This document shows, in pieces, positions 1 through 64,000 of a stretch of 64,000 nucleotides of DNA. The first letter of the stretch is position 1; every line of letters starts with the position of its first letter. The position numbers and the translations under genes are program-made. Source of the DNA: Natrononativus amylolyticus. Lineage in GTDB: Archaea > Halobacteriota > Halobacteria > Halobacteriales > Natrialbaceae. Under the pieces are notes generated by a model that searched no databases, was not told the origin of the DNA, and saw nothing but the letters and a program-made list of their open reading frames with translations. The DNA is taken from the NCBI RefSeq assembly GCF_024362525.1, contig NZ_CP101458.1, forward strand, positions 2,604,001 to 2,668,000, given 5' to 3'.

Positions 1-297
1 CGCCTCGAGCGCACACTCCGAAAACAGCTCAGACGGGCGGGCGAGCAGTACGAGGAGCTTCGCCGGTCGACCGACGGCCAGCTCGACGAGGCCCGCGAGG
101 CGTACGCCTCCGCACGGAACGCCAAGCGTCTGCCGACGGACCACGCGGGTCGGGCGAAGATCGTCTGCCGGCGCTACGCCGAACAGCGGGCGGCGAAGCT
201 GGACGAGCAGTATCGCCCCGCGTGTTACGAGGCCGACCACCCCGACTGCGAGGGCTGCGTCGAGGACGTCCGCGACGGGCGGATCGAGACCTGGTAG
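1..297 (+). CDS. small haloarchaeal conserved protein, 5' end outside window (DUF7091-like)
   Basis: The reading frame is open from base 1 and ends with TAG at 295-297, so the N-terminus is missing and 98 residues remain. The protein is highly charged and probably helical. It ends in a cysteine cluster (a CYEADHPDCEGC segment) followed by a basic/acidic tail ending IETW, which suggests a small metal or structural site. It resembles a short haloarchaeal family that I recall as DUF7091, whose function is unknown. No membrane segment is visible. The next gene lies on the opposite strand and converges on it. Confidence 0.7.
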   Translation, partial: RLERTLRKQLRRAGEQYEELRRSTDGQLDEAREAYASARNAKRLPTDHAGRAKIVCRRYAEQRAAKLDEQYRPACYEADHPDCEGCVEDVRDGRIETW

Positions 298-315
298 CCC
301 GTTCCGAGAGAGGGC

Positions 316-828
316 TCAGTAGACGAAGCGGTGGTAGAACGACTCGGCCAGTCGCGGGAAGGCGAGCGCAGCGAGAGTCGAGACGGTCGCCCCAACGGCG
401 AGCGACAGCGGCGGCGTTCCGACCTCGGTCGCGAGTGCGACCCCGCCGAAGACCCCACACGCGAGCGCGAGGTTGTAGTACACGAGCCGGAACGCGACGA
501 GCGAGAGTTTCAGCGACACCCAGCCGCGGACGTCCGTCCGGAGCGGCGCGATCCAGCCGCCCCGGATCGCGACCGCGACGGCCACGAAGGTGAACCACGC
601 GACCATCCCCGTCGTCACGACCCCGAACGGGCGGGTATCCTGGGTGGCGTAAACGGCGAACAGGATCGGGAGGATCGAGAACGAGACGTCACCGAAGACG
701 CGTGCGGTATCGTGGAGCACGCAGCCGACCGGGTGTTTCTCGGTGGAGAGTCGCTTCCCGTAGCCGTACCAGCCGTCGCGCCGGCGGCTGGTCGCGGGAC
801 GGGTATCTCGTGCGGGCCGCCGTTCCAT
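316..828 (-). CDS. multi-pass membrane protein, unknown function
   Basis: 170 residues. A basic hydrophilic N-terminus of about 40 residues is followed by four likely hydrophobic segments (roughly residues 47-62, 70-90, 105-130 and 138-158). The protein ends FYHRFVY. No catalytic motif is recognised. It converges on the gene at the left edge and lies 40 bases downstream of the SDR gene on the same strand, so the two could be co-transcribed. The start could be further in, because the first residues are arginine-rich. I do not recognise the family firmly. Confidence 0.6.
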   Translation of the reverse strand: MERRPARDTRPATSRRRDGWYGYGKRLSTEKHPVGCVLHDTARVFGDVSFSILPILFAVYATQDTRPFGVVTTGMVAWFTFVAVAVAIRGGWIAPLRTDVRGWVSLKLSLVAFRLVYYNLALACGVFGGVALATEVGTPPLSLAVGATVSTLAALAFPRLAESFYHRFVY

Positions 829-868
829 GGCTCGAGTTGGCAGCCCGACGGCATAAGTACCGGTCTCG

Positions 869-1660
869 CTAGCTCCGCAGGAGTCCGCCGTCGATCGGCA
901 CCTCGGCGCCGGTGACGAAACTCGAGCGCGGACTCGAGAGGAAGGCGACGACCTCGCCGAGCTCTTCGGGGTCGCCGATGCGCTCCATCGGGATGTCGCT
1001 CGCCAGGTGGGCGAGGCCGTCCTCGTAGTCGTCGTACTCGCCGCGGTCGATCCGCGCCTCGATGAGCTCCTCGATCCGCGGCGTCTCGATCGTCCCCGGC
1101 AGCACGGCGTTGGCCCTGATCTCCGGGGCGAACTCCCGCGAGATCGTCTTGACGAGGCCGATCACGCCGCGGCGGACCGAGTTCGAGAGGAGCAGGCCGT
1201 CGACGACCTCCTGGACGGTCCGCGAGGTGATACAGACGACCGTCCCCTCCTCGCTCTCGAGGAGGTGCGGGTAGGCCTCCTCGACCGTCCAGACGACGCT
1301 CATCACGAGCAGGTCGTACGCCCGGTACCACTCGCGCTCGTTCGTCTCGAGAAAGGTCGTACTCGGCGGCCCGCCGGCGCTCGTGACGAGGTGGTCGATC
1401 CCGCCGAACGCCTCGGCGGTCGTCGCGACCAGGTCGGCGACCTCGTCGGGATCGGTGAGGTCCGTCTGACGCGCCAGCACGGCCGCGCCGTCGGCCGCCT
1501 CCCGCTCGACGCGTTCGCGGGCGGTCTCGAGTCGGTCTTCGTCGCGCCCGCAGATGGCGACGTCCGCGCCTTCGCGTGCGAGAACGACTGCGCTGGCGAG
1601 TCCGAGGCCGCTCGAGCTCGCCGTGACGAGTGCTGCGTTTCCCTCCAGTCGAAGCGACAT
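869..1660 (-). CDS. SDR-family oxidoreductase lacking the catalytic tyrosine
   Basis: 263 residues from ATG at 1660, chosen because MSLRLEGNAALVT begins the Rossmann fold directly. The nucleotide loop is TASSSGLG (residues 13-20) and the second motif is TSAGG (93-97), so NAD(P) binding is likely. In classical short-chain dehydrogenases Ser is followed by a Tyr-x3-Lys pair. Here Ser146 is present, but the helix reads LSNSVRRG at about 158-165, with no tyrosine and arginine where lysine is expected. A subgroup of SDR proteins with this change exists, so this may be a divergent dehydrogenase or a non-catalytic paralogue. Substrate unknown. Confidence 0.88.
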   Translation of the reverse strand: MSLRLEGNAALVTASSSGLGLASAVVLAREGADVAICGRDEDRLETARERVEREAADGAAVLARQTDLTDPDEVADLVATTAEAFGGIDHLVTSAGGPPSTTFLETNEREWYRAYDLLVMSVVWTVEEAYPHLLESEEGTVVCITSRTVQEVVDGLLLSNSVRRGVIGLVKTISREFAPEIRANAVLPGTIETPRIEELIEARIDRGEYDDYEDGLAHLASDIPMERIGDPEELGEVVAFLSSPRSSFVTGAEVPIDGGLLRS

Positions 1661-1754
1661 GGGGGTACCGACGGCGGCGACGTACAAAGGAACACGGACC
1701 GGGGCAACTCGGGGTCGAAAGCCGCGACGGAGCGTGCGCGTCGGCGACCCGCGA

Positions 1755-2222
1755 TCACTCCGACTGACGGACCCGAACCGTCCCCTCGGTGGTGACGCCG
1801 ACGACGAGCGCCTCGACCACTTGCCGGCCGCTCACCGCCTCGCCCGCGGCGTCGCTGACGACCTTCATCAGATCGGGGGCGGTGTGACTGACCTTGACCC
1901 CCGCCTCGTCGCAGGCGTCGTACACCTGCTGTGGGACGTCGTAGAGGTCGGTGCCGGCCGGAACGTGAACCCTGACCGGGGCGCGCAGCGCGTCCGCGAA
2001 AGCGACCGTCTCGCGCGCCTTCGCGAGGTTGTCGCGGGCGCTTCCCTCGATCGAGGAGACGTTCGCCCGCGAGGTCCCCAGCTCGTCGGCGATCGCCGCC
2101 TGCGAGACGTCGCGTTCGCGAAGCGCCAGCACCTGCGCCTGTCGGCGCGTCAACACGCTCGCGTCGGGATCGAACCCGATTTCCTCGAGCAGCGCGTCGA
2201 CGTCGGCGATCACGGCTGCCAC
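1755..2222 (-). CDS. Tfx-family DNA-binding transcriptional regulator
   Basis: 155 residues starting at GTG (2222). A TGA lies three codons upstream in frame, so the start cannot be much earlier, and the ATG at 2242 is out of frame. Residues 24-65 form a helix-turn-helix (LTRRQAQVLALRERDVSQAAIADELGTSRANV, given here in part) typical of Tfx, an archaeal activator first described for a molybdenum formylmethanofuran dehydrogenase operon in methanogens. The C-terminal half is the Tfx-specific domain, probably for ligand sensing. The target here is unknown; no metabolic operon is adjacent. Confidence 0.85.
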   Translation of the reverse strand: MAAVIADVDALLEEIGFDPDASVLTRRQAQVLALRERDVSQAAIADELGTSRANVSSIEGSARDNLAKARETVAFADALRAPVRVHVPAGTDLYDVPQQVYDACDEAGVKVSHTAPDLMKVVSDAAGEAVSGRQVVEALVVGVTTEGTVRVRQSE

Positions 2223-2337
2223 CCCGTCTCACGAACACTCATACTGTACCGTAGACCGCGGCGGGGTCAAAGCGTCTGCGGTCCAACCAGCGAACCGAAA
2301 AGAGAGGGCGAATCGGGTGACTGTCCACGTCCGCCGT

Positions 2338-2802
2338 TCAGGAGCCCCAGAAGTTCTCGCGGCTGCCAAGTCGTTCCCGGTGAGCCGCCCGCTCCGACTC
2401 CTCGTCGTCGGGCTCCTCGAGTCCCGGCTCCTCCTCGTCAGGTCCCTTTTCGTCGTCCTCGTCGGGCTCGAGCGGCAGTCGCTCGAGTTCCTCCGCGCGG
2501 GCGTGGTTGCTGTGGACGCGGGTGATCTCGACGCGGGCGCGGGCCTCCGGCAAGATCCCGTCGACCATTACGACGAAGCCGTCGTCGGTTCGGCCGACGC
2601 CGGCACCGCTTTCGTGCATGTCGACGACGTCGACGACGACCTCCTCGCCCGGCTTGACCGGCTGGGTCTTCAGGTCCTGAATCGGCTGGTTGTAGTGATT
2701 GCACCACTCCTTACCCCCGCGGTCGCCGTAGTGTTGACACCCCATTCCGGAGATGCGCTCTGAAAAGCTCGGGCAGTCGTCGGCAAGTGGACAGTCGGCC
2801 AT
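2338..2802 (-). CDS. TRAM-domain protein with N-terminal cysteine motif
   Basis: 154 residues from ATG at 2802, giving MADCPLADDCPSF. The N-terminus has a Cys/His cluster (C4, C10, CQHYG, CNHY within the first 45 residues) that could bind zinc or an Fe-S cluster. Residues of about 55-110 form a TRAM beta-barrel (KPGEEVVVDVVDMHESGAGVG and a following GFVVMVDG strand), a fold that binds RNA in tRNA methylthiotransferases and in archaeal TRAM proteins with proposed RNA-chaperone roles. The tail is very acidic (Glu/Asp about 110-145). Role inferred as RNA binding. Confidence 0.8.
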   Translation of the reverse strand: MADCPLADDCPSFSERISGMGCQHYGDRGGKEWCNHYNQPIQDLKTQPVKPGEEVVVDVVDMHESGAGVGRTDDGFVVMVDGILPEARARVEITRVHSNHARAEELERLPLEPDEDDEKGPDEEEPGLEEPDDEESERAAHRERLGSRENFWGS

Positions 2803-3004
2803 ACGGAGTACTACCCGTGGAATCGTTAAACCGCTTGCGTATTGGAGAGAACGGGTGATCCCGGCCGTCGCCCGATCCGACACCTCCCGGGTATCGGGCA
2901 GTTCGTGAGAAAAACACCCTCCGTGACCCGAGGAGGGGTCATACATCAGTCGACAGGTCCGCCCGTCGACGCTCCGAATCAACCGCACACACTCCGCACG
3001 GCGT

Positions 3005-3020
3005 TTCGAAAACGTTTACG
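3005..3020 (+). promoter_or_regulatory. promoter region of etfBA with CGTTT/AAACG repeats
   Basis: The sequence CGTTTCGAAAACGTTTACGG contains a near-palindrome and an AT-rich box about 30 bases before the etfB ATG at 3045. That position suits an archaeal TATA element with a short leader. The symmetric CGTTT-AAACG element could also be a regulator site; this is inference. Confidence 0.4.
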
Positions 3021-3044
3021 GCACGGACACCGCAATCGACACTG

Positions 3045-3830
3045 ATGAAGATTCTCGTTACGGTCAAAGAGGTGGCGACCGTCGAAGACGAGTTCGAGAT
3101 CGACGGCACCGAGATCGACGAGCGGTTCCTCGGCGCCGACTTGAACGAGTGGGACGACTACGCCATCGAGGAAGCCGTCCAGCTCCAGGAAGCGGGCGTC
3201 GCCGACGAGGTCGTCACCGTCACCATCGGACCCGAAGAGTGCGAACAGACCATCCGCCAGGCGCTCGCGAAGGGTGCCGATCGCGCGCTGCGCGTCTGGG
3301 ACGACGACCTCGAGGGCGTTTCCCTCCTCGACGTCGGCGCGAAAACCGACATCCTCCAGGCCGTCGTCGACCGGGAGGAGCCCGACCTCGTCCTCACCGG
3401 CGTCCAGTCCGGCGACGACAGCTGGGGCGCCACCGGCGTCTCGCTGGCCGACGCCATCGGCTTCCAGTGGGCCGCCGTCGTCAACGACCTCGACCTCGAC
3501 GGCGACACCGCCTCGGTTCACCGCGAACTCGAGGGCGGCGTCGAGGAGCTCACCGACGTCTCCCTGCCGGCCGTGTTGACGATCCAGACGGGGATCAACG
3601 AGCCCCGCTACGCCAGCCTCCGCGGGATTCGGATGGCCCAGCGAAAGGACCTCGATTACCTCACCCTCGCGGACCTCGGCGTCGACTCGAGCGCCGTCGA
3701 GGGCGACCTCACGCTCACCGACATGTACGAGCCCGAAACCGAAACCGACGTCACGATCTTCGAGGGCGGCGCCGACGAGACCGCAGCGGCGTTAGCCGAA
3801 CTCCTCCGCGAGAAGGGGGTGGCTCCATGA
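3045..3830 (+). CDS. etfB: electron transfer flavoprotein beta subunit
   Basis: 261 residues, usual family length. It pairs with the alpha subunit to carry electrons from acyl-CoA and other flavin dehydrogenases to the quinone pool. It starts MKILVTVKEVATV. The AMP/FAD-binding beta-subunit fold shows GVQSGDDSWGATG at about residues 118-130 and the family signature PRYASLRGIRMA at about 186-197. The gene overlaps etfA by four bases (ATGA at 3827-3830), so translation is probably coupled. No etf-quinone oxidoreductase or ferredoxin-like gene follows directly. Confidence 0.95.
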   Translation: MKILVTVKEVATVEDEFEIDGTEIDERFLGADLNEWDDYAIEEAVQLQEAGVADEVVTVTIGPEECEQTIRQALAKGADRALRVWDDDLEGVSLLDVGAKTDILQAVVDREEPDLVLTGVQSGDDSWGATGVSLADAIGFQWAAVVNDLDLDGDTASVHRELEGGVEELTDVSLPAVLTIQTGINEPRYASLRGIRMAQRKDLDYLTLADLGVDSSAVEGDLTLTDMYEPETETDVTIFEGGADETAAALAELLREKGVAP

Positions 3831-4780
3831 GCGACGTCCTCGCGATCGCCGACCACCGTCGCGGCGAACTGCGCGACGTCAGCTACGAGATCATCACCGC
3901 CGGCCTCGAACTGGCCGACGAGACCGGCGGCGACCTCCACGTCGCCGTCATCAGCGGTCCCGTCGAAGAGTTCGCCGAGAAGCTCAACCGCACCGGCGTC
4001 GACGCCGTCCACACCGTCGCCCACGGCGAGGAGTTCAACCACGACGTCTACGTCCAGGCGATCACCCAGCTCCACGACGCCGTCTCGCCGCAGTACCTGC
4101 TGGCGCCCAACAGCGTCAACGGCCTCGACTACGCCCCCGCCGTCGCCAACCGGCTCGGACTGCCCCTCGTCACCGACGCGGTCGGCCTCGAGACCGACGG
4201 CGAGACGCTGATCGCCACCCGCGAGATGTACGGCGGCAAAGTCGAGACGACCACCGAACTCGAGGGGAGGGCCGTCGCGACGATCCGCGGCGCCGAGTGG
4301 TCCGTCGCCGAGGGGACCGGTGACGCCGCGATCGAGGCGTTCGACGCCGAGATCGACGAGAGCGCGATCGGCTCCACCGTTACGGGCTTCGAGGAGGTCG
4401 GCGGCGGCGACGTCGACATCAGCGAGGCCGACGTCCTCGTGAGCGTCGGCCGCGGCATCGATGAGGAGGAGAACCTCGAGTTGATCGAGGAGCTCGCAGA
4501 CGCCCTCGACGCGACGGTGTCGTCCTCGCGACCGATCGTCGACGCCGGCTGGCTGCCGAAGAACCGTCAGGTCGGCCAGTCCGGGAAGGTCGTCACGCCC
4601 GACGTCTACATCGCCATCGGGATCTCCGGGGCCGTCCAGCACGTCGCCGGGATGAAAGGCTCCGATACGATCGTCGCGATCAACACGGACCCCAACGCCC
4701 CGATCATGGACATCGCGGACTACGCGATCCACGACGACCTCTTCGACGTGGTGCCGGCGCTGATCGAACAGTTCCAGTAG
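3827..4780 (+). CDS. etfA: electron transfer flavoprotein alpha subunit
   Basis: 317 residues from the ATG overlapping the etfB stop; longer upstream extensions in frame are non-coding for this gene. The C-terminal FAD-binding domain carries the alpha-subunit signature: VGQSGKVV then YIAIGISGAVQHVAGM at about residues 248-275, then NTDPNAPIMDIADYAI. The N-terminal domain matches etfB in fold. Together they form the heterodimeric flavoprotein used in fatty-acid and amino-acid oxidation. A T-tract (4809-4813) just downstream may end the transcript. Confidence 0.95.
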   Translation: MSDVLAIADHRRGELRDVSYEIITAGLELADETGGDLHVAVISGPVEEFAEKLNRTGVDAVHTVAHGEEFNHDVYVQAITQLHDAVSPQYLLAPNSVNGLDYAPAVANRLGLPLVTDAVGLETDGETLIATREMYGGKVETTTELEGRAVATIRGAEWSVAEGTGDAAIEAFDAEIDESAIGSTVTGFEEVGGGDVDISEADVLVSVGRGIDEEENLELIEELADALDATVSSSRPIVDAGWLPKNRQVGQSGKVVTPDVYIAIGISGAVQHVAGMKGSDTIVAINTDPNAPIMDIADYAIHDDLFDVVPALIEQFQ

Positions 4781-4808
4781 GCGATCCGCTCCCGGGTCCA
4801 CGCGGTAC

Positions 4809-4813
4809 TTTTT
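4809..4813 (+). terminator. T-tract after etfA
   Basis: Five thymines lie 29 bases after the etfA stop, in a GC-rich background. Archaeal terminators are commonly such U-rich tracts without a hairpin. Confidence 0.35.
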
Positions 4814-4928
4814 CGAGCTGGCTGCTGTCGCGTGCAGTGATCGAAGCGCCGCGCACTCGCACGAGACGGCAGCGCACCTGCGGGATTCGACCGAACGGCC
4901 GGAAACGGGAAAATCGATCCGACGAGTG

Positions 4929-5153
4929 CTACGTCTCGGCGTCCCCCTCGCGGTGTGGATAGGTGCGTCCGAACAGCGGCCACGCGAGAGCGGTCAGCCC
5001 GACCAGGAGCGCGACGAAGGAGACGCCGACCAGCGACCCCCGCAACCCGAGTGCGTACAGGCCGGCGGTTCCGGCGATCGCCAGCGCGACGATGACGACG
5101 AGCAGCGCCTGCGCGTCGCCGTAGCCGCCGGTGGCGTTCGAGTCGCCGTACAT
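4929..5153 (-). CDS. small two-helix membrane protein, paralogue of its divergent neighbour
   Basis: 74 residues with two predicted membrane helices (about residues 16-36 and 41-61) and a short polar tail. It shares a pattern with the 73-residue protein transcribed away from it at 5262: VALA-x2-GTA-x-L, then LGL, then LAWPLF, then a Pro/His-rich tail. They are therefore ancient duplicates sharing one promoter region. No function is known. ATG at 5153 lies about 27 bases downstream of an AT-rich box on its strand (about 5175-5187). Confidence 0.65.
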   Translation of the reverse strand: MYGDSNATGGYGDAQALLVVIVALAIAGTAGLYALGLRGSLVGVSFVALLVGLTALAWPLFGRTYPHREGDAET

Positions 5154-5261
5154 GACACCGCCGTCGTCACGCAGTGATAAGTATCTTGTGAGATATAGAA
5201 AAGTTACACAGGTGAACGGGAGAAGATATTTATCCCACCGTGACAGACCGGAAACCTGTCA
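5154..5261. promoter_or_regulatory. divergent promoter region for the paired small membrane genes
   Basis: A 108-base AT-richer spacer. For the right-hand gene, TATTTATC at 5227-5234 sits about 30 bases before ATG 5262. For the left-hand gene, the complement of GATAAGTATC at 5176-5185 sits about 27 bases before ATG 5153. Both fit archaeal TATA boxes with very short leaders. Confidence 0.55.
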
Positions 5262-5483
5262 ATGTTCCCCGCAAACCCGACGCACGGGTTCGAGAAGGTC
5301 CAGCTGGTGGCGGTCGGCGTCGTCGCCCTCGCCGTCGGTGGGACGGCGACGCTCCACTGGCTCGGGCTCCCGACCGGGGGGACGGGGGTCGTGTTCATCG
5401 TGCTCTTTACCGTGCTGATGGGGCTGGCGTGGCCGCTGTTCACGAAGTTCCAGCCGGATCACGGACAGACCGAATCCGACTGA
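5262..5483 (+). CDS. small two-helix membrane protein, paralogue of its divergent neighbour
   Basis: 73 residues with two membrane helices (about 14-34 and 42-60). It matches the protein encoded divergently at 4929-5153 in the GTA-x-L, LGL and LAWPLF motifs and in overall layout, with a polar C-terminus rich in His, Gln and Glu. It probably sits in the cell membrane. No enzymatic motif is visible. The next gene, a prenyl synthase, begins 78 bases downstream behind its own AT-rich box, so co-transcription is uncertain. Confidence 0.65.
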   Translation: MFPANPTHGFEKVQLVAVGVVALAVGGTATLHWLGLPTGGTGVVFIVLFTVLMGLAWPLFTKFQPDHGQTESD

Positions 5484-5561
5484 ATCCGAGGTGGCTCTCG
5501 AGGCTGCGTCCGCGGTGGGCGGATCGTCAGCTACTTTTTCGGGCCATCCCAAACCGGGGTA

Positions 5562-6404
5562 ATGGAACTGCTCGAGCGCCGTCGGGCGCTACTCGAGGAA
5601 CGCCTCGTCGAGGTCGTCGACGGCGTCGAGCCCGAGACGCTGAGCGAGGAGGTCCGCCACGTCGCGCTGTCGGGCGGCAAGCGCGTCAGGCCGACGGTGA
5701 CGGTACTCGCGTGTGAAACCGTCGGCGGCAAGGCCGAGGACGCCGTTGACTTCGGCGTCGGCATCGAACTCGTCCACAGCGCCTCGCTCGTCGTCGACGA
5801 CATCATCGACCGCTCGGAGCTGCGCCGCGGAACGGCGAGCGCGTGGGCGGAGTACGGGTACGGGCCGGCGATCGTCACGAGCGACGGCCTGCTGGGGGAG
5901 GCGTTCGCGCTCTTCTCTGCGGACCCGAAGGCGACGCAGGTGGTCGCTGAGGCGATGGTCGAACTCGGCGTCGGGGAGGCGACCGAACTCACAGCCCAGC
6001 CGGAGAACGAAACGGAGTACATGCTGCTCGCCCGGCGAAAGACCGGCGCGCTGTTCCGCGCCGCGGCCGAACTCGGCGCGATCGCCGCCGACTCCGACCC
6101 CTTCACGGTCGAGGCCCTCGGGGAGTACGCCGAGCGCGTCGGCGTCGCCTTCCAGATCAGAGACGACGTCCTCGACGCGACCGCCGACGCCGCCGACCTC
6201 GGCAAGCCCGCCGGCCACGACGCCGAGATGGAACGCCCCTCGGTCGTTCAGGTCACGGATCTCACGCCACGGGAAGCGAACCGACGCGCCCGGGAGGAAG
6301 CCGACCACGCGATCGACGCCCTCGAGACCGTCGACGTCACCGACACCGACGCGCGAGACTACCTGCTCGAGCTCGCGGAGTTCGTCGTCGAGCGCGAAAC
6401 CTGA
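5562..6404 (+). CDS. short-chain trans-prenyl diphosphate synthase (geranylgeranyl diphosphate synthase type)
   Basis: 280 residues. The first aspartate-rich motif DDIID (residues 80-84) and the second, RDDVLD (D201, D202, D205), bind Mg-pyrophosphate. GGKRVRP at about 43-49 binds isopentenyl diphosphate. It would condense isopentenyl and allylic diphosphates to C15-C20 chains for archaeal lipids, carotenoids or quinone tails. It is shorter than the usual 330-350 residues of haloarchaeal GGPP synthases, mainly at the C-terminus, so it may be a paralogue with a different chain length. An AT-rich box (CTACTTTTT, about 5525-5533) sits 30 bases before the ATG. Confidence 0.88.
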   Translation: MELLERRRALLEERLVEVVDGVEPETLSEEVRHVALSGGKRVRPTVTVLACETVGGKAEDAVDFGVGIELVHSASLVVDDIIDRSELRRGTASAWAEYGYGPAIVTSDGLLGEAFALFSADPKATQVVAEAMVELGVGEATELTAQPENETEYMLLARRKTGALFRAAAELGAIAADSDPFTVEALGEYAERVGVAFQIRDDVLDATADAADLGKPAGHDAEMERPSVVQVTDLTPREANRRAREEADHAIDALETVDVTDTDARDYLLELAEFVVERET

Positions 6405-6495
6405 CGCGCGGTCTCATACGGACTACTGGACGTCATTGACGGGCAGCCGCAAGACGGTTCGCGGTTGCGCCGGTAAACCGGTACAGCAGACCGTC

Positions 6496-7596
6496 TCAGG
6501 CGCTGTCGGCGCGGCGTCCGGTCTCGGAAAACCGGTCCTCGGCAACTGCGAACGCGAGCGTGCTCGCGATACCGAGCAGCGTTCCCGCCGTCAGCGCGGT
6601 CGCGAGGTAGGCGATGCCGACCTCGTCTAAGAAGAAGGCGCTGACGGCGTGGAGGACGACCGCGATGGCGATCACGTAGAACGGCGCGTTGAGGTAGCGC
6701 CACTCGAGGCTGCCCGCGATGTACTCGTCGGTGATCTGTCCCAGGCTGGTGGTGACGCCGGCGGCGGCGAACCACTGGATCGAGCCGTAGACGAGCGCGG
6801 CGAGCACCATCGGGATGCCGACGTCGCCGGTCGTCGACGCCTGGAGCGCCTCGAGTTCGTTGATCCCGCTGACGCCGCCGAGGACGAGCAGCGCGGCGGC
6901 GACGACGTACGCGAGCAGCGTCGTCCGACCGGCGTACAGCACCCGCCGCCCGCGGTCGACGGCGTCGTCGAGGCGCTCGCCGAGTCCCAGTCCGCGCGAG
7001 ATAAAATACAGTCCGAGCAGGGCCGAGGTGCCGCCGATGACAATGCCCGGATAGTCGAGGAGGGTGCCGATCAGGGCGAGCGGATAGATGAGCAGCACGA
7101 TTCCGAGCGGGATCAGGATCGTTCCCCGCGTCTCGGGGTCGTCGAGCACTTGCTTGATCGTGTAGTACATCGACTCCAGGTTCTGGGACTGCCGGACGAC
7201 GACCCGCCGGACGCCGTCGATGGGGACCCGCGAGCGAATAATCGGCACGACGGACTCGTCCTGTGCGCCGTCGGTGATCACCAGCGCGGTGACGTCCTCG
7301 CCGGTCGAGAGACTCGCCAGGACGGTGTCGACCTCGTCGCCGACCTCACGGTTCGCCTGAACCTCACCCTCTTCGTTACCGGTGACGACCGCGACCTCGA
7401 CGCTCTCGCCCCGACTCGCCAGGTCGTCGTAGACGTGCAGCCCCTGGAAGATGACGTTCACGTCGCTGTCCTCGGGGTCGGCGGTCGCGAGCGCGACGGC
7501 GGCCTCCTCGACGGGAGCGCGGCCGATCACCGGCGTCGAGAAGCCGGTCTTGCGGCCGAGGTCGTCGTCGAGATCGACACAGAGGACCAGCAGCAT
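6496..7596 (-). CDS. DUF373-family membrane protein
   Basis: 366 residues from ATG at 7596 (MLLVLCVDLDDDLGRK, a family hallmark); the longer upstream frame is discarded. The N-terminal half (1-150) is a soluble domain with an acidic DLDDDLG motif and the repeated sense GNEEGE and VITDGAQDE. The C-terminal half (about 155-355) has six or so hydrophobic segments. DUF373 proteins are archaeal membrane proteins of unknown function; the N-terminal domain looks like a metal- or nucleotide-binding fold. It converges on the prenyl synthase. Confidence 0.85.
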   Translation of the reverse strand: MLLVLCVDLDDDLGRKTGFSTPVIGRAPVEEAAVALATADPEDSDVNVIFQGLHVYDDLASRGESVEVAVVTGNEEGEVQANREVGDEVDTVLASLSTGEDVTALVITDGAQDESVVPIIRSRVPIDGVRRVVVRQSQNLESMYYTIKQVLDDPETRGTILIPLGIVLLIYPLALIGTLLDYPGIVIGGTSALLGLYFISRGLGLGERLDDAVDRGRRVLYAGRTTLLAYVVAAALLVLGGVSGINELEALQASTTGDVGIPMVLAALVYGSIQWFAAAGVTTSLGQITDEYIAGSLEWRYLNAPFYVIAIAVVLHAVSAFFLDEVGIAYLATALTAGTLLGIASTLAFAVAEDRFSETGRRADSA

Positions 7597-7694
7597 CGCC
7601 AGAACGTTAGTCACCGCGGTATATGCCTTTTCTGGGAGGGCGGAGTATCGAGGCGGGACGAAGCGTTCAACGCTCTCGAGGCGCAGGTGTACGT

Positions 7695-8285
7695 ATGAAC
7701 CCCGATCCCGCGCCGGCGGAGTCACTCTCGGAAACCGCCGCGCTGGTGCCTATCGACGTCCAGACCGGCTTCGACGATCCCGTCTGGGGCGAGCGCAACA
7801 ACCCCGGCGCCGAAGCGCGGATCGCCGACCTGCTGGCGACCTGGCGCGAAACGGGGAGGCCGGTCGTCCACGTGAAACACCGTTCGACCGAACCGGACTC
7901 CCCGCTGCGACCCGACGCCCCCGGCAACGCGTTCAAACCCGAGGCCGAACCCGAAGCGGGCGAGCGCGTGGTCGAGAAGGAGGTAAACGGCGCGTTCGTC
8001 GGCACGAACCTCGAGTCGTGGCTCCACGACCGCGGGGCGAAGACGCTGGTTCTCTGCGGGTTCACGACCGACCACTGCGTCTCGACGACGACGCGAATGG
8101 CCGAGAACCGCGGCTTCGAGGTGGTACTCGTGGGCGACGCGACGGCGACGTTCGACCGGGAGGGCCCCGACGGCACCCGCTACGACGCCGAGACGAGCCA
8201 CGACCTCGCGCTGGCGCACCTCCACGGGGAGTTCGCGACGGTGCTCGAGACGGCCCCGGTGCTCGAGGCGGCGGCCCTCGAGTGA
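7695..8285 (+). CDS. isochorismatase-family cysteine hydrolase
   Basis: 196 residues. The family triad is visible: Asp21 (PIDVQTGF), Lys95 (VEKEVNGAF) and nucleophile Cys128 in [10 protein letters not shown]. Family members hydrolyse isochorismate, nicotinamide or carbamoyl compounds; the substrate cannot be assigned here. Length and motif spacing are normal. ATG 7695 was chosen because it starts the alignable N-terminus. It converges on the lipoprotein gene with only four bases between the stop codons. Confidence 0.9.
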
Positions 8286-8289
8286 CCGC

Positions 8290-8949
8290 TCACTCGTCGA
8301 ACGCGACGCCTTCCATCAGGGTCGCGATTCGGTCGTCGCCGCCGGAGACCCGTCGCGGGTAGACGCCGATGCAGGCGACGTACTCCTCGTCGTGTTCGAT
8401 CGGGTCGGTGACGTGGAGGTCGACCTCGAGCGTCTGGCCCGTCGAGAGGAACTCGGCGTCGGCGCGAAAGCGGCCGACCGTCGCCTCCGAATCGAGGATC
8501 GACAGCGAGTACTCGTCCTCCTGCTCGACGTTTCGGACGTCGTCGTACCGGTGCTGGATCTCGGCGGCGAGGTCGGCGCTCGAGAACTCCGAGACGTAGT
8601 TGAACTCCCTGCCGAGGACGCGCACCTGCGGGGTCGTGATCGCGGCGAAGACGGCGAGGTCGGCGACGGTCGTCCCCAGAAGCGAGAGCGACCGGGTGTA
8701 CTCGCTGACCCAGTTCGTGACGCGAACCTCGCGGCTCACCCCGAGCGCGGAGACCGACTCGACGACCACCTCCTCGTCGATGCGGTCCTCAGAGAACCCG
8801 CTCGACTCGAGTGCGTCGGCCGAAACCCGCGCCGGCGTCGAGGCGAACTCGACGGAGCCGGCGGCGACGGCGTCGAGACAGCCCGAAAGGGCTCCCGCCA
8901 GCGTCACGGAGCCCGCGGCGAGCAGCTGTCGACGGCTGTAGGTCATCAC
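8290..8949 (-). CDS. exported lipoprotein, DUF6517-like
   Basis: 219 residues with a Tat-like N-terminus (SRRQLL at 5-10), a hydrophobic stretch and a lipobox LSGC with Cys24, so the mature protein should be lipid-anchored outside the cell. The rest is beta-rich with no catalytic motif. It resembles a haloarchaeal family that I recall as DUF6517. The start may be Met1 or Met2. It is transcribed divergently from the radical SAM gene, with AT-rich sequence at 8980-9000. Confidence 0.75.
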   Translation of the reverse strand: MMTYSRRQLLAAGSVTLAGALSGCLDAVAAGSVEFASTPARVSADALESSGFSEDRIDEEVVVESVSALGVSREVRVTNWVSEYTRSLSLLGTTVADLAVFAAITTPQVRVLGREFNYVSEFSSADLAAEIQHRYDDVRNVEQEDEYSLSILDSEATVGRFRADAEFLSTGQTLEVDLHVTDPIEHDEEYVACIGVYPRRVSGGDDRIATLMEGVAFDE

Positions 8950-9105
8950 CCTCGAGTGGCGATACGGAGGGGTAACTCTTTCGGACAGTATAATTAAATA
9001 GTCAGTCGATCCCCAGAGGGCCCGAGAACGGGTCGGTCGCCGCAGTGAGAGTCACGGGCGGATTCGTGCAGTTTTTGGGCGCTGACCGATAACCGGGTGT
9101 ACTGA

Positions 9106-10101
9106 ATGATCTCGAAGGGCTGTGAGCAGTGTGCGAAAGGCGGCAAGATGGTGCTGTTCGTCTACGGCTACTGCGACCAGCGCGACTGCTTCTACTGCCC
9201 GCTTGGCGAGAACCGCAAGAACGTCACCGACGTCTACGCCAACGAACGGCGGGTCGAGTCCGACGCGGACGTCCTCGAGGAGGCCCACCGGATGGACGCC
9301 CTCGGAACGTCGATCACGGGCGGCGAACCCCAGGAGGCGCTCGAGCGAACCTGTCACTACCTCGAGCTTCTGAAAGACGAGTTCGGTGCCGAACACCACA
9401 CCCACCTCTACACCGGCATTACGGGCGGCCGCGAGAACATGCGCCGGCTCTCGGAGGCCGGCTTAGACGAGATTCGCTTCCACCCGCCCCTCGAACTGTG
9501 GGGCGAGATGCACGGCACCGAGTGGGAGGAGATCCTGTACGTCGCCCGCGAGGAAGGACTGACGCCGGCGTTCGAGATCCCCGGCATCCGCGCCGAAGAG
9601 GAGTTCCTCGAGTTCCTCGACGAGGGCGCAGCCGACTTCTGTAACGTCAACGAGTTCGAGATGTCCCAGGGGAACTACCGCCGGATGCAAGCGGAGGGGT
9701 TCGAACTCAAGGAGGGCCACATGAGCGCCGTCGACAACGACCGCGACGGCATCCTCGAAGTGATGGGCGACCACCCCAGAGTCTACTTCTGTACCTCCGT
9801 GTTCAAAGACGCCGCCCAGCACCGCCGCCGGCTCAAACGGATCGCGCGCAACGTCCGCCGGGAGTTCGACGACGTCACCGACGACGGCACCCTCGTCTAC
9901 GGCAAGACGTACGCCGATCCGACGACGTTCGAGACCCTCGGCGTTCCCGAGGAGTTCTACACCGTCAAGGCGAACCACGTCGAGGTCGCCTGGTGGCTCC
10001 TCGAGGAAATGATCGAGGAGGGCGACCTCGAGGACGGCGAGATCGTCGAACAGTATCCGACCTACGACGGTCAGGTCGTCGAGCGGACGCCGCTGGCGTA
10101 G
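9106..10101 (+). CDS. radical SAM protein, COG2108-like, with Cx4CxxC cluster motif
   Basis: 331 residues. The 4Fe-4S/SAM site is C23-x4-C28-x2-C31 (GYCDQRDCFYCP), one residue longer than the usual Cx3CxxC. The SAM-binding glycine motif ITGGEP follows at about residues 67-72. A second CxxC (C6, C9) sits at the N-terminus. The family is related to pyruvate formate-lyase activating enzyme, is widespread in archaea and has no assigned reaction. Further TIM-barrel strands are recognisable (THLYTGITGG, EIRFHPP). It stands alone, so the context does not reveal the substrate. Confidence 0.88.
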   Translation: MISKGCEQCAKGGKMVLFVYGYCDQRDCFYCPLGENRKNVTDVYANERRVESDADVLEEAHRMDALGTSITGGEPQEALERTCHYLELLKDEFGAEHHTHLYTGITGGRENMRRLSEAGLDEIRFHPPLELWGEMHGTEWEEILYVAREEGLTPAFEIPGIRAEEEFLEFLDEGAADFCNVNEFEMSQGNYRRMQAEGFELKEGHMSAVDNDRDGILEVMGDHPRVYFCTSVFKDAAQHRRRLKRIARNVRREFDDVTDDGTLVYGKTYADPTTFETLGVPEEFYTVKANHVEVAWWLLEEMIEEGDLEDGEIVEQYPTYDGQVVERTPLA

Positions 10102-10215
10102 GCGACCGGAGAACGGGCGGGTTCGCGGGCGTTTCTCGAGGGTCGAGACGAGTCCGGCGAGAAAAACGGTCGCGACGCGGTGGTGGACGACCGGCGGGTG
10201 AGACCGAGACGGAGG

Positions 10216-11460
10216 CTACTCGATCTCGGTCGGATCGGCGTCGGGAAGCGTGATGAGATTCTCCCGGCCGATGCGGAGCTTCTCGATCTCGCCGTCGTCG
10301 TCCATCTTCGAGAGCAGTTGCGAGACCTTCGCGTTCGACCAGCCCGTCTCCTTGACGATCGAGGCCTGCTTCATCCTGCCGCCGTTCTCGCGGAGCAGGC
10401 GGGTGACGCGTTCCTCGTCGCTCAGGAGATCGAGGTCGACCTCGTCGTCGGGCTCTTCGAAGGCGACCGTCGTCGCAGAGTCGGCGGCGCTGGCCGACGG
10501 TTCGTCGTCGATCGGATCCGCCGGTTGGCTCGCTTCCGGTGGGTCGTCCCGCTCGGCCGCCGTCGACTCCGACTCGTCGTCCAGTATCGGCGTTCGTCGC
10601 AGGAGCACGACGGCGGCGACGAGGACGACGAGCAGACCGAGTCCGCCGATGGTCGCGACCTGGGAACTGAGGAACCCGTCGTCGTCGTTCGGCGGCTCCG
10701 GCGGTCCCTCGTTCGCACCGCGGAGGTAGACGATCTCGAGTTCGTTCTCGGAGAACTCGTGGGGGCCGTTCCAGACGAGCGAGCCGTCGTCGGTCGTGCT
10801 CACGGGCGGAAAGCTATCGAAGCCGTAGTTCGGCGGCGACTCGATGATGAGCTGCTGGCCGGCGGTCAGTCCGGGAAACCAGGGGCCGTTCTCGGTCTGG
10901 AACGCATCGCCGACGTGTATCTGGCTGCCGTCGACCTCGGCGAAGTTCGTCCACGTGAAGGAGTACGAAACGACGCCGACGCCCGTTTCGGACTCGTTGT
11001 CGGCGACCTCCTCGGCGTCGATCTCCGCCGGCACCTCGCTTCCGTTGTCGCGTTCGATCCGCGGCTCGTCCCAGCCGTCGTTCGTGATGTTCATCCCCCG
11101 ATCTGTTTTCGCTTCGGCGTCGGCCAGGGCGCGCTCGAACGCCGCGAGATCGTACTCGACGTCCCGATCGCCGGCTGCGACGGCGTCGGCGTACGCCGAG
11201 AACGCGTCGACGTCGTCCTGGTCCTCGAGGAGGAACCGGCTCTCGATCGCCCACTGGGCGTTGCCGTCGCCGTCGATACTGATGCGGATGACCTGACGCG
11301 GCTCGGCGTCCGAAAGCGAGCCGTCGGCGCCGACGGCGAACTGCGCGGAGACGCGGTCGTCGGTGTCGGTCGATGCCGGCGGCGCCGCGGCTACGACCCC
11401 GAAGGAAGATGTCACGAGGAGGGCGGTAAGGGCGAGCGTAAGAGCGGTGGAAAACCGCAT
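10216..11460 (-). CDS. membrane-anchored winged-helix transcriptional regulator (DUF7345/DUF7343-like)
   Basis: 414 residues from ATG 11460; the codons before it are TTG-ATA-CGC and unlikely to be used. A signal peptide (about 1-25) leads to an extracytoplasmic beta-rich domain (30-250). One membrane helix follows (about 266-288), then a Ser/Asp-rich linker and a C-terminal winged helix (about 350-410) with SNAKVSQLLSKMDDDGEIEKLRIGRENLI. This is a one-component sensor: the outside domain detects a signal and the inside domain binds DNA. It is divergent from the secreted protein at 11609 and may control it, the pilin-like gene and itself. Confidence 0.82.
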   Translation of the reverse strand: MRFSTALTLALTALLVTSSFGVVAAAPPASTDTDDRVSAQFAVGADGSLSDAEPRQVIRISIDGDGNAQWAIESRFLLEDQDDVDAFSAYADAVAAGDRDVEYDLAAFERALADAEAKTDRGMNITNDGWDEPRIERDNGSEVPAEIDAEEVADNESETGVGVVSYSFTWTNFAEVDGSQIHVGDAFQTENGPWFPGLTAGQQLIIESPPNYGFDSFPPVSTTDDGSLVWNGPHEFSENELEIVYLRGANEGPPEPPNDDDGFLSSQVATIGGLGLLVVLVAAVVLLRRTPILDDESESTAAERDDPPEASQPADPIDDEPSASAADSATTVAFEEPDDEVDLDLLSDEERVTRLLRENGGRMKQASIVKETGWSNAKVSQLLSKMDDDGEIEKLRIGRENLITLPDADPTEIE

Positions 11461-11533
11461 GCGTATCAACGGGTGGACACTGGAGGGAAAAAACCCTTTC
11501 CATCCGAAAATAAAACGTTACAGTAGTCTATAA

Positions 11534-11550
11534 ACGCTCTAAAAGAGTGT
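11534..11550. promoter_or_regulatory. candidate operator between divergent regulator and secreted-protein gene
   Basis: ACGCTCT-AAA-AGAGTGT is an inverted repeat with 6 of 7 arm positions matching. It lies in the 148-base AT-rich divergent spacer (11461-11608), beside TCTATAAACG, which looks like a TATA element. A wider GTTACAG/CTGTAAC pair flanks it (about 11517-11523 and 11570-11576). It is a plausible site for the adjacent membrane-bound winged-helix protein; this is inference. Confidence 0.4.
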
Positions 11551-11608
11551 CAGGCCCGCAGAAAACGACTGTAACACAGGCCGACCAGTTTTTGTACTTG
11601 GAGGTCAG

Positions 11609-12808
11609 ATGCTGGATGTAATGAAGAACGCGGCACCCGTCCTCTTCGCGTTACTTCTGTGCATTTCGCTCCCGGCGATGACCGTCGTCGCGTCGGAACC
11701 CGCGGGCGACGTCCGCAGTCAGTCCGCGCCGGTCGATGCAGAAGAAACGCCGAACCGCCTCGCGCTCGAGGGCGAGGTCCGAGCCGAGTACAGAAACACC
11801 GGTCCGGACCTCGGAGCGACCCTCGCGTCGACCGACGACGCGTTGCGAACGGATCGGGAGCTGTACGCCCTCGAGGCGGGCCTCGAGGACGCCACCGCCG
11901 ACGAGCAGCGTGAACTGCTCGAGACGACCCACGACCGCCTGGCCGAGCGCCTCGAGGCACTCGAACAGCGCGAGCAGGCGGCGGTCGAGGGCCACGCCGC
12001 GGGGAACGTCTCGGATGCGGAGCTGATGCAGACGCTGTTCGCGAACTACGCCGAAGCCGAACAGCTCTCGAGTGCGTTCGACGACCTCGAGGCCGCCTCC
12101 ACCACCGTCTCGGGCGTCTCGATTTCGACACAGGGCGAGCAGGCCGTCCTCGACACCTACCGGACGCCCGTCCGCGAGCGCCTCGAGGCGGCGATACGCG
12201 GCGACGACCGGCGCGGATCGCCCGTGATCGTCCACCGGACCGCCGAGACGGGCTACAGCCTTTCGATGATCGACGGCGAGCGCTACACGAGCGAGACGAC
12301 GCGGTTCGACAACCGCAACACGTCGGCGACGGATCAGTTCGAGGGGAGCATCTCCGGCGCCCACGACCGCGCCGCCGAGCACTACCCGTGGGTGTTCGAC
12401 CGGCCGTCCTCGACGACGGCGGGGATGTCCGCGCCGGCACAGCTGTATCACATTCAGGTCGCCCACACGCAGGGTGACCTCAGGCTCTACCTCGACGGCG
12501 GAACGACGGAGGTCTACCAGGAGCGACACCACCTCCGGCTGGCGGAGCTGCCGTCGGAACCCGTCGAGGAGACGTGGATCGACGACGGTCTCGAGCTCTC
12601 GATCAACGAGACTCCGGCGAACGGCCCCGTCGAGGTCACGGTGACCGAGGACGGCTCCGGCGAACCGGTCGACGCGACGGTCTCGGTGGACGGCCACGAG
12701 ATGGGCGAGACCGGCCCCGGCGGCTCGCTGTGGGTGATCCCCGCGGCCGAAAGCTACGAGATCGACGTCGACGCCGACGGTCGAACGGTGAACGCGACCG
12801 TCGAGTAG
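11609..12808 (+). CDS. secreted protein with helical N-terminal domain (DUF7096-like)
   Basis: 399 residues. A Shine-Dalgarno-like GGAGG at 11600-11604 supports ATG 11609. A signal peptide (about 1-28) is followed by a charged, Leu/Glu-rich helical region (55-165), likely coiled coil. A beta domain follows, then a C-terminal Ig-like domain (about 335-399, with VEVTVTEDGSGEPVDATVSVDG) of the type found in surface proteins. I recall the N-terminal family as DUF7096. It stands between the membrane regulator and the pilin-like gene, which suggests a cell-surface role. Confidence 0.75.
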   Translation: MLDVMKNAAPVLFALLLCISLPAMTVVASEPAGDVRSQSAPVDAEETPNRLALEGEVRAEYRNTGPDLGATLASTDDALRTDRELYALEAGLEDATADEQRELLETTHDRLAERLEALEQREQAAVEGHAAGNVSDAELMQTLFANYAEAEQLSSAFDDLEAASTTVSGVSISTQGEQAVLDTYRTPVRERLEAAIRGDDRRGSPVIVHRTAETGYSLSMIDGERYTSETTRFDNRNTSATDQFEGSISGAHDRAAEHYPWVFDRPSSTTAGMSAPAQLYHIQVAHTQGDLRLYLDGGTTEVYQERHHLRLAELPSEPVEETWIDDGLELSINETPANGPVEVTVTEDGSGEPVDATVSVDGHEMGETGPGGSLWVIPAAESYEIDVDADGRTVNATVE

Positions 12809-12851
12809 CGGAGGCCGTCTTTTAAGTACGAGGACGAGGCGAGAGCGGTGC

Positions 12852-13343
12852 GTGAATCGGCGGTTCGAGCGAGCGCACGACCGCGGCCGAGCCATCGCAC
12901 CCGTCGTCGCCGCCGTGGTGCTCGTGGCGATCGGCGTGGTGCTGGCCGGAACCCTCGCCGTGGTTCTGGGTGCCGTCTCGCCAGCAGACCCCGCGCCGAT
13001 CGCCACCTTCGAGCTGAGCGTCGACGGCGAGGACTCGCGGATCACGCTCGAGCACCGCCGCGGCGAGGCGATCGATGTCGACGAGCTCGCGATGGTCGTC
13101 GAGGTGAACGGCGAACCGTTGACTCACCAGCCGCCGGTTCCGTTCGTCGGCGCGAGCGGCTTTCGGGGCTCGCCGAGCGGGCCGCTCAACGAGCGATCCG
13201 AGACGACGTGGGAGCAGGGAGAGCGCTCGAGCCTGCGAGTCGCGGAGACGAACGAGCCGCGGATCGAACCGGGTGACGAGGTCGCCGTCACGCTGGCAGT
13301 CAACGGACGCGTGGTCGCGGACCTCGAGGCGACGGCAGCGTAA
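12852..13343 (+). CDS. type IV pilin-like protein (archaeal DUF1628/pilin N-terminal domain)
   Basis: 163 residues from GTG 12852. The N-terminus RGRAIAPVVAAVVLVAIGVVLAG has the charged leader and long hydrophobic helix that an archaeal prepilin peptidase would process near Arg13-Ala14. Archaeal pilins of this class usually show R(A/G)(V/I)SPVI. The mature part is a short beta domain. It lies 43 bases behind the secreted-protein gene on the same strand and could share its transcript. Confidence 0.8.
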   Translation: MNRRFERAHDRGRAIAPVVAAVVLVAIGVVLAGTLAVVLGAVSPADPAPIATFELSVDGEDSRITLEHRRGEAIDVDELAMVVEVNGEPLTHQPPVPFVGASGFRGSPSGPLNERSETTWEQGERSSLRVAETNEPRIEPGDEVAVTLAVNGRVVADLEATAA

Positions 13344-13367
13344 GGTGCGATCGAGCGCGGGAAACGG

Positions 13368-13991
13368 CTACTCGGGCACCCGCCCGATGGTCGTGATCGC
13401 GACCTCTGGCTCGTAGGACGGCCCCATGAACTTGTGTTTGACGTCCTCGAAGCCCGCCTCCTTGAACATCCGGTCGGCCTCGTACTCGTCGTAAAAGAGC
13501 ATCATGGCGTCCGCGAGCGTCCGGGCGACGACGTTGTCGGGGGAGTTCGGCCCGACGACGAGCACCTGTCCGCCCGGTTCGAGGACGCGACGGAACTCCC
13601 GGAGCGTTCTGACGGGGTCCGGCCAGTACTCGATCGATCCCGACGACCAGACGATATCGAAACTGTTCGTCGCGAAGGGGAGTCGCTCGGCGTCGCCCCG
13701 GTGGAAGTGGACCGGACCGCCGGTCCTGCCGAGTTTCGCGTAGGCCTTCTCGAGCTGGTGTTCGCTCTGGTCGAGCGCATAGACGGTGTCGACGTGCTCG
13801 AGTAGTCCCTCGGTGCCGAAGCCGGTGCCACAGCCGACGTCGAGCACCATCGCGTCCTCGGGGAACTCGAGCAGCGAGAGCGCCTCCGCGCGCATCTCCT
13901 CGTTCCAGATGAACGGATTGATCCGGTCGTACACCCGCGAGAGGTACTTGTAGAACAGCCGAGCGCGGGCCTTGTTCTCGAGAATACCCAT
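13368..13991 (-). CDS. class I SAM-dependent methyltransferase (UbiE/menaquinone type)
   Basis: 207 residues from ATG 13991 (MGILENKARARLFYKYLSRVYD). Motif I is VLDVGCGTGFG (about 50-60), with an acidic ribose-binding residue in YALDQSE and HFHRGDAERLPF as motif II. The N-terminal 'YKYLSRVYDRINPF' resembles quinone methyltransferases, so methylation of a menaquinone or similar prenyl-quinone precursor is likely but not proven. It is divergent from the ATP synthase operon; the shared 143-base spacer holds both promoters. Confidence 0.85.
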   Translation of the reverse strand: MGILENKARARLFYKYLSRVYDRINPFIWNEEMRAEALSLLEFPEDAMVLDVGCGTGFGTEGLLEHVDTVYALDQSEHQLEKAYAKLGRTGGPVHFHRGDAERLPFATNSFDIVWSSGSIEYWPDPVRTLREFRRVLEPGGQVLVVGPNSPDNVVARTLADAMMLFYDEYEADRMFKEAGFEDVKHKFMGPSYEPEVAITTIGRVPE

Positions 13992-14134
13992 TGGCCGGTG
14001 CTTGTTCACCGGGCGCAATATGTCTACTGTTCTGGCGCGCGACGGCGTGGTACGCCGTCTCGAGCGGGCGCCGCGTTCGAGTCACTTTCGCAACTACCTT
14101 ATACGCGCTCAGGCAAACGTCGCCTGCTTAGAGT

Positions 14135-14467
14135 ATGCCGAGGCCAGAGGTTCTCGAACGAATACAGTCGGCAGAGGAGGAAGCCGACGAGATCGTCGCA
14201 CAGGCAGCAAACGACCGCGACGAGCGGATAGCCGAGGCCCGGGAACGTGCCGAGGAGATCCGCACGGACGCGGAACAAGAGGCGCGGGATCTCAAGGAGC
14301 GTCGCCTCGAGGCGGCGCGCGAGGAGATCGACGCAGAGTGCGAGCGCGTCCTCCGCGAAGGCGAACAGGAGCGCGAGGCGCTCGCCGAGCGCGCCGAACG
14401 CCGGGTCGACGACGTCACCGAGTACGTCGTCGACCTGTTCCAGGAGGACGTGTATGCTCAGACCTGA
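14135..14467 (+). CDS. atpH: A-type ATP synthase subunit H
   Basis: 110 residues, almost entirely a charged coiled coil (AEEEADEIVAQA, then repeated RA/EE heptads), as expected for the peripheral-stalk subunit that pairs with subunit E. First gene of the operon. Its TGA (14465-14467) overlaps the start of atpI by 14 bases, which indicates translational coupling. CTTATACGC at about 14098-14106 is a suitable promoter box 30 bases before ATG 14135. Confidence 0.9.
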   Translation: MPRPEVLERIQSAEEEADEIVAQAANDRDERIAEARERAEEIRTDAEQEARDLKERRLEAAREEIDAECERVLREGEQEREALAERAERRVDDVTEYVVDLFQEDVYAQT

Positions 14468-16790
14468 GCGGATGAGCAAGGTCTCGGTGACCGGCTCCCG
14501 GGGCGTCATGCCCACGGTCATCGAGACTGTCCACCGGCTCAACCTCGTCCACCTCTCCGATTACGACGGCTCCTGGGAGGGGTTCGACAACGGTAACCCG
14601 ATCGCGGGCGCCGACGAGGCGTCCGAGAAGCTGGTGACGGTTCGCGCACTCGAGAGTACGCTCGGAATCGAGGCCGACGAGACGGAGTTCGGCGGCCTCG
14701 AGAACGACTGGGAGCGCCGGCTCGAGCGGACCCGAACGCGGGTCAACGAACTCGACGACCGCCGCAGCGAGATCCGCGAAGACCTGCGGCAGGTCGACGA
14801 GCGGATCGACCGCGTCGCGCCGTTCGCCGCGCTCGGGGTCGACCTCGACCTGCTGTCGGGGTACGAGACCGTCGACGTGGTCGTCGGCGAGGGCTCGCGG
14901 GCCGCCGTCGAGGCCGCCCTCGAGGAGGCCGCGGAGGTCCGCGCCTACGAGACGTTCACCGGCGACGGCGTGATCGCGATCGTCGCCGCACCCGCCGAGG
15001 GAAGCCCCGAGGGCATCATCGACGACGCGCTCGTCGGTATCGAGTTCACGCGCCACCCCGTCCCGGAGACCGCCGAGGCCCCCGAGACGTACGTCGCGGA
15101 ACTCGAGGGCGAGAAGCGCCGCCTCGAGACGTCGCTCGAGGAGATCGACGCCGAACTCGAGGAGATCCGCCGCGAGGAGGGCGCCTTCCTGCTCCGACTC
15201 GAGGAGGAGCTGACGATCGACGTCCAGCGCGCGGAGGCGCCCCTGCAGTTCGCGACGACCGATCGCGCGTTCGTCGCGGAGGGGTGGATCCCCGCCGAGA
15301 CCTACGACGAGTTCGTCGCCGCGCTCAGAGACGCCGTCGGCGAGAGCGTCGAGATCGAACAGCTCGAGGTCGCCGACTACGAGGAGCACGAACACGGCGC
15401 GGAGGCCCACACCGGCAGCGGCGGCGACGGCGAGGACGAGGAGTCCGAGGCGACCGCCCAGCCGGCCCAGAAGGCCGCGACCGACGGCGGGACGAAGCAG
15501 ACGGGCGGCCACGGCAGCGGCGCCGTGACGATGGACGACCAGCCGCCGGTGATCCTCAACAACATCACGCCGGCGAAGCCGTTCGAGTTGCTGGTGAAGA
15601 TGGTGAGCCAGCCCAAGTACAGCGAACTCGATCCCACGCTGCTGGTGTTCCTGACCTACCCGTTCGCGTTCGGGTTCATGATCGGGGACATCGGCTACGG
15701 GATCCTCTACATGCTGATGGGCTGGGGCTGCTGGAAGCTCTTCGACTCGGATGCAGGAAAGGCGCTGGGTACGATCGGTATCTGGGCCGGCGCGTTCACG
15801 ATACTGTTCGGCTGGCTGTACGACGACATCTTCGGCGTCCACATGGAGTACTTCGTTCCCGAAGGAATCCACGGCCCGATGCAGGACTACCTGTTCGTGG
15901 CGAGTCTCGACAAGGGCCTGCAGGCGACGGAGTGGGCGATGCTCTGGATCATCCTGAGTTTGATCTTTGGACTGATCCACCTGAACATCGGCCTGATCAT
16001 GGGCTTCATCAACGAGCTCAGTCACGGCGTCAAGACTGCGGTCTACGAACGACTCTCGTGGATCCTCGCGATGAACGGCCTGTTCATCTGGTTCTTCGCT
16101 CACGAAGACGCGGGGAGCTTCGACCACGGTATCGGCTTCCTTCCGGATGATCTCGCGTTCTCCGAGACGAAGCCAGACTTCCTCGTCGGAACGACCGATG
16201 AGGCGGTCCTGAACTCGTTCCTCGGGTTCGTTGGATTGCCTGAAATCGTCGGCGTCATCGGACTCGCTGCGTTCATCGTCGGTGCCGTGATGGTCGGCGT
16301 CGGCGAGGGGATCGCGGGCGTCTTCGAGGTGCCCGCGTGGGCGTTCGGACACGTCCTCTCGTACCTGCGGATGGTCGCCGTCCTGCTCGCGAAGGGTGGG
16401 ATGGCGTTCGCCGTGAACCTGCTGGTCTTCGGCGCCTACGAGTACACCGAGGACGGCTACACCTCGTTCGCGCTGTTCGAGGCGCCGAGTTCGGTCGCCG
16501 AAGGTGACGGCGGCACGGAAGTCGCCTTCGAGGGCCTCGTCTGGATCGGCCTCAACGCCGACTTCATCGGCGTGACGATCCTCGCGCTCATCGGTGCAGT
16601 CCTCGTGTTCGTCTTCGGGCACATTCTGGTCCTCCTGCTGGGGATTACCGCGGCGGGTATCCAGATGCTCCGTCTCGAGTACGTGGAGTTCTTCCAGAAG
16701 TTCTACGAGGGCGGCGGCGAGGAGTACGAGCCGTTCGGCCACGGCCGGAACGCCGACGCCGACCGGTCCGCACAGCCTCAGGCCGACTGA
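14454..16790 (+). CDS. atpI: A-type ATP synthase subunit I (membrane subunit a)
   Basis: 778 residues from ATG 14454; MSKVSV at 14472 is an alternative start. The soluble N-terminal half (1-360) has long coiled coils that dock to the stalk. Residues of about 315-360 are a low-complexity Gly/Glu/Ala-rich linker with His residues. The C-terminal half has about eight membrane helices forming the proton half-channels, including the conserved segments FMIGDIGYG and FGHVLSYLRMVAVLLAKGG, which carries the essential arginine. A T6 tract and a 220-base gap follow. Confidence 0.95.
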   Translation: MLRPERMSKVSVTGSRGVMPTVIETVHRLNLVHLSDYDGSWEGFDNGNPIAGADEASEKLVTVRALESTLGIEADETEFGGLENDWERRLERTRTRVNELDDRRSEIREDLRQVDERIDRVAPFAALGVDLDLLSGYETVDVVVGEGSRAAVEAALEEAAEVRAYETFTGDGVIAIVAAPAEGSPEGIIDDALVGIEFTRHPVPETAEAPETYVAELEGEKRRLETSLEEIDAELEEIRREEGAFLLRLEEELTIDVQRAEAPLQFATTDRAFVAEGWIPAETYDEFVAALRDAVGESVEIEQLEVADYEEHEHGAEAHTGSGGDGEDEESEATAQPAQKAATDGGTKQTGGHGSGAVTMDDQPPVILNNITPAKPFELLVKMVSQPKYSELDPTLLVFLTYPFAFGFMIGDIGYGILYMLMGWGCWKLFDSDAGKALGTIGIWAGAFTILFGWLYDDIFGVHMEYFVPEGIHGPMQDYLFVASLDKGLQATEWAMLWIILSLIFGLIHLNIGLIMGFINELSHGVKTAVYERLSWILAMNGLFIWFFAHEDAGSFDHGIGFLPDDLAFSETKPDFLVGTTDEAVLNSFLGFVGLPEIVGVIGLAAFIVGAVMVGVGEGIAGVFEVPAWAFGHVLSYLRMVAVLLAKGGMAFAVNLLVFGAYEYTEDGYTSFALFEAPSSVAEGDGGTEVAFEGLVWIGLNADFIGVTILALIGAVLVFVFGHILVLLLGITAAGIQMLRLEYVEFFQKFYEGGGEEYEPFGHGRNADADRSAQPQAD

Positions 16791-16803
16791 GCGGCGACGG
16801 CTG

Positions 16804-16809
16804 TTTTTT
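16804..16809 (+). terminator. T6 tract after atpI
   Basis: Six thymines lie 14 bases after the atpI stop, inside the otherwise compact ATP synthase operon. This could cause partial termination before atpK. Confidence 0.4.
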
Positions 16810-17010
16810 CCTCGAGCGGAGCAGGGCGGAATCACACGAAGGATTCGACAGCGGTGAGACCTATCGTGGTGTGTGTTCACAAACCAAAACGCTCTCGATA
16901 TCCGGTGATACAGTGTAGCTATGTCGAATCGTTTCGAGAGTTTTATGGGGAGCGCAGAGACAGATACGGCTGTTCGGAGCAATCGAACTCACAGTGAGTA
17001 TTAGACACCA
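16810..17010 (+). promoter_or_regulatory. AT-richer leader before atpK with possible internal promoter
   Basis: No gene is visible in this stretch. Its base composition is lower in GC than the flanking genes. TTTTATGG at 16941-16948 resembles a TATA box and would give a leader of about 40 bases. Subunit K is needed in many copies per complex, so a separate promoter here would make sense. Inference. Confidence 0.4.
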
Positions 17011-17271
17011 ATGATTGGACCTGAAGCTGAACTCGCCGACATCGTACTGCAAGACGTGAACGAATCGCCCTTCCTGACCGACCACGGGGCTGCTGCACTC
17101 GGCGTCGGTCTCGCTGCACTCGCTGCAGGATACGCCGAGCGAGGTATCGGTGCCGCCGCCGTTGGCGCTATCGCAGAAGATGACGACATGTTCGTTCCAG
17201 GGATCGTTATGACGGTGTTGCCCGAAACACTCGTCATTTTCGCGATCGTCGTCATCTTCCTGATGCCTTAG
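17011..17271 (+). CDS. atpK: A-type ATP synthase subunit K (proteolipid, c ring)
   Basis: 86 residues, two membrane helices (about 28-50 and 62-84). Glu72 in LPETLVIFAIVV is the ion-carrying carboxylate in the second helix. The first 25 residues are a polar extension before helix one. A single-hairpin K subunit is usual in haloarchaea. atpE begins 18 bases later. Confidence 0.95.
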   Translation: MIGPEAELADIVLQDVNESPFLTDHGAAALGVGLAALAAGYAERGIGAAAVGAIAEDDDMFVPGIVMTVLPETLVIFAIVVIFLMP

Positions 17272-17289
17272 CGCTCCTTTCTTTCACCA

Positions 17290-17871
17290 ATGAGTTTGGA
17301 CACAGTCGTCGAGGACATTAGAGAAGAGGCCCACGCGCGTGCGGAGGAGATACGCGCCGAGGGGGAGACCCGCGCCGAGGAGATCGAGGCGGCGGCCGAA
17401 GAGGACGCAGACGAGATCCTCGAGTCCGCAGAGCGCGAGGTCGAACGCGAGATCGAGCAGCTGCGCGAACAGCGACTCTCCAGTGCGAAACTGGAGGCGA
17501 AACAGAAGCGCCTGGAGGCGCGCCGGGACGTCCTCGGCGAGGTCCGTGACGGAGTCGAAGCCGAGATCGCCGGCCTCGAGGGCGACACCCGCGAGGAGCT
17601 CACCCGCGAGCTGCTCGACGCCGCGAGCGTCGAGTTCGATACCGGTGACGAGGTCCACGTCTACGGTCGTGCCAGCGACGCCGACCTGCTGACGGCGATC
17701 CTCACGGAGTACAACGGCTACGAGTACGCCGGCGAGTACGACTGTCTCGGCGGCGTCGTCGTCGAGAGCGAGGGGTCGCGAGTCCGTGTCAACAACACGT
17801 TCGACTCGATCCTCGAGGACGTCTGGGAGGACAACCTCCGGGAGATCAGCGGTCGGCTCTTCGAGCAATGA
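17290..17871 (+). CDS. atpE: A-type ATP synthase subunit E
   Basis: 193 residues. The N-terminal 100 residues are an Ala/Glu/Arg coiled coil that pairs with subunit H in the peripheral stalk. The C-terminal globular part (about 105-193), with GGVVVES and VNNTFDSILE, contacts the catalytic head. Typical length. atpC follows after a 64-base gap. Confidence 0.95.
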   Translation: MSLDTVVEDIREEAHARAEEIRAEGETRAEEIEAAAEEDADEILESAEREVEREIEQLREQRLSSAKLEAKQKRLEARRDVLGEVRDGVEAEIAGLEGDTREELTRELLDAASVEFDTGDEVHVYGRASDADLLTAILTEYNGYEYAGEYDCLGGVVVESEGSRVRVNNTFDSILEDVWEDNLREISGRLFEQ

Positions 17872-17935
17872 GCACGGTCGTTCCCACTCGTACGGCTCGC
17901 CCACTCCCTGCACACGCGAACCGGGGGTGGTTCGC

Positions 17936-18988
17936 GTGAGCGCTGAAGCCTCGAATCCGGAATACGTGAACGCCCGCGTTCGGTCGCGCCGAGCCGCGCT
18001 GTTCGCCGACGAGGACTACCGGAAGCTGATCCGGATGGGGCCGAGCGAGATCGCACGGTTCATGGAGGAAACCGAGTACGAACGCGAGATCAACGCGCTC
18101 GGGACGCGCTTTTCCGGCGTCGACCTGATCGAGTACGCGTTGAACCGAAACCTCGCAAAGCACTTCAACGACTTACTCGAGTGGTCCCAGGGTCGGATCT
18201 ACGACTTGATCGCCCGCTACCTCCGGAAGTTCGACGTCTGGAACATCAAGACGATCATCCGCGGGATCTACACCGACACCCCCGCCGAGGAGATCCAGAC
18301 GGACCTCATCCGGGCGGGCGAACTCGAGGATTCGACCCTCGATCGGCTGCTCGAGGTGAGCGAGATCGAGGACGCGATCGACCTGCTGTACGGGACCATC
18401 TTCTACGAACCGCTGGCCGAGGCCTACCAGGTCTACGAGGAGACGGGCACCCTCGTCCCCCTCGAGAACGCGCTCGACCGGGAGTTCTACGAGCATCTCC
18501 TCGACGACCTCGGACGGCCCCGTGAAGGTCCGGAGGCGATGTACGTCGAGTTCCTGCAGGCCGAGATCGACTTCCGGAACGCCCGGAACGCGCTTCGACT
18601 CGCTCGCAGCGGCGCCGAACTCGACCCCGCGGAGTACTACATCGAGGGCGGCGTGCTGTTCGACGCTTCGGAGCTGAACCTGCTGGTCAACGACTACGAC
18701 GAACTCGTCTCCCACATCGCCGACAGCCGGCGGTACGGTGGTCGGCTCTCGACGGCGCTCGACCGGCTGCGCGATGCCGACAGCCTCATCCAGTTCGAAC
18801 ACGCCCTCGACGCCGCGTTGCTCGAGTACTCCGACAAGCTCTCGAGTATCTATCCCGTCTCGGTGTCTGCGGTGTTTTCGTACATCCTCGCCAAGGAGCG
18901 CGAGGTCGAGAACATCCGCGCGATCGCCCGCGGCCGGGAGGTCGGCCTCACCGAAAACGAGATCGAAGAGGAGCTGGTGGTGCTATGA
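17936..18988 (+). CDS. atpC: A-type ATP synthase subunit C
   Basis: 350 residues from GTG 17936, preceded by a G-rich Shine-Dalgarno-like stretch (17923-17930). The frame continues upstream, but that part overlaps atpE and is not conserved in character. The protein is helical throughout, with the typical NARVRSRRAALF start and three similar helical repeats. It couples the c ring to the central stalk. The stop overlaps the atpF ATG by four bases (18985-18988). Confidence 0.93.
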   Translation: MSAEASNPEYVNARVRSRRAALFADEDYRKLIRMGPSEIARFMEETEYEREINALGTRFSGVDLIEYALNRNLAKHFNDLLEWSQGRIYDLIARYLRKFDVWNIKTIIRGIYTDTPAEEIQTDLIRAGELEDSTLDRLLEVSEIEDAIDLLYGTIFYEPLAEAYQVYEETGTLVPLENALDREFYEHLLDDLGRPREGPEAMYVEFLQAEIDFRNARNALRLARSGAELDPAEYYIEGGVLFDASELNLLVNDYDELVSHIADSRRYGGRLSTALDRLRDADSLIQFEHALDAALLEYSDKLSSIYPVSVSAVFSYILAKEREVENIRAIARGREVGLTENEIEEELVVL

Positions 18989-19344
18989 GTCAGAATCGAA
19001 ACCAGCCCGGAGACGGGAGCCAGGAAATCGCAGTCGTCGGCAGCCCCGAGTTCACGACGGGCTTCCGGCTCGCAGGTGTGCGACGATTCGAGAACGTCCC
19101 GGACGACGAGAAATCCGAGGACTTAGACGCCGCCGTCACGAAGGCACTCGACGACGAGGGAGTCGGTATCGTCGTCATGCACGACGACGACCTCGAGTAC
19201 CTCTCGCGGAACGTGAGACAGGACGTCGAGACGAGCGTCGAACCCGTCGTCGTCACCATCGGCAGCGGCACGGGTGGCGGCGGTCTACGCGAACAGATCA
19301 AACGCGCCATCGGAATCGACCTGATGGAAGAGGACCAAGAGTAA
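18985..19344 (+). CDS. atpF: A-type ATP synthase subunit F
   Basis: 119 residues; a Rossmann-like central-stalk subunit with the family pattern [18 protein letters not shown] at about 12-29 and [11 protein letters not shown] later. It starts at the ATGA overlapping the atpC stop and ends one base before atpA, so it is tightly coupled on both sides. Confidence 0.95.
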
Positions 19345-19345
19345 C

Positions 19346-21109
19346 ATGAGTCAGGCAGACAACACAGAAGCCGTCAGAGAAGACGGCATCATCAACAGCG
19401 TGAGCGGTCCGGTCGTGACCGCCGCGGACCTCGACGCCCGGATGAACGACGTCGTCTACGTCGGCGACGAAGGGCTGATGGGCGAGGTCATCGAAATCGA
19501 AGGGAACCTGACCACGATTCAGGTGTACGAGGAGACCTCCGGCGTCGGCCCGGGCGAACCCGTCGAGAACACGGGCGAACCCCTCAGCGTCGACCTCGGT
19601 CCCGGAATGCTCGACTCCATCTACGACGGCGTCCAGCGCCCGCTCGACGAACTCGAGAAGAAGATGGGCTCGGCGTTCTTGGACCGCGGTGTCGACGCGC
19701 CGGGGATCGACCTCGAGAAGCAGTGGGAGTTCACCCCCACCGTCTCCGAGGGCGACGCCGTCGAAGCCGGTGACGTCATCGGCGAGGTTCCGGAAACCGA
19801 GAGCATCACCCACAGGGTGATGGTGCCGCCGAACTCCGAGGGCGGCGAGATTTCCTCGATCGAGGCCGGGAGCTTCACCGTCGAAGAGCCCGTCGCGGAA
19901 CTCGACTCCGGCGAGGAGATCACGATGCACCAGGAGTGGCCCGTCCGCCGCGCGCGGCCGGCCAGCGAGAAGCAGACGCCGACGGTGCCGCTCGTCTCCG
20001 GACAGCGCATCCAGGACGGCCTGTTCCCCATCGCGAAAGGTGGGACTGCGGCGATTCCCGGCCCCTTCGGCTCCGGGAAGACCGTAACCCAGCACCAGCT
20101 CGCGAAGTGGTCCGACGCGGACATCGTCGTCTACGTCGGCTGCGGCGAGCGGGGCAACGAGATGACCGAAGTGATCGAGGACTTCCCGGAACTCGAGGAC
20201 CCCAAGACGGGGAAACCCCTCATGTCCCGGACGTGCCTCATCGCGAACACCTCGAACATGCCCGTCGCAGCGCGTGAGTCCTGCATCTACACGGGGGTCA
20301 CCATCGCGGAGTACTTCCGCGACATGGGGTACGACGTGGCGCTGATGGCCGACTCCACCTCGCGGTGGGCAGAGGCCATGCGTGAGATTTCGAGTCGACT
20401 CGAGGAGATGCCCGGCGAGGAGGGTTACCCCGCCTACCTCTCCGCGGCGCTGTCGGAGTTCTACGAGCGCGCCGGCCTGTTCGAGAACATCAACGGCACC
20501 GAGGGATCGGTGTCGGTCATCGGCGCGGTCTCGCCGCCGGGCGGCGACTTCTCCGAGCCGGTCACCCAGAACACCCTGCGTATCGTCAAGACGTTCTGGG
20601 CGCTCGACGCGGACTTAGCCGAGCGCCGCCACTTCCCGTCGATCAACTGGAACGAGTCGTACTCGCTGTACCGCCAGCAGCTCGATCCCTGGTTCCGCGA
20701 GAACGTCGCCGAAGACTACCCGGAGATCCGCCAGTGGGGCGTCGACGTGCTCGACGAGGAGGGCGAACTCCAGGAGATCGTCCAGCTCGTCGGCAAGGAC
20801 GCGCTGCCGGAGGACCAGCAGCTGACCTTAGAGGTCGCTCGCTACCTCCGTGAGGCGTGGCTCCAGCAGAACGCCTTCCACGACGTGGACACGTTCTGCC
20901 CGCCGGAGAAGACCTACCGGATGCTCCAGGCGATCAGGACGTTCAACGACGAGGCCTTCGCCGCACTCGAGGCCGGCGTCCCGGTCGAAGAGATCATCCA
21001 GATCGAGGCCGCCCCCCGGCTCAACCGGATGGGCACCGCAGAGGAGTGGGACGAGTTCATCGAGGAGCTCGAAGACGACCTCGAGTCCCAGCTCAGGGAG
21101 CTGTACTAA
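19346..21109 (+). CDS. atpA: A-type ATP synthase catalytic subunit A
   Basis: 587 residues. The Walker A loop GPFGSGKTV lies at about 238-246 and the characteristic non-homologous insert of A/V-type catalytic subunits at about 120-200. Catalytic-site segments GCGERGNE and [13 protein letters not shown] are intact. It hydrolyses or makes ATP at the AB interface. It starts one base after the atpF stop and is followed two bases later by atpB. Confidence 0.97.
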
Positions 21110-21111
21110 CC

Positions 21112-22521
21112 ATGAAAGAGTATCAAACAATCACGGAGATCAGCGGTCCGCTGGTGTTCGCCGAGGTCGACGAACCGGTCGGCTACGACGAGATCGTCGA
21201 GATCGAGACGCCGGAGGGCGAGACGCTGCGCGGACAGGTACTGGAATCGAGCGAGGGGCTCGTCTCCATCCAGGTGTTCGAGGGAACGGGCGGTATCGAC
21301 CGCAACGCCTCGGTTCGGTTCCTGGGCGAGACGATGAAGATGCCCGTCACCGAGGACCTCCTCGGTCGCGTGATGGACGGCTCCGGGAACCCGATCGACG
21401 GCGGACCGGAGATCGTTCCCGACGAACGCCGCGACATCGTCGGCGCGGCGATCAACCCCTACTCGCGTGAGTACCCCGAGGAGTTCATCCAGACGGGCGT
21501 GAGCTCGATCGACGGAATGAACACCCTCGTCCGGGGCCAGAAGCTGCCGATCTTCTCCGGCTCCGGGCTTCCGCACAACGACCTCGCGCTCCAGATCGCC
21601 CGCCAGGCGACCGTGCCGGAGGAAGAAGAGGGCGGCGAGGAGGGTTCGGAGTTCGCAGTGATCTTCGGCGCGATGGGGATCACCCAGGAGGAGGCCAACG
21701 AGTTCATGCAGGACTTCGAGCGCACGGGCGCACTCGAGCGCTCGGTCGTCTTCATGAACCTCGCGGACGACCCCGCAGTCGAGCGAACGGTCACGCCACG
21801 ACTCGCGCTCACCACGGCGGAGTATCTCGCCTTCGACAAGGGCTACCACGTGCTGGTCATCCTCACGGACATCACGAACTACTGTGAGGCGCTGCGTGAG
21901 ATCGGTGCCGCCCGCGAGGAGGTGCCCGGTCGACGTGGCTATCCGGGATACATGTACACCGACCTGGCCCAGCTCTACGAGCGCGCAGGCCGGATCCAGG
22001 GCCGCGAGGGATCGGTCACCCAGATTCCGATCCTCACGATGCCCGGCGACGACGACACCCACCCGATCCCCGACCTGACGGGGTACATCACGGAGGGCCA
22101 GATCTACGTCGACCGAGACATCCACTCCCAGGGTATCGAGCCGCCGATCAACGTGTTGCCGAGCCTGTCGCGGCTGATGGACGACGGGATCGGCGAGGGG
22201 CTCACCCGCGGCGACCACGCCGACGTCTCCGACCAGATGTACGCGGCGTACGCGGAGGGTGAGGACCTGCGCGACCTCGTGAACATCGTCGGCCGCGAGG
22301 CGCTCTCCGAGCGGGACAACAAGTACCTCGACTTCGCCGACCGCTTCGAGGCGGAGTTCGTCCAGCAGGGGTACGACACCAACCGCTCGATCGACGAGAC
22401 GATCGAACTCGGCTGGGACCTGCTGTCGGACCTTCCGAAGGAGGAACTCAACCGGATCGACGAGGACCTCATCGAGGAGCACTACCGCGAGACCGAAGCC
22501 GAGACCGTTCAGGCCGACTGA
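21112..22521 (+). CDS. atpB: A-type ATP synthase subunit B (nucleotide-binding, non-catalytic)
   Basis: 469 residues from ATG 21112. As in all B subunits, the P-loop is degenerate ([11 protein letters not shown]) and no GKT is present. Other family segments include [14 protein letters not shown] and [21 protein letters not shown]. Alternates with subunit A in the hexameric head. Two T-tracts directly downstream may terminate the main transcript before subunit D. Confidence 0.97.
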
Positions 22522-22529
22522 ATCACGGG

Positions 22530-22543
22530 TTTTGCGGTTTTTT
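22530..22543 (+). terminator. double T-tract after atpB
   Basis: TTTT and TTTTTT (about 22530-22533 and 22538-22543) lie just after the atpB stop, a typical archaeal U-rich terminator. This matters because atpD lies about 650 bases further on. Confidence 0.5.
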
Positions 22544-22566
22544 CTCGCGTCGCTCGAGCGACGGCG

Positions 22567-22752
22567 CTACCGATCCGGTCGATCGGGGTCCGTTTCTTCG
22601 GCGTGCCCGCCGCGGACCTTCGCCTCGCGCTCGGCGGCCTCTCGGTCGAGAACCGTCGGGTTCGACGTCTCCGCGCTGATTACGAGGTAGAGTCCGAGCA
22701 TGACCCCGACACCGACCAGCAGGAAGCCGAACGCGAGAACGGCCTCAGGCAT
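22567..22752 (-). CDS. small single-helix membrane protein
   Basis: 61 residues: one or two hydrophobic segments (residues 3-27) followed by a charged Glu/Arg/Asp tail with DREAAEREAK. It is on the strand opposite to the ATP synthase genes, between atpB and atpD. No family is recognised. Its position inside the cluster hints at conservation, but function is unknown. Confidence 0.55.
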   Translation of the reverse strand: MPEAVLAFGFLLVGVGVMLGLYLVISAETSNPTVLDREAAEREAKVRGGHAEETDPDRPDR

Positions 22753-22827
22753 TGCAGATCACGAGTTCGGTTCGACACTCGGATGTAGAACACAAAATAC
22801 TTGCTACTGACAGGTCGTTCGGTTCAT

Positions 22828-23043
22828 ATGACCGGCGACCACGCGGACACCGACGAGGGCTGTCCGAAGTGCGGGCACACGGAGACCGAAGTCGACGACA
22901 TCGCGACGACGGGGACGGGAATGTCGAAGTTCTTCGACATCCAGAACCGGCGGTTTCGCGTCGTCTCCTGTACGAACTGCGGCTACGCGGAGCTGTACAA
23001 GGGTGGCTCGACCAGCGACATGGTAGATCTCTTTCTCGGGTAG
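22828..23043 (+). CDS. small zinc-ribbon protein
   Basis: 71 residues from ATG 22828. Two CxxC knuckles (CPKCGH at about 12-17 and CTNCGY at about 52-57) form a zinc ribbon like that of small nucleic-acid-binding proteins (DUF2082-like). Between them lies the segment SKFFDIQNRRFRVVS. It sits between atpB and atpD on the same strand. Binding of RNA or DNA is inferred from fold only. Confidence 0.8.
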   Translation: MTGDHADTDEGCPKCGHTETEVDDIATTGTGMSKFFDIQNRRFRVVSCTNCGYAELYKGGSTSDMVDLFLG

Positions 23044-23143
23044 TCGCTGTCGCGGACTTACTCGAGCCCGCTCGAACGCGCCGACGGCGACTCGGCGGAG
23101 CGGGGCGCTGTCGTGCGGCGGCGTCCGTTCTCTCGCGAGGGCG

Positions 23144-23157
23144 AACTGTAAACAGTT
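23144..23157. promoter_or_regulatory. palindrome upstream of atpD
   Basis: AACTG-TAAA-CAGTT is a perfect 5-base inverted repeat around an AT core, ending 30 bases before ATG 23188. It may be the atpD promoter element or an operator overlapping it. Confidence 0.4.
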
Positions 23158-23187
23158 ATCCGACTGGGGGCGCTACACCCGCTCAAC

Positions 23188-23904
23188 ATGGCCAAGGACG
23201 TCAAACCGACCCGCAAGGAGTTGATGCAGATCGAAGATCGCATCGACCTCTCCGAGCGGGGCCACGGCACCTTAGAGAAGAAACGCGACGGGCTGATCAT
23301 GGAGTTCATGGACATCCTCGATAAGGCCCAGGACGTCCGTGGAGAGCTCTCCGAGGACTACGAGGACGCCCAGAAGAAGATCAACATGGCCCGGGCGATG
23401 GAGGGGGACGTGGCGGTTCGGGGCGCGGCCGCAGCCCTGCAGGAACACCCCGAGATCACCACCGAATCGAAGAACATCATGGGGGTCGTCGTCCCGCAGA
23501 TCGAGTCCTCGAGAGTCTCGAAGAGCCTCGGTCAGCGCGGCTACGGGATCATGGGCACCTCCGCGCGCATCGACGAGGCCGCCGAGGCCTACGAGGACCT
23601 CCTCGAGAGCATCATCCTCGCCGCCGAGGTCGAGACGGCGATGAAGAAGATGCTCCGGGAGATCGAGACGACCAAGCGCCGGGTGAACGCCCTCGAGTTC
23701 AAACTCCTGCCCGACCTCTACGAGAACAAAGAGTACATCGAGCAGAAACTCGAGGAACAGGAGCGCGAGGAGATCTTCCGGCTGAAGAAGATCAAAGAGA
23801 AGAAAGAACAGGAGGAGAAGGAGGCCCGCCAGGTCGACGAGGACGTCGTCTCCGGCGACGAACTCGAGCAGGCGACCGCCGGCGGCCTCCCCGGCGGCGA
23901 CTGA
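23188..23904 (+). CDS. atpD: A-type ATP synthase subunit D (central stalk)
   Basis: 238 residues. The typical start [17 protein letters not shown] is followed by long antiparallel helices forming the rotor shaft and a highly charged Lys/Glu C-terminal helix (about 190-225). It is split from the other subunits by two small genes and has its own promoter candidate. A zinc-finger gene follows three bases after the stop. Confidence 0.95.
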
Positions 23905-23907
23905 GGG

Positions 23908-24333
23908 ATGTCCTGTCCGGCCTGTGGCGAGGTGCGAGTCGTTTTTCCCGTTCCCGAGCGATACCGCGAGTACGCACCCGACGGTGCGTCGGTGGCGACG
24001 ATCTGTCCGCGCTGTCTCGTCGTCGACGTCCCCGGAGACGACGAACTCGAGGGGGCACCCGCTGCCGGAGAGCCGAAATCCGACCCCGAGTTCGACCGAC
24101 TCGGCGACGCCTTCCCGACCCGGCCGAACCGCGCGATACCGCTCGCGCTCGCGATCGGTCTGAGTTCCTCGCTGGCGACGAACAGGGCCGCGATCGCGGC
24201 GCTCCTCGAGGAGACCGAACGCGCCGGGGCCGATCCGCTGCTCGCCCTCGACCGGTTGCTCGCTGAGCCGACCGTCGAACCGGCGGTCGATCTCGAGCGC
24301 CGGCGCCACCAGTTCGAACAGCTGCTGTACTGA
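23908..24333 (+). CDS. zinc-finger protein, DUF6276-like
   Basis: 141 residues. CPACGE (3-8) and CPRC (about 33-36) form a zinc ribbon. The remainder is helical, ending LLAEPTVEPAVDLERRRHQFEQLLY. I recall the family as DUF6276, restricted to haloarchaea and of unknown function. It begins three bases after atpD and is surely co-transcribed, which suggests a link to the complex or merely operon sharing. Confidence 0.75.
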   Translation: MSCPACGEVRVVFPVPERYREYAPDGASVATICPRCLVVDVPGDDELEGAPAAGEPKSDPEFDRLGDAFPTRPNRAIPLALAIGLSSSLATNRAAIAALLEETERAGADPLLALDRLLAEPTVEPAVDLERRRHQFEQLLY

Positions 24334-24345
24334 GACGGGCTGGAA

Positions 24346-25140
24346 CTACTCGAGGCGATCGGCCGACAGCGTCTCGGCGTCCGCCCGGTAGCGCTCGTAC
24401 ACCGACTCAGCCCAGGCGACGGCCTCGGGCGTGTCGTTGTGGATCGTCCCGAGAACGTCGTTCTCATCGCCGTAGACGAACAGTACGACCCGGTGGTCGC
24501 CGTCGATTTCGAGGAGCACCAGCCCGTAGGGGAGCGACTCGACGCGGTGAAGCCGGTAGCCCTCGGTCTCGAGTAAGGCCCGCGTACACGCCCGCCTCGA
24601 CGGCTCGAGGGCGTACGACGCGAGGTCCTCGCAGACGACGAGGTCGGCCGCCAGGCTGCCCTCGAGGACGCGGTCTGCGAGCAGCCGCGGCGTCGTCGAC
24701 TGCGAGATACAACACGAGAGGCCGCGAAGCCGGTCGGCCCGGCCGAGCAGCCGTTCGAACTCGCTCACCGGCTGGTGGGGAACGGGCGGCGTCGACCGGA
24801 CGACCGACGCGCCGTCGAGGAACGTGGCGGCCATCGGCGCCTCCGGCGGCAGCGAGGAGAGAAGCGGCCCCGCCGGAACGATCTCGGCGGCGTCGTCGAG
24901 ACAGGCGAGGTACCGATCGACGAGGAGCCGACCGTACAGCGTCAGCTCGTACCCGCCTTCGGTACGGGTCAGCAAGCCGGCGCTCTCGAGGTCGCGGACC
25001 GCCCGGTCGACGGTCGATCGAGAGCAGCCGAGGGCGGCCTCGAGTTCGGGTTTCTCGAGTGGACCGTGTTCCAGCGCGCCGAACAGTTCGATCCGGGAGT
25101 GAAGCGCACCGAACACGTCGAGCAGCGAGTCGGTGGGCAC
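24346..25140 (-). CDS. winged-helix regulator with DUF1724-like ligand domain (copy 1)
   Basis: 264 residues. The N-terminal winged helix (about 8-75) has CSRSTVDRAVRDLESAGLL as recognition helix and wing. The C-terminal domain (about 95-255) resembles the DUF1724/FilR1 sensing region, with LLSSLPPEAPMAATFLDGASV. Two cysteines (SCCIS) at about 145 might be redox- or metal-sensitive. It is a paralogue of the next gene on the same strand (80 bases away). Target unknown. Confidence 0.82.
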   Translation of the reverse strand: MPTDSLLDVFGALHSRIELFGALEHGPLEKPELEAALGCSRSTVDRAVRDLESAGLLTRTEGGYELTLYGRLLVDRYLACLDDAAEIVPAGPLLSSLPPEAPMAATFLDGASVVRSTPPVPHQPVSEFERLLGRADRLRGLSCCISQSTTPRLLADRVLEGSLAADLVVCEDLASYALEPSRRACTRALLETEGYRLHRVESLPYGLVLLEIDGDHRVVLFVYGDENDVLGTIHNDTPEAVAWAESVYERYRADAETLSADRLE

Positions 25141-25220
25141 AGGGGGAATCGACGCCCCGCGACCAAATACGTGTGGATGTATTCATACTCGATCGAACAG
25201 GTTCCGGCGGGCGATCCGGA

Positions 25221-26021
25221 CTACTCGTCGCCGGTCGGCGGCGACGGGACCGGCGTGGCGGCCGCCCGGTACCGGTCGTAGACCGCGGTCGCCCACTCGA
25301 GGGCCGCTCGGGAGTCGTTCCGGACCACCGCCGTCGGCTCCCCCGCGTCGCTCGTCAGAACGACGAAGGCGACGGTGGTCGACGGCCGGTCGATGATGCC
25401 GAGTCCGTACGGGACCGACGGGATGACGTGGACGCGAAACCGCCCGGTCGCCATCGTCTCCCGGAGCTGGTCGCCGCGGTTGGCGCGCAGAAACGAGAGG
25501 AGGTCGTCGGTGAGGACCAGTTCGGCGTCGAGGTCGCCGTGGACCGTCCCGTCGTACAGGAGCGTTCGAAACTGCGGCAGGCGCTCGACCGCGGCGAGAC
25601 CGCGAAAGCGGCGGGCACCGTCGAGGAGCCGTACGATTTCCTCGAGCGGTTCGTTCGGCGCGTGGCCCGCGGGCTCGTGGATCGTCGCCCCCTCGAGCAT
25701 GGCGAGCGCCATCGGCGCCTCCGGCGGCAACGAGGCGAGGAGGGAGCCCGCGTCGCCGATCGTCGCGAGCGTCTCGAGCGACCGGCGGTGCTCCGCGAGT
25801 GCGAGGCGACCGGCGGTCGAGAGCCTGATCCCGTCGGCACATCGCTCGACGAGCGATCGACCCTCGCACTCGCGTACCGCCCGGTCGACCGTCGAGCGAG
25901 AGCACTCGAGGCGGTCGGCGAGTTCGCGCTTGGTTCCGGCGGCCGACTCGAGGGCCGCGAGGAGATCCCGTCTCCGCGAGACGAGATCCAGAACGTCGAC
26001 GCCGGATCGTCGGGGGCTCAT
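25221..26021 (-). CDS. winged-helix regulator with DUF1724-like ligand domain (copy 2)
   Basis: 266 residues. The same architecture as the neighbour: winged helix with ECSRSTVDRAVRECEG (about 37-52) and a ligand domain beginning LLASLPPEAPMALAMLEGATI. It lacks the CC pair of copy 1. The tandem arrangement shows local duplication; divergence in the sensing domains suggests different ligands. Confidence 0.82.
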   Translation of the reverse strand: MSPRRSGVDVLDLVSRRRDLLAALESAAGTKRELADRLECSRSTVDRAVRECEGRSLVERCADGIRLSTAGRLALAEHRRSLETLATIGDAGSLLASLPPEAPMALAMLEGATIHEPAGHAPNEPLEEIVRLLDGARRFRGLAAVERLPQFRTLLYDGTVHGDLDAELVLTDDLLSFLRANRGDQLRETMATGRFRVHVIPSVPYGLGIIDRPSTTVAFVVLTSDAGEPTAVVRNDSRAALEWATAVYDRYRAAATPVPSPPTGDE

Positions 26022-26094
26022 CGCGTGCTACCGGAGTGACCGCTGGAGGAAAAGCGATGCGATTATCCAGCCCCCGTGACAGGACGTCGGGAGC

Positions 26095-27354
26095 CTAGAC
26101 GCCCGTACTGTAGCGCAGAATGCCGGCGACGCCGCCGAAGGCGTTGTAGAGCTGTTCGCCCTTCTCGAAATCGGTGGAGATGAACTTCGTCTCGGTGCCG
26201 CGCTGTTCGGCGATCTCGATCAGGTGCTCGATGGCGTCCTCGCGGTCGTCTTCGCCGGCCTCGACGGCCGCGCCGCACTCGGAACACTCGTGGTCCGGCG
26301 TCGCCTTCCGGCGGTCGATCATCGTCCGATCGGTGTTGTCACACTCGGCGCAGTCGTAGGTGACGACGTCCTTGCGGAGGTCCTCGCTGATCAACAGTCG
26401 GTCGACCGAGCCCATCACGAGGTTGCGGCGGGTCTGCTCGAAGCCGTAGGTGGCGAGGTCCCCCGCGTTGAGTTCCTTGAAGAACTCCTCCATCTGCTGT
26501 TTGTCCTTGACGACCTCGGCGTCGGCCAGCGCGTCCTCGGCGTTGTCGACCAGGTCCTTCAGCCCGGACTCGTCGGTGTAGGCGACGTCGAACTTGCCGA
26601 TCACCGAGTCGCTGATCTCGTGGTGGAGGTAATCGCCGTCGAGGAACTCGTCTTTGGTCGGGGAGGGACCGCCGACGAGCACGCCGTCGAGTTCGTGGCG
26701 CTTGGGGACGAACAGGTCGTTTGCCATCCCCGCGACCTCCTGGTAGAAGTTGTCGATCGCCTCGAGACGAAGCCGGGCGAACCGCTGTGCGGACTGGCCA
26801 CCCTTTCGCTGCTTGCCGGGGACGAGCGAGGAGGCGGATTTTACGGGTTCGATCCGTTTTCCCTTCAGCCAGCCGACGTTGGCCTCGCGGCGGTCGAGGA
26901 CGATCAGGCCGTAGAGCCCCTTGTCGGTGAGCATCTCCTCGAGGGGGTCAGTCAGGAAGTCGGAGTCGCAGTGGTACCGGAACGACTCGACGGGCTGGGG
27001 CGGACTCTCGAGGGTTCGGGTGACCATCTCGGTCTGACCGCCGCCGGAGTCGACCGCGCCCGAGAAGATCACCATCCCGTTCTCCGGCGGGAAGGTGTCG
27101 TAGTAGCGCAGCCGGTCCTTGATACTCGTCAGCGCGTCCTGGACGTTGGTCCGCGTCTGCTTGGACTTGATGTTCGCGGCTTCGGAGTGCTCCTGGGTGA
27201 CGTGGGCGACGACGTCACTGATCTGGCGGTCCTCGGGGATGTAGATCGTGACGAGCTGGGTCCCTGATCCCTCGAAGTTCTTGAGATCCTCGATAACCTT
27301 CCGGAACTCGTACTTCTTCCGGTCGGAGTGCTCTTGCTCACCCTCCTGGCTCAT
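26095..27354 (-). CDS. prf1: peptide chain release factor aRF1
   Basis: 419 residues from ATG 27354; the longer upstream open frame is discarded. NIKS at 61-64 reads stop codons and GGQ at 185-187 triggers peptidyl-tRNA hydrolysis in the ribosome. The C-terminal domain has two CxxC pairs (CAEC and CSEC) forming a mini zinc finger. This is the archaeal single release factor for all three stop codons. Divergent from the MinD-like gene, with a 225-base spacer. Confidence 0.97.
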   Translation of the reverse strand: MSQEGEQEHSDRKKYEFRKVIEDLKNFEGSGTQLVTIYIPEDRQISDVVAHVTQEHSEAANIKSKQTRTNVQDALTSIKDRLRYYDTFPPENGMVIFSGAVDSGGGQTEMVTRTLESPPQPVESFRYHCDSDFLTDPLEEMLTDKGLYGLIVLDRREANVGWLKGKRIEPVKSASSLVPGKQRKGGQSAQRFARLRLEAIDNFYQEVAGMANDLFVPKRHELDGVLVGGPSPTKDEFLDGDYLHHEISDSVIGKFDVAYTDESGLKDLVDNAEDALADAEVVKDKQQMEEFFKELNAGDLATYGFEQTRRNLVMGSVDRLLISEDLRKDVVTYDCAECDNTDRTMIDRRKATPDHECSECGAAVEAGEDDREDAIEHLIEIAEQRGTETKFISTDFEKGEQLYNAFGGVAGILRYSTGV

Positions 27355-27536
27355 TGTCCGTACAAAGCGGCGCTGGGGGTAAGTACCCTTTGACACGTCT
27401 CGAACGCCGCGGTCGCCGGGATCGAGCCGGATCGCACCGACCGGCAGGGCGGGCAGAGACGGTTTCCGGCCCGGACGTCCGCCGCGGTACCGACTCCCTA
27501 CCGGAGTCGACGGCGACGCGACCGGCCCGTGCTCAC

Positions 27537-27545
27537 GATTTAAGG
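27537..27545 (+). promoter_or_regulatory. promoter of the MinD-like gene
   Basis: GATTTAAGG lies about 35 bases before ATG 27580 and fits a haloarchaeal TATA box, in the spacer divergent from aRF1. On the other strand, GGTACTTACC at about 27378-27387 is a candidate for aRF1. Confidence 0.5.
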
Positions 27546-27579
27546 TGCTCCCGCCACACTGTCCGGTTAGTAACCGAGT

Positions 27580-28398
27580 ATGTCTCAGCAAACTGTATAT
27601 GCGATCGCGAGCGGAAAGGGCGGCGTCGGCAAGACGACGACGACGGTCAACCTCGGCACGGCACTCGCACGGGCCGGAAACCGGGTCGCCATCGTCGACG
27701 CGGATCTCGGAATGGCGAATCTGGCCGGGTTCGTCAGCCTCGACGCGGAGTCGACGACGCTTCACGACGTCCTCGCCGGAAACGCGACGGTCGCGGAGGC
27801 GACACACGGGCTGGCCGAGAACATCGTCGCCGTTCCGAGCGGCACCGACCTGACCGGCTACGCCGACACCACTCCCGAGGGCCTCGGCGAGGTCGTCGAC
27901 GCGCTGGGCGAGGAGTTCGACTACGTGCTCCTCGACGTCGGCGCCGGCGTCAGCCACGAAACCGTCCTCCCGCTCGGTCTCGCCGACGCCGTCGTTCTCG
28001 TCACGACGCCCGAACCCGCGGCCGTCCAGGACGCCACCAAGACGATCGAGCTCACGGAGCGCGCCGGCGGCGACCTCGCCGGGCTGCTCGTCACGCGAAC
28101 CCGCCCCTCCGGCGACGTCGCCGCCGAGGAGATTGCCGACAGTCTCGGGCTCCCCTTACTGGGAACGATCCCCGACGATTCGGCCGTTCGCGAGAGCGTC
28201 TATTCCGGAACGCCGCTGGTCGTCCACGACGGCGACAGGCCGGCCGCCGTCGCCTACAAGCGCCTCGCCGCCGAACTCGCGGGCGTCGAACCCGCCGAGG
28301 TCGACGCGGCGGCGACCGACGGCGCCGGCGAAACCGACCGACCGGCCTCCAGCGACGACGTCTCGAGTGCGATCACGGAAGCCGAGTCCGAGCGCTGA
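27580..28398 (+). CDS. MinD/ParA-family ATPase
   Basis: 272 residues. Deviant Walker A KGGVGKTTT (about 13-21), with the signature lysine, and switch I DADLGMANL. The core ends near residue 235 and a Glu/Asp/Ala-rich tail follows. There is no obvious amphipathic membrane-targeting helix such as bacterial MinD has. In haloarchaea MinD homologues position archaella, chemoreceptors or pili rather than the division ring. No MinE partner is present. Confidence 0.9.
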   Translation: MSQQTVYAIASGKGGVGKTTTTVNLGTALARAGNRVAIVDADLGMANLAGFVSLDAESTTLHDVLAGNATVAEATHGLAENIVAVPSGTDLTGYADTTPEGLGEVVDALGEEFDYVLLDVGAGVSHETVLPLGLADAVVLVTTPEPAAVQDATKTIELTERAGGDLAGLLVTRTRPSGDVAAEEIADSLGLPLLGTIPDDSAVRESVYSGTPLVVHDGDRPAAVAYKRLAAELAGVEPAEVDAAATDGAGETDRPASSDDVSSAITEAESER

Positions 28399-28673
28399 GC
28401 CGCTCCCGACCGGATCGAAAGCGGCGGTACCGACCGACTACCCGCCCGACGGGAGGCGTCCCTTCTCGCGAACGCACTGTCCTCCCGACGAGTCAGTAAT
28501 CGGTTCCTGAGACTCTCCGCGAGCGACGGGACGGCGCCTCGAGGAGGCGTACCGGCCTCTTGCGGCGGGCTCGGCGCCTCGAGACGAAACGCAGTCGGTA
28601 TGGTCGTCGTGGTGACCGTCTCGAAGTGGGTACGATCTGATTACTAATCACGACGGCTGATGGGGGCTCTCGT

Positions 28674-29231
28674 ATGGAGCGACGACAGATCCTCCTCGGC
28701 AGCGGTGCCGTACTCGCAACCGTACTGGCTGGCTGTTCGGAGACAGCGAGCGACGACGGTGACGACGACGACGGCCGTACAGACACGGGAACAGACGACA
28801 CCTCGCGCGGCGACGACGACGACGGGCGCGACCGCGACAACGACAGCAACGATCGCGGGCGCGAATACGAACTGGACGACATCCCTGGCATCGAGAAGGG
28901 CAAGATCGACCTGCAGAAACACGACGTGTCCATCGAACGGGTCGGCCGCGACGGCAAGACCCTCTACATCGACGTGGTCGTCTCGCGCAAGCCGAAAAAC
29001 CGCGACGAGGTCCACGACGAACTCGCGAAGGTCGGCGAGGAGCTCGCCAAGGGCGTCACCGACCGGAAGAAGTTCGGCGACGCCATCGAGCGGATCGAGC
29101 TGGCCGTCTACAACGAGTACGGTGACATGGTCATCGGGCTCTACATCGACGTCAAGTGGCTGATCCAGTTCATCGAGGACGAAATCACCGCAGACGAACT
29201 GGCGACGAAGGCGCTGGCGACGAGCAGCTGA
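28674..29231 (+). CDS. exported lipoprotein, unknown function
   Basis: 185 residues. ERRQILL then a hydrophobic run and lipobox LAGC (Cys21) indicate Tat export and lipid anchoring. A long Asp/Gly/Arg/Thr spacer (about 25-65) precedes a soluble alpha/beta domain of about 115 residues with KGKIDLQKHDVSIE. No family recognised. The 275-base gap before it shows no gene; GATTACTAATC near 28636-28646 may be its promoter. Confidence 0.75.
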   Translation: MERRQILLGSGAVLATVLAGCSETASDDGDDDDGRTDTGTDDTSRGDDDDGRDRDNDSNDRGREYELDDIPGIEKGKIDLQKHDVSIERVGRDGKTLYIDVVVSRKPKNRDEVHDELAKVGEELAKGVTDRKKFGDAIERIELAVYNEYGDMVIGLYIDVKWLIQFIEDEITADELATKALATSS

Positions 29232-29266
29232 GCGAGCCGCCCGCGGTTTTCGGAGACAGCAGGACG

Positions 29267-31054
29267 CTACATCGAGCGCGGCGGCGACACACCCAGCACC
29301 GACAGCGCGTTCGCGATCGTGTGTCGCGAACTCGCCACCAGCGCGAGCCGGGCCTCGCGGACGTCCTCGTCGACGTCGTCGGCCAGCACCGGACACTCCC
29401 GGTAGAAGGCGTTGAACCGCTCTGCGAACTCGCGGGTGTAGGTGGCGACCTGGTGCGGTTCCAGGTCGTCTGCGGCCTCGTCGATCACCGCGGGAAGTCG
29501 GGCGATCGTCTCGAGCAACTCGCGTTCGGCGTCGGTCTCGAGGCGCTCGGCCGCGTCCGCCTCGAGCGCCACCCCCTGTGCCTCGAGGCTGTCGTCGAGA
29601 TCGAACCCGCCCTCCGCTAAGATGCCACAGCAGCGCGCGTGAACGTACTGGACGTACGGCGCGGACTGGGCCTCGAAGTCGAGCGCGCGGTCCCACTCGA
29701 AGGTGATCGCCTTCGTCGGCTGCTTCGAGACGATGTCGTAGCGCACCGCGCCGATGCCGACCTGGTGGGCGATCCGTTCGATGTCCTCCTCGTCCAGGTC
29801 GTCGTCGCGGATGCGGTCGTCGAGTCGGTTCTCGACCTCCGCGCGGGCGCGGTCGATCGCCTCGTCGAGCAGGTCGTCTAAGTCGACGCCGGTCCCTCGC
29901 CGGGTGCTCATCTTCCCCTCGGGCAGGTTGACGTAGGAGTAGAGCACCTGGCGGAGCTGCCCGGTGTCGTTGCCGAGCAGCTCGAGGGTCGCGTTCAGCT
30001 GGCGGGCCTGGAGCTTGTGATCCTCGCCGAGGACCGTCACGGCCCGGTCGTAGTTGTCGAACTTCCACTCGTGGTGGGCCAGGTCGCGGGTGGGGTACAG
30101 CGAGGTGCCGTCCGCCCGCAGGAAGACGAGGTTCTTGTCGATCCCCTGGTCCTCGAGGTCGAGCTGCCAGGCCTCCTCCTCGTACACCGCGCCGTCGAGT
30201 TCCTTGAGGCGGGCGACGACGTCGTCGGTGGCGCCGTCGAGCATGAACTGCGTCTCCTTGACGAACCGGTCGAACTCCGCGGGGAGCCGGGCGAGACACT
30301 CCTTCATCCCGCCGAGCACCTGGTCGACGACGGCGCTGACGCGCTCGTAGGCCGCCTCGTCGCGCTCCTCGAGTCCCCGCATGATCGCCTCGATCTCGGC
30401 TTCAGCCTCGGCGACGTCGGCGGGATCCGCGTTCTCGAGGTAGGCGTTGCCCTTGCGGTAGTACCGAACCAGGTCGTACTCGGCGCGGTCGCGTTCGGGT
30501 TCGCCCTCGAGGTCGTCCTCGGCGAACGTCTCGTAGGCCCAGGTGAAGACGGCCATCTGCCGGCCGGCGTCGTTGACGTAGTAGTGGCGGGAAACGTCGT
30601 AGCCGGCGGCGTCGAGCAGGTTCGCCACCGCGTCGCCGATGATGGGGTTGCGGGCGCGACCGACGTGGACCGGCCCCGTCGGGTTCGCGCTGGTGTGTTC
30701 GACGACGACGGACTCGCCGCGGGCGGGGAGGTGGCCGTACGCCGGGTCGACGCCCCTCGCGAGCGTCTCGGCGTAGTAGGCCGCACTCGGCAGGAAGTTG
30801 AGGTACGGCCCCTGGGTCTCGACCGCCGAGACGTACTCGAGGGACGCGGCGTCGATCTCGTCCGCCACTTCGGCGGCCGCCTGCGGCGGGGCCGTCCCGA
30901 GTTCGCCGGCCAGCCGAAAGGCGACGCTCGAGGCGACCACGGCGGGGACGTCTTCCGGCGGCTCTTCGATCCCGAGGTCGTCGGTCGGGAGGTCGAGCGC
31001 GGCGAGGGCCCCCTCGAGGGCGTCCTCGACCTCCGCGCGTAGGGAGAGGAACAT
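29267..31054 (-). CDS. argS: arginyl-tRNA synthetase
   Basis: 595 residues. Class I motifs: HVGRARNP is the HIGH variant (about 122-129) and KMSTRRG the KMSKS variant (about 373). The N-terminal Add-1 domain recognises the tRNA D-loop and the C-terminal helical domain reads the anticodon. It attaches arginine to tRNA-Arg. Typical haloarchaeal acidity and length. Confidence 0.97.
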
Positions 31055-31136
31055 ACCACCCCGTTTCGGGGGCTCGAGTAAAGGAATGTCGGGTTCCGGC
31101 CGCGCCGCGAGCGGCGATTTCGCGGGCGTTCCCGGC

Positions 31137-32231
31137 TCAGAGGGTCTTGAGCCCGCTGCCGGTCAGCGGGACGACCACGTCCTCGTCCTCGTCGATCGCG
31201 CCGCGCTCGCGGTAGCGCCGGAGGGCCGCGGGGGCGACCGCACACGTCGGCTCGACGTAGAAGCCGTTGCGGTGGAGCCGGTCGAGCTCCGTCTCGACGG
31301 GGTCGTCGCCGAGGGCGATGGCGTCGCCGTCGGTCGCCGAGAGCGCCTCGAGGATCTGCGTGCCGCGGGCGGGTTCGGCGATCCGGATTCCGTCTGCGAT
31401 CTCGGCTCGCTCGTCGCCGGTGTCGCCGCCGGTGGCGGCGACGATGGGCGCGTACCCGGCCGCTTGCGCGCCGAGCAGCCGCGGCACGCGGTCGACGATC
31501 CCCGCCTCGTAGAGCAGCGAGAAGCCGCGGTAGGCGCCCAGAAACAGCGTCCCGTGGCCGATCGGGAGGACGACTGCGTCTGGGACGGTCCAGTCGCGCT
31601 GGGCGGCTACCTCGAAGGCGAACGTCATCGTTCCGGCGTAGAACGCGGGGTTCCAGGCGTGGGAGGCGTACCAGCCCTCGCCGGCTTCGACCGCGTCGAT
31701 ACACGCCGTCGTGACGTCCTCTCGAGATCCCTCGACGCGCACCGGCCGAGCCCCGGCCCGCTGGATCGCCATCAGTTTCGACTGCTTTACGTCCGCAGGA
31801 ACGTAGATTTCGGCGTCGAGCCCTGCACGCGCGGCGTACATCGCGATCGCAGCACCGGCGTTGCCCGAGGAGTCCTCGATCACCGTCTCGACGCCCAGTT
31901 CGACCGCCCGCGAGAGAAGCGTCGTCGCGCCGCGGTCCTTGAACGAGCCCGAGGGGAAGACGTACTCGAGTTTGAACTGGGCGTCCCAGGCGGGGGCGTC
32001 GACCAGCGGCGTGAAGCCCTCGCCGAGGGTGACGCGCTTTTCGATCGGGATGAACTCGAAGAACGTCCAGAGGCCGTCGCTGGTGTCGAGCCGCGAGAGC
32101 GGGAGCGGGTTCCCCGTCGGGTGGGGTCTGTCGGTGAACTCGAGGGCGTGACCGCAGGAACACCGCCACGGTTCGTCCGGGCCCGCCTCGTAGCCGACGT
32201 CGCAGTCCGGACAGGTGAGATCGGCGGCCAT
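31137..32231 (-). CDS. thrC: threonine synthase-type PLP enzyme
   Basis: 364 residues from ATG 32231. N-terminal zinc ribbon (CPDC and CSCG), then the PLP lysine in [10 protein letters not shown] (about residue 99), the DSSGNAG loop, and the C-terminal LTGSGLKTL typical of threonine synthase. It would convert O-phosphohomoserine to threonine. It starts two bases after the stop of the aspartoacylase-like gene, so the two form an operon. A paralogue with another substrate cannot be excluded. Confidence 0.9.
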
Positions 32232-32233
32232 GG

Positions 32234-33193
32234 TCAGTAGTGGTCGACGTCGGTGCCGACCGAGCAGACGTACTCGCCGGTCGCGACCTGTGGCAGCCTG
32301 CGGGTTCGCCAGAAGATTCCGTCGCTGTTGGCGGTCACCTCGGCCTTCGGCTCGCCGAAGGGAGTGGTCACCTCGAACAGCACGTCGCCGCGGCCGACGG
32401 CCTCCCCGAGGTCCGTCCGGAACGTGACGAGTCCGCCCGCCGGCGAACCGTACTGTTCGAACCCCGCCGCTCGCGTCTGGGCCTCGAGGTCGACCCCGCC
32501 CTCGAGAAAGTCGTAGTACCGGAGGACGTTGAAGACGCCCGCGACGCCCGTCTCGATGCTCGTCTCGTCCCAGCCGACGCAGCCGCCGAGTTCGGGGTCG
32601 ATCGTCGGAATCCCCTCGTCGGGGGCCGTGCGCGCGAGCTGGCCGTTCGGCCCCTTCTGGTCGAGAACGTAGCCGCAGTTGAACACCTTCGCGAGCTCGA
32701 GACACTCCTCGTGGAGTCGGTGACGGGTTCCACACCGGACCCGGACCTCGTCGATCATCCGGCTTGTCGATCCCTGGTGGAGGTCGAGGATCAGGTCGGC
32801 GCGGCTGGCCGCCTCGAAGGTGGCGTGAGCGATCCGCTCGCTCGAGGTCCCGGCCTCGTTGCCGGGGTAGGCGCGGTTCATCTTCGTGTCGTCGATCGGG
32901 TTGCGGTGTCCGGCGACCTGGAAGCCGTGGTAGTTGACGATTCCGACGACCAGGATCGTCCCCGAAATCTCGGCGGGATCGAGGCGCGGAACCACCCGCC
33001 GGACGACCCCGACGCCGTTGAGTTCGTCGCCGTCGCTCGCCGCCTGCATATAGAGCGTCTTCCCCGGGTTTTCACCGTTGATCACGGCGACCGGGAGGCC
33101 GAACGGGCTACCGTCTCGAGTCTCGCCGACGTCGAGACGCCCCGTGTCGATCTCGCCGGGAGCCGCGCTCGCCGTTCCGAGCGTCGTCGTCAT
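32234..33193 (-). CDS. succinylglutamate desuccinylase/aspartoacylase-family protein with altered zinc motif
   Basis: 319 residues from ATG 33193. The family normally has GxHGDE, a later His, and NRxFPG. Here the first motif reads ASDGDELNG, with Asp where the zinc-binding His is expected. The later DLHQGS and MNRAYPG are intact. Metal binding by Asp-Glu-His is possible. The C-terminal part is a beta-rich lipoyl-like domain. It is coupled to threonine synthase (two-base gap), which suggests amino-acid metabolism, but the substrate is unknown. Confidence 0.85.
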   Translation of the reverse strand: MTTTLGTASAAPGEIDTGRLDVGETRDGSPFGLPVAVINGENPGKTLYMQAASDGDELNGVGVVRRVVPRLDPAEISGTILVVGIVNYHGFQVAGHRNPIDDTKMNRAYPGNEAGTSSERIAHATFEAASRADLILDLHQGSTSRMIDEVRVRCGTRHRLHEECLELAKVFNCGYVLDQKGPNGQLARTAPDEGIPTIDPELGGCVGWDETSIETGVAGVFNVLRYYDFLEGGVDLEAQTRAAGFEQYGSPAGGLVTFRTDLGEAVGRGDVLFEVTTPFGEPKAEVTANSDGIFWRTRRLPQVATGEYVCSVGTDVDHY

Positions 33194-33377
33194 GTGCCCG
33201 ACGAAGGGCGCGCTCGCCTTTACTGGTTCGGTATACCGACACACTCGAGCGCGTTCGAGCCGTTCGCGTCTTCTCGCCTCGCGTTTCCGGACCGCACCTC
33301 GCGGGTCGGCCGGCAGACGGGCGACGATCGCCGGCAGACGGTTCTCGGGAGCCGCGAGCCAGGAGAGAAAGCGCCGG

Positions 33378-34916
33378 TTAGAGGAACGGCCGCCAGTAGT
33401 AGGGGCTGATGAACCCCTCGATGAACGCGGCGACGGCGAGCAGGATTCCGACGCCGATCAGCACCCAGAACGCCCGCTCGAGGCTGTCTGCGAACGCCGG
33501 TCGGTCGAGGCGCCCGCGGAGGGCGCCCCACCAGCGGACCCCCAGGTGGATCCCCACCGCGCCGGCGACGATGATCGCCGGAATCTCGAAGATCCCGTGG
33601 GGGACGACGAAGGCGATCAGTTCGAGGAGTTCGACCTCGAGTCTGGCGATGGCGCCGATGGCGACGCCGTTGAACCACAGGGAGACGAGCGCCGGAACCG
33701 CGAACGCGACCCCCGAGTAGGCGGTCGTCAGCGCCACCGTCCAGTTGTTGCCGAAGAACTCGAGGGCCGCCCGCGGCGGGAGGTGGCCCTCGAGTCGGCC
33801 GGCGATCGACGTTTCGACGATGCCGGCGAAGGGCGCGGCGCCGACCCACCCCATCGCGAGGCCGACCGCGAGCGTTCCGATCGAGAGCGCGTGAATCCCC
33901 GGCGTCGCGCGAACGAACCGCACCATCTCGTCCCAGCCGCGGCGCGTTCCCGCGCGGAACTGCCCCCAGAGGCCAGCCTCGGGCAACGGCGGCGGCGCGA
34001 GCCGTCCGCGCGCGCCGGTGTACAGCGCGGTCTTCAGCAGATCGAGCACCGGCAGCAACACGATCGTACTCGCCAGCGAGAGCGCCGTCCCCGCGCCGAA
34101 CAGCGAGAGGATCGAGATCAGGGTCCCGAACGCGAGGAGCGCACCGACGGAGATCACGTAGTAAAACGCCGCCAGGACGGGGTTGTGGCGGATGAACGCC
34201 GCGGCGCGTTTGAGCGAGGGAAACGCGCCCACGTCGTCGACGACGACGGCGACGGGCGCGAGCGCGAAGACCGCGCGGATCGCGATCACCGCCAGGAGCC
34301 ACACCGGAACGGCGGCGAGCGCCAGGAGCACGCCGATCTCCGGAAGTCCCGTCGCGAGGCCGAACACGGCGGCGCCGAGGGCCGCGACCACGAGCAGGCC
34401 GAGCGTGACGACCAGCCAGAGCACGACCTCGAGGAGGTAGAGGGCGAGGAACGTGGGCCAGTACCGGCGGACGCCCGCGACGCCGGCGGTCAGCCCGCGG
34501 GCGCCGCGAACGCGGGCGGCGCAGGCGGCGAGCTGTCCCGCCGAGAGGAGCGCCGTGAGCACCACGCCGGCGGCGAACATCGCGAGCATCGTCGCCGCGA
34601 AGAGCAGCAGGAGAACCCCGCCGATCTCGGGCGAAAACAGCGCCTCGAGTGCGGGCACGAGCTCCTCCGTGAGCCAGGTCGCGAGTTCCTCTTCGGACTC
34701 GAGGCCGGGCGCTGGCCGGTCGATCTCGGCGAGTTCGGCCCGGAACGCGTCGAGGCGGCCGGAGATTTCGAGCGCGAGGTAGACGACCAGCAAGGCGGCG
34801 ATCGGGATGACGCGGACGACCGCGCCCGCGGCGGCGCCGAGGATGTAGAACGGGAGCAGATCCGAGGGGCGGCGGAGCACGCGGTGAACCGCGTTCGTTG
34901 CGTCGGATAGTCGCAT
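33378..34916 (-). CDS. multi-pass membrane protein with SpoIIM-type C-terminal domain
   Basis: 512 residues from ATG 34916. The N-terminal 300 residues hold about six membrane segments in an Ala/Leu/Val-rich DUF7847-like region. The C-terminal 190 residues (about 320-510) have the stage II sporulation protein M pattern: helices around LAVGLAMGWVGAAPFAG, a central FFGNNWTVAL, and VPHGIFEIPAIIVAG. Archaeal SpoIIM proteins are not involved in sporulation; roles in membrane shape or transport have been proposed. Confidence 0.85.
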   Translation of the reverse strand: MRLSDATNAVHRVLRRPSDLLPFYILGAAAGAVVRVIPIAALLVVYLALEISGRLDAFRAELAEIDRPAPGLESEEELATWLTEELVPALEALFSPEIGGVLLLLFAATMLAMFAAGVVLTALLSAGQLAACAARVRGARGLTAGVAGVRRYWPTFLALYLLEVVLWLVVTLGLLVVAALGAAVFGLATGLPEIGVLLALAAVPVWLLAVIAIRAVFALAPVAVVVDDVGAFPSLKRAAAFIRHNPVLAAFYYVISVGALLAFGTLISILSLFGAGTALSLASTIVLLPVLDLLKTALYTGARGRLAPPPLPEAGLWGQFRAGTRRGWDEMVRFVRATPGIHALSIGTLAVGLAMGWVGAAPFAGIVETSIAGRLEGHLPPRAALEFFGNNWTVALTTAYSGVAFAVPALVSLWFNGVAIGAIARLEVELLELIAFVVPHGIFEIPAIIVAGAVGIHLGVRWWGALRGRLDRPAFADSLERAFWVLIGVGILLAVAAFIEGFISPYYWRPFL

Positions 34917-35030
34917 AGCTGACGTTTCTCTCCCACGAATAAATACTCCAACGTTCCGGAGAGGGCGAACGGGCCGGCCGCTGCGGGCGGATTCGACGTA
35001 CCTTTGTGCCCTCGAATCCAACGATCGGCC

Positions 35031-35327
35031 GTGTCACAGGATCGTCCCGAGCGACCGCCGACCGCGCAGTTTCTGGCCGCCCTCAACGTCAGGCGCAACG
35101 CCAGAGTCGGGCTCGTCGCCGGAATCTGGTTCACGCTGGCCGTCTACCTGTTTTTCATCGTCGTCCCGGCGTGGTCCTCACAGAACGTCGCCGACATCCT
35201 CTCCGCGTACTACCTCGCGCTGGCGTTCACGCTCGCGACGACGACCGCCGGCATCGTCGCGATCGCGCTGACGATCCGGTCTGCGGTCGCGCTCTCGCGG
35301 GAGCTGAACGGAAACGAGGACGGGTAG
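35031..35327 (+). CDS. small two-helix membrane protein
   Basis: 98 residues from GTG 35031. Polar N-terminus (1-25), helix one about 30-50 (LVAGIWFTLAVYLFFIVV), helix two about 60-85, short acidic tail NEDG. Divergent from the SpoIIM-type gene. Function unknown. Confidence 0.65.
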   Translation: MSQDRPERPPTAQFLAALNVRRNARVGLVAGIWFTLAVYLFFIVVPAWSSQNVADILSAYYLALAFTLATTTAGIVAIALTIRSAVALSRELNGNEDG

Positions 35328-35368
35328 CATAGCCGGAACAGCGGTCGTTCGGCGTCTCGAGGTCCGAC

Positions 35369-36577
35369 TCAGACGATCAGTTTCTCGAGACGGTCGGCGC
35401 CCGCGCGGGTCCCCTTCGCGAGGATGACGTCGCCGGCGTGAAGCTGCGTTTCGGGACCGGGCTGGATCTCCCACTCGTCGTCGTGGGGCTCCGGGCTGCC
35501 CCGCGGGCGGCGGATCGCGATGATCCGCATGCTCGTCTCGGTCCGTACCATCTGTTCGCCGATCGTCGCCCCGTCGAGGGCGCTGCCCTCGCCGACGGTG
35601 TCCCGGACGATCACCTCGTCGCTCTCCGAAACCGCCTCCGCGACGACCGCGTGGGTGCCGAGTCCCCGCAACACGCCCTCGCTGATCTCGAGGGCCGCGT
35701 CGCTGATCACCTCGGTGCTTCCCGCGAGGTGGACCAGCCCCCGGAGGCCGACCGGGTCGTCGACCCGGCCGGCGGCCTGCAGCGTCCAGGCCTCGAAGCG
35801 CGACTCGAGGGCGTCGACTTCGGCCTCGAGGGCGGCGACCTCCTCCGCGAGATCCGCGCTGTCGTACAGCACCGCGCCGTAGGCTAAGTCGACGGCGAGT
35901 TCGCTCATGTTCTTCATCAACACGATGGCGTCGACGGCTCGCTCGAGGTCGCCGATCCCCTGCTCGGCCGGCGTCGGCGTCTCGTAGGGGTTTCCGGAGA
36001 CGGTCTCGTACACCGGCCCGAGGTTCTCCTCGGAGCCGCGCATGAGCACGACGTCGCCGGGCTCGAGGGTCGTCTCGAGGTCGGGGTTGAGCAGCCACTC
36101 GCCCGACCGGCGGATCGCGATCACGCGCACGCCGGTTTCGGTCTCGAGGTTGAGCCCGCCGAGGGTCTGGTCGGCGAAGCGGGAGTCGGCGTCGACGGTC
36201 GCGCGGACGACCGACTCGACGGCCTCGGGGAGTGCGGTCCGCATGGCGTCCGGGAGACCGATCTCCTCTAAGACGATCTTGGCGATGTCGCCGGCCGCGT
36301 CGGAGATCTTCTCGGCGGCGCCGACGACGCCGAGAACCGGGGCGAGCTGTTCGGCGTCGTCGGTGGTTCTGGCGGCCATCAGCAGGCTCATCCGGGCCTG
36401 GAGCTGTAACACGTCCATGCGCTCTTCGAGCGCGAGCACCTCCTCGGCGACCTCCGTACTCCCGAACAGCACCGCCGAGTACGACAGGTCGATCAACAGC
36501 TCGGCGGTATCTTTCATCTCGGCGAGTACCTCCTTGACGCTCACAGGTCGGTACTCGACGTCGCGGGCGGCGTCCAT
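35369..36577 (-). CDS. tandem PhoU/TrkA-C protein (COG3273-like), soluble
   Basis: 402 residues from ATG 36577. It is an internal duplication: each half (about 10-205 and 212-402) has a PhoU-like helical part (MKDTAELLIDLSYSAVLF, MKNMSELAVDLAYGAVLY) and a TrkA-C/RCK-C part (VRVIAIRRSGEW, MRIIAIRRPRGS, each followed by a GDV(V/I)L strand). It has no membrane helix and no RCK-N Rossmann part. It probably regulates a K+ channel or transporter by binding a nucleotide such as c-di-AMP; inferred from the family. Confidence 0.85.
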   Translation of the reverse strand: MDAARDVEYRPVSVKEVLAEMKDTAELLIDLSYSAVLFGSTEVAEEVLALEERMDVLQLQARMSLLMAARTTDDAEQLAPVLGVVGAAEKISDAAGDIAKIVLEEIGLPDAMRTALPEAVESVVRATVDADSRFADQTLGGLNLETETGVRVIAIRRSGEWLLNPDLETTLEPGDVVLMRGSEENLGPVYETVSGNPYETPTPAEQGIGDLERAVDAIVLMKNMSELAVDLAYGAVLYDSADLAEEVAALEAEVDALESRFEAWTLQAAGRVDDPVGLRGLVHLAGSTEVISDAALEISEGVLRGLGTHAVVAEAVSESDEVIVRDTVGEGSALDGATIGEQMVRTETSMRIIAIRRPRGSPEPHDDEWEIQPGPETQLHAGDVILAKGTRAGADRLEKLIV

Positions 36578-36660
36578 ACCGGCCTCTTGTATGGGGGACG
36601 AGAAAAACGTTATCGAGCGACCGAGCCGGACGCCAGTATCGGAGACGAGGTCGGGAAACG

Positions 36661-36673
36661 GCAATACTTTTCC
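36661..36673 (+). promoter_or_regulatory. citrate synthase promoter
   Basis: GCAATACTTTTCC lies about 30 bases before the ATG at 36696, matching an archaeal TATA box with a very short leader. Confidence 0.5.
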
Positions 36674-36695
36674 AGTCGGGTACGGAATCTCGACT

Positions 36696-37832
36696 ATGAC
36701 TGAGGATCTCAAGAAGGGGCTCGAGGGCGTGCTGGTCGCAGAATCCGAACTCAGCTCGATCGACGGCGACGCCGGTCGGCTGATCTACCGGGGCTACACC
36801 ATCGACGACCTCGCCCGCGGCGCCAGCTACGAGGAGGTCGTCTACCTCCTCTGGCACGGCCACCTTCCCGACGAGGGCGAACTCGCGGAGTTCACCGACG
36901 CGATGGCCACAGAGCGGACCGTCGACGACGCGATCCTCGAGTCGGCGCGAACCCTCGCCGAGGCCGACGAGGAGCCGATGGCCGCGGTGCGGACGCTCGT
37001 CTCGCAGCTCTCGGCGTTCGATCCCGACGCCGACGCCGATCCCACCGACGAGGCGGCCAACCTCCGCAAGGGGCGCCGGATCACGGCGAAGCTGCCGACC
37101 GCCCTGGCCGCCTTCGAGCGCGTCCGACAGGGCGAGGAGGTCGTCGACCCGCGGGAGGACCTGAGCCACGCCGCGAACTTCCTCTACATGATCAACGGCG
37201 AGGAGCCCGACGAGGTGCTGGCCGAGACGTTCGACCAGGCGCTCGTGCTCCACGCCGACCACGGGCTGAACGCCTCGACGTTCTCGGCGATGGTCACCGC
37301 GAGCACGCTCGCGGACATGCACGCGGCGGTGACGAGCGCGGTCGGCACCCTTAGCGGGAGTCTCCACGGCGGCGCCAACCAGAACGTCATGGAGATGCTC
37401 AAAGAGGTCGACGACGCCGCGATGGACCCCCTCGAGTGGATTCAGACCGCCCTCGAGGAGGGCCGGCGCGTCCCCGGCTTCGGCCACCGCGTCTACAACG
37501 TCAAGGACCCGCGAGCGGTGATCCTCGGCGAGAAATCGGAGGAACTCGGCGAGGCCGCCGGCGACACGAAGTGGTACGAGATGAGCGTCACCATCGAGGA
37601 CTACCTGCACGAGGAGAAGGGGCTGGCCCCGAACGTCGACTTCTACTCGGCGTCGACGTACTACCAGATGGGGATCCCGATCGACATCTACACGCCCATC
37701 TTCGCGCTCTCCCGCGCCGGCGGCTGGATCGCCCACATCTTGGAGCAGTACGACGACAACCGCCTGATCCGCCCGCGCTCGCGCTACGTGGGTGCGGAAG
37801 ATCAGGAGTTCGTCCCGCTCGAGGAGCGATAA
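36696..37832 (+). CDS. citrate synthase
   Basis: 378 residues from ATG 36696, the compact archaeal/Gram-positive type. Catalytic His residues are in HADHGLNAS and GFGHRVYNVKDPR, the aspartate in VDFYSAS, and the arginine near the C-terminus in RPRSRYVG. It makes citrate from oxaloacetate and acetyl-CoA for the TCA cycle. The first tandem paralogue starts 70 bases downstream with its own promoter. Confidence 0.95.
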   Translation: MTEDLKKGLEGVLVAESELSSIDGDAGRLIYRGYTIDDLARGASYEEVVYLLWHGHLPDEGELAEFTDAMATERTVDDAILESARTLAEADEEPMAAVRTLVSQLSAFDPDADADPTDEAANLRKGRRITAKLPTALAAFERVRQGEEVVDPREDLSHAANFLYMINGEEPDEVLAETFDQALVLHADHGLNASTFSAMVTASTLADMHAAVTSAVGTLSGSLHGGANQNVMEMLKEVDDAAMDPLEWIQTALEEGRRVPGFGHRVYNVKDPRAVILGEKSEELGEAAGDTKWYEMSVTIEDYLHEEKGLAPNVDFYSASTYYQMGIPIDIYTPIFALSRAGGWIAHILEQYDDNRLIRPRSRYVGAEDQEFVPLEER

Positions 37833-37865
37833 CCCCGGCGGTCCGACGCCGTCCTGTCGACGGGT

Positions 37866-37877
37866 GAGAAAGTATTT
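37866..37877 (+). promoter_or_regulatory. conserved promoter box, tandem family copy 1
   Basis: GAGAAAGTATTT, 37 bases before ATG 37903. The same box recurs at the same distance before copies 2 and 3. Confidence 0.7.
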
Positions 37878-37902
37878 GGGGCGCTCACTTCTACTCGCGG
37901 AC

Positions 37903-39147
37903 ATGCCCTCCAGCAGACGGCGGTTTCTCGCCGGGTCGGGTCTCGTCGTGGGCGCCGGCGTCGGCTACTGGCAGCGCCGACGAATCGTCCGTTACCCCGA
38001 GATAGAGGAGCTACGCGCGGCGTTCGAGATTTCGGTCCCGCCCGTCGAAACCGGTCCCGCAGTGAGCGACGACCACCTCGAGGCGAGCTACGAACGGGCT
38101 CGCGACGTTCTCGAGGCGTCGACCGCCGCGGTCGACGGCGACTGGCGCGAGCACTCCCCCGACGACGTTCCCCCAGAGTACGAACCCGACGCGCTCGCGG
38201 GCGCGAGCGAGGTCGAACGGCGGGACGCCCTCGAGTCCCTGCGGGGCGTGATCGCCCGCGCGGCGAGCGCCGTCGGCGAGTACTGCTACGAGACCGGAGA
38301 CCTCGACCGAAACGACATCCGCGAGCGCCGCGAAGCGGAACACGTCGCGCTGGCCGAGTTCGACCCCCCGTACCGGGGCGAGTCGCTGACCGAGGCGGTC
38401 GTCGCGAACGCGGTGAGCGACCGGCTCCGGAGCTCCGCACGCGGGGGTCTCGAGTACGTCGCCGACAACCCGCCGAGCGACGACTGGGAGTACGGCAGCC
38501 GGTGGCGGCGACTCGAGCGGGCCGCCGCGACTCGCCACGACGCGGAGTGGTTCGTCCGCGACCGGGCGGGAGCCGACCGCGCCGACCGGCTGGAGTCGCT
38601 GTTGACCGACGCCCTCGAGCGGACCGAAGCGCTCGAGGAGTCGATCGACGTCAGCCACGGGGACGGTGAGATGAGCTACGTCGTCGACCTCTACCGGCGC
38701 GAGGTGATGACCACCCCCGGCGCGACCCCGATCGAATCCCACCTGCGGCGTGGCTACCTCGCGCGCGGACTGCAGCGCGCGAGCTACCGGTACACGTACC
38801 TCGAGATCCTCGAGGCGTTCGCCGACATACCGTCTCGGGCGGAGTGGGAGTCGCTGGACTGGACCGTCGACGCCGCCGACGTTCCGGCGCGAAAGCGGGA
38901 AGCGGTAGAAACCATCGAGAACGCCCTCGAACGGCACGGAGACGACCCGCTCGCCCGGTGGTTGCTCGCGAGCCCCGTCGACACGCTCGAGCGAGCCGAC
39001 GACACGCTCGAGCGCCGAATCGAGGACGCGAACGACGCAGACGGCGAGCAGTGGCAGCGGTCGATCAACGAGTACGCCGTCGACTGCCTCGAGGCCAGGA
39101 CGTTCGCCGCGCAGGTGCCCGATACGGTGTCGGCGCTGCTCGAGTGA
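37903..39147 (+). CDS. tandem exported protein family, copy 1
   Basis: 414 residues from ATG 37903. The N-terminus has SRRRFLAGSG and a hydrophobic run, then QRRRIVRYPE, so it looks like a Tat signal or an uncleaved membrane anchor followed by a basic patch. The remainder is acidic and helical, with conserved blocks shared by all three copies: YRGESL(T/A)(D/E)AVV, a W-x-WTVDA segment, PxRKRxAV, RWLLA(S/A)PxD(T/I)LE, and a C-terminal QVPD/T-x-V-x-LLE. I do not recognise the family and no catalytic residue is evident. Confidence 0.75.
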   Translation: MPSSRRRFLAGSGLVVGAGVGYWQRRRIVRYPEIEELRAAFEISVPPVETGPAVSDDHLEASYERARDVLEASTAAVDGDWREHSPDDVPPEYEPDALAGASEVERRDALESLRGVIARAASAVGEYCYETGDLDRNDIRERREAEHVALAEFDPPYRGESLTEAVVANAVSDRLRSSARGGLEYVADNPPSDDWEYGSRWRRLERAAATRHDAEWFVRDRAGADRADRLESLLTDALERTEALEESIDVSHGDGEMSYVVDLYRREVMTTPGATPIESHLRRGYLARGLQRASYRYTYLEILEAFADIPSRAEWESLDWTVDAADVPARKREAVETIENALERHGDDPLARWLLASPVDTLERADDTLERRIEDANDADGEQWQRSINEYAVDCLEARTFAAQVPDTVSALLE

Positions 39148-39190
39148 GCGACCGAGGCCGCCGGGTCCGGAACGGCTCCCGTCTACGCGG

Positions 39191-39202
39191 GAGAAAATAT
39201 TT
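39191..39202 (+). promoter_or_regulatory. conserved promoter box, tandem family copy 2
   Basis: GAGAAAATATTT, 38 bases before ATG 39229; one base differs from copies 1 and 3. Confidence 0.7.
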
Positions 39203-39228
39203 AGCGCCCGACTGGTCTAGAACCGAAC

Positions 39229-40488
39229 ATGCCCGCCAGCAGACGCGCCTTCCTCGCCGGTAGCGGCCTCCTCGCGGCCTCCGGCGTCGGCGTCTGGCAG
39301 CGCCGGCGAATCGTCCGCTACCCCGAACTCGAGGCGATGCGCGAGGCCGCCGACCACCCCGTGCCGTCGTTCGAGGCGGGCGTACCCGTCGCCGACGCCC
39401 ACCTCGAGGCGGCCCACGACCGGACCGCCGAGCGGATCGAGGAGTTTCACGCGACCGTCGCGGACGAACACAACAGATCCTCGATCGCCGACATCGGCGA
39501 GCGACACGACGCCGAGTCGCCGTCGGAACTCGAGTCGGCGACTCGCGCGGAGCGACGGGAGGCGCTGGACAGCTATCGAAGCAGCGTACGGTCGGCCGCC
39601 GGGATCTTCGCCAGGGAACGGTTCGAAGACAGGGAACTCGATCGGACGGACGCAGCGGAGCGAGTCGAGACCGAACGGGCGGCGCTCGCGGCGGTCGAAC
39701 GGAGCTACCGCGGCGAATCCCTCACCGACGCGGTCGTGGCCAACGGACAGGTCGACGAGCGCCACCTCGAGGCGAGCTACCGGATCGACAGCGCCGAGAA
39801 CCGAGACCTCCAGGATGGGCTCGAGTTCAGCTGGTCGTGGCGGGACCTCGTCACCGCCGACGTCCACCGCCGGGACGCCGAGCGACACGCCCGCGGCGTC
39901 GACGGCGACGACTACGAGGAGCGGCTGGACGCCGCCCTCGAGAACGCCCTCGAGGCGGTCGAAGAGAGCGTAGACGGCGTCGACTGGGGCCACGAGGACG
40001 CGGAGCGAAACTACGCCGCGTTCATGATCGTCGGGGCCGGCCCGTTCGGGGGCCGACACTCCGACGTCTCCGCGCGGGAGTCGAGAGCGGAGGGCGGCTA
40101 CCTCGCCAGCGGCCTCCAGCTCGCGGTGTACCACCACGTCCACTACGAGCGCCTCGATGCGCTGGCCGAAATTCCGGACTCCGGCGAGTGGGCGGCGGTC
40201 GGCTGGACCGTCGACGCCGACGCGCTCCCGGAGCGGAAGCGAGCCGCCGTCGCGGCTATCGAAGAGGCGCTCGAGGCCCACGACGACCCGCTCGTCCGCT
40301 GGCTGCTCGCGAGCCCCGCCGACACGCTCGAGCAGGCGGACGACCGCCTCGGGCGGCAAATCGACGGCGCGAACGACGCCGACGACGAGCAGTGGCAGCG
40401 GTCGATCAACGAGTACTACGCTCGCTGTCTCGAGGCGGAGACGTTCGCCACGCAGGTACCGACGTCGGTCGAGGCGCTGCTCGAGTAG
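39229..40488 (+). CDS. tandem exported protein family, copy 2
   Basis: 419 residues. SRRAFLAGSG plus hydrophobic run, then VWQRRRIVRYPELEAMREA, nearly identical to copy 3 over the first 50 residues. The shared middle and C-terminal blocks are present (YRGESLTDAVV, WTVDADALPERKR, RWLLASPADTLEQAD, QWQRSINEYYARCLEAETFATQVP, given here only as landmarks). The middle third differs most between copies, notably around residues 60-140, which would suit a binding surface. Function unknown. Confidence 0.75.
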   Translation: MPASRRAFLAGSGLLAASGVGVWQRRRIVRYPELEAMREAADHPVPSFEAGVPVADAHLEAAHDRTAERIEEFHATVADEHNRSSIADIGERHDAESPSELESATRAERREALDSYRSSVRSAAGIFARERFEDRELDRTDAAERVETERAALAAVERSYRGESLTDAVVANGQVDERHLEASYRIDSAENRDLQDGLEFSWSWRDLVTADVHRRDAERHARGVDGDDYEERLDAALENALEAVEESVDGVDWGHEDAERNYAAFMIVGAGPFGGRHSDVSARESRAEGGYLASGLQLAVYHHVHYERLDALAEIPDSGEWAAVGWTVDADALPERKRAAVAAIEEALEAHDDPLVRWLLASPADTLEQADDRLGRQIDGANDADDEQWQRSINEYYARCLEAETFATQVPTSVEALLE

Positions 40489-40524
40489 CCTGGGGCGGGG
40501 CGCACCGTTCACGTGTCGGCACTC

Positions 40525-40536
40525 GAGAAAGTATTT
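40525..40536 (+). promoter_or_regulatory. conserved promoter box, tandem family copy 3
   Basis: GAGAAAGTATTT, 38 bases before ATG 40563, identical to the box of copy 1. Confidence 0.7.
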
Positions 40537-40562
40537 ACTCCCGCACGTATCTAGCCTCGAAC

Positions 40563-41801
40563 ATGCCCGTCAGCAGACGCGCCCTCCTCGCCGGCTCCGG
40601 TCTCGTCGCGACCGGCGTCGGCGTCTGGCAGCGCCGGCGAATCGTCCGCTACCCCGAACTCGAGGCGATGCGCGAGGCCACGGACTACCCGGTGCCGTCG
40701 TTCGAGGCGGGTGCGCCCGTCGCCGACGCCCACCTCGAGGCCGCCTACGACCGGGCGCTGACGACCCTCGAGGACGCCCACGAGGCGACCCCGGACGGGC
40801 AGGGACTCAGCCCCACGCGGAGCGACCTCGAGCGGTTCGCCCCCGACGAACTCGCGGGCGCGAGCCGAGCCGAACGGCGAAACGGACTCACGCGGCTGCG
40901 GGAGTACACCCGCGGCCCGCACCGGGCGATCGGCGCGGTCCGCTACGAGGAGGGCGACCTCGAGGAATCGACGCTCGACGAGCGGATCGACGAGGTTCGG
41001 GCGGCGCTCGAGGCTGCCGAGACGCCCTACCGCGGCGAGTCGCTCGCGGACGCGGTCGTCGTCAGCGGGATCGTCGACGACCGACGACTCGAGGCCGAAC
41101 TGCTCGTCGACGAGGCCGACGACAGGGCCCACCGGAGCGACGGGGACTACGCCCGGTCGTGGCGAGACCTCGCCGTCGCGGAGGCCCACCTGGAGGACGG
41201 CGACTGGCACGAGCGCGAGATCGGCGGCGACGACTTCGGGGATCGACTGGCCACCGTCCTCGAGCGCGCCGCGTCGCTGCTCGAGGGACGAACTCGCGAG
41301 GACGAGGTCGGGCGAATACGCGGCTTCCCGACGTACGCCCGCGACGTCGTCCGGTACCAGATGCACCGCGGAACCAGCGTCTCGAGCGTCCCGATAAAGA
41401 TCGAGCGCGGCTTCCTCGCCAGCGGCGTCCGCGCGGCGTGTTACCGGTACACGACCTTCGAAATTCTCGAGGCGTTCGACGACGTGCCGTCGAGCCCGTT
41501 CTGGGAGCGGTTCGACTGGACCGTCGACGCAGACGGGCTTCCGGACCGAAAGCGGGCGGCCGTCGACGCCGTCGAGTCGACCCTCGAGAACCACGACGAT
41601 CCGCTCGTTCGGTGGCTGCTCGCCGCCCCCGTCGACATCCTCGAGGACGCCGACAGGGGACTCGGGCGCCAGGTCGAGAACGTCACCGACGCCGATGCCG
41701 ACCGGTGGCAGTCGGCGATCAACGGCTACCACGCCCGCTGTCTCACGACCGAGGCGTTCGCCGAACAGGTGCCCGACACGGTGGCGACGCTGCTCGAGTA
41801 G
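40563..41801 (+). CDS. tandem exported protein family, copy 3
   Basis: 412 residues from ATG 40563; the frame stays open far upstream through copy 2 but the start is fixed by the SRRALLAGSG motif and the promoter box. It shares the VWQRRRIVRYPELEAMREA segment with copy 2 and the C-terminal blocks with both. It contains TRGPHRAIGAVRYEEGDLEE in place of the corresponding copy 1/2 segment. It meets the histidine kinase gene tail to tail with four bases between the stops. Confidence 0.75.
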   Translation: MPVSRRALLAGSGLVATGVGVWQRRRIVRYPELEAMREATDYPVPSFEAGAPVADAHLEAAYDRALTTLEDAHEATPDGQGLSPTRSDLERFAPDELAGASRAERRNGLTRLREYTRGPHRAIGAVRYEEGDLEESTLDERIDEVRAALEAAETPYRGESLADAVVVSGIVDDRRLEAELLVDEADDRAHRSDGDYARSWRDLAVAEAHLEDGDWHEREIGGDDFGDRLATVLERAASLLEGRTREDEVGRIRGFPTYARDVVRYQMHRGTSVSSVPIKIERGFLASGVRAACYRYTTFEILEAFDDVPSSPFWERFDWTVDADGLPDRKRAAVDAVESTLENHDDPLVRWLLAAPVDILEDADRGLGRQVENVTDADADRWQSAINGYHARCLTTEAFAEQVPDTVATLLE

Positions 41802-41805
41802 GCCG

Positions 41806-44223
41806 TCACCGCGGCCGGGGGACGAGCGTGACGCCGGTGAACTCGAAGCGAGCCCCGCCGTCGTCGGCGTCGGTGATCGCACACTCCCAGCCGTAGGTTT
41901 CGGCGAGCTGGGCGATGAACGTCAGACCGAGACCGAGCCCGGTCGCTCCCGTCGTGTACCCCGCCTCGAACACCCGTTCGCGGCGGTCGGCGGGGATGCC
42001 GGGTCCGGTGTCCTCGACGTAGAAGCCGTCCTCGAGGGCGCCGACGCGGACGGTCACGCTCCCGGCGTCGTCGGGACGGCTCCCGTCTCGATCGTCCGAC
42101 GAACCGTGTTCGACGCTGTTCCGAAAGAGGTTCTCGAGGAGGTGGGTGAGGTGGGTGGGCTCGACGTCGATAACGGGGTCGCTCTCGATCCGCAGCGATC
42201 CCACCGGTTCGTCGAGTCCCGACCAGACGTCCGCGGCCGTCTCTCCGAGCGAGACCGGCTGCGGATCGACGGCCAGTTCGGTGCCGCGGGTGAGCACGAG
42301 CAGCATCTCGATCGTCTTCTCGATGCGGTCGAGGGCCGTCTCGACTTCGGACGCGGCCGCTCGATCGCCGTCGGTGGCCGCCGGGAGGTAGATCTTCCCG
42401 ATCGACAGCGGGTTTCGCAGCTCGTGGGCGAGCATGCTGGCGAAGCTCTCGAGGCGGTTGTTCTGGCGCTCGAGCTGTTGCTCTCGGCGTTTTCGCTCGG
42501 TGATGTCGGTGATGGTGACGACGCCGCGGCTGACGTCGCCGGTCGGGTCGCGAACCGGCATTCCGTGAACCATGATCACGCGCCGGGTGCCGTCGGCCGC
42601 CTCCATCTCGAGGACCTCCGGCTCCGTGAGTTCCTCGCCCGCGAGCACCCGGTTCATCGGCCGATCTTCGAACGTGACCGGCTCGCCCGTCTCCGCCGAC
42701 CAGACGGGGAACTTCTCGTAGTCGGCCGGCGACTCGGCGTCGAAGACGTCGCCGCCCCAGATCTGCTTGGCGGTCTCGTTCGCCTCGATGAACCGCCCCT
42801 CCGCGCCCGCGACGACGACGCCGACCGGGAGGAGACGGATCAGCGTCCGGAGCTGATCTTTGTGGCGCTTGAGCGCCTCCTCGACCTGCTTCCGGTCGGT
42901 GATGTCGGCGAGCGCGCCCGGGAACGTCTCGGGGTTGCCGTCCTCGTCGCACTCGACGTGGCCGCGGGCGACGACCCACCGGAGCTCGCCGTCGGCGTCC
43001 CAGACGCGATACTCCGCCTCGTACTCCTCGCAGCCGTCGACCGCCTCCCGGATCTGTTCGGCGACCCGCTCGCGGTCGGCCGCGTGAATCGAGGAGGTGA
43101 GCTCCTCGAGCGGGACGCCGGACCGGGCCTCGTCGGGGTCGACGCCGAACGTGCGGGCGAACGAGGCGCCACAGACGAACCGATCTTCGGGAATGTGCCA
43201 CTCCCAGGTGCCGACGGCTCCCGCGTCGGTCGCCGCCTCGAGTTGCGACTTCGCGTCCTGCAAATACCGCTCGCGCTCCTTCTGGTCGGTGATATCTTCG
43301 AACGCGAGAACCGCAGCCGTCGCTCCTTGGGGCTCGGGGACCGGCGCCCCGTTGACCGAGAGCCAGACCGGGTCGTTCGTCGGGTGTTCGAGTCGGAACT
43401 CCTCGCTGTACAGCGCCTCGCCGGTTTCGAGGACGCGGGTGGCCGGGTACGCAGACTCGGAGAGCGGCTCGCCGTCGGCGGTGGTGAGCACCCACTCCGA
43501 GTCGGCCGCGCCGTTCATCGCCGCGACGCCGGACGATCCCATGATGTCGGCGGCGCGCTGATTGAACTGCGCGAGTTCGCCGTCGGCGTCGAACATCATC
43601 ACCCCGGTCGGCACCGTCTCGAGGAGACGATCCGTGAGCGCGGTGAGCCGGTCACGGTGTCGCGAGAGCCGGCGTTCGTCGGATCGCGGGTCCGTGATAT
43701 CGCGCGCATCGCCACAGTCGTCGACTGCGCCGTCGGCATCGAACGCCTCGAGCGCGCTCTCGAGCGCCTCGCGAAGCGTCGCGAGCGCCGTCCGGTCGTC
43801 GGCGTCGAAGGGCGTCTCCTGCGTGATCCAGAGCGCCCCGTACGGCGTTCCGGCCGGGATCAGCGGGACGACCGCGGTCGGAGTTCGCTGCCCGTCCGAG
43901 TCGGACTCGCCGTCGACTGGCCGGTCGACGAACTGCGACTCCCCCGTCGTAAGAGCCGCTTCGAGCGCCTCGGCGGCGGCGCTCGAGCCGTCGAGGGGGA
44001 CCGCCTCGAGCGCGTCGCGGTCGACTCCCGCCGCCGCGTGCGGCCGGATCACCGTCCCGGTTCCGTCGAGTTCGCCGAGCCAGAGCCGGGTGTCGCCCTC
44101 TCGAGTCGGAAACGACTCGCAGAGGCCGCTGACGAGTTCCGACCGCGTCGTAGCGGGGACGAGCGCGTGTCGAACGGCGTCGACGAACTCCCCGATCCCC
44201 CGATAGTTCTCCTGGGTACCCAT
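41806..44223 (-). CDS. multi-PAS sensor histidine kinase
   Basis: 805 residues from ATG 44223 (a GTG five codons earlier is possible). Order: GAF-like domain (about 10-185), three PAS domains (about 205-320, 335-450, 460-580), HisKA with phosphoacceptor His about 600 in AHELRNPLS, then HATPase (about 650-800) with a G-box DTGPGIP and a later GLGLTF. No membrane helix, so it is a cytoplasmic sensor. No response regulator is adjacent, as is common in haloarchaea. Confidence 0.93.
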   Translation of the reverse strand: MGTQENYRGIGEFVDAVRHALVPATTRSELVSGLCESFPTREGDTRLWLGELDGTGTVIRPHAAAGVDRDALEAVPLDGSSAAAEALEAALTTGESQFVDRPVDGESDSDGQRTPTAVVPLIPAGTPYGALWITQETPFDADDRTALATLREALESALEAFDADGAVDDCGDARDITDPRSDERRLSRHRDRLTALTDRLLETVPTGVMMFDADGELAQFNQRAADIMGSSGVAAMNGAADSEWVLTTADGEPLSESAYPATRVLETGEALYSEEFRLEHPTNDPVWLSVNGAPVPEPQGATAAVLAFEDITDQKERERYLQDAKSQLEAATDAGAVGTWEWHIPEDRFVCGASFARTFGVDPDEARSGVPLEELTSSIHAADRERVAEQIREAVDGCEEYEAEYRVWDADGELRWVVARGHVECDEDGNPETFPGALADITDRKQVEEALKRHKDQLRTLIRLLPVGVVVAGAEGRFIEANETAKQIWGGDVFDAESPADYEKFPVWSAETGEPVTFEDRPMNRVLAGEELTEPEVLEMEAADGTRRVIMVHGMPVRDPTGDVSRGVVTITDITERKRREQQLERQNNRLESFASMLAHELRNPLSIGKIYLPAATDGDRAAASEVETALDRIEKTIEMLLVLTRGTELAVDPQPVSLGETAADVWSGLDEPVGSLRIESDPVIDVEPTHLTHLLENLFRNSVEHGSSDDRDGSRPDDAGSVTVRVGALEDGFYVEDTGPGIPADRRERVFEAGYTTGATGLGLGLTFIAQLAETYGWECAITDADDGGARFEFTGVTLVPRPR

Positions 44224-44321
44224 CCGTCTACCGCTCACAATGTGGGTCTACCTAATGTATCTCACGCCCGGAAAGACGACGACACTCAGACTCGATGAGT
44301 AACGAATTACAACAGGCCGTC

Positions 44322-45704
44322 TCAGTCGTCGGACAGCGTCCCCCGCTCTTCCATCATCCGTGCCGCCTTCCCGGCCCAGTCGCCGTAGACGTAGCCCGCC
44401 GTCACCACGCCGAGCGACCAGATGTAATAGAGGATGATGCCGGCGCAGATGCCGAGGACGCCGTAGCCGAGGGGGACCGCCGCGACGTACGAGAAACAGA
44501 GGTAGAACAGAAACAGGCCGCTCGCGCGGGCGATAAAGGGGATGGTGGTCTCGCCGGCGCCCTGGAGTGCGCCCGCGATGACGATGTAGGAGACCAGGAA
44601 CGGGGCGCCGACGCCGTAGGCCTGGGCGAAGGTGACCGCGTGGTCGACGGTGGCGGGGTCGTCGGTGAAGACCGCGACGAACTGGTGGGCGAACGCCGCG
44701 AGGACGATCCCGATGACGCCGACGGTGGCGAGTCCGAGACCGGCGATCGCCCAGCCGTCGAACCGGGCGTCCTCGGGACTGCCGTCGCCTAAGTGCTGGC
44801 CGATGACGACGCTCGCGGCGACGTTGTACCCCCGCGAGAGCGGGCTGGTGATCTGCTGGTAGACCCGGCGACCGACCTGGTAGGCCGCGTTGACCTCGGT
44901 CCCGAGCAGCAACAGCAGGGCGTTGAAGGGGAACTCGATCGCGGTCGCGACCATCCCCTCGGCGACCCGTGGCGTGCTAACGGCGACCAGTTGTTTCGTG
45001 ATTACCCAGTCGGTCGGCGCGACGAGCGAGCCCTGGCGCCACGGGCCGGCGATGACCCCCACGAGCACTACGGCGGTGAAGACGTTCGAGAACGCCGTCG
45101 CGAGCCCGACGCCGACGATCTCGAGACGGGGTGCACCGAGCAGGCCGAGCCCAAGCACGGCGGAGCCGGTCACGTTGAACACGTTCGCGATCACGTTGAC
45201 GACCATCGGCGATTTGGTGTCGCCGGTGCCCTGGAGCGCCCGGGCGGCGATCAGCCCGACGTGGCGGGCCGGTGCCGTCGCCATGATGATCATGAGGTAG
45301 ATCGCGCCGAAGGCGACGACGTCGGCTTCCGCACCCAGGATCTCGATCGCGTACTCGCTCAGGAGAAAGCCGAGGAGGACGAACGGGAGCCCCGTAATCG
45401 CGCCGATCAGGATCGCCTGTGTGATGGCTTCGTCTCGCGTGCGCGTTGCCCCGCTGCCGGTGTCCTGACTCGAGAGCGCGATCGCGCCGCCTCCGAGCCC
45501 GAGGCCGATCCGCAGCGGCAGGCGGGCGTAGAGGTCCGCGAGGCCGATCGCCGCGATGGCGGCCGGCGAGAACAGCCCGGTGACGATGATGTCGACGGTG
45601 CGCATCAGCGTCCGCGTGGTCTGTTCGGCCATGATCGGCCACGCGAGCGCCAGCACGCGCTTCCAGACCGCGAGCGTGCGAGCGCGGACGCCGGCACCGG
45701 TCAT
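44322..45704 (-). CDS. MATE-family efflux transporter
   Basis: 460 residues, twelve membrane helices in two homologous halves. It starts at ATG 45704 with a short basic N-terminus. Typical MATE segments are present (LALAWPIMAEQ, SRGYNVAASVVIGQHLGDG). It probably exports drugs or metabolites using a Na+ or H+ gradient. Substrate unknown. Divergent from the cyclotransferase-like gene. Confidence 0.93.
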   Translation of the reverse strand: MTGAGVRARTLAVWKRVLALAWPIMAEQTTRTLMRTVDIIVTGLFSPAAIAAIGLADLYARLPLRIGLGLGGGAIALSSQDTGSGATRTRDEAITQAILIGAITGLPFVLLGFLLSEYAIEILGAEADVVAFGAIYLMIIMATAPARHVGLIAARALQGTGDTKSPMVVNVIANVFNVTGSAVLGLGLLGAPRLEIVGVGLATAFSNVFTAVVLVGVIAGPWRQGSLVAPTDWVITKQLVAVSTPRVAEGMVATAIEFPFNALLLLLGTEVNAAYQVGRRVYQQITSPLSRGYNVAASVVIGQHLGDGSPEDARFDGWAIAGLGLATVGVIGIVLAAFAHQFVAVFTDDPATVDHAVTFAQAYGVGAPFLVSYIVIAGALQGAGETTIPFIARASGLFLFYLCFSYVAAVPLGYGVLGICAGIILYYIWSLGVVTAGYVYGDWAGKAARMMEERGTLSDD

Positions 45705-45774
45705 ACGAACCGAAACCGCCGGGGCGTGTTTACTGTAGCGATACGAGCAAGGGCCTCGAGCGATCAGGGGGAGT

Positions 45775-46176
45775 ATGCAGGTGTTCGTCTACGGGACGCT
45801 CACGGAACCGCAACGGGTCGAATCGGTGCTCGGTCCCGACGGGTGGTCGTTCGCTGGCGAGAGGATCCTCGAGGGCCTCGAGCGCGTCGACGGCGCCTAC
45901 CCGACGCTCGTTCCCGGCCGGCGGGTTCGGGGGCGCCTCCTCGAGACCGACGAAGCGGGCCTGGCGCGACTCGACGCCTACGAGGGCGTCGATCGCGGGC
46001 TGTACGTTCGGGTGTCGGTCCCGCTGGCCGACGCCGACCGGACGGCGTGGGTGTACGTCGGCGACCCCGCGAAGCTAGACGTCGACGGCGCGTCCTGGCC
46101 CGGCGAGGGGGGGTTCGCCTCGCGCGTTCGCACCCACTGTGACCGGTCGGAGATCGTGGTACGAACCCACGAATGA
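45775..46176 (+). CDS. gamma-glutamylcyclotransferase-family protein
   Basis: 133 residues. The YGTLTEP motif near the N-terminus (residues 6-12) forms the gamma-glutamyl binding loop, and a catalytic glutamate is likely in LETDEAGLARLDAYEGV. Family members form 5-oxoproline from gamma-glutamyl compounds or act on gamma-glutamylamines. Haloarchaea use gamma-glutamylcysteine as thiol, which would be a sensible substrate; inference. Confidence 0.88.
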   Translation: MQVFVYGTLTEPQRVESVLGPDGWSFAGERILEGLERVDGAYPTLVPGRRVRGRLLETDEAGLARLDAYEGVDRGLYVRVSVPLADADRTAWVYVGDPAKLDVDGASWPGEGGFASRVRTHCDRSEIVVRTHE

Positions 46177-46244
46177 CGGACGTCTGCTCACCGTCAGACA
46201 CCACTTTCACGTCGCTTCCGTCTATCGTTTTCACTTCCGGTCCA

Positions 46245-46408
46245 CGTGCATGAGATTTATATAGTCTGCCGTCCCGTGTACACTCGCACGTCACACGCCG
46301 TGCACTCCTGTATCCCTGTCGTGCTGTCGTCCTGACAGCACATTTCGATATCCCGCCGAGCGGCGGGACGACAATACCCTTAACAGCACTTGCCGAGTAC
46401 TCCGGCGT
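46245..46408 (+). promoter_or_regulatory. structured leader of threonine deaminase gene
   Basis: A TATA-like ATTTATATAG (about 46254-46263) lies about 150 bases before the ATG. The leader then contains two perfect inverted repeats: GTGCTGTC-GTCCT-GACAGCAC (46321-46341) and TCCCGCC-GAGC-GGCGGGA (46351-46368). A second weak promoter (CCCTTAAC, about 46376-46383) may follow. Such a long, folded leader is unusual in haloarchaea, where most mRNAs are leaderless. Confidence 0.5.
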
Positions 46409-47620
46409 ATGTCCGGACTGTCGGCTATTCTCGAGGCACGCGAGCGGGTGCAGGAGACGTCGCGACACACCCCGCTCGAGTACTCACACACGTACTCGTC
46501 GCTCACGGGGGCGGACGTCCACCTCAAACTGGAGAACTTCCAGCGCACCGGATCGTTCAAAGTTCGCGGGGCGACCAACCGGATCGCGACGCTCTCGGCG
46601 GCCGAAAAGGAGGCCGGCGTCGTCACCGCGAGCGCGGGCAACCACGCCCAGGGGGTCGCGCTCGCCGCGACCCGGATCGGCGTCGACTCGACGATCGTCA
46701 TGCCCGAGAACGCGCCGATCTCGAAGGTGAAGGCGACCCGGAGCTACGGCGCCGAGGTCGTCCTCTCGGGGGTCGACTACAGCGAGGCTGCCGAACGCGC
46801 CCACGAGATCGAACGCGCGGAGAAACGCACCTACGTCCACGCCTTCGACGACGAGTACGTGATCGCCGGCCAGGGGACGATCGGCCTCGAGATCCTCGAC
46901 GATCTCCCCGAGGTCGACACCGTGGTCGTTCCGATCGGCGGCGGCGGGCTGATCGGCGGCGTCGCCACCGCGATCAAGGAGAGCCGACCGGAAACGCGCG
47001 TGATCGGGGTCGAAGCCGAGGGCGCCTCGAGCGTCGCCACCTCCCTCGAGAAGGGCGAGGTCGTCCCGATCGAGGCCGTCGACACGATGGCCGACGGGAT
47101 CGCCACCCGTAGCGTCGGCGAGCGCAACTTCGCGCTGATCGAGGAGTACGTCGACGAGGTCGTCACGGTTCCCGATCCGGAGATCGCGATGGCCGTCGTC
47201 TACCTCCTGGAGCGGTCGAAGACGCTGGTCGAGGGCGCCGGCGCCGTCCCGCTGGCAGCGCTGCTGTTCGAGCGCTTCGCCTTCGAGGAGGGCGAGCGCA
47301 TCGTGCCGATCCTCTCGGGCGGGAACATCGACCTCAATATGCTCACCACCGTCATCATGCGCGGGCTGGTCGAGACCGGCCGCTACCTGAAGGTGAGGAC
47401 GGTGCTCAAGGACCGTCCGGGGGCGCTCGAGGACCTCCTGGGGATCATCTCGAGTCACCGCGCGAACATCTACGCGATCCAGCACGACCGCACCTCCCGC
47501 GACATCGGGATGAGCGACACCGAGGTCGAACTCGACCTCGAGACGCGGGGACACGACCACGTCGACGAACTCATCGCAGCCATGGAAGACCACGGCTACG
47601 CGGTCGAGGTGCTCGTCTGA
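46409..47620 (+). CDS. ilvA: threonine ammonia-lyase (threonine deaminase) with ACT domain
   Basis: 403 residues. PLP lysine Lys51 in GSFKVRGA, a SAGNHAQG loop, and the phosphate-binding GGGGLIGG at about 177-184. The C-terminal ACT domain (about 325-403) likely senses isoleucine or valine. It converts threonine to 2-oxobutanoate and ammonia for isoleucine synthesis or breakdown. The reaction releases reactive enamines that RidA, encoded 1.8 kb downstream, removes. Confidence 0.95.
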   Translation: MSGLSAILEARERVQETSRHTPLEYSHTYSSLTGADVHLKLENFQRTGSFKVRGATNRIATLSAAEKEAGVVTASAGNHAQGVALAATRIGVDSTIVMPENAPISKVKATRSYGAEVVLSGVDYSEAAERAHEIERAEKRTYVHAFDDEYVIAGQGTIGLEILDDLPEVDTVVVPIGGGGLIGGVATAIKESRPETRVIGVEAEGASSVATSLEKGEVVPIEAVDTMADGIATRSVGERNFALIEEYVDEVVTVPDPEIAMAVVYLLERSKTLVEGAGAVPLAALLFERFAFEEGERIVPILSGGNIDLNMLTTVIMRGLVETGRYLKVRTVLKDRPGALEDLLGIISSHRANIYAIQHDRTSRDIGMSDTEVELDLETRGHDHVDELIAAMEDHGYAVEVLV

Positions 47621-47665
47621 GGCGCCCGCGCCTTCGGAGTCCGTCGACCGCGGTCGGACGACGGG

Positions 47666-48328
47666 TCACTCGAGGTCGAGAACGGGCGACGCGCTCCCCT
47701 CCTCGAGTTCGGCCGACACCAGCGTTCGATACGCCCGGCGGAGCCGTTCCGACAGCGCCTGGTGGGAGATGTCGAGTTCGTCCGCGAGGTCCTGCATCGA
47801 GGTCCGGCGAGGGATATCGTAGTAGCCGTGTTCGACCGCGGCCCGCAGGGCCTCGTACTGCTCGGCGGTGAGCCCGATATCCGTCACGGTCTCCCCCGTC
47901 AGTTCCTGCAACCGCACGACCTCGGTGTCGACGTCGCGGTCTCGAATACGATCGAACGTCCGAGAGAGCGCGCACCGGTCGGGAAATCGCATCCGGAACA
48001 GCCACGTTCCGTCGGCCGCCGAGGCGGCCAGTATCGTCCCGCCCTCGTCGATCGGAATTTTCAGGATCTCGGTGATCTCGTCCGCCAGCTCGAGGTTGTA
48101 CAGAAACGACTCGTCGTCCCTGGTTCTGAGAAGTTCGTACCGTTCGACGGAGGGGTCGGCCGCGAGTGCGTCCTCGAGATCGGACCGGGCGACGCCGGCA
48201 CACCAGACGCCGGGGAAGCCGGCGACCGCCGCCTGCTCCAGCTCACACTCGAGCGACGGCACACGCTCGAACGTCGTTCCCAGCGCAGTCTCGCTGGCGG
48301 GTGCGTGAAGGTCGACGAGTGTAGCCAT
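47666..48328 (-). CDS. bacterio-opsin activator-type HTH regulator
   Basis: 220 residues from ATG 48328. The N-terminal half is the haloarchaeal sensor part. The C-terminal HTH_10 (about 160-215) has LTAEQYEALRAAVEHGYYDIPR and DLADELDISHQALSERLRRAYR. This is a very common haloarchaeal activator family. It is convergent with ilvA (45 bases) but is transcribed towards it, so direct control is uncertain. Confidence 0.9.
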   Translation of the reverse strand: MATLVDLHAPASETALGTTFERVPSLECELEQAAVAGFPGVWCAGVARSDLEDALAADPSVERYELLRTRDDESFLYNLELADEITEILKIPIDEGGTILAASAADGTWLFRMRFPDRCALSRTFDRIRDRDVDTEVVRLQELTGETVTDIGLTAEQYEALRAAVEHGYYDIPRRTSMQDLADELDISHQALSERLRRAYRTLVSAELEEGSASPVLDLE

Positions 48329-48438
48329 GCAGCCGTATTCGGGTCGCGAGAATAAAACACTTGTATTTAAAATCAGAGCATACACTCACAGGTTGTTTAT
48401 TAGTGTCGGCCGGTTTTCGGTCGTCTCGAACCCGGCTC

Positions 48439-49320
48439 TCACGTCGTCTCTGCAGGTTCGATCCCGTAACGGATCGTGAGAAACTGCCGCCCGCAGAGCC
48501 ACATCTCGTGGGTAGCGACGAGCACCGCGCCGTCGACCGGCGGGATCGGGCCGCCGTGACCCGCGGCCGGCCAGACGCGAAACGACTGGGCCATCGGGAG
48601 CGCGAGCGTGCCGACGGGCGACACCAGATACAGCCCGCCGTCGCCCACCCCGCGGGTCGTGAACCGAACGCCCGCGCCACCGTCCGGACTCCCGGCGTCG
48701 AGTGCGTCGGGACGCAGCACCGTCGAGAGGTTCGTCCCCGGCAGCGGCACCGCGACGTTCGCGTAGGTCACCCCGTCGCGCTCGTGGGTGGCGTAGACGG
48801 CGACGAACACGGCCTCGCCCGTCTCGGGGTCCGTTCGCGTCCAGACGCGAGCGTCCCGGCCGTCGACGGCGGTATCGAGGAAGGCGATCCGGCTCTCGAG
48901 GGTACGAACGCCGGCGGCCGAGCGCCCGGGCAGGTTGAGCTGTTCGATCCGCCCGGTCAGAAACGACGCCAGCCACGCCCCGGTTCGAAAGCCGCGGTGC
49001 CAGGTCGTCTCGTAGCTGAGGGCGTACTCCGCCGTTCGCTCGTAGAATCGGCGGATCTCGGGGTGGACGTCGCTCGAGTCGAACCCGGGGCGGTCGTAGA
49101 TCGAGAAGTCCTCGACCTCGCCGGGAGCCGGGCCGATCGTGATCGCCCGGCCGCTGGCCCACTCCGGGCCGACGTAGCGCCCGCCGAACAGCGACGAGAA
49201 CGGAACGTCGGTCACGACTCGAGACCGGAGGGAGCGGACGAGCGACCGCAACAGCGCGACGGCGGTCGCCGTGGCGGCTGTGAGGCCGGGAGCCGCCGCG
49301 AGAGTGCGAGCGAGCGACAC
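48439..49320 (-). CDS. conserved protein of unknown function
   Basis: About 293 residues from GTG 49320; TTG 49341 is an alternative. One possible membrane helix near the N-terminus (about 5-25) then a soluble, beta-rich domain. It contains an RPGFDSSDVHPEIRRFYERT segment near residue 70, and in its C-terminal part PVGTLALPMAQSFRVW and MWLCGRQFLTIRYG. I do not recognise it and see no catalytic signature. Divergent from ridA. Confidence 0.7.
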   Translation of the reverse strand: MSLARTLAAAPGLTAATATAVALLRSLVRSLRSRVVTDVPFSSLFGGRYVGPEWASGRAITIGPAPGEVEDFSIYDRPGFDSSDVHPEIRRFYERTAEYALSYETTWHRGFRTGAWLASFLTGRIEQLNLPGRSAAGVRTLESRIAFLDTAVDGRDARVWTRTDPETGEAVFVAVYATHERDGVTYANVAVPLPGTNLSTVLRPDALDAGSPDGGAGVRFTTRGVGDGGLYLVSPVGTLALPMAQSFRVWPAAGHGGPIPPVDGAVLVATHEMWLCGRQFLTIRYGIEPAETT

Positions 49321-49407
49321 TGCGTTCCCGTTCGCCCGCAACCCGCTTGGGTTCGCCGGTCGCGGCGTCCCGGTGTCGTTAAGGCCCCCGACGGGAATCG
49401 AACCGCC

Positions 49408-49788
49408 ATGAAGCGAATCATCAGCACCGACGACGCCCCCGCCGCGGTGGGCGCGTACAGCCAGGCGACGACCAACGGCTCGCTGCTCTTTACGGCGGGA
49501 CAGATCCCGATGACCCCCGACGGCGAGTTGCTCGACGGCGAGTCGATCGCCACCCAGACCGAACAGTCCCTCGACAACCTCGTCGCCATCCTCGAGGAGG
49601 AGGGCGCCGGCTCCGAGGACATCCTCAAGGTGACGGTGTTCCTCGGCGACATCGAGGACTTCGAGGAGATGAACGACACCTACAGCACGTACTTCGACGA
49701 CGAGCCGCCGGCCCGGAGCGCCGTCGAGGTGGCGAACCTGCCGAAGGGCGTCGGCGTCGAGATCGAAGCGATCGCCGACCTCGAGTGA
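49408..49788 (+). CDS. ridA: RidA-family enamine/imine deaminase
   Basis: 126 residues from ATG 49408. The RidA hallmarks are present: GAYSQA at about 14-19, FTAGQIPM, and the conserved arginine with the RSAVEVANLPKGVGVEIEAIA C-terminus. It hydrolyses 2-aminoacrylate and 2-aminocrotonate formed by PLP dehydratases such as the threonine deaminase encoded nearby. GTTAAGG about 28 bases upstream is a promoter candidate. The next small gene begins two bases after its stop region. Confidence 0.93.
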   Translation: MKRIISTDDAPAAVGAYSQATTNGSLLFTAGQIPMTPDGELLDGESIATQTEQSLDNLVAILEEEGAGSEDILKVTVFLGDIEDFEEMNDTYSTYFDDEPPARSAVEVANLPKGVGVEIEAIADLE

Positions 49789-49789
49789 C

Positions 49790-50020
49790 GTGCGCCCGCG
49801 GGTGAAGTCGGCGTTGCTGTGGGGCGCCGTCGGCTTTATGAGCTTTCTGGTGCTGGTCCAGGGCTACGCCCTCTACGACGGGCCACTGGTCTCGATCGGA
49901 CAGGGCGCGCTGATCGCCTTTTTCGTGGGGCTGGGGGCGGCAGCCAGCGCGTACGTCCTCGAGCACCGGGTGGCGGCGTGGTCGGCCCAGCGGGCGCTCG
50001 AGGCGGACGACGGCGAGTGA
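49790..50020 (+). CDS. small two-helix membrane protein (DUF7981-like)
   Basis: 76 residues from GTG 49790, one base after the ridA stop codon, so co-transcribed. Two membrane helices (about 8-28 and 36-58). A polar tail with AWSAQRALEADDGE. Function unknown. Confidence 0.65.
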   Translation: MRPRVKSALLWGAVGFMSFLVLVQGYALYDGPLVSIGQGALIAFFVGLGAAASAYVLEHRVAAWSAQRALEADDGE

Positions 50021-50083
50021 GCGCCCGGGCGACCGGTCCAGTCTCGTAACAGTTAAACGACCGACCCGGCTATCATCGGGTGA

Positions 50084-50165
50084 GCCAGGATGGCCGAACG
50101 GTAAGGCGCACGCCTGGAAAGCGTGTTCCCTTTCGGGATTCTGGGTTCAAATCCCAGTCCTGGCG
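50084..50165 (+). tRNA. tRNA-Ser (anticodon GGA)
   Basis: 82 bases. Acceptor GCCAGGA pairs perfectly with TCCTGGC, followed by discriminator G; no CCA is encoded. D-arm GCCGAACGGTAAGGC, anticodon stem GCACGC/GCGTG with loop CTGGAAA giving GGA, long variable arm CCC-TTTC-GGG as in class II tRNAs, and T-arm CTGGG-TTCAAAT-CCCAG. Reads UCC and UCU codons. Confidence 0.97.
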
Positions 50166-50167
50166 TC

Positions 50168-50193
50168 GCGAGGAACGAGCGAAGCGAGTTCCT
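50168..50193 (+). terminator. hairpin after tRNA-Ser
   Basis: CGAGGAAC and GTTCCTCG flank an 11-base loop containing GAGCGAAGCGA, immediately behind the tRNA. It may be a processing or termination signal, or a haloarchaeal repeat. Confidence 0.4.
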
Positions 50194-50356
50194 CGGAATG
50201 GCCGAACGGCGAAGCCGTGAGGCGTTTTCATGCCACAATCCCTGCGAGCGGTGCGTGGCGACGCGTAGCGCGAAAACGCGAATATAACTCAGAGGAGTCG
50301 GGCGCAACGAAATGAGTACGTCCGGCCGCGGTTCAAATCCCGGTCCTCGACGCCAC
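50190..50356 (+). pseudogene. broken tRNA-Ser-like copy with inserted structured DNA
   Basis: A D-arm-like AATGGCCGAACGG (50194-50206) and a T-arm/acceptor-like GGTTCAAATCCCGGTCCT (from about 50329), which matches the intact tRNA-Ser at 17 of 18 positions, lie in the right order. They are about 120 bases apart. The acceptor halves do not pair. An encoded CCA (50352-50354) follows. The insert contains nested inverted repeats. Either a decayed tRNA-Ser or a remnant of integration at its 3' end. Confidence 0.5.
50222..50279. repeat. nested inverted repeats inside the tRNA-like remnant
   Basis: GCGTTTTC (50222-50229) pairs with GAAAACGC (50272-50279), and inside it GCCAC (50232-50236) pairs with GTGGC (50255-50259). 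The element could fold into an extended hairpin. Confidence 0.45.
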
Positions 50357-50458
50357 AGCGCGTGCGAACGACCTCGAGACGCCGCTCTCGAGGGCGACAC
50401 CGTCACAGCGAGGGCGGAGAGCCGTCAGCGGGAGGCGAAAAAAGCGGGGCCGGTCGCG

Positions 50459-50623
50459 TCAGGGCTCGAGTTCGATCGGGGAATCGGTCGCGATCCAGCA
50501 GTCGGGGTCGTCACGATCTCTGAGCTCGAGGAGTCCGCGTTCACACACCACCATCTCGTATCGATCGTCCATGTCGACCCCGAGTGGAGAGTGGTCAGCC
50601 ACCAGTATGGTAAATTTCCGCAT
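50459..50623 (-). CDS. small acidic protein, unknown function
   Basis: 54 residues from ATG 50623 (MRKFTILVADH). It includes MVVCERGLLELRDRDD and DCWIATDSPIELEP, with two cysteines. The composition is typical of haloarchaeal proteins. It may belong to a small haloarchaeal family; I cannot name it with certainty. Divergent from the SRAP gene. Confidence 0.55.
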   Translation of the reverse strand: MRKFTILVADHSPLGVDMDDRYEMVVCERGLLELRDRDDPDCWIATDSPIELEP

Positions 50624-50739
50624 ACCAGTTCCGTTCGGGGCGGTAACCACCGGGTACCCCCGCTCGCGAACGGAGTATGAACCGCTTACGCCCGCGGCGA
50701 ACGGACACGGGTTTGGCCTCGCGCGCCGTACGACTGGGT

Positions 50740-51438
50740 ATGTGTGGACGATACACACTCTTCGTCGAGCAGGCCGACCTCGAGGAGCGCTTCGACGCGC
50801 GGTTCCGGGAGCCGTTCGGGCCGCGGTACAACGTCGCGCCCGGCCAGCGGGTACCGGTGATCACGAACGAGGAACCCGAGACGATCCGGGGCCTCGAGTG
50901 GGGGCTCGTCCCCTCCTGGGCCGACGACGACCGCAGCGGCCTGATCAACGCGCGGGCGGAAACTCTCGCCGAGAAGCCGAGCTTTCGGGGCGCCTACGCC
51001 CACCGGCGCTGTCTGGTGCCCGCCGACGGCTTCTACGAGTGGGTCGAGACCCCGGACGGAAAGCGGCCCTACCGGGTCGCCTTCGAGGACGACCGGCCGT
51101 TCGCGATGGCCGGCCTCTGGGAGCGCTGGAAGCGGCCGACGACGCAGACCGGACTGGACGCGTTCGGCGCCGGCGAGGGCGGTGAGGGGAGCGAGGACGC
51201 GGTGCTCGAGACCGTCACCGTCGTCACGACCGAACCGAACGAGCTGGTCGCCGGTCTCCACGACCGAATGGCGGCGATCCTCGAACCTGATCGCGAACGG
51301 GAGTGGCTCGAGGGCGGTCGCTCGGACGACTTACTCGAGCCGTACCCGGGGGACGAGATGCGGGCCTATCCGGTGTCGACGGCGGTCAACAGCCCGGCGA
51401 TGGACGAGCCGTCGCTGGTCGAACCGGTCGAACCGTGA
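50740..51438 (+). CDS. SOS response-associated peptidase (SRAP, HMCES/YedK family)
   Basis: 232 residues from ATG 50740. After Met removal Cys2 (CGRYTL) becomes the N-terminal nucleophile that crosslinks to abasic sites in single-stranded DNA. PRYNVAPGQ, NARAET, CLVPADGFYEW and the C-terminal VSTAVNSP are intact. It protects abasic sites during replication. The region from about 140 to 155 (GAGEGGEGSED) is a short acidic insertion, a frequent haloarchaeal feature. Confidence 0.95.
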   Translation: MCGRYTLFVEQADLEERFDARFREPFGPRYNVAPGQRVPVITNEEPETIRGLEWGLVPSWADDDRSGLINARAETLAEKPSFRGAYAHRRCLVPADGFYEWVETPDGKRPYRVAFEDDRPFAMAGLWERWKRPTTQTGLDAFGAGEGGEGSEDAVLETVTVVTTEPNELVAGLHDRMAAILEPDREREWLEGGRSDDLLEPYPGDEMRAYPVSTAVNSPAMDEPSLVEPVEP

Positions 51439-51454
51439 GAACGGGGGCCGGCAA

Positions 51455-51470
51455 AACTATATAAATACGT
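51455..51470 (+). promoter_or_regulatory. strong TATA-like box upstream of the thermosome leader
   Basis: AACTATATAAATACG lies about 180 bases before the thermosome ATG, far from the main promoter. It could give a long-leader mRNA or a small RNA. No gene is visible from 51485 to 51600. Confidence 0.35.
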
Positions 51471-51594
51471 GCCAGTCGACCGGTCACGGCTCAGGCAGGA
51501 ACCACGGTAACGAGCAGCACACGAAACGGGACATCGCCGCCCCTTCCGTCGTTTTTCCGACGCCATCCGAATCTCCGAGTACGATATGCGAGAA

Positions 51595-51618
51595 ACGAAT
51601 ACCACCACATTTATGTAG
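51595..51618 (+). promoter_or_regulatory. thermosome heat-shock-type promoter
   Basis: CGAA followed at close distance by TTTATG (51610-51615), 35 bases before ATG 51645. The arrangement of CGAA before a TATA-like TTTAT resembles heat-shock-responsive cct promoters of haloarchaea. Confidence 0.55.
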
Positions 51619-51644
51619 AAGGACAATCATAGAATCGGCTGACT

Positions 51645-53309
51645 ATGAGTCAGCGAATGCAACAGGGGCAGCCGATGATCGTCATGAGCGAGGACTCCCA
51701 GCGCGTCAAGGACCGCGACGCGCAGGATTACAACATCCGCGCCGCCCGCGCGGTCGCCGAAGCCGTTCGCTCGACCCTCGGCCCGAAGGGGATGGACAAG
51801 ATGCTCGTCGACTCGATGGGCTCCGTCACGATCACTAACGACGGGGTAACCATCCTGAAGGAGATGGACATCGACAACCCGACGGCCGAGATGATCATCG
51901 AGGTCGCCGAGACACAGGAGGACGAGGCCGGTGACGGCACGACGACCGCCGTCGCGATCGCTGGCGAACTGCTGAAGAACGCCGAGGACCTCTTAGAGCA
52001 GGACATCCACCCGACGGCCATCATCAAGGGCTTCCACATGGCCGCCGAGCAGGCCCGCGAGGAGATCGACGACATCGCGACCGAGATCGACACCTCCGAC
52101 GAGGACCTGCTGCGCAAGACCGCCGAGACGTCGATGACCGGCAAGGGCGCCGAGGTCAACAAAGAGCACCTCGCCCAGCTCATCGTCGACGCCGTCTCCG
52201 GCGTCACCGTCGAGACCGACGAGGGCGAGAACGTCGTCGACCTCGAGTTCCTCAACATCGAGACCCAGACCGGCCGCGCCGTCGGCGAGTCCGAACTGCT
52301 CGAGGGTGGCATCATCGACAAGGACCCGGTCCACGACAACATGCCCACGGAGGCCGAGGACGCCTCGATCCTGCTGCTGAACGACCCCATCGAGGTCGAG
52401 GAGACCGACGTCGACACCGAGGTCTCCGTCACCGACCCCGACCAGCTCCAGAAGTTCCTCGACCGCGAGGAAGAGCAGCTGAAGGCGAAGGTCCAGCACA
52501 TCGTCGACCTCGACGTCGACGTCGTCTTCTGCCAGAAGGGCATCGACGACCTCGCCCAGCACTACCTCGCCAAGGAGGGCATCCTGGCGACCCGGCGCGC
52601 GAAGAAGTCCGACCTCGAGTTCCTCAAGGAGGTCGTCGACGCCTCGATCGTCTCCGACTTAGAGAGCGCGACCGCCGACGACCTCGGCTTCGGCACCGTC
52701 ACCCGCGACGAGGAGGACGGTCACTTCTACGTCGAGGGCGAAGATTCCCACGGCGTCACCCTCCTGCTGCGCGGCTCGACCGAGCACGTCGTCGACGAAC
52801 TCGAGCGCGGCGTCAACGACGCCCTCGACGTCGTCGCACAGACCGTCTCCGACGGCCGCGTGCTGGCCGGCGGCGGCGCGATCGAGGTCGAACTCGCCTC
52901 GCGCCTGCGTGACTACGCCGACAGCGTCTCCGGGCGCGAGCAGCTGGCCGTCGAGGCGTTCGCCGACTCGCTCGAGCTCGTCCCGCGCGTGCTCGCCGAG
53001 AACGCCGGCCTCGATAGCATCGACACGCTGGTCGACCTGCGTGCGGCCCACGAGGACGGCCAGGTCCGCGCCGGTCTGAACGTCTTCTCGAACGACATCG
53101 AGGACACGTTCGAGGCAGGCGTCGTCGAGCCCGCCCACGCGAAGGAGCAGGCCGTGACCAGTGCGTCAGAAGCCGCGAACCTCGTGCTCAAGATCGACGA
53201 CATCATCTCCGCCGGCGACCTGTCGACGGACAAGGGCGACGACGAGGAAGGTGCACCCGGTGCCGGCGGCATGGGCGGCGGTATGGGTGGCATGGGCGGC
53301 ATGATGTAA
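51645..53309 (+). CDS. thermosome subunit (group II chaperonin)
   Basis: 554 residues. ATP-binding GDGTTT (about 95-100) and the start region [20 protein letters not shown] are typical, and the lid-domain helical protrusion is present. The C-terminus is an acidic stretch then GGM repeats ([12 protein letters not shown]), as in haloarchaeal CCT proteins. It folds proteins in a double-ring complex. Which of the alpha, beta or gamma subunits it is cannot be told from this copy alone. Confidence 0.95.
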
Positions 53310-53310
53310 G

Positions 53311-53346
53311 AGCGGTTCGGAGCGAACGAAGTGAGCGAGAACCGCT
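53311..53346 (+). terminator. hairpin after thermosome gene
   Basis: AGCGGTTC (53311-53318) pairs with GAACCGCT (53339-53346), loop with GAACGAAGTGAGCG. It starts two bases after the stop and is a candidate terminator or REP-like repeat. Confidence 0.4.
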
Positions 53347-53355
53347 GAAATGCGA

Positions 53356-53397
53356 ACGGGCGCGGTGCGCCCGTGAGCAGTGCGGTTCGGACCGAAC
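53356..53397. repeat. two further inverted repeats downstream of thermosome
   Basis: ACGGGCGC-GGT-GCGCCCGT (53356-53374) and GTTCGG-A-CCGAAC (53385-53397). Together with the previous hairpin they form three palindromes within 90 bases; otherwise the 263-base gap to the next gene holds only a promoter box (TTTATACT, about 53543-53550). Confidence 0.4.
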
Positions 53398-53572
53398 GGG
53401 TCCTCACCCCGCCGTCCGACCGCTCGAGCCGACGACCGATTCTTCCGTTTTTCCCACAGCGACGGCACTCGTCGACCGAGCGGGGCGCTCAGGCGCCGCG
53501 GTGTGCCGCGGCGTCCGACCGGATCTCGAGTCCGGTTCCGGCTTTATACTCCTCGAGGGTGTACGACTCCCG

Positions 53573-54832
53573 ATGGACGTCCGGACGTTCCCGGTACTCG
53601 CCGCGGATGACCAGCGGCTGGTCGACCGGCTCGCGGTGGCAACGAGCCGGCCCGCCGCCCGCGTGCTGGCGTACCTCCTCCGTCGGGACGCAGACGACGA
53701 CCTCGCATCGGTCGCCAGCCGAACGGCGATCGGGATCGGAACCGGCGAACACGAAAAGAGCGTGGCGAGGGCGCTCGAGGCGCTCCGGAGTGCGGACCTG
53801 GTGACGAAGACGACGGCGAAGACCGCGGGAAGCGGCCGCCCGCCCGACCGGTGGGCCGTCCGCCGGCCGGAAGCGGCGACGGTTCGGACGTTGTACCGCC
53901 ACCACGCGAGGGCGTTGCTCGCCCAGGCCGAGCGACTCGAGGGCGAGCTCTCGGCGGCACTGCCGGCCGAATCGACCGCAGCGACCGGCGGGACGGGGTC
54001 GCTGGCGATCGGTCTCAACTGGGAGCCCAACGCCCTCCACCTGCCGCTGTTCGCGGCTCGGGACGCGCTCCCGGACTCGCCGTCGCTGTCGTTCGAATCG
54101 TACGCGGGATCGCGTGCAGTGGTCGCCGCCGTCGCGGCGGGCGACGTCGACCTCGGCGTCGCCGGCGCGGTGACCGCCTGTCGGGAGCGGCGGGCGGGCC
54201 GCGAGATCGTCCCCGTCGCGGTGATCTTCCAGCGCTCGACCGTCGTGCTCTGTGCCCTCGAGGGGCGGTTCGACGAGCCGTTCACGTCGATGGCACAGCT
54301 CGGGGGCCGGCGCGTCGGCATTCCCTCGGGAACCGAAACCGGACTGTTGGCCCGGTTCCTGCTCGAGCAGGCCGGGCTCGCCGAGGCGGTCGACATCGTC
54401 GACCTCGCGGGCGAGGAGCGGACGGCGCTCGTCTCCGGAGAGGTCGACGCCGTCACCGGAATGAGCCCCGATCCGGGGCGCCTGGAGCGAGAGGGCCACA
54501 CCGTCGAGGTGGTGGCGATGGCCGAGCAGTACCCCGTGTACGGCCCCGCGCTGATCGTCCACCGGGAGACGCTCGAGCGACGCCGGCCGCTCCTCGAGCG
54601 GGCCCTGACCGCGGTGATGGCGGGCCGGGCGAGCGCGACCGGGCAACCGGCGGTCGACGCCGTGGCGACGAGCGCCGGCGAGACGCCCGCGGGGGTCGCC
54701 CGGACGTTCGAGCGAGCGGTCGAGCGGTTCGACGCGGGCGAGACGGTCAGAAAGCGCGGCTGGGGGTGGCACACCCCCGACGGGTGGGCGGGCGTGCGGA
54801 CCGCGCTGTCCGGGGTGGCGAGTCGGCCATGA
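53573..54832 (+). CDS. winged-helix domain fused to NMT1/THI5-like substrate-binding domain
   Basis: 419 residues from ATG 53573. Residues 15-100 form a winged helix (LAYLLRRDADDDLASVASRT as core, EKSVARALEALRSADLV as recognition helix), then a helical linker to about 130. From 143 a periplasmic-type binding domain follows: LNWEPNALHLPLFAA at 148-162, GIPSGTETGLLARF, and a C-terminal GWGW (396-399). There is no signal peptide or lipobox, so it stays in the cytoplasm. A TTTATACT box lies 25 bases upstream. It shares motifs with the lipoprotein at 57195-58250 and opens the transporter operon. Likely a ligand-sensing transcription factor. Confidence 0.85.
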   Translation: MDVRTFPVLAADDQRLVDRLAVATSRPAARVLAYLLRRDADDDLASVASRTAIGIGTGEHEKSVARALEALRSADLVTKTTAKTAGSGRPPDRWAVRRPEAATVRTLYRHHARALLAQAERLEGELSAALPAESTAATGGTGSLAIGLNWEPNALHLPLFAARDALPDSPSLSFESYAGSRAVVAAVAAGDVDLGVAGAVTACRERRAGREIVPVAVIFQRSTVVLCALEGRFDEPFTSMAQLGGRRVGIPSGTETGLLARFLLEQAGLAEAVDIVDLAGEERTALVSGEVDAVTGMSPDPGRLEREGHTVEVVAMAEQYPVYGPALIVHRETLERRRPLLERALTAVMAGRASATGQPAVDAVATSAGETPAGVARTFERAVERFDAGETVRKRGWGWHTPDGWAGVRTALSGVASRP

Positions 54833-55596
54833 TCCGGGCGAGCGGCCTCACCGTGGCCTACGAGGACGTCGTCGCGCTCGAGGGCGTCGACCTCGAGGTG
54901 GCGGCTGGAGAGTTCGTCACCATCGTCGGCCCCTCGGGCTGTGGGAAGACGACCCTGCTACGGGCGATCGCGGGCCTGGAGGAGCCCACGCGGGGGGCGG
55001 TGCTGATCGACGGACGCGAGCCGGCGGCCGCCCGGGCGGCCGGAAACCTCGGATTCGTCTTCCAGCGGCACACGCTGTTCCCCTGGAAGACGGCGCTGCA
55101 GAACGTGACCTTCCTCCGGACGGTCGCCGGAAAACCCGCCGAGACGGATCGGGCGGCCGACCTCCTCGAGCGCGTCGGCCTCGGCGGGGCCGAACACCGC
55201 TACCCCGAGGAGCTCTCCGGCGGGATGGCCCAGCGGGTAGCGATCGCCCGCGCGCTCCACCTCGGGGCCGACCTGCTGTTGATGGACGAGCCGTTCGGCG
55301 AACTCGACGAGATCACCCGCGAGGAACTGGGCGTCGAGCTCCGGGAGCTCTGGCGGCGCGAGCGGAAGACGGTGCTGTTCGTCACCCACAGCGTGCCCGA
55401 GGCCGTCCTGCTCGCCGACCGCTGCCTGCTGGTCGACGGCCCGCCCGGACGGCTCACGGCGTCGTTCGAGGTCGACCTGCCCCGGCCGCGCGACGAGAGC
55501 GTCTTCGAGTCACGGGCGTTCCAGCGCCAGGTCGCGGCCGTCCGCTCGAGCCTCCACGGCGCGCGCGCCGAACGGACCCGACAGCGGGACCCATGA
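54829..55596 (+). CDS. ABC transporter ATPase (nitrate/sulfonate/thiamine-precursor type)
   Basis: 255 residues, starting at the ATGA overlapping the previous stop. Walker A GPSGCGKTT (34-42), signature LSGGMAQR (about 128-135), Walker B LLLMDEPFGELDE, and an H-loop TH. The class matches TauB/SsuB/ThiZ. It is the only ATPase in this cluster and probably energises the adjacent permease and perhaps the convergent one too. Overlaps the next gene by four bases. Confidence 0.93.
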   Translation: MIRASGLTVAYEDVVALEGVDLEVAAGEFVTIVGPSGCGKTTLLRAIAGLEEPTRGAVLIDGREPAAARAAGNLGFVFQRHTLFPWKTALQNVTFLRTVAGKPAETDRAADLLERVGLGGAEHRYPEELSGGMAQRVAIARALHLGADLLLMDEPFGELDEITREELGVELRELWRRERKTVLFVTHSVPEAVLLADRCLLVDGPPGRLTASFEVDLPRPRDESVFESRAFQRQVAAVRSSLHGARAERTRQRDP

Positions 55597-56381
55597 TCCG
55601 CGGTCACGTGGAGGCGCCGGTCGGCGAGTCGGGCTCCCGGACGGGCACCGTCGTCGCGCCGCTGGTCGCATTCGCCGTCCTCGTCGGCGCCTGGGCGGCC
55701 GTCGTCGCCGCACTCGAGGTCCCGCCGTACCTCCTGCCGGGCCCAGTCGACGTCGCGAGCAGGCTGGCCGGGAACCCAGAACTGTACGCGACCAGCGCGC
55801 TCGCGACCCTCTGGCGGATCCTCTACGGCGGCGGCGTCGGGATCGCCGGCGGGTTCGCCGTCGCGGTCGCCGTCGTCGCGATCCGGCCGCTGCGCTACGC
55901 GCTGGTTCCCTACCTCGTCACGATCCGTGTGGTGCCCAAGGTCGCCGTCGCGCCGCCGCTGTTGATCTACCTGGGGACCGGGCGGACGACCGCGGTCGTC
56001 TTCATCGCGCTCATCGCGTTCTTTCCGATCTGTCTCGGGACGATCGCCGGCCTCGACCGGCTCGACCGGCGCTACCTCGACTTGCTCCGGTCGGTCGACG
56101 CGGGGCCGATTCGGGTGATGGCGGTCCGACTTCGGTTCGCGCTCCCGGAGGTCGTCTCGGGGCTCAAGCAGTCGGTCACGCTCGCCGTCGTCGGCGCGAT
56201 CGTCGCCGAGTGGGTGGTCGTCGACGGCGGGCTGGGCTCGCTCGTGCTCGTCGCCTCGGAGAACCTGCTGGCGGACGTGATGATCGCCGCGCTGGTCGTG
56301 CTCCTGCTCGAGGGACTGGCGCTGTACGGGCTGGTCGTCGCCGTGGAGCGACGGCTGCTGTGGTACCGGGTGCCCGGCTGA
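55593..56381 (+). CDS. ABC transporter permease (NMT1/SsuC class)
   Basis: 262 residues, six membrane helices. The EAA-type cytoplasmic loop reads YLDLLRSVDAGPIRVMAVRLRFALP, the region that contacts the ATPase. It starts at ATG 55593 overlapping the ATPase stop by four bases, so the three genes are one operon. The convergent permease at 56404-57198 is a paralogue with the same YLDLLRSVDA motif. Only 22 bases separate the two stop codons. Confidence 0.92.
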   Translation: MIRGHVEAPVGESGSRTGTVVAPLVAFAVLVGAWAAVVAALEVPPYLLPGPVDVASRLAGNPELYATSALATLWRILYGGGVGIAGGFAVAVAVVAIRPLRYALVPYLVTIRVVPKVAVAPPLLIYLGTGRTTAVVFIALIAFFPICLGTIAGLDRLDRRYLDLLRSVDAGPIRVMAVRLRFALPEVVSGLKQSVTLAVVGAIVAEWVVVDGGLGSLVLVASENLLADVMIAALVVLLLEGLALYGLVVAVERRLLWYRVPG

Positions 56382-56403
56382 GCCGTCGACCGCCGGCCGG
56401 GAT

Positions 56404-57198
56404 TCACCTACTCCGCACGGACCGGCGACTCGCCAGCGCACCCCACTCGCGCCAGCACCACCAGCCGAGCCGCGGCAGGCCGTAGAAGCCGATCCCCACC
56501 AGCGAGAGCGCGACCAGCGCGGCGTACATCTCCGCGGTCTCGAGGCGCATCCCCGAGTCGAACACCCGGTAGCCGAGCCCCGAACGCAGGGTGACGAACT
56601 CGGCGACGACGGCGCCGATGACCGCGAGCGTCGCCGCGACCTGGGCGCTCGCGAGCACGCTCGAGGCGGCCGCGGGCAGCCGAACGGAGACGAACAGCCG
56701 GCGCTCGGGGGCGTCGACCGACCGGAGCAGGTCGAGGTACTCCTCGGGCACCGACCGGAGGCCGCTCAGCATCCCGATGGCGATCGGAAACTGCGTCAGC
56801 GTGGCGACGACGACCGCGCGAGGGACGATCCCGCGGCCGATCCAGAGGAAGACGAGCGGGGCGATCGCGATCACCGGCGCGATGCGGAGACCGACGACGT
56901 ACGGCAGCGAAATCGACCGGAACAGCCGCGACCGGAGCATTCCGAACGCCAGCAGGCCGCCCACGAGAGCGCCGAGCGCGAGCCCCAGCGCGGCCGTCGC
57001 CGCCGTCACCGCCGCGTCTGCGAGCAGGAGCCGCCGGGAGAGCCACAGCGCCGTCGCGACCTCGAGCGGCGTCGGCAGGACGATCGACGGCACCTCCCTG
57101 GCGGTTACGTAGGCGTGCCAGGCGACCACCAGCCCGATCCCGAGGGCGACGGGAGCGGCTCGCTCGAGCAGCCGCCCCGACCGGCGGCGAGCGCTCAT
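56404..57198 (-). CDS. ABC transporter permease (paralogue of convergent one)
   Basis: 264 residues from ATG 57198. Six membrane helices; EAA loop EEYLDLLRSVDAPERRLFVSVRLPAAA. Its ATG overlaps the TGA of the upstream lipoprotein gene (57195-57198). This operon has no ATPase gene; the neighbouring operon supplies the only one. It could make a heterodimer with the other permease. Confidence 0.9.
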   Translation of the reverse strand: MSARRRSGRLLERAAPVALGIGLVVAWHAYVTAREVPSIVLPTPLEVATALWLSRRLLLADAAVTAATAALGLALGALVGGLLAFGMLRSRLFRSISLPYVVGLRIAPVIAIAPLVFLWIGRGIVPRAVVVATLTQFPIAIGMLSGLRSVPEEYLDLLRSVDAPERRLFVSVRLPAAASSVLASAQVAATLAVIGAVVAEFVTLRSGLGYRVFDSGMRLETAEMYAALVALSLVGIGFYGLPRLGWWCWREWGALASRRSVRSR

Positions 57199-58250
57199 CC
57201 CCCCGTCTCGTCGGTGAACTCGCCGATGTACTCGTAGTCGGCGTCTAAGTAGTCGTTCGTCCAGACGTCCCCGGAGTCGACCGCGCCGCCGAGGAAGTCG
57301 TGTTCTGCGAGCACGTCGGCGGTCTCCGCCCAGACGTCGCCGTCGCTCCAGCCCCAGCCGTTCTCCTCGACGGCCTCGGAGACGAGGTACTCCTCGGCGA
57401 GGAGCTCCCACTTGTCGCGCTGGTTGTCCGCCGCCTCCTCGAGTTCCGGAACCGCCTCGACCAGGATCTCGGTGGCCCCCTCGACGTTGTCCGCGGCCCA
57501 GGCGGCGCCCCTCGCTGTCCCGCGAAGGAACGCCCGGACGACGTCGGGGTTGTCCTCGGCGAAGGTTCGACTCGTCGCGATCAGGTGGCCGTAAGAGGGG
57601 ATGTCGTCGTCGACGGAGAGGACGTCGATCGTCGCGTCCTGGTGGCGCGCGTCGACGACGTCGCTGAACACCCCCGCGCCCGCGTCGACCTCGCCGGTGA
57701 GCACCTGCTGGACGATGTCGGGGCCGGCGTCGGCGATCTCGACGTCGACGTCGTGGTGCTCGAGGTACGTCGTCGACATCATCCGCACCATTCCCGGTCC
57801 GCTCCCGACCGTCGTCCCCTCGAGCTGGGCGGGCTCTTCGAGTTCCTCGCCGAAGCCGTCGCGGTCGGCGAAGAGGACGACCGGGTTGCGCTGCATGAGC
57901 ACGCCCACGCAGGTCGGCTCGAGCCCCTCGCTCGCGACGTTGAGCACCTGGTCGCTGCTCGTCACCCCGAAGGGGACGTTCTCGAGGGCGACCTGGGTCG
58001 CCGAGAAGTCCGAGCCCTGTCCGCTCTCGATCTCGGCGACCTCGAGGCCGTGTTCCTCGTAGAACCCTCGATCGGCCGCCGCGTAGTACGGCACGTGGAG
58101 CCCGCTCGGCTGCCAGTTCAACAGGAGTTCGGTGCGTTCGCCCTCGAGGTCGAGCGCCCCCTCGTCGTCCCCTTCGGCCAGACAGCCAGCGGCCAGTCCG
58201 GCGGCCGCTCCCGCCACGGTCCCGAGGTACGCCCGTCTGCTCGGTGTCAT
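57195..58250 (-). CDS. substrate-binding lipoprotein, NMT1/THI5-like
   Basis: 351 residues. Tat motif SRRAYLG, hydrophobic run and lipobox AAGC (Cys23). The binding domain has LNWQPSGLHVPYYAA (44-58) and the C-terminal GWGW (about 298-301), both shared with the cytoplasmic fusion at 53573. The LNWxP-x2-xH pattern is typical of pyrimidine/thiamine-precursor (THI5/ThiY) proteins; nitrate or sulfonate cannot be excluded. It delivers ligand to the permeases. Confidence 0.9.
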   Translation of the reverse strand: MTPSRRAYLGTVAGAAAGLAAGCLAEGDDEGALDLEGERTELLLNWQPSGLHVPYYAAADRGFYEEHGLEVAEIESGQGSDFSATQVALENVPFGVTSSDQVLNVASEGLEPTCVGVLMQRNPVVLFADRDGFGEELEEPAQLEGTTVGSGPGMVRMMSTTYLEHHDVDVEIADAGPDIVQQVLTGEVDAGAGVFSDVVDARHQDATIDVLSVDDDIPSYGHLIATSRTFAEDNPDVVRAFLRGTARGAAWAADNVEGATEILVEAVPELEEAADNQRDKWELLAEEYLVSEAVEENGWGWSDGDVWAETADVLAEHDFLGGAVDSGDVWTNDYLDADYEYIGEFTDETGG

Positions 58251-58284
58251 GTGGGACGGACCACAGCTGGTTGCAAAAAGGATT

Positions 58285-58306
58285 CCCGGAAACGTTTAAA
58301 TACGTA
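58285..58306 (-). promoter_or_regulatory. promoter of lipoprotein-permease operon
   Basis: TTTAAATACGTACGTC lies about 40-55 bases before ATG 58250 on the minus strand, giving TATTTAAA. The palindrome ACGTACGT next to it could be a regulator site, perhaps for the winged-helix/binding-protein fusion. Confidence 0.5.
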
Positions 58307-58412
58307 CGTCTGGGACCGGGAGAGTCACGATTTCGGTACAGTCAGCGGCGTCTACTGACGGTCACACCGTGTCGCAGGGCGAGTAGAAAACCGGCCGTCG
58401 AGCGACGAGCGC

Positions 58413-58715
58413 TCAGCGGATCGAGAGGTCGCTGCCGTCGCGGGGCTCGGTGAACTCGAGTTCGATCTCGAGTTCGCCCTCGCGCTGTCTGGAGAACTCG
58501 ATCTCGACCTCGATCGGCTCGCGGTACTCGAAGGGGATCTCCCACTCCGCAGCGGAGATGGTAAACGAGGTGTCCGACTCGAGCTGGTCGGCGAGGTTCC
58601 GGAGGAAGGCGGCCGTCTCCGACCGGGAGAGGTACACCTCGCGCTCGAAGTAGCCGTCGGTGATCGTCCGCCGGTCGCGGTCGCGGTCGTCGGGGAAGTC
58701 TACGCGGTCGCCCAC
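58413..58715 (-). CDS. amphi-Trp domain protein
   Basis: About 100 residues from GTG 58715 (GTG 58727 is an alternative). The domain (TITDGYFEREVYLSRSETAAFLRNLADQL, and later EWEIPFEYREPIEVEIEFSRQ) has the alternating hydrophobic pattern of amphi-Trp proteins, often found in haloarchaea. Function is not established. Start codon uncertain. Confidence 0.75.
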   Translation of the reverse strand: MGDRVDFPDDRDRDRRTITDGYFEREVYLSRSETAAFLRNLADQLESDTSFTISAAEWEIPFEYREPIEVEIEFSRQREGELEIELEFTEPRDGSDLSIR

Positions 58716-58866
58716 GCCGAAGAACACGACGAGAGCGAGGATAAATCCCCGTTCATGGGGCCCGATACGTCACCGATTCGAGCACGAGCGCGCCACTCCG
58801 CGGGCCGTCCGTTGCGGGCATCGGCGACGCCACCCCTTCATAGGGTTGGCTGTCGAACGACTAGAT

Positions 58867-59160
58867 ATGTCGCTCATCGACGCGCTGGGGAACGGGACGC
58901 GCCTCGCGATCCTCAGGGCGCTCTCGCGCCGCCCGATGTACGTCTCGGAGCTCGCCGAGGAGACCGGGATGGACGGGACGACGGCCGTCCACCACCTCTC
59001 GGCGCTCGAGGACGCGGAGCTGGTCGAGTGGTACATGCGCGGCAACCGGAAGTACTACCGGCTGGTCAGCGCCGTCGAACTCCGGATCGCGCCGCCGCCC
59101 GAACGGACCTTTCTCCTGCAGGCCGAACGCGTCGAGTCGACGCCGCAGTCGCTCGACTAA
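58867..59160 (+). CDS. ArsR-type winged-helix regulator
   Basis: 97 residues from ATG 58867. Helix-turn-helix LGNGTRLAILRALSRRPMYVSELAEETGM, then TTAVHHLSALEDAELVEW, and wing MRGNRKYYRL. No metal-binding Cys pair is evident, so the sensed signal may be unrelated to metals. Its TAA overlaps the TAG of the convergent ABC gene (59157-59160). TATAG about 20-30 bases upstream is a promoter candidate. Confidence 0.88.
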   Translation: MSLIDALGNGTRLAILRALSRRPMYVSELAEETGMDGTTAVHHLSALEDAELVEWYMRGNRKYYRLVSAVELRIAPPPERTFLLQAERVESTPQSLD

Positions 59161-62060
59161 CCGTCCGCGGGGAACGTCGGCAGGCGGTGACCGGCCGCGA
59201 TCGACACCGCGACCGGCGTCCCGACCGCGAGCCACTCCTCGTGGGAGCACCGGCTCTCGAGGACGGTGCCGTCGGCGAGTTCGATCCGGTACCGCACGGT
59301 CGACCCAGTGAACCCCCGGTGGACGAGTCGGCCGTCCGCCCGCTCCGCCGTCGCCGGCTCGACGGCGAGGTCGTCCGGCCGGAGGAGGATCGAGACCCGA
59401 CCGGGGTCGTCGGCGGAGACCGCAGGTCGGGCGACGTCGGCTGCGGAGAGCGAGAGCCGGTCGCGCTCGAGCGAACCGATCGGCGTCTCGACACCACCTT
59501 CGCTGAGCCGGCCCTCGAGGTAGCTCGCCCGGCCCAGGAAGTCGGCCACCCGCCGGGAGGCCGGCTGCATGAACACCTCGCGGGGCGGCCCGACCTGTTC
59601 GATCGCCCCCTCGTGGAGGACCGCCGTCCGATCCCCGACCGAGAGCGCCTCCGCCTGGTCGTGGGTGACCCAGACCGCGGTGACGCCGACGGCGTCGACG
59701 ATTCGGCGGACGGTCTCGCGCATCCGCACCCGCAGGCCCGCGTCGAGGTTCGACAGCGGCTCGTCGAGCAACAGCACGTCCGGCTCGGGTGCCAGCGAGC
59801 GCGCCAGCGCGACCCGCTGTTTCTGGCCGCCCGAGAGCTCGTCGGGGTAGCCGTCGCGGTAGGGGGCCAGCCCGACCAGCTCGAGCAGCTCGTCGACGAC
59901 ACCCTCGTCTTCGTCCTCGAGCCCGAACGCGACGTTCTCGGCGACCGTCCGGTGGGGAAACAGCGCGAACTCCTGGAAGACGATGCCGACGTCGCGGCGC
60001 TCGCAGGGGACGCGCGTCGAGCCGTCCGCGACCGTCTCGCCCCGGAGTTCGATCCGACCCGCGTCGGGGTACTCGAGGCCCGCGATCAGCCGCAGCGTCG
60101 TCGTCTTCCCGCAGCCGGAGGGGCCGACCAGCGTGAGCAGTTCGCCCTCGCGGACCGACAGCGAGAGCCCCTCGACCGCGGTCTCGCGCCCGTAGCGCCT
60201 CGTGACGCTCTCGAGGACGACGACGGGATCCGCCCGGTCGCCGCGAGCCGCCGGGCCGGACCCAGTCGCCGCCGGTCGCGACGCGGGGGACGACTCACCA
60301 GTCGCACGGCCCCTCTCGAGCGGCCGCCCGTCGCCGTCGGCGATCGTCTCCCGGGAAGGCACCCCCGAGCGGTCGCCGCCGCTCGCGGACCCGTCGTCGG
60401 GGGAACGCGTCCGCCGGCGCAGCAGCCGCCGGTAGCCCTCCTCGCGCGGGAACAGTCCGAGAACGGCGAGCCCGGAGACGAACACGAGGACGAGCGCCGG
60501 GACGGCCGCGTAGCCGTAGTAGGCGTTTCGCTCGGCCATCCAGATGAACGTCGCGAGCGACTCGAAGCCCGCCGGCCGGAGCAGCAGCGTCGCCGGCAAC
60601 TCCTTCATCGCGTGGAGGAAGACGAGCGCCCCGCCGGCGACGATCCCGGGGACGACGAGCGGCAGCGTGACCCGCCGGAACGCCTCGAGCGGCGAACACC
60701 CCAGGCTGCGGGCGGCCTCGGTCAGTCGGGGGTTGACGTACAGGAACGACGCCCGCGCGGCGCCGACCGCGAGCGGGAGGTAGAGCACGACGTAGGCGAA
60801 GACCACCAGCGGGAGCGTCTGGTAGATCGCCGGCGCGTGGGCGGACGCCCCGGAGACGAGCGCCAGCCCGATGACGATGCCGGGGACCGCGAAGCCGACG
60901 TAGCTCGCCCGCTCGAGGACGCTCGCCGTCGACGACCGGTAGCGCGCCGCGAGGTAGGCGATCGGCAGCGCGAGCGCCGCGGCGGCGACGGCCGAAAGCG
61001 CCGACACCGTCGCCGAGTTGATCGCGTACTCCCAGCGGAACGCGAGCGAGCCGACGTAGGACTCCGGGCCGTGGAACAGCCACCACGAGAGAAAGACCAC
61101 GGGGAGGACGACGCTGAGGGTGACCACGAGCCCGCAGAGCAGGCGGGCGGGCCACACCCACCACCCCAGCCGGACGGCGTACGAGCGGGACTCGCCGCGG
61201 GCGCCGCCGTGGATCGTCTCGTGACCCCGGACCTGGGACTCGAGGGCGAGGATCACGAGCGCGATCGCGACCAGGTGCAACGAGAGGAGCGCGGCGTAGT
61301 CCCCCGCGAGGGCGTTGTGCTCGAGGTAGATCTGGCGGGTGAACACGTCGAAGCGCAACATCGCGGGCACGCCGAAGTCGCCCGCGGTCTCGAGAGCCGT
61401 GAGCAGCGTGCCGGCGGCGACCGCCGGCTTCACCAGCGGCAGCACGACCCGCCGGAACGCGCGAAATCGGGAGGTCTCGAGCGAGCGGCCGGCGTCGAGG
61501 TAGGTCTTGTCGAACGCGCGCAGCCCGGCGACGGTCGTGAGGTAGACGAACGGGTAGTTGTACAGCGTGAGGATGAAGACGGTGCCCCAGAGGCCGTAGA
61601 TCTCGGGGAGCGAGTGGACGCCGAACGGCTCGAGCGCCGACTGCACCATCCCCCGCGGCCCCCAGACGGAGATGAACGCGAAGGCGCTCGTGAAACTCGG
61701 AATCACCAGGGGGAGTGCGAGGGCGACGGTCCAGAACCGCCGGTGAGGGAGGTCGGTGAGCGTCGTGAGTACCGCCAGCGGCACCCCAAGGAGAACGGAG
61801 AAGGTCGTCACCAGGCCGACGAGGACGAGCGTGTTGAGCAGGATCTCGAGGGTTCGCGCCCGGAACACCATCGAGACGGCCCGCCCGGGATCGACCGACA
61901 GCGCCATCACCCCGATCCAGACGACCGGGACGACGACCGCCGCGACCACGGCGCCGGCCAGCAGCGTGAGCCCGACCGGCGGTCGCTCGTCGCCGTCGCC
62001 GGCCGCCTCGCTCTCTGGCGCGCGGCCGTCGTCGAGGTCGAAGGGATCGGTCGTGGTCAT
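59157..62060 (-). CDS. fused ABC importer: two permease domains plus ATPase (iron/thiamine type)
   Basis: 967 residues. First permease half about 28-290 with loop DAGRSLETSRFRAFRRVVLPLVKP; second about 300-550 with EAARSLGCSPLEAFRRVTLPLVVPG. A polar Ser/Gly/Arg-rich linker (about 550-617) leads to the ATPase, with Walker A GPSGCGKTT about 646, LSGGQKQR about 740, and DEPLSNLDA. A TOBE-like tail follows. FbpB/ThiP and FbpC/ThiQ are normally separate proteins. There is no internal start or stop, so this is a genuine fusion. The receptor gene lies upstream. Confidence 0.9.
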   Translation of the reverse strand: MTTTDPFDLDDGRAPESEAAGDGDERPPVGLTLLAGAVVAAVVVPVVWIGVMALSVDPGRAVSMVFRARTLEILLNTLVLVGLVTTFSVLLGVPLAVLTTLTDLPHRRFWTVALALPLVIPSFTSAFAFISVWGPRGMVQSALEPFGVHSLPEIYGLWGTVFILTLYNYPFVYLTTVAGLRAFDKTYLDAGRSLETSRFRAFRRVVLPLVKPAVAAGTLLTALETAGDFGVPAMLRFDVFTRQIYLEHNALAGDYAALLSLHLVAIALVILALESQVRGHETIHGGARGESRSYAVRLGWWVWPARLLCGLVVTLSVVLPVVFLSWWLFHGPESYVGSLAFRWEYAINSATVSALSAVAAAALALPIAYLAARYRSSTASVLERASYVGFAVPGIVIGLALVSGASAHAPAIYQTLPLVVFAYVVLYLPLAVGAARASFLYVNPRLTEAARSLGCSPLEAFRRVTLPLVVPGIVAGGALVFLHAMKELPATLLLRPAGFESLATFIWMAERNAYYGYAAVPALVLVFVSGLAVLGLFPREEGYRRLLRRRTRSPDDGSASGGDRSGVPSRETIADGDGRPLERGRATGESSPASRPAATGSGPAARGDRADPVVVLESVTRRYGRETAVEGLSLSVREGELLTLVGPSGCGKTTTLRLIAGLEYPDAGRIELRGETVADGSTRVPCERRDVGIVFQEFALFPHRTVAENVAFGLEDEDEGVVDELLELVGLAPYRDGYPDELSGGQKQRVALARSLAPEPDVLLLDEPLSNLDAGLRVRMRETVRRIVDAVGVTAVWVTHDQAEALSVGDRTAVLHEGAIEQVGPPREVFMQPASRRVADFLGRASYLEGRLSEGGVETPIGSLERDRLSLSAADVARPAVSADDPGRVSILLRPDDLAVEPATAERADGRLVHRGFTGSTVRYRIELADGTVLESRCSHEEWLAVGTPVAVSIAAGHRLPTFPADG

Positions 62061-62078
62061 TCGTGCGGGCGATACCGG

Positions 62079-63173
62079 CTACAGAATACCCTCCTCACGG
62101 AGGAGATCGAGCGTCGGCTCGAGGTCGACCAGCCCTGCCAGGTCGAACGACGGCGGCTCGAACTCGTCGGTGCTCGGCAGTTGCTCGAGGGGGTCGACGC
62201 CGTCGACCGTGGGGTACTCCCAGGTCGTCGTCGCGAAGTACTCCTGGGCCTCTGCGGCGGTGAGGTGAGCGACGAAGTTCGCGGCCGCCTCCCCCCGGTC
62301 GCTGTCGGCGAGCACCGCCCCGCCGGTGACGTTGAACATCGCGCCCGCGTCGTCGCTGGTGAAGGCGAGGTCGAGGGTGCTGTCCGGGTGGTCCCGAAGC
62401 ACGTAGTGGTTGGTGAGGGCGATCCCGACCTCGCCGTCGGCGACCGCCTGGGCCATCGCGCTGTCGCCGCCCGGCGACGTCTGAACGTTCTGCTCGTCGA
62501 CCATCGTCCGGAGCCACTCGCGGGTCGCCCCCTCGCCCCCGAGTTCCCGAAACACGGAGACGAACGCCTGGAACGAGCCCTGGTCGGGCGCCCACATGAC
62601 GTCCCCGTGAAACCGGTCGTCGGTCGCGTAGTCGTCGATCGAGTCGGGGAGTTCCTCGGCGTCGAAGCGCTCGCTATCGTAGCCGATCGCCCGAAACCGC
62701 CGGGTGAAGCCGACCCAGTGGCCGTCCGGGTCGCGGCTGTCCTCGGAGACGGACTCGAGTACCTCCTCGGGGAGCGTCGCGAGGTAGCCCTCCTCCTCGA
62801 GGTGGGTCATCGACTGGGACTCGCTGCCGTAGAAGACGTCCGCCGGCGTCTCGGCTTCGGCCTCGATCGTGCTCACGAGGTCGGCGGTGTCGTCGTAGCG
62901 GACCTCGAGTGCGAGGTCGTCGTAGCGGTCCTCGATGTACTCGAGGAGTTCGCCGACTCGCGTCTGGCTGCGCCCCGAGTAGATCGTGAGTTCGCCCTCG
63001 AGGTCAGGGAGATCGTCCATCGAGGTGCCGCCGGGATCGGGGCGGCCCTCGACGTACTCGGGATCGCCGAGCACGTCGGACCCCTCGTCGTCGCCGAGAC
63101 AGCCGGCGATCGGTCCAACCGCGAGCGCGCCCGCCACAGCGAGGATCGTGCGACGATCGTGTGACTCGAGCAT
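62079..63173 (-). CDS. extracellular binding lipoprotein of iron-type ABC importer
   Basis: 364 residues from ATG 63173. HDRRTILAVAG twin-arginine and lipobox IAGC (Cys24). The binding fold matches Fe3+/thiamine receptors: LTIYSGRSQTRVGELLEYIE near residue 59, VFYGSESQSM, and VMWAPDQGSFQAFV. It starts 18 bases before the fused transporter on the same strand, so they form an operon. Iron is the likelier substrate; the Tyr pair used by FbpA could not be verified. Confidence 0.9.
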   Translation of the reverse strand: MLESHDRRTILAVAGALAVGPIAGCLGDDEGSDVLGDPEYVEGRPDPGGTSMDDLPDLEGELTIYSGRSQTRVGELLEYIEDRYDDLALEVRYDDTADLVSTIEAEAETPADVFYGSESQSMTHLEEEGYLATLPEEVLESVSEDSRDPDGHWVGFTRRFRAIGYDSERFDAEELPDSIDDYATDDRFHGDVMWAPDQGSFQAFVSVFRELGGEGATREWLRTMVDEQNVQTSPGGDSAMAQAVADGEVGIALTNHYVLRDHPDSTLDLAFTSDDAGAMFNVTGGAVLADSDRGEAAANFVAHLTAAEAQEYFATTTWEYPTVDGVDPLEQLPSTDEFEPPSFDLAGLVDLEPTLDLLREEGIL

Positions 63174-63555
63174 AGCCCGGCCACGCCGCCGGACGGCAAA
63201 AACCTCGGTGTTCGGGGAGGGTAGTTCGCTGGAAAAGTATACACGCAAGCGTTGATTGACCACGTTGCCGGGGCGAGGCGACGACCTCCAACGCGTTATT
63301 ACCGGCGCGAAACGCGAAGACGACCCGACTCGAGCGCACCGCCGCTTGTGGGTCTTCCGGGCGGCGGCGATGTGAACGCGAACCGGAGTCATTGCCTACA
63401 CCGCACGCCGTTTCGGACAAGAGTCTGTTTCTGACAAAACGATCGAGCCAGTTTACCTCAGTGAGCGTGGTGAGAAACGAACCTGTCGAAGCGGCGGTGG
63501 CGGGGATACGACCTCGCAACACGACAGCCGATCGAACACGAGGCGACGACGAGAC
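63174..63555. other. 382-base gap without a gene
   Basis: No credible coding frame. On the minus strand GTATACTTTT (about 63232-63241) may be the promoter of the iron-type operon. The right part is GC-rich and shows no clear promoter near ATG 63556. I see no repeat or RNA in it. Confidence 0.5.
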
Positions 63556-64000
63556 ATGACACCATACAAGACACATACGACGACGCGACGAACGATTCTC
63601 CAGGCGGTCGCGGCCGGGACCGCAGTCAGCGTCGTAACAAAGGCGGTAGCGGCACAGGAGGCGCTCGACGGAGAGATCGAACTCGGCGGTCGACGAAGCG
63701 CCTGGGTCGGCCAGGCGCCCGACGAGATCGCCGACGAACGGAACCCGACGCTGCGTCTGACCGAGGGTCAGGAGTACACGCTTACCTGGGAGAACCTCGA
63801 CGGTGACGGGCACAACGTCGTCATCGAGGACGAGGACGGCGAGAACTTCCTCAGCACGGACATCGTCTCCGGCGTCGGTACGACCCAGACCGTCGAGTTC
63901 ACCGCGGAGGCCGGAATGGCCGAGTACTACTGTGCGCCCCACCCCTCGTCGATGCGCGGCGAGATCGAACTCGTCGACGGCGAGGAGGCCGAGGAGGAAG
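63556..64000 (+). CDS. Tat-exported blue-copper protein (plastocyanin/halocyanin-like), 3' end outside window
   Basis: 148 residues visible, cut by the right edge. Tat signal TRRTILQAVAAGTAV (residues 10-24) to about 33 (VAAQE). The cupredoxin domain has copper ligands His86 (DGHNV), Cys126, His129 and Met133 in YYCAPHPSSM, spaced as in type 1 copper sites. It probably carries electrons outside the membrane. The visible end is a Glu-rich tail (GEEAEEE), perhaps the start of a linker. Confidence 0.88.
   Translation, partial: MTPYKTHTTTRRTILQAVAAGTAVSVVTKAVAAQEALDGEIELGGRRSAWVGQAPDEIADERNPTLRLTEGQEYTLTWENLDGDGHNVVIEDEDGENFLSTDIVSGVGTTQTVEFTAEAGMAEYYCAPHPSSMRGEIELVDGEEAEEE

Follow-up and report, generated by a model that had tools for sequence, protein, structure and literature searches.

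What does a haloarchaeon sense with a protein that joins a winged helix to a complete importer-type receptor domain, and what does it control with it? The question is raised by a locus of Natrononativus amylolyticus within the window analysed here, a stretch of 64,000 nucleotides of contig NZ_CP101458.1. A plus operon encoding the fusion protein, an ATPase and permease 1 converges on a minus operon encoding permease 2 and a lipoprotein receptor, and adjacent genes inside both operons overlap by 4 bp. The features are as follows.

53540..53572, plus strand: TATA-like promoter TTTATA, about 28 nt ahead of the fusion ATG (sequence)
53573..54832, plus strand: whole fusion gene, 419 aa, first gene of the plus operon
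53573..53962, plus strand: predicted N-terminal winged-helix domain, aa 1-130 (AlphaFold2 pLDDT 91)
53999..54829, plus strand: C-terminal NMT1/ThiY-type binding domain, aa 143-419 (PF09084), without signal peptide
54829..55596, plus strand: ABC ATPase (PF00005, 123 bits)
55593..56381, plus strand: permease 1 with YLDLLRSVDA coupling loop (PF00528, 65 bits)
56404..57198, minus strand: permease 2, also with YLDLLRSVDA loop (PF00528, 76 bits)
57195..58250, minus strand: exported lipoprotein receptor, NMT1 family (PF09084, 112 bits)
58413..58727, minus strand: Amphi-Trp domain protein, recurring beside the five-gene block (cluster c3, 24 loci; PF20068 on a homologue)
58867..59160, plus strand: small ArsR-like winged-helix protein, a recurrent neighbour (cluster c5, 22 loci; HTH_20/HTH_5 on a homologue)
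63556..64000, plus strand: start of a halocyanin + glucose/sorbosone (PQQ) dehydrogenase fusion (halocyanin-GSDH), running beyond the window end

The gene content described in an earlier note on this DNA, with ATPase and permease in the plus operon and only receptor and permease in the minus operon, was borne out. The ArsR-like and Amphi-Trp genes form a divergent pair. A PQQ alcohol dehydrogenase and its partner lie downstream of halocyanin-GSDH, outside the window.

The fusion protein has the predicted architecture of a one-component regulator

In the AlphaFold2 model, a winged helix with the element order H-H-H-H-strand-strand-H is followed, after a flexible linker, by a complete NMT1/ThiY-type domain, which matched PF09084 with 77.4 bits (Pfam gathering cut-off 20.5 bits). 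An export signal was found in 0/37 fusion relatives. These results agree with the earlier description of a winged helix followed by a complete, signal-less NMT1/THI5-like domain. The nature of the N-terminal region is supported by the confident model and by HTH profiles in relatives, 11/25 of which matched MarR_2; its PDB matches, 2d1h and Lrs14, were weak. The modelled long helix at aa 100-127 is likely used in dimerisation. As modelled, the 419-aa protein shows the architecture of a one-component transcription regulator, a DNA-binding fold combined with a cytoplasmic ligand-binding domain.

Judged from its promoter sequence, the fusion transcript is likely leaderless. Transcriptional control by the fusion, as the earlier note proposed, is kept here as a conjecture. 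No operator common to the fusion, receptor and dehydrogenase-operon promoters emerged: with their upstream 40 nt set against other promoters locus by locus, there was no excess (mean z about 0). A CATAA-N4-TTATG inverted repeat ahead of the fusion occurred in Natronococcus only.

A split importer with two permeases and one ATPase

The ATPase carries Walker A GPSGCGKTT, LSGGM and LLLMDEP. The permeases share YLDLLRSVDA and align along most of their length with 39% identity, and related systems naturally contain polypeptides in which two permease domains are fused. The split importer suggested earlier is therefore supported, and because of the paired-permease polypeptides in relatives, permease 1 and permease 2 probably form a heterodimer served by the single ATPase. 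By its parts, an exported receptor, two coupling-loop permeases and a motif-bearing ATPase, the locus would encode a type I ABC importer.

The receptor (AlphaFold2 pLDDT 88) displays, by sequence reading, a TAT-type RR and the lipobox LAAGC, and its PF09084 score likewise exceeds the cut-off. At E <= 1e-10, it and the fusion were the only NMT1-family proteins found in the genome. Both contain the motifs highlighted in the earlier note, LNWEPNALH and GWGW in the fusion, LNWQPSGLH and GWGW in the lipoprotein. However, the LNWxPNxxH pattern does not set these two apart, being characteristic of the entire NMT1/ThiY/THI5 family; 3ix1, for example, has LDWYPNAVH. The idea that the cell holds two copies of one receptor proved overstated, because the binding domains are only 31% identical; the fusion domains form a clade of their own in the tree, and conserved residues differ (SETG..R and YGP in the fusion, GPGMVR and YGH in the lipoprotein). 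Given these differences, the two ligands may be related instead of identical.

Among solved structures, those closest in sequence and fold are ThiY (3ix1), the thiamin-binding protein 4nmy and THI5, which bind thiamine or its pyrimidine precursors; the fusion domain aligned to 3ix1 with a Foldseek TMt of 0.74 and a VIA-align Z of 27. These relatives argue for an importer of thiamine or its precursors (HMP/FAMP) coupled to a cytoplasmic HMP sensor, a reading that we consider improbable. HMP and thiamine, which were among the ligands first proposed, are disfavoured because this genome has thiC, as do 33/47 tested receptor-bearing genomes; the recurrent neighbours of the block included no recognisable thiamine gene, and its NMT1 family was absent from Haloferax volcanii and one tested haloarchaeon lacking the PQQ dehydrogenase. 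A ThiXYZ-type role was rejected on the misfit with the thiC distribution and on the recurrent neighbours, which are PQQ enzymes.

The fusion is conserved in haloarchaea

Full-length fusions (35-53% identity) recur in 57/392 genomes of the order, far above chance expectation, and the fusion arose once. None was found in 295 genomes of the phylum outside the order, and a related-locus search of genome contigs returned haloarchaea only. The five-gene block is kept in about 20 loci, distributed over several families.

The earlier note asked whether the fusion always neighbours the transporter. It does so in part: fusion and receptor lie <=20 kb apart in 31/37 genomes having both, but 20/57 fusion genomes lack the block receptor, most of them retaining the PQQ dehydrogenase. 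Fusions without a transporter thus exist, yet one such locus bears a deletion scar of the block; in Halostagnicola, the importer is deleted and stubs of ATPase and receptor stand beside an intact fusion. Conversely, Halorussus, Halolamina and Halovivax possess the importer without the fusion. All three observations would suit a fusion that chiefly regulates dehydrogenase genes or other targets, its place in the importer operon being historical. We regard this as quite unlikely, as the fusion heads the ATPase-permease operon, with its 4-bp overlaps, in most families. Since the receptor of the adjacent importer is missing from roughly one in three fusion genomes, the fusion probably controls dehydrogenase genes in addition.

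The receptor family tracks PQQ alcohol dehydrogenases

Of the 392 genomes, 75 carry a receptor gene belonging to this family (E <= 1e-40), 74 the PQQ alcohol dehydrogenase and 72 both (Fisher p 2e-72), a co-occurrence that linked transfer could inflate. Within each of four mixed genera the agreement was perfect (stratified p 6e-7). This near-perfect tracking of predicted PQQ-dependent alcohol dehydrogenases, also inside genera, is new here; a search of the open-licence literature found neither haloarchaeal PQQ dehydrogenases nor winged-helix/receptor fusions of this kind described. The dehydrogenase lies within 20 kb of the fusion in 40/55 genomes and of the receptor in 40/47. Certain PQQ-dehydrogenase genomes carry only a second, signal-less receptor type, without the block importer.

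PqqC was absent from 77/77 carrier genomes (the positive control worked). The block occurs almost only in species with PQQ alcohol dehydrogenases and without pqqC. No PqqE scored over the cut-off, but matches to generic radical-SAM proteins turn up everywhere and make this search uninformative. An export signal was found in 0/34 dehydrogenases. All 34 of these relatives contain WDYD[S/A/G], with an extra Asp two residues past the catalytic Asp, by which the neighbouring enzyme is predicted to be lanthanide-type. Its best PDB match was a quinoprotein ethanol dehydrogenase, HDWWDYD aligning with HDGWDFD of 6zcv/6zcw, which we take to be the lanthanide enzyme PedH.

At best guess, the importer takes up PQQ or a molecule linked to PQQ enzymes. 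An importer and cytoplasmic sensor for another molecule of the dehydrogenase pathway, a substrate, product or metal chelate, is less likely. In its favour, co-occurrence and linkage concern the enzymes and not PQQ itself, and the lanthanide-type motif and the ethanol dehydrogenase match would fit such a ligand. So would other neighbours of the block: aldehyde ferredoxin oxidoreductase, formate dehydrogenase, Na/Ca exchanger and VOC proteins. However, PQQ enzymes of two unrelated kinds, PF01011 and GSDH, are repeatedly found next to the block, which argues that the common factor is the cofactor and not a single substrate; in this genome, halocyanin-GSDH and the PQQ alcohol dehydrogenase were recognised as PQQ enzymes by Pfam/NCBIfam. 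Furthermore, simple alcohols do not, to our knowledge, require an ABC importer.

Proposed mechanism and comparison with known systems

Our leading reading, held tentatively at somewhat below an even chance, is that of a one-component regulator and its importer, with PQQ as the most likely ligand and nearby quinoprotein dehydrogenases probably also under control. In this model, whose ligand, DNA target, direction of regulation and permease heterodimer we infer, the lipoprotein receptor, the heterodimer and an ATPase dimer would form the importer. The receptor-like domain of the fusion would bind the imported molecule in the cytoplasm, and binding would alter DNA contact by the dimeric winged helix, which would govern the importer. 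Synthesis of PQQ by the standard route is apparently impossible for these archaea, and the cofactor would be needed in the cytoplasm because the alcohol dehydrogenases carry no export signal. The wider proposal, that haloarchaea not making PQQ import it by a dedicated ABC importer, sense it via the fusion and run signal-less lanthanide-type dehydrogenases, is possible and is advanced with more reserve. If true, one locus would unite a PQQ importer of the inner membrane with a transcription factor responding to PQQ and with archaeal quinoprotein metabolism. It would explain cofactor supply to signal-less PQQ enzymes in non-producing cells, add a transcription factor sensing through a complete importer-type receptor, and make archaeal PQQ (perhaps rare-earth) use directly testable in culturable genera.

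A winged helix and a type II periplasmic-binding fold also form cytoplasmic sensors in HTH + molybdate-binding-type fusions. The same holds for LysR-type regulators such as OxyR (6g4r, a fold match), from which the fusion differs in its winged helix, its NMT1-branch binding domain and the whole ABC importer attached. In the NasS-NasT nitrate sensor, NasS is a signal-less relative of the NrtA receptor acting as a cytoplasmic sensor (PMC3795266). The fusion is likewise a signal-less receptor homologue, but NasS works via a separate RNA-binding partner, whereas the haloarchaeal sensor has a winged helix in the same polypeptide. The C-terminal regulatory domains of the NrtC/CmpC ATPases (8wm7, 9u9z; Z about 18-19) also provide a cytoplasmic second receptor-like domain; those domains are part of the ATPase polypeptide and act on transport rather than on DNA. 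ThiY/ThiXYZ and THI5 (3ix1, 4nmy, 4h65) are closest in sequence and fold to both binding domains, yet the block lacks a thiamine context, follows PQQ enzymes and has its sensor fused to a DNA-binding domain. PqqT, cited in PMC12124388, is a periplasmic PQQ-binding, receptor-type protein of PQQ metabolism. Its structures (9b1u, 9b1v) gave no sequence-profile match to the block binding domains up to E 5 and rank below the thiamine-type relatives, but share the same general fold (TMt 0.66-0.72).

Architecture of the fusion protein

The locus consists of two convergent operons, with 4-bp overlaps between the genes inside each. At E <= 1e-10, the fusion and the lipoprotein are the only NMT1-family proteins of this haloarchaeal genome (G000, 3.99 Mb).

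Genes of the locus, with Pfam families matched over cut-off
53573-54832, plus strand, fusion protein, NMT1
54829-55596, plus strand, ATPase, ABC_tran
55593-56381, plus strand, permease 1, BPD_transp_1
56404-57198, minus strand, permease 2, BPD_transp_1
57195-58250, minus strand, receptor lipoprotein, NMT1

An AlphaFold2 model of the fusion was built with 31 haloarchaeal sequences (pLDDT 91, pTM 0.89).

Regions of the modelled fusion protein
Residues 11-96, four helices and a two-stranded wing
Residues 100-127, long helix
Residues 133-139, flexible linker
Residues 143-416, two-lobed binding domain

The N-terminal domain matched weakly as a single sequence; MarR_2 was matched in 11 of 25 relatives, and a profile of the domain led to MarR/Lrs14-like regulators. 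An export signal was found in none of the 37 fusions examined. The proposed winged helix joined to a binding domain without export signal is supported. The earlier note had also suggested that fusion and lipoprotein may be two copies of one receptor. Both are indeed NMT1 proteins, but their binding domains share 31% identity, and the fusions form one clade apart from the receptors. Given this identity and the different conserved residues of the two domains, the fusion may sense a molecule that is related, and not identical, to the receptor's ligand. A search of the promoters for a common operator found none.

NasS is a signal-less receptor homologue serving as a cytoplasmic sensor (PMC3795266). 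In NrtC and CmpC the receptor-like domain sits on the ATPase, whereas here the binding domain sits on a winged helix. Among the papers searched, none describes an NMT1-type receptor joined directly to a winged helix next to its own importer.

Fusion and transporter are separable

Within the order, 57 of 392 genomes encode a full-length fusion; the rest of the phylum yielded none. The idea that the fusion always neighbours this transporter held in part: the complete convergent block was found at about 20 loci in several families, but in Natrinema, Natrialba and Halopiger the fusion stands without this transporter next to it. The converse holds in Halorussus, Halolamina and Halovivax, where all four transporter genes are present and the fusion is missing. 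In Halostagnicola (locus L043) only N-terminal stubs come after the fusion, 85 residues from the ATPase and 86 from the receptor, so the remainder of the block has been deleted. Each of the two, fusion and transporter, can thus be lost without the other, which argues that the putative regulator has targets beyond the importer.

Association with PQQ enzymes

Genes that recur beside the block include those for PQQ alcohol dehydrogenases (PF01011) and for halocyanin-GSDH proteins (PF07995), for the partner protein c6 (about 300 aa, just upstream of the dehydrogenase) and for a Na/Ca exchanger, as well as for an Amphi-Trp protein and a small ArsR-like one. The halocyanin-GSDH gene of this genome starts at 63556, and two further genes lie just past the window end (locus L074).

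L074 9713-11602, minus strand, PQQ alcohol dehydrogenase, homologues in 34 loci
L074 11608-12543, c6, recurs adjoining the dehydrogenase

Across the order, 75 genomes have receptors of this family, 74 have the dehydrogenase and 72 have both (p 2e-72). Among genomes with a genus given, receptor and dehydrogenase agree without exception in the four genera holding both states, and sampled receptor-less genomes gave only weak, repeat-type dehydrogenase-family matches. Linked transfer may add to this co-occurrence, but in several genomes the genes are far apart.

Both unrelated PQQ enzyme folds recur, which makes the cofactor PQQ, and not a substrate, the favoured candidate ligand. PqqC was absent from all 77 genomes searched, the positive control, S. 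meliloti pSymB, being recovered at 5e-129. Because the export signal is missing in 34 of 34 dehydrogenases examined, while about 13 of 33 c6 proteins carry a twin-arginine-like start (present in some genera, absent in others), the dehydrogenase probably folds in the cytoplasm and may in some species leave with c6, which may carry it across the membrane. Exported later or not, such an enzyme would need its cofactor inside the cell. The haloarchaeal dehydrogenases carry WDYD, with the lanthanide-type active-site Asp.

The fold of the fusion's binding domain suggests thiamine precursors instead, its nearest matches being ThiY 3ix1 (Z 27), thiamin-binding 4nmy (Z 24) and THI5, followed by PqqT (Z 19.5). 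Such ligands fit poorly, however: this genome has thiC, as do 33 of the 47 receptor carriers tested.

A second, signal-less receptor cluster (SBP2, c15, X300, VOC, cupin) is found in PQQ-dehydrogenase genomes with no ABC permease beside it. Its three tandem receptor-fold proteins (SBP2, c15, X300), VOC and cupin are conserved at L079 (9875-13733), L080-L085 and L087-L094. The 74 dehydrogenase genomes include 47 with the block receptor and 51 with SBP2; 26 genomes carry the two together and just 2 lack both (p 7e-4). The cluster thus partly stands in for the importer, a partial complementarity that any model must account for. Two routes to the same compound would fit; cytoplasmic enzymes or PQQ handling are possible roles for the cluster's proteins.

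Two permeases and one ATPase

Permeases 1 and 2 share 39% identity and are conserved as two separate genes. A third receptor system of the family has two permease domains in one polypeptide of 511-540 aa (L055, L062), and L099 has the beginning of a second one in the same frame.

Loci with two-permease-domain polypeptides, third receptor type
L062 8308-9930
L055 6241-7776
L099 2473-3639

These joined domains support the proposed permease heterodimer. A single ATPase gene can supply both ATPase copies, as in other type I importers. In L062 and L055 the third receptor type adjoins a fusion regulator.

Beside the locus, an Amphi-Trp gene (58413-58727) and a divergent ArsR-like gene (58867-59160) are paired in more than 20 haloarchaea, even at loci without ABC genes. 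On the minus strand, 59157-62060 reads as an iron-type ABC system with permease and ATPase apparently in one 967-aa protein, and 62079-63173 as its exported receptor.
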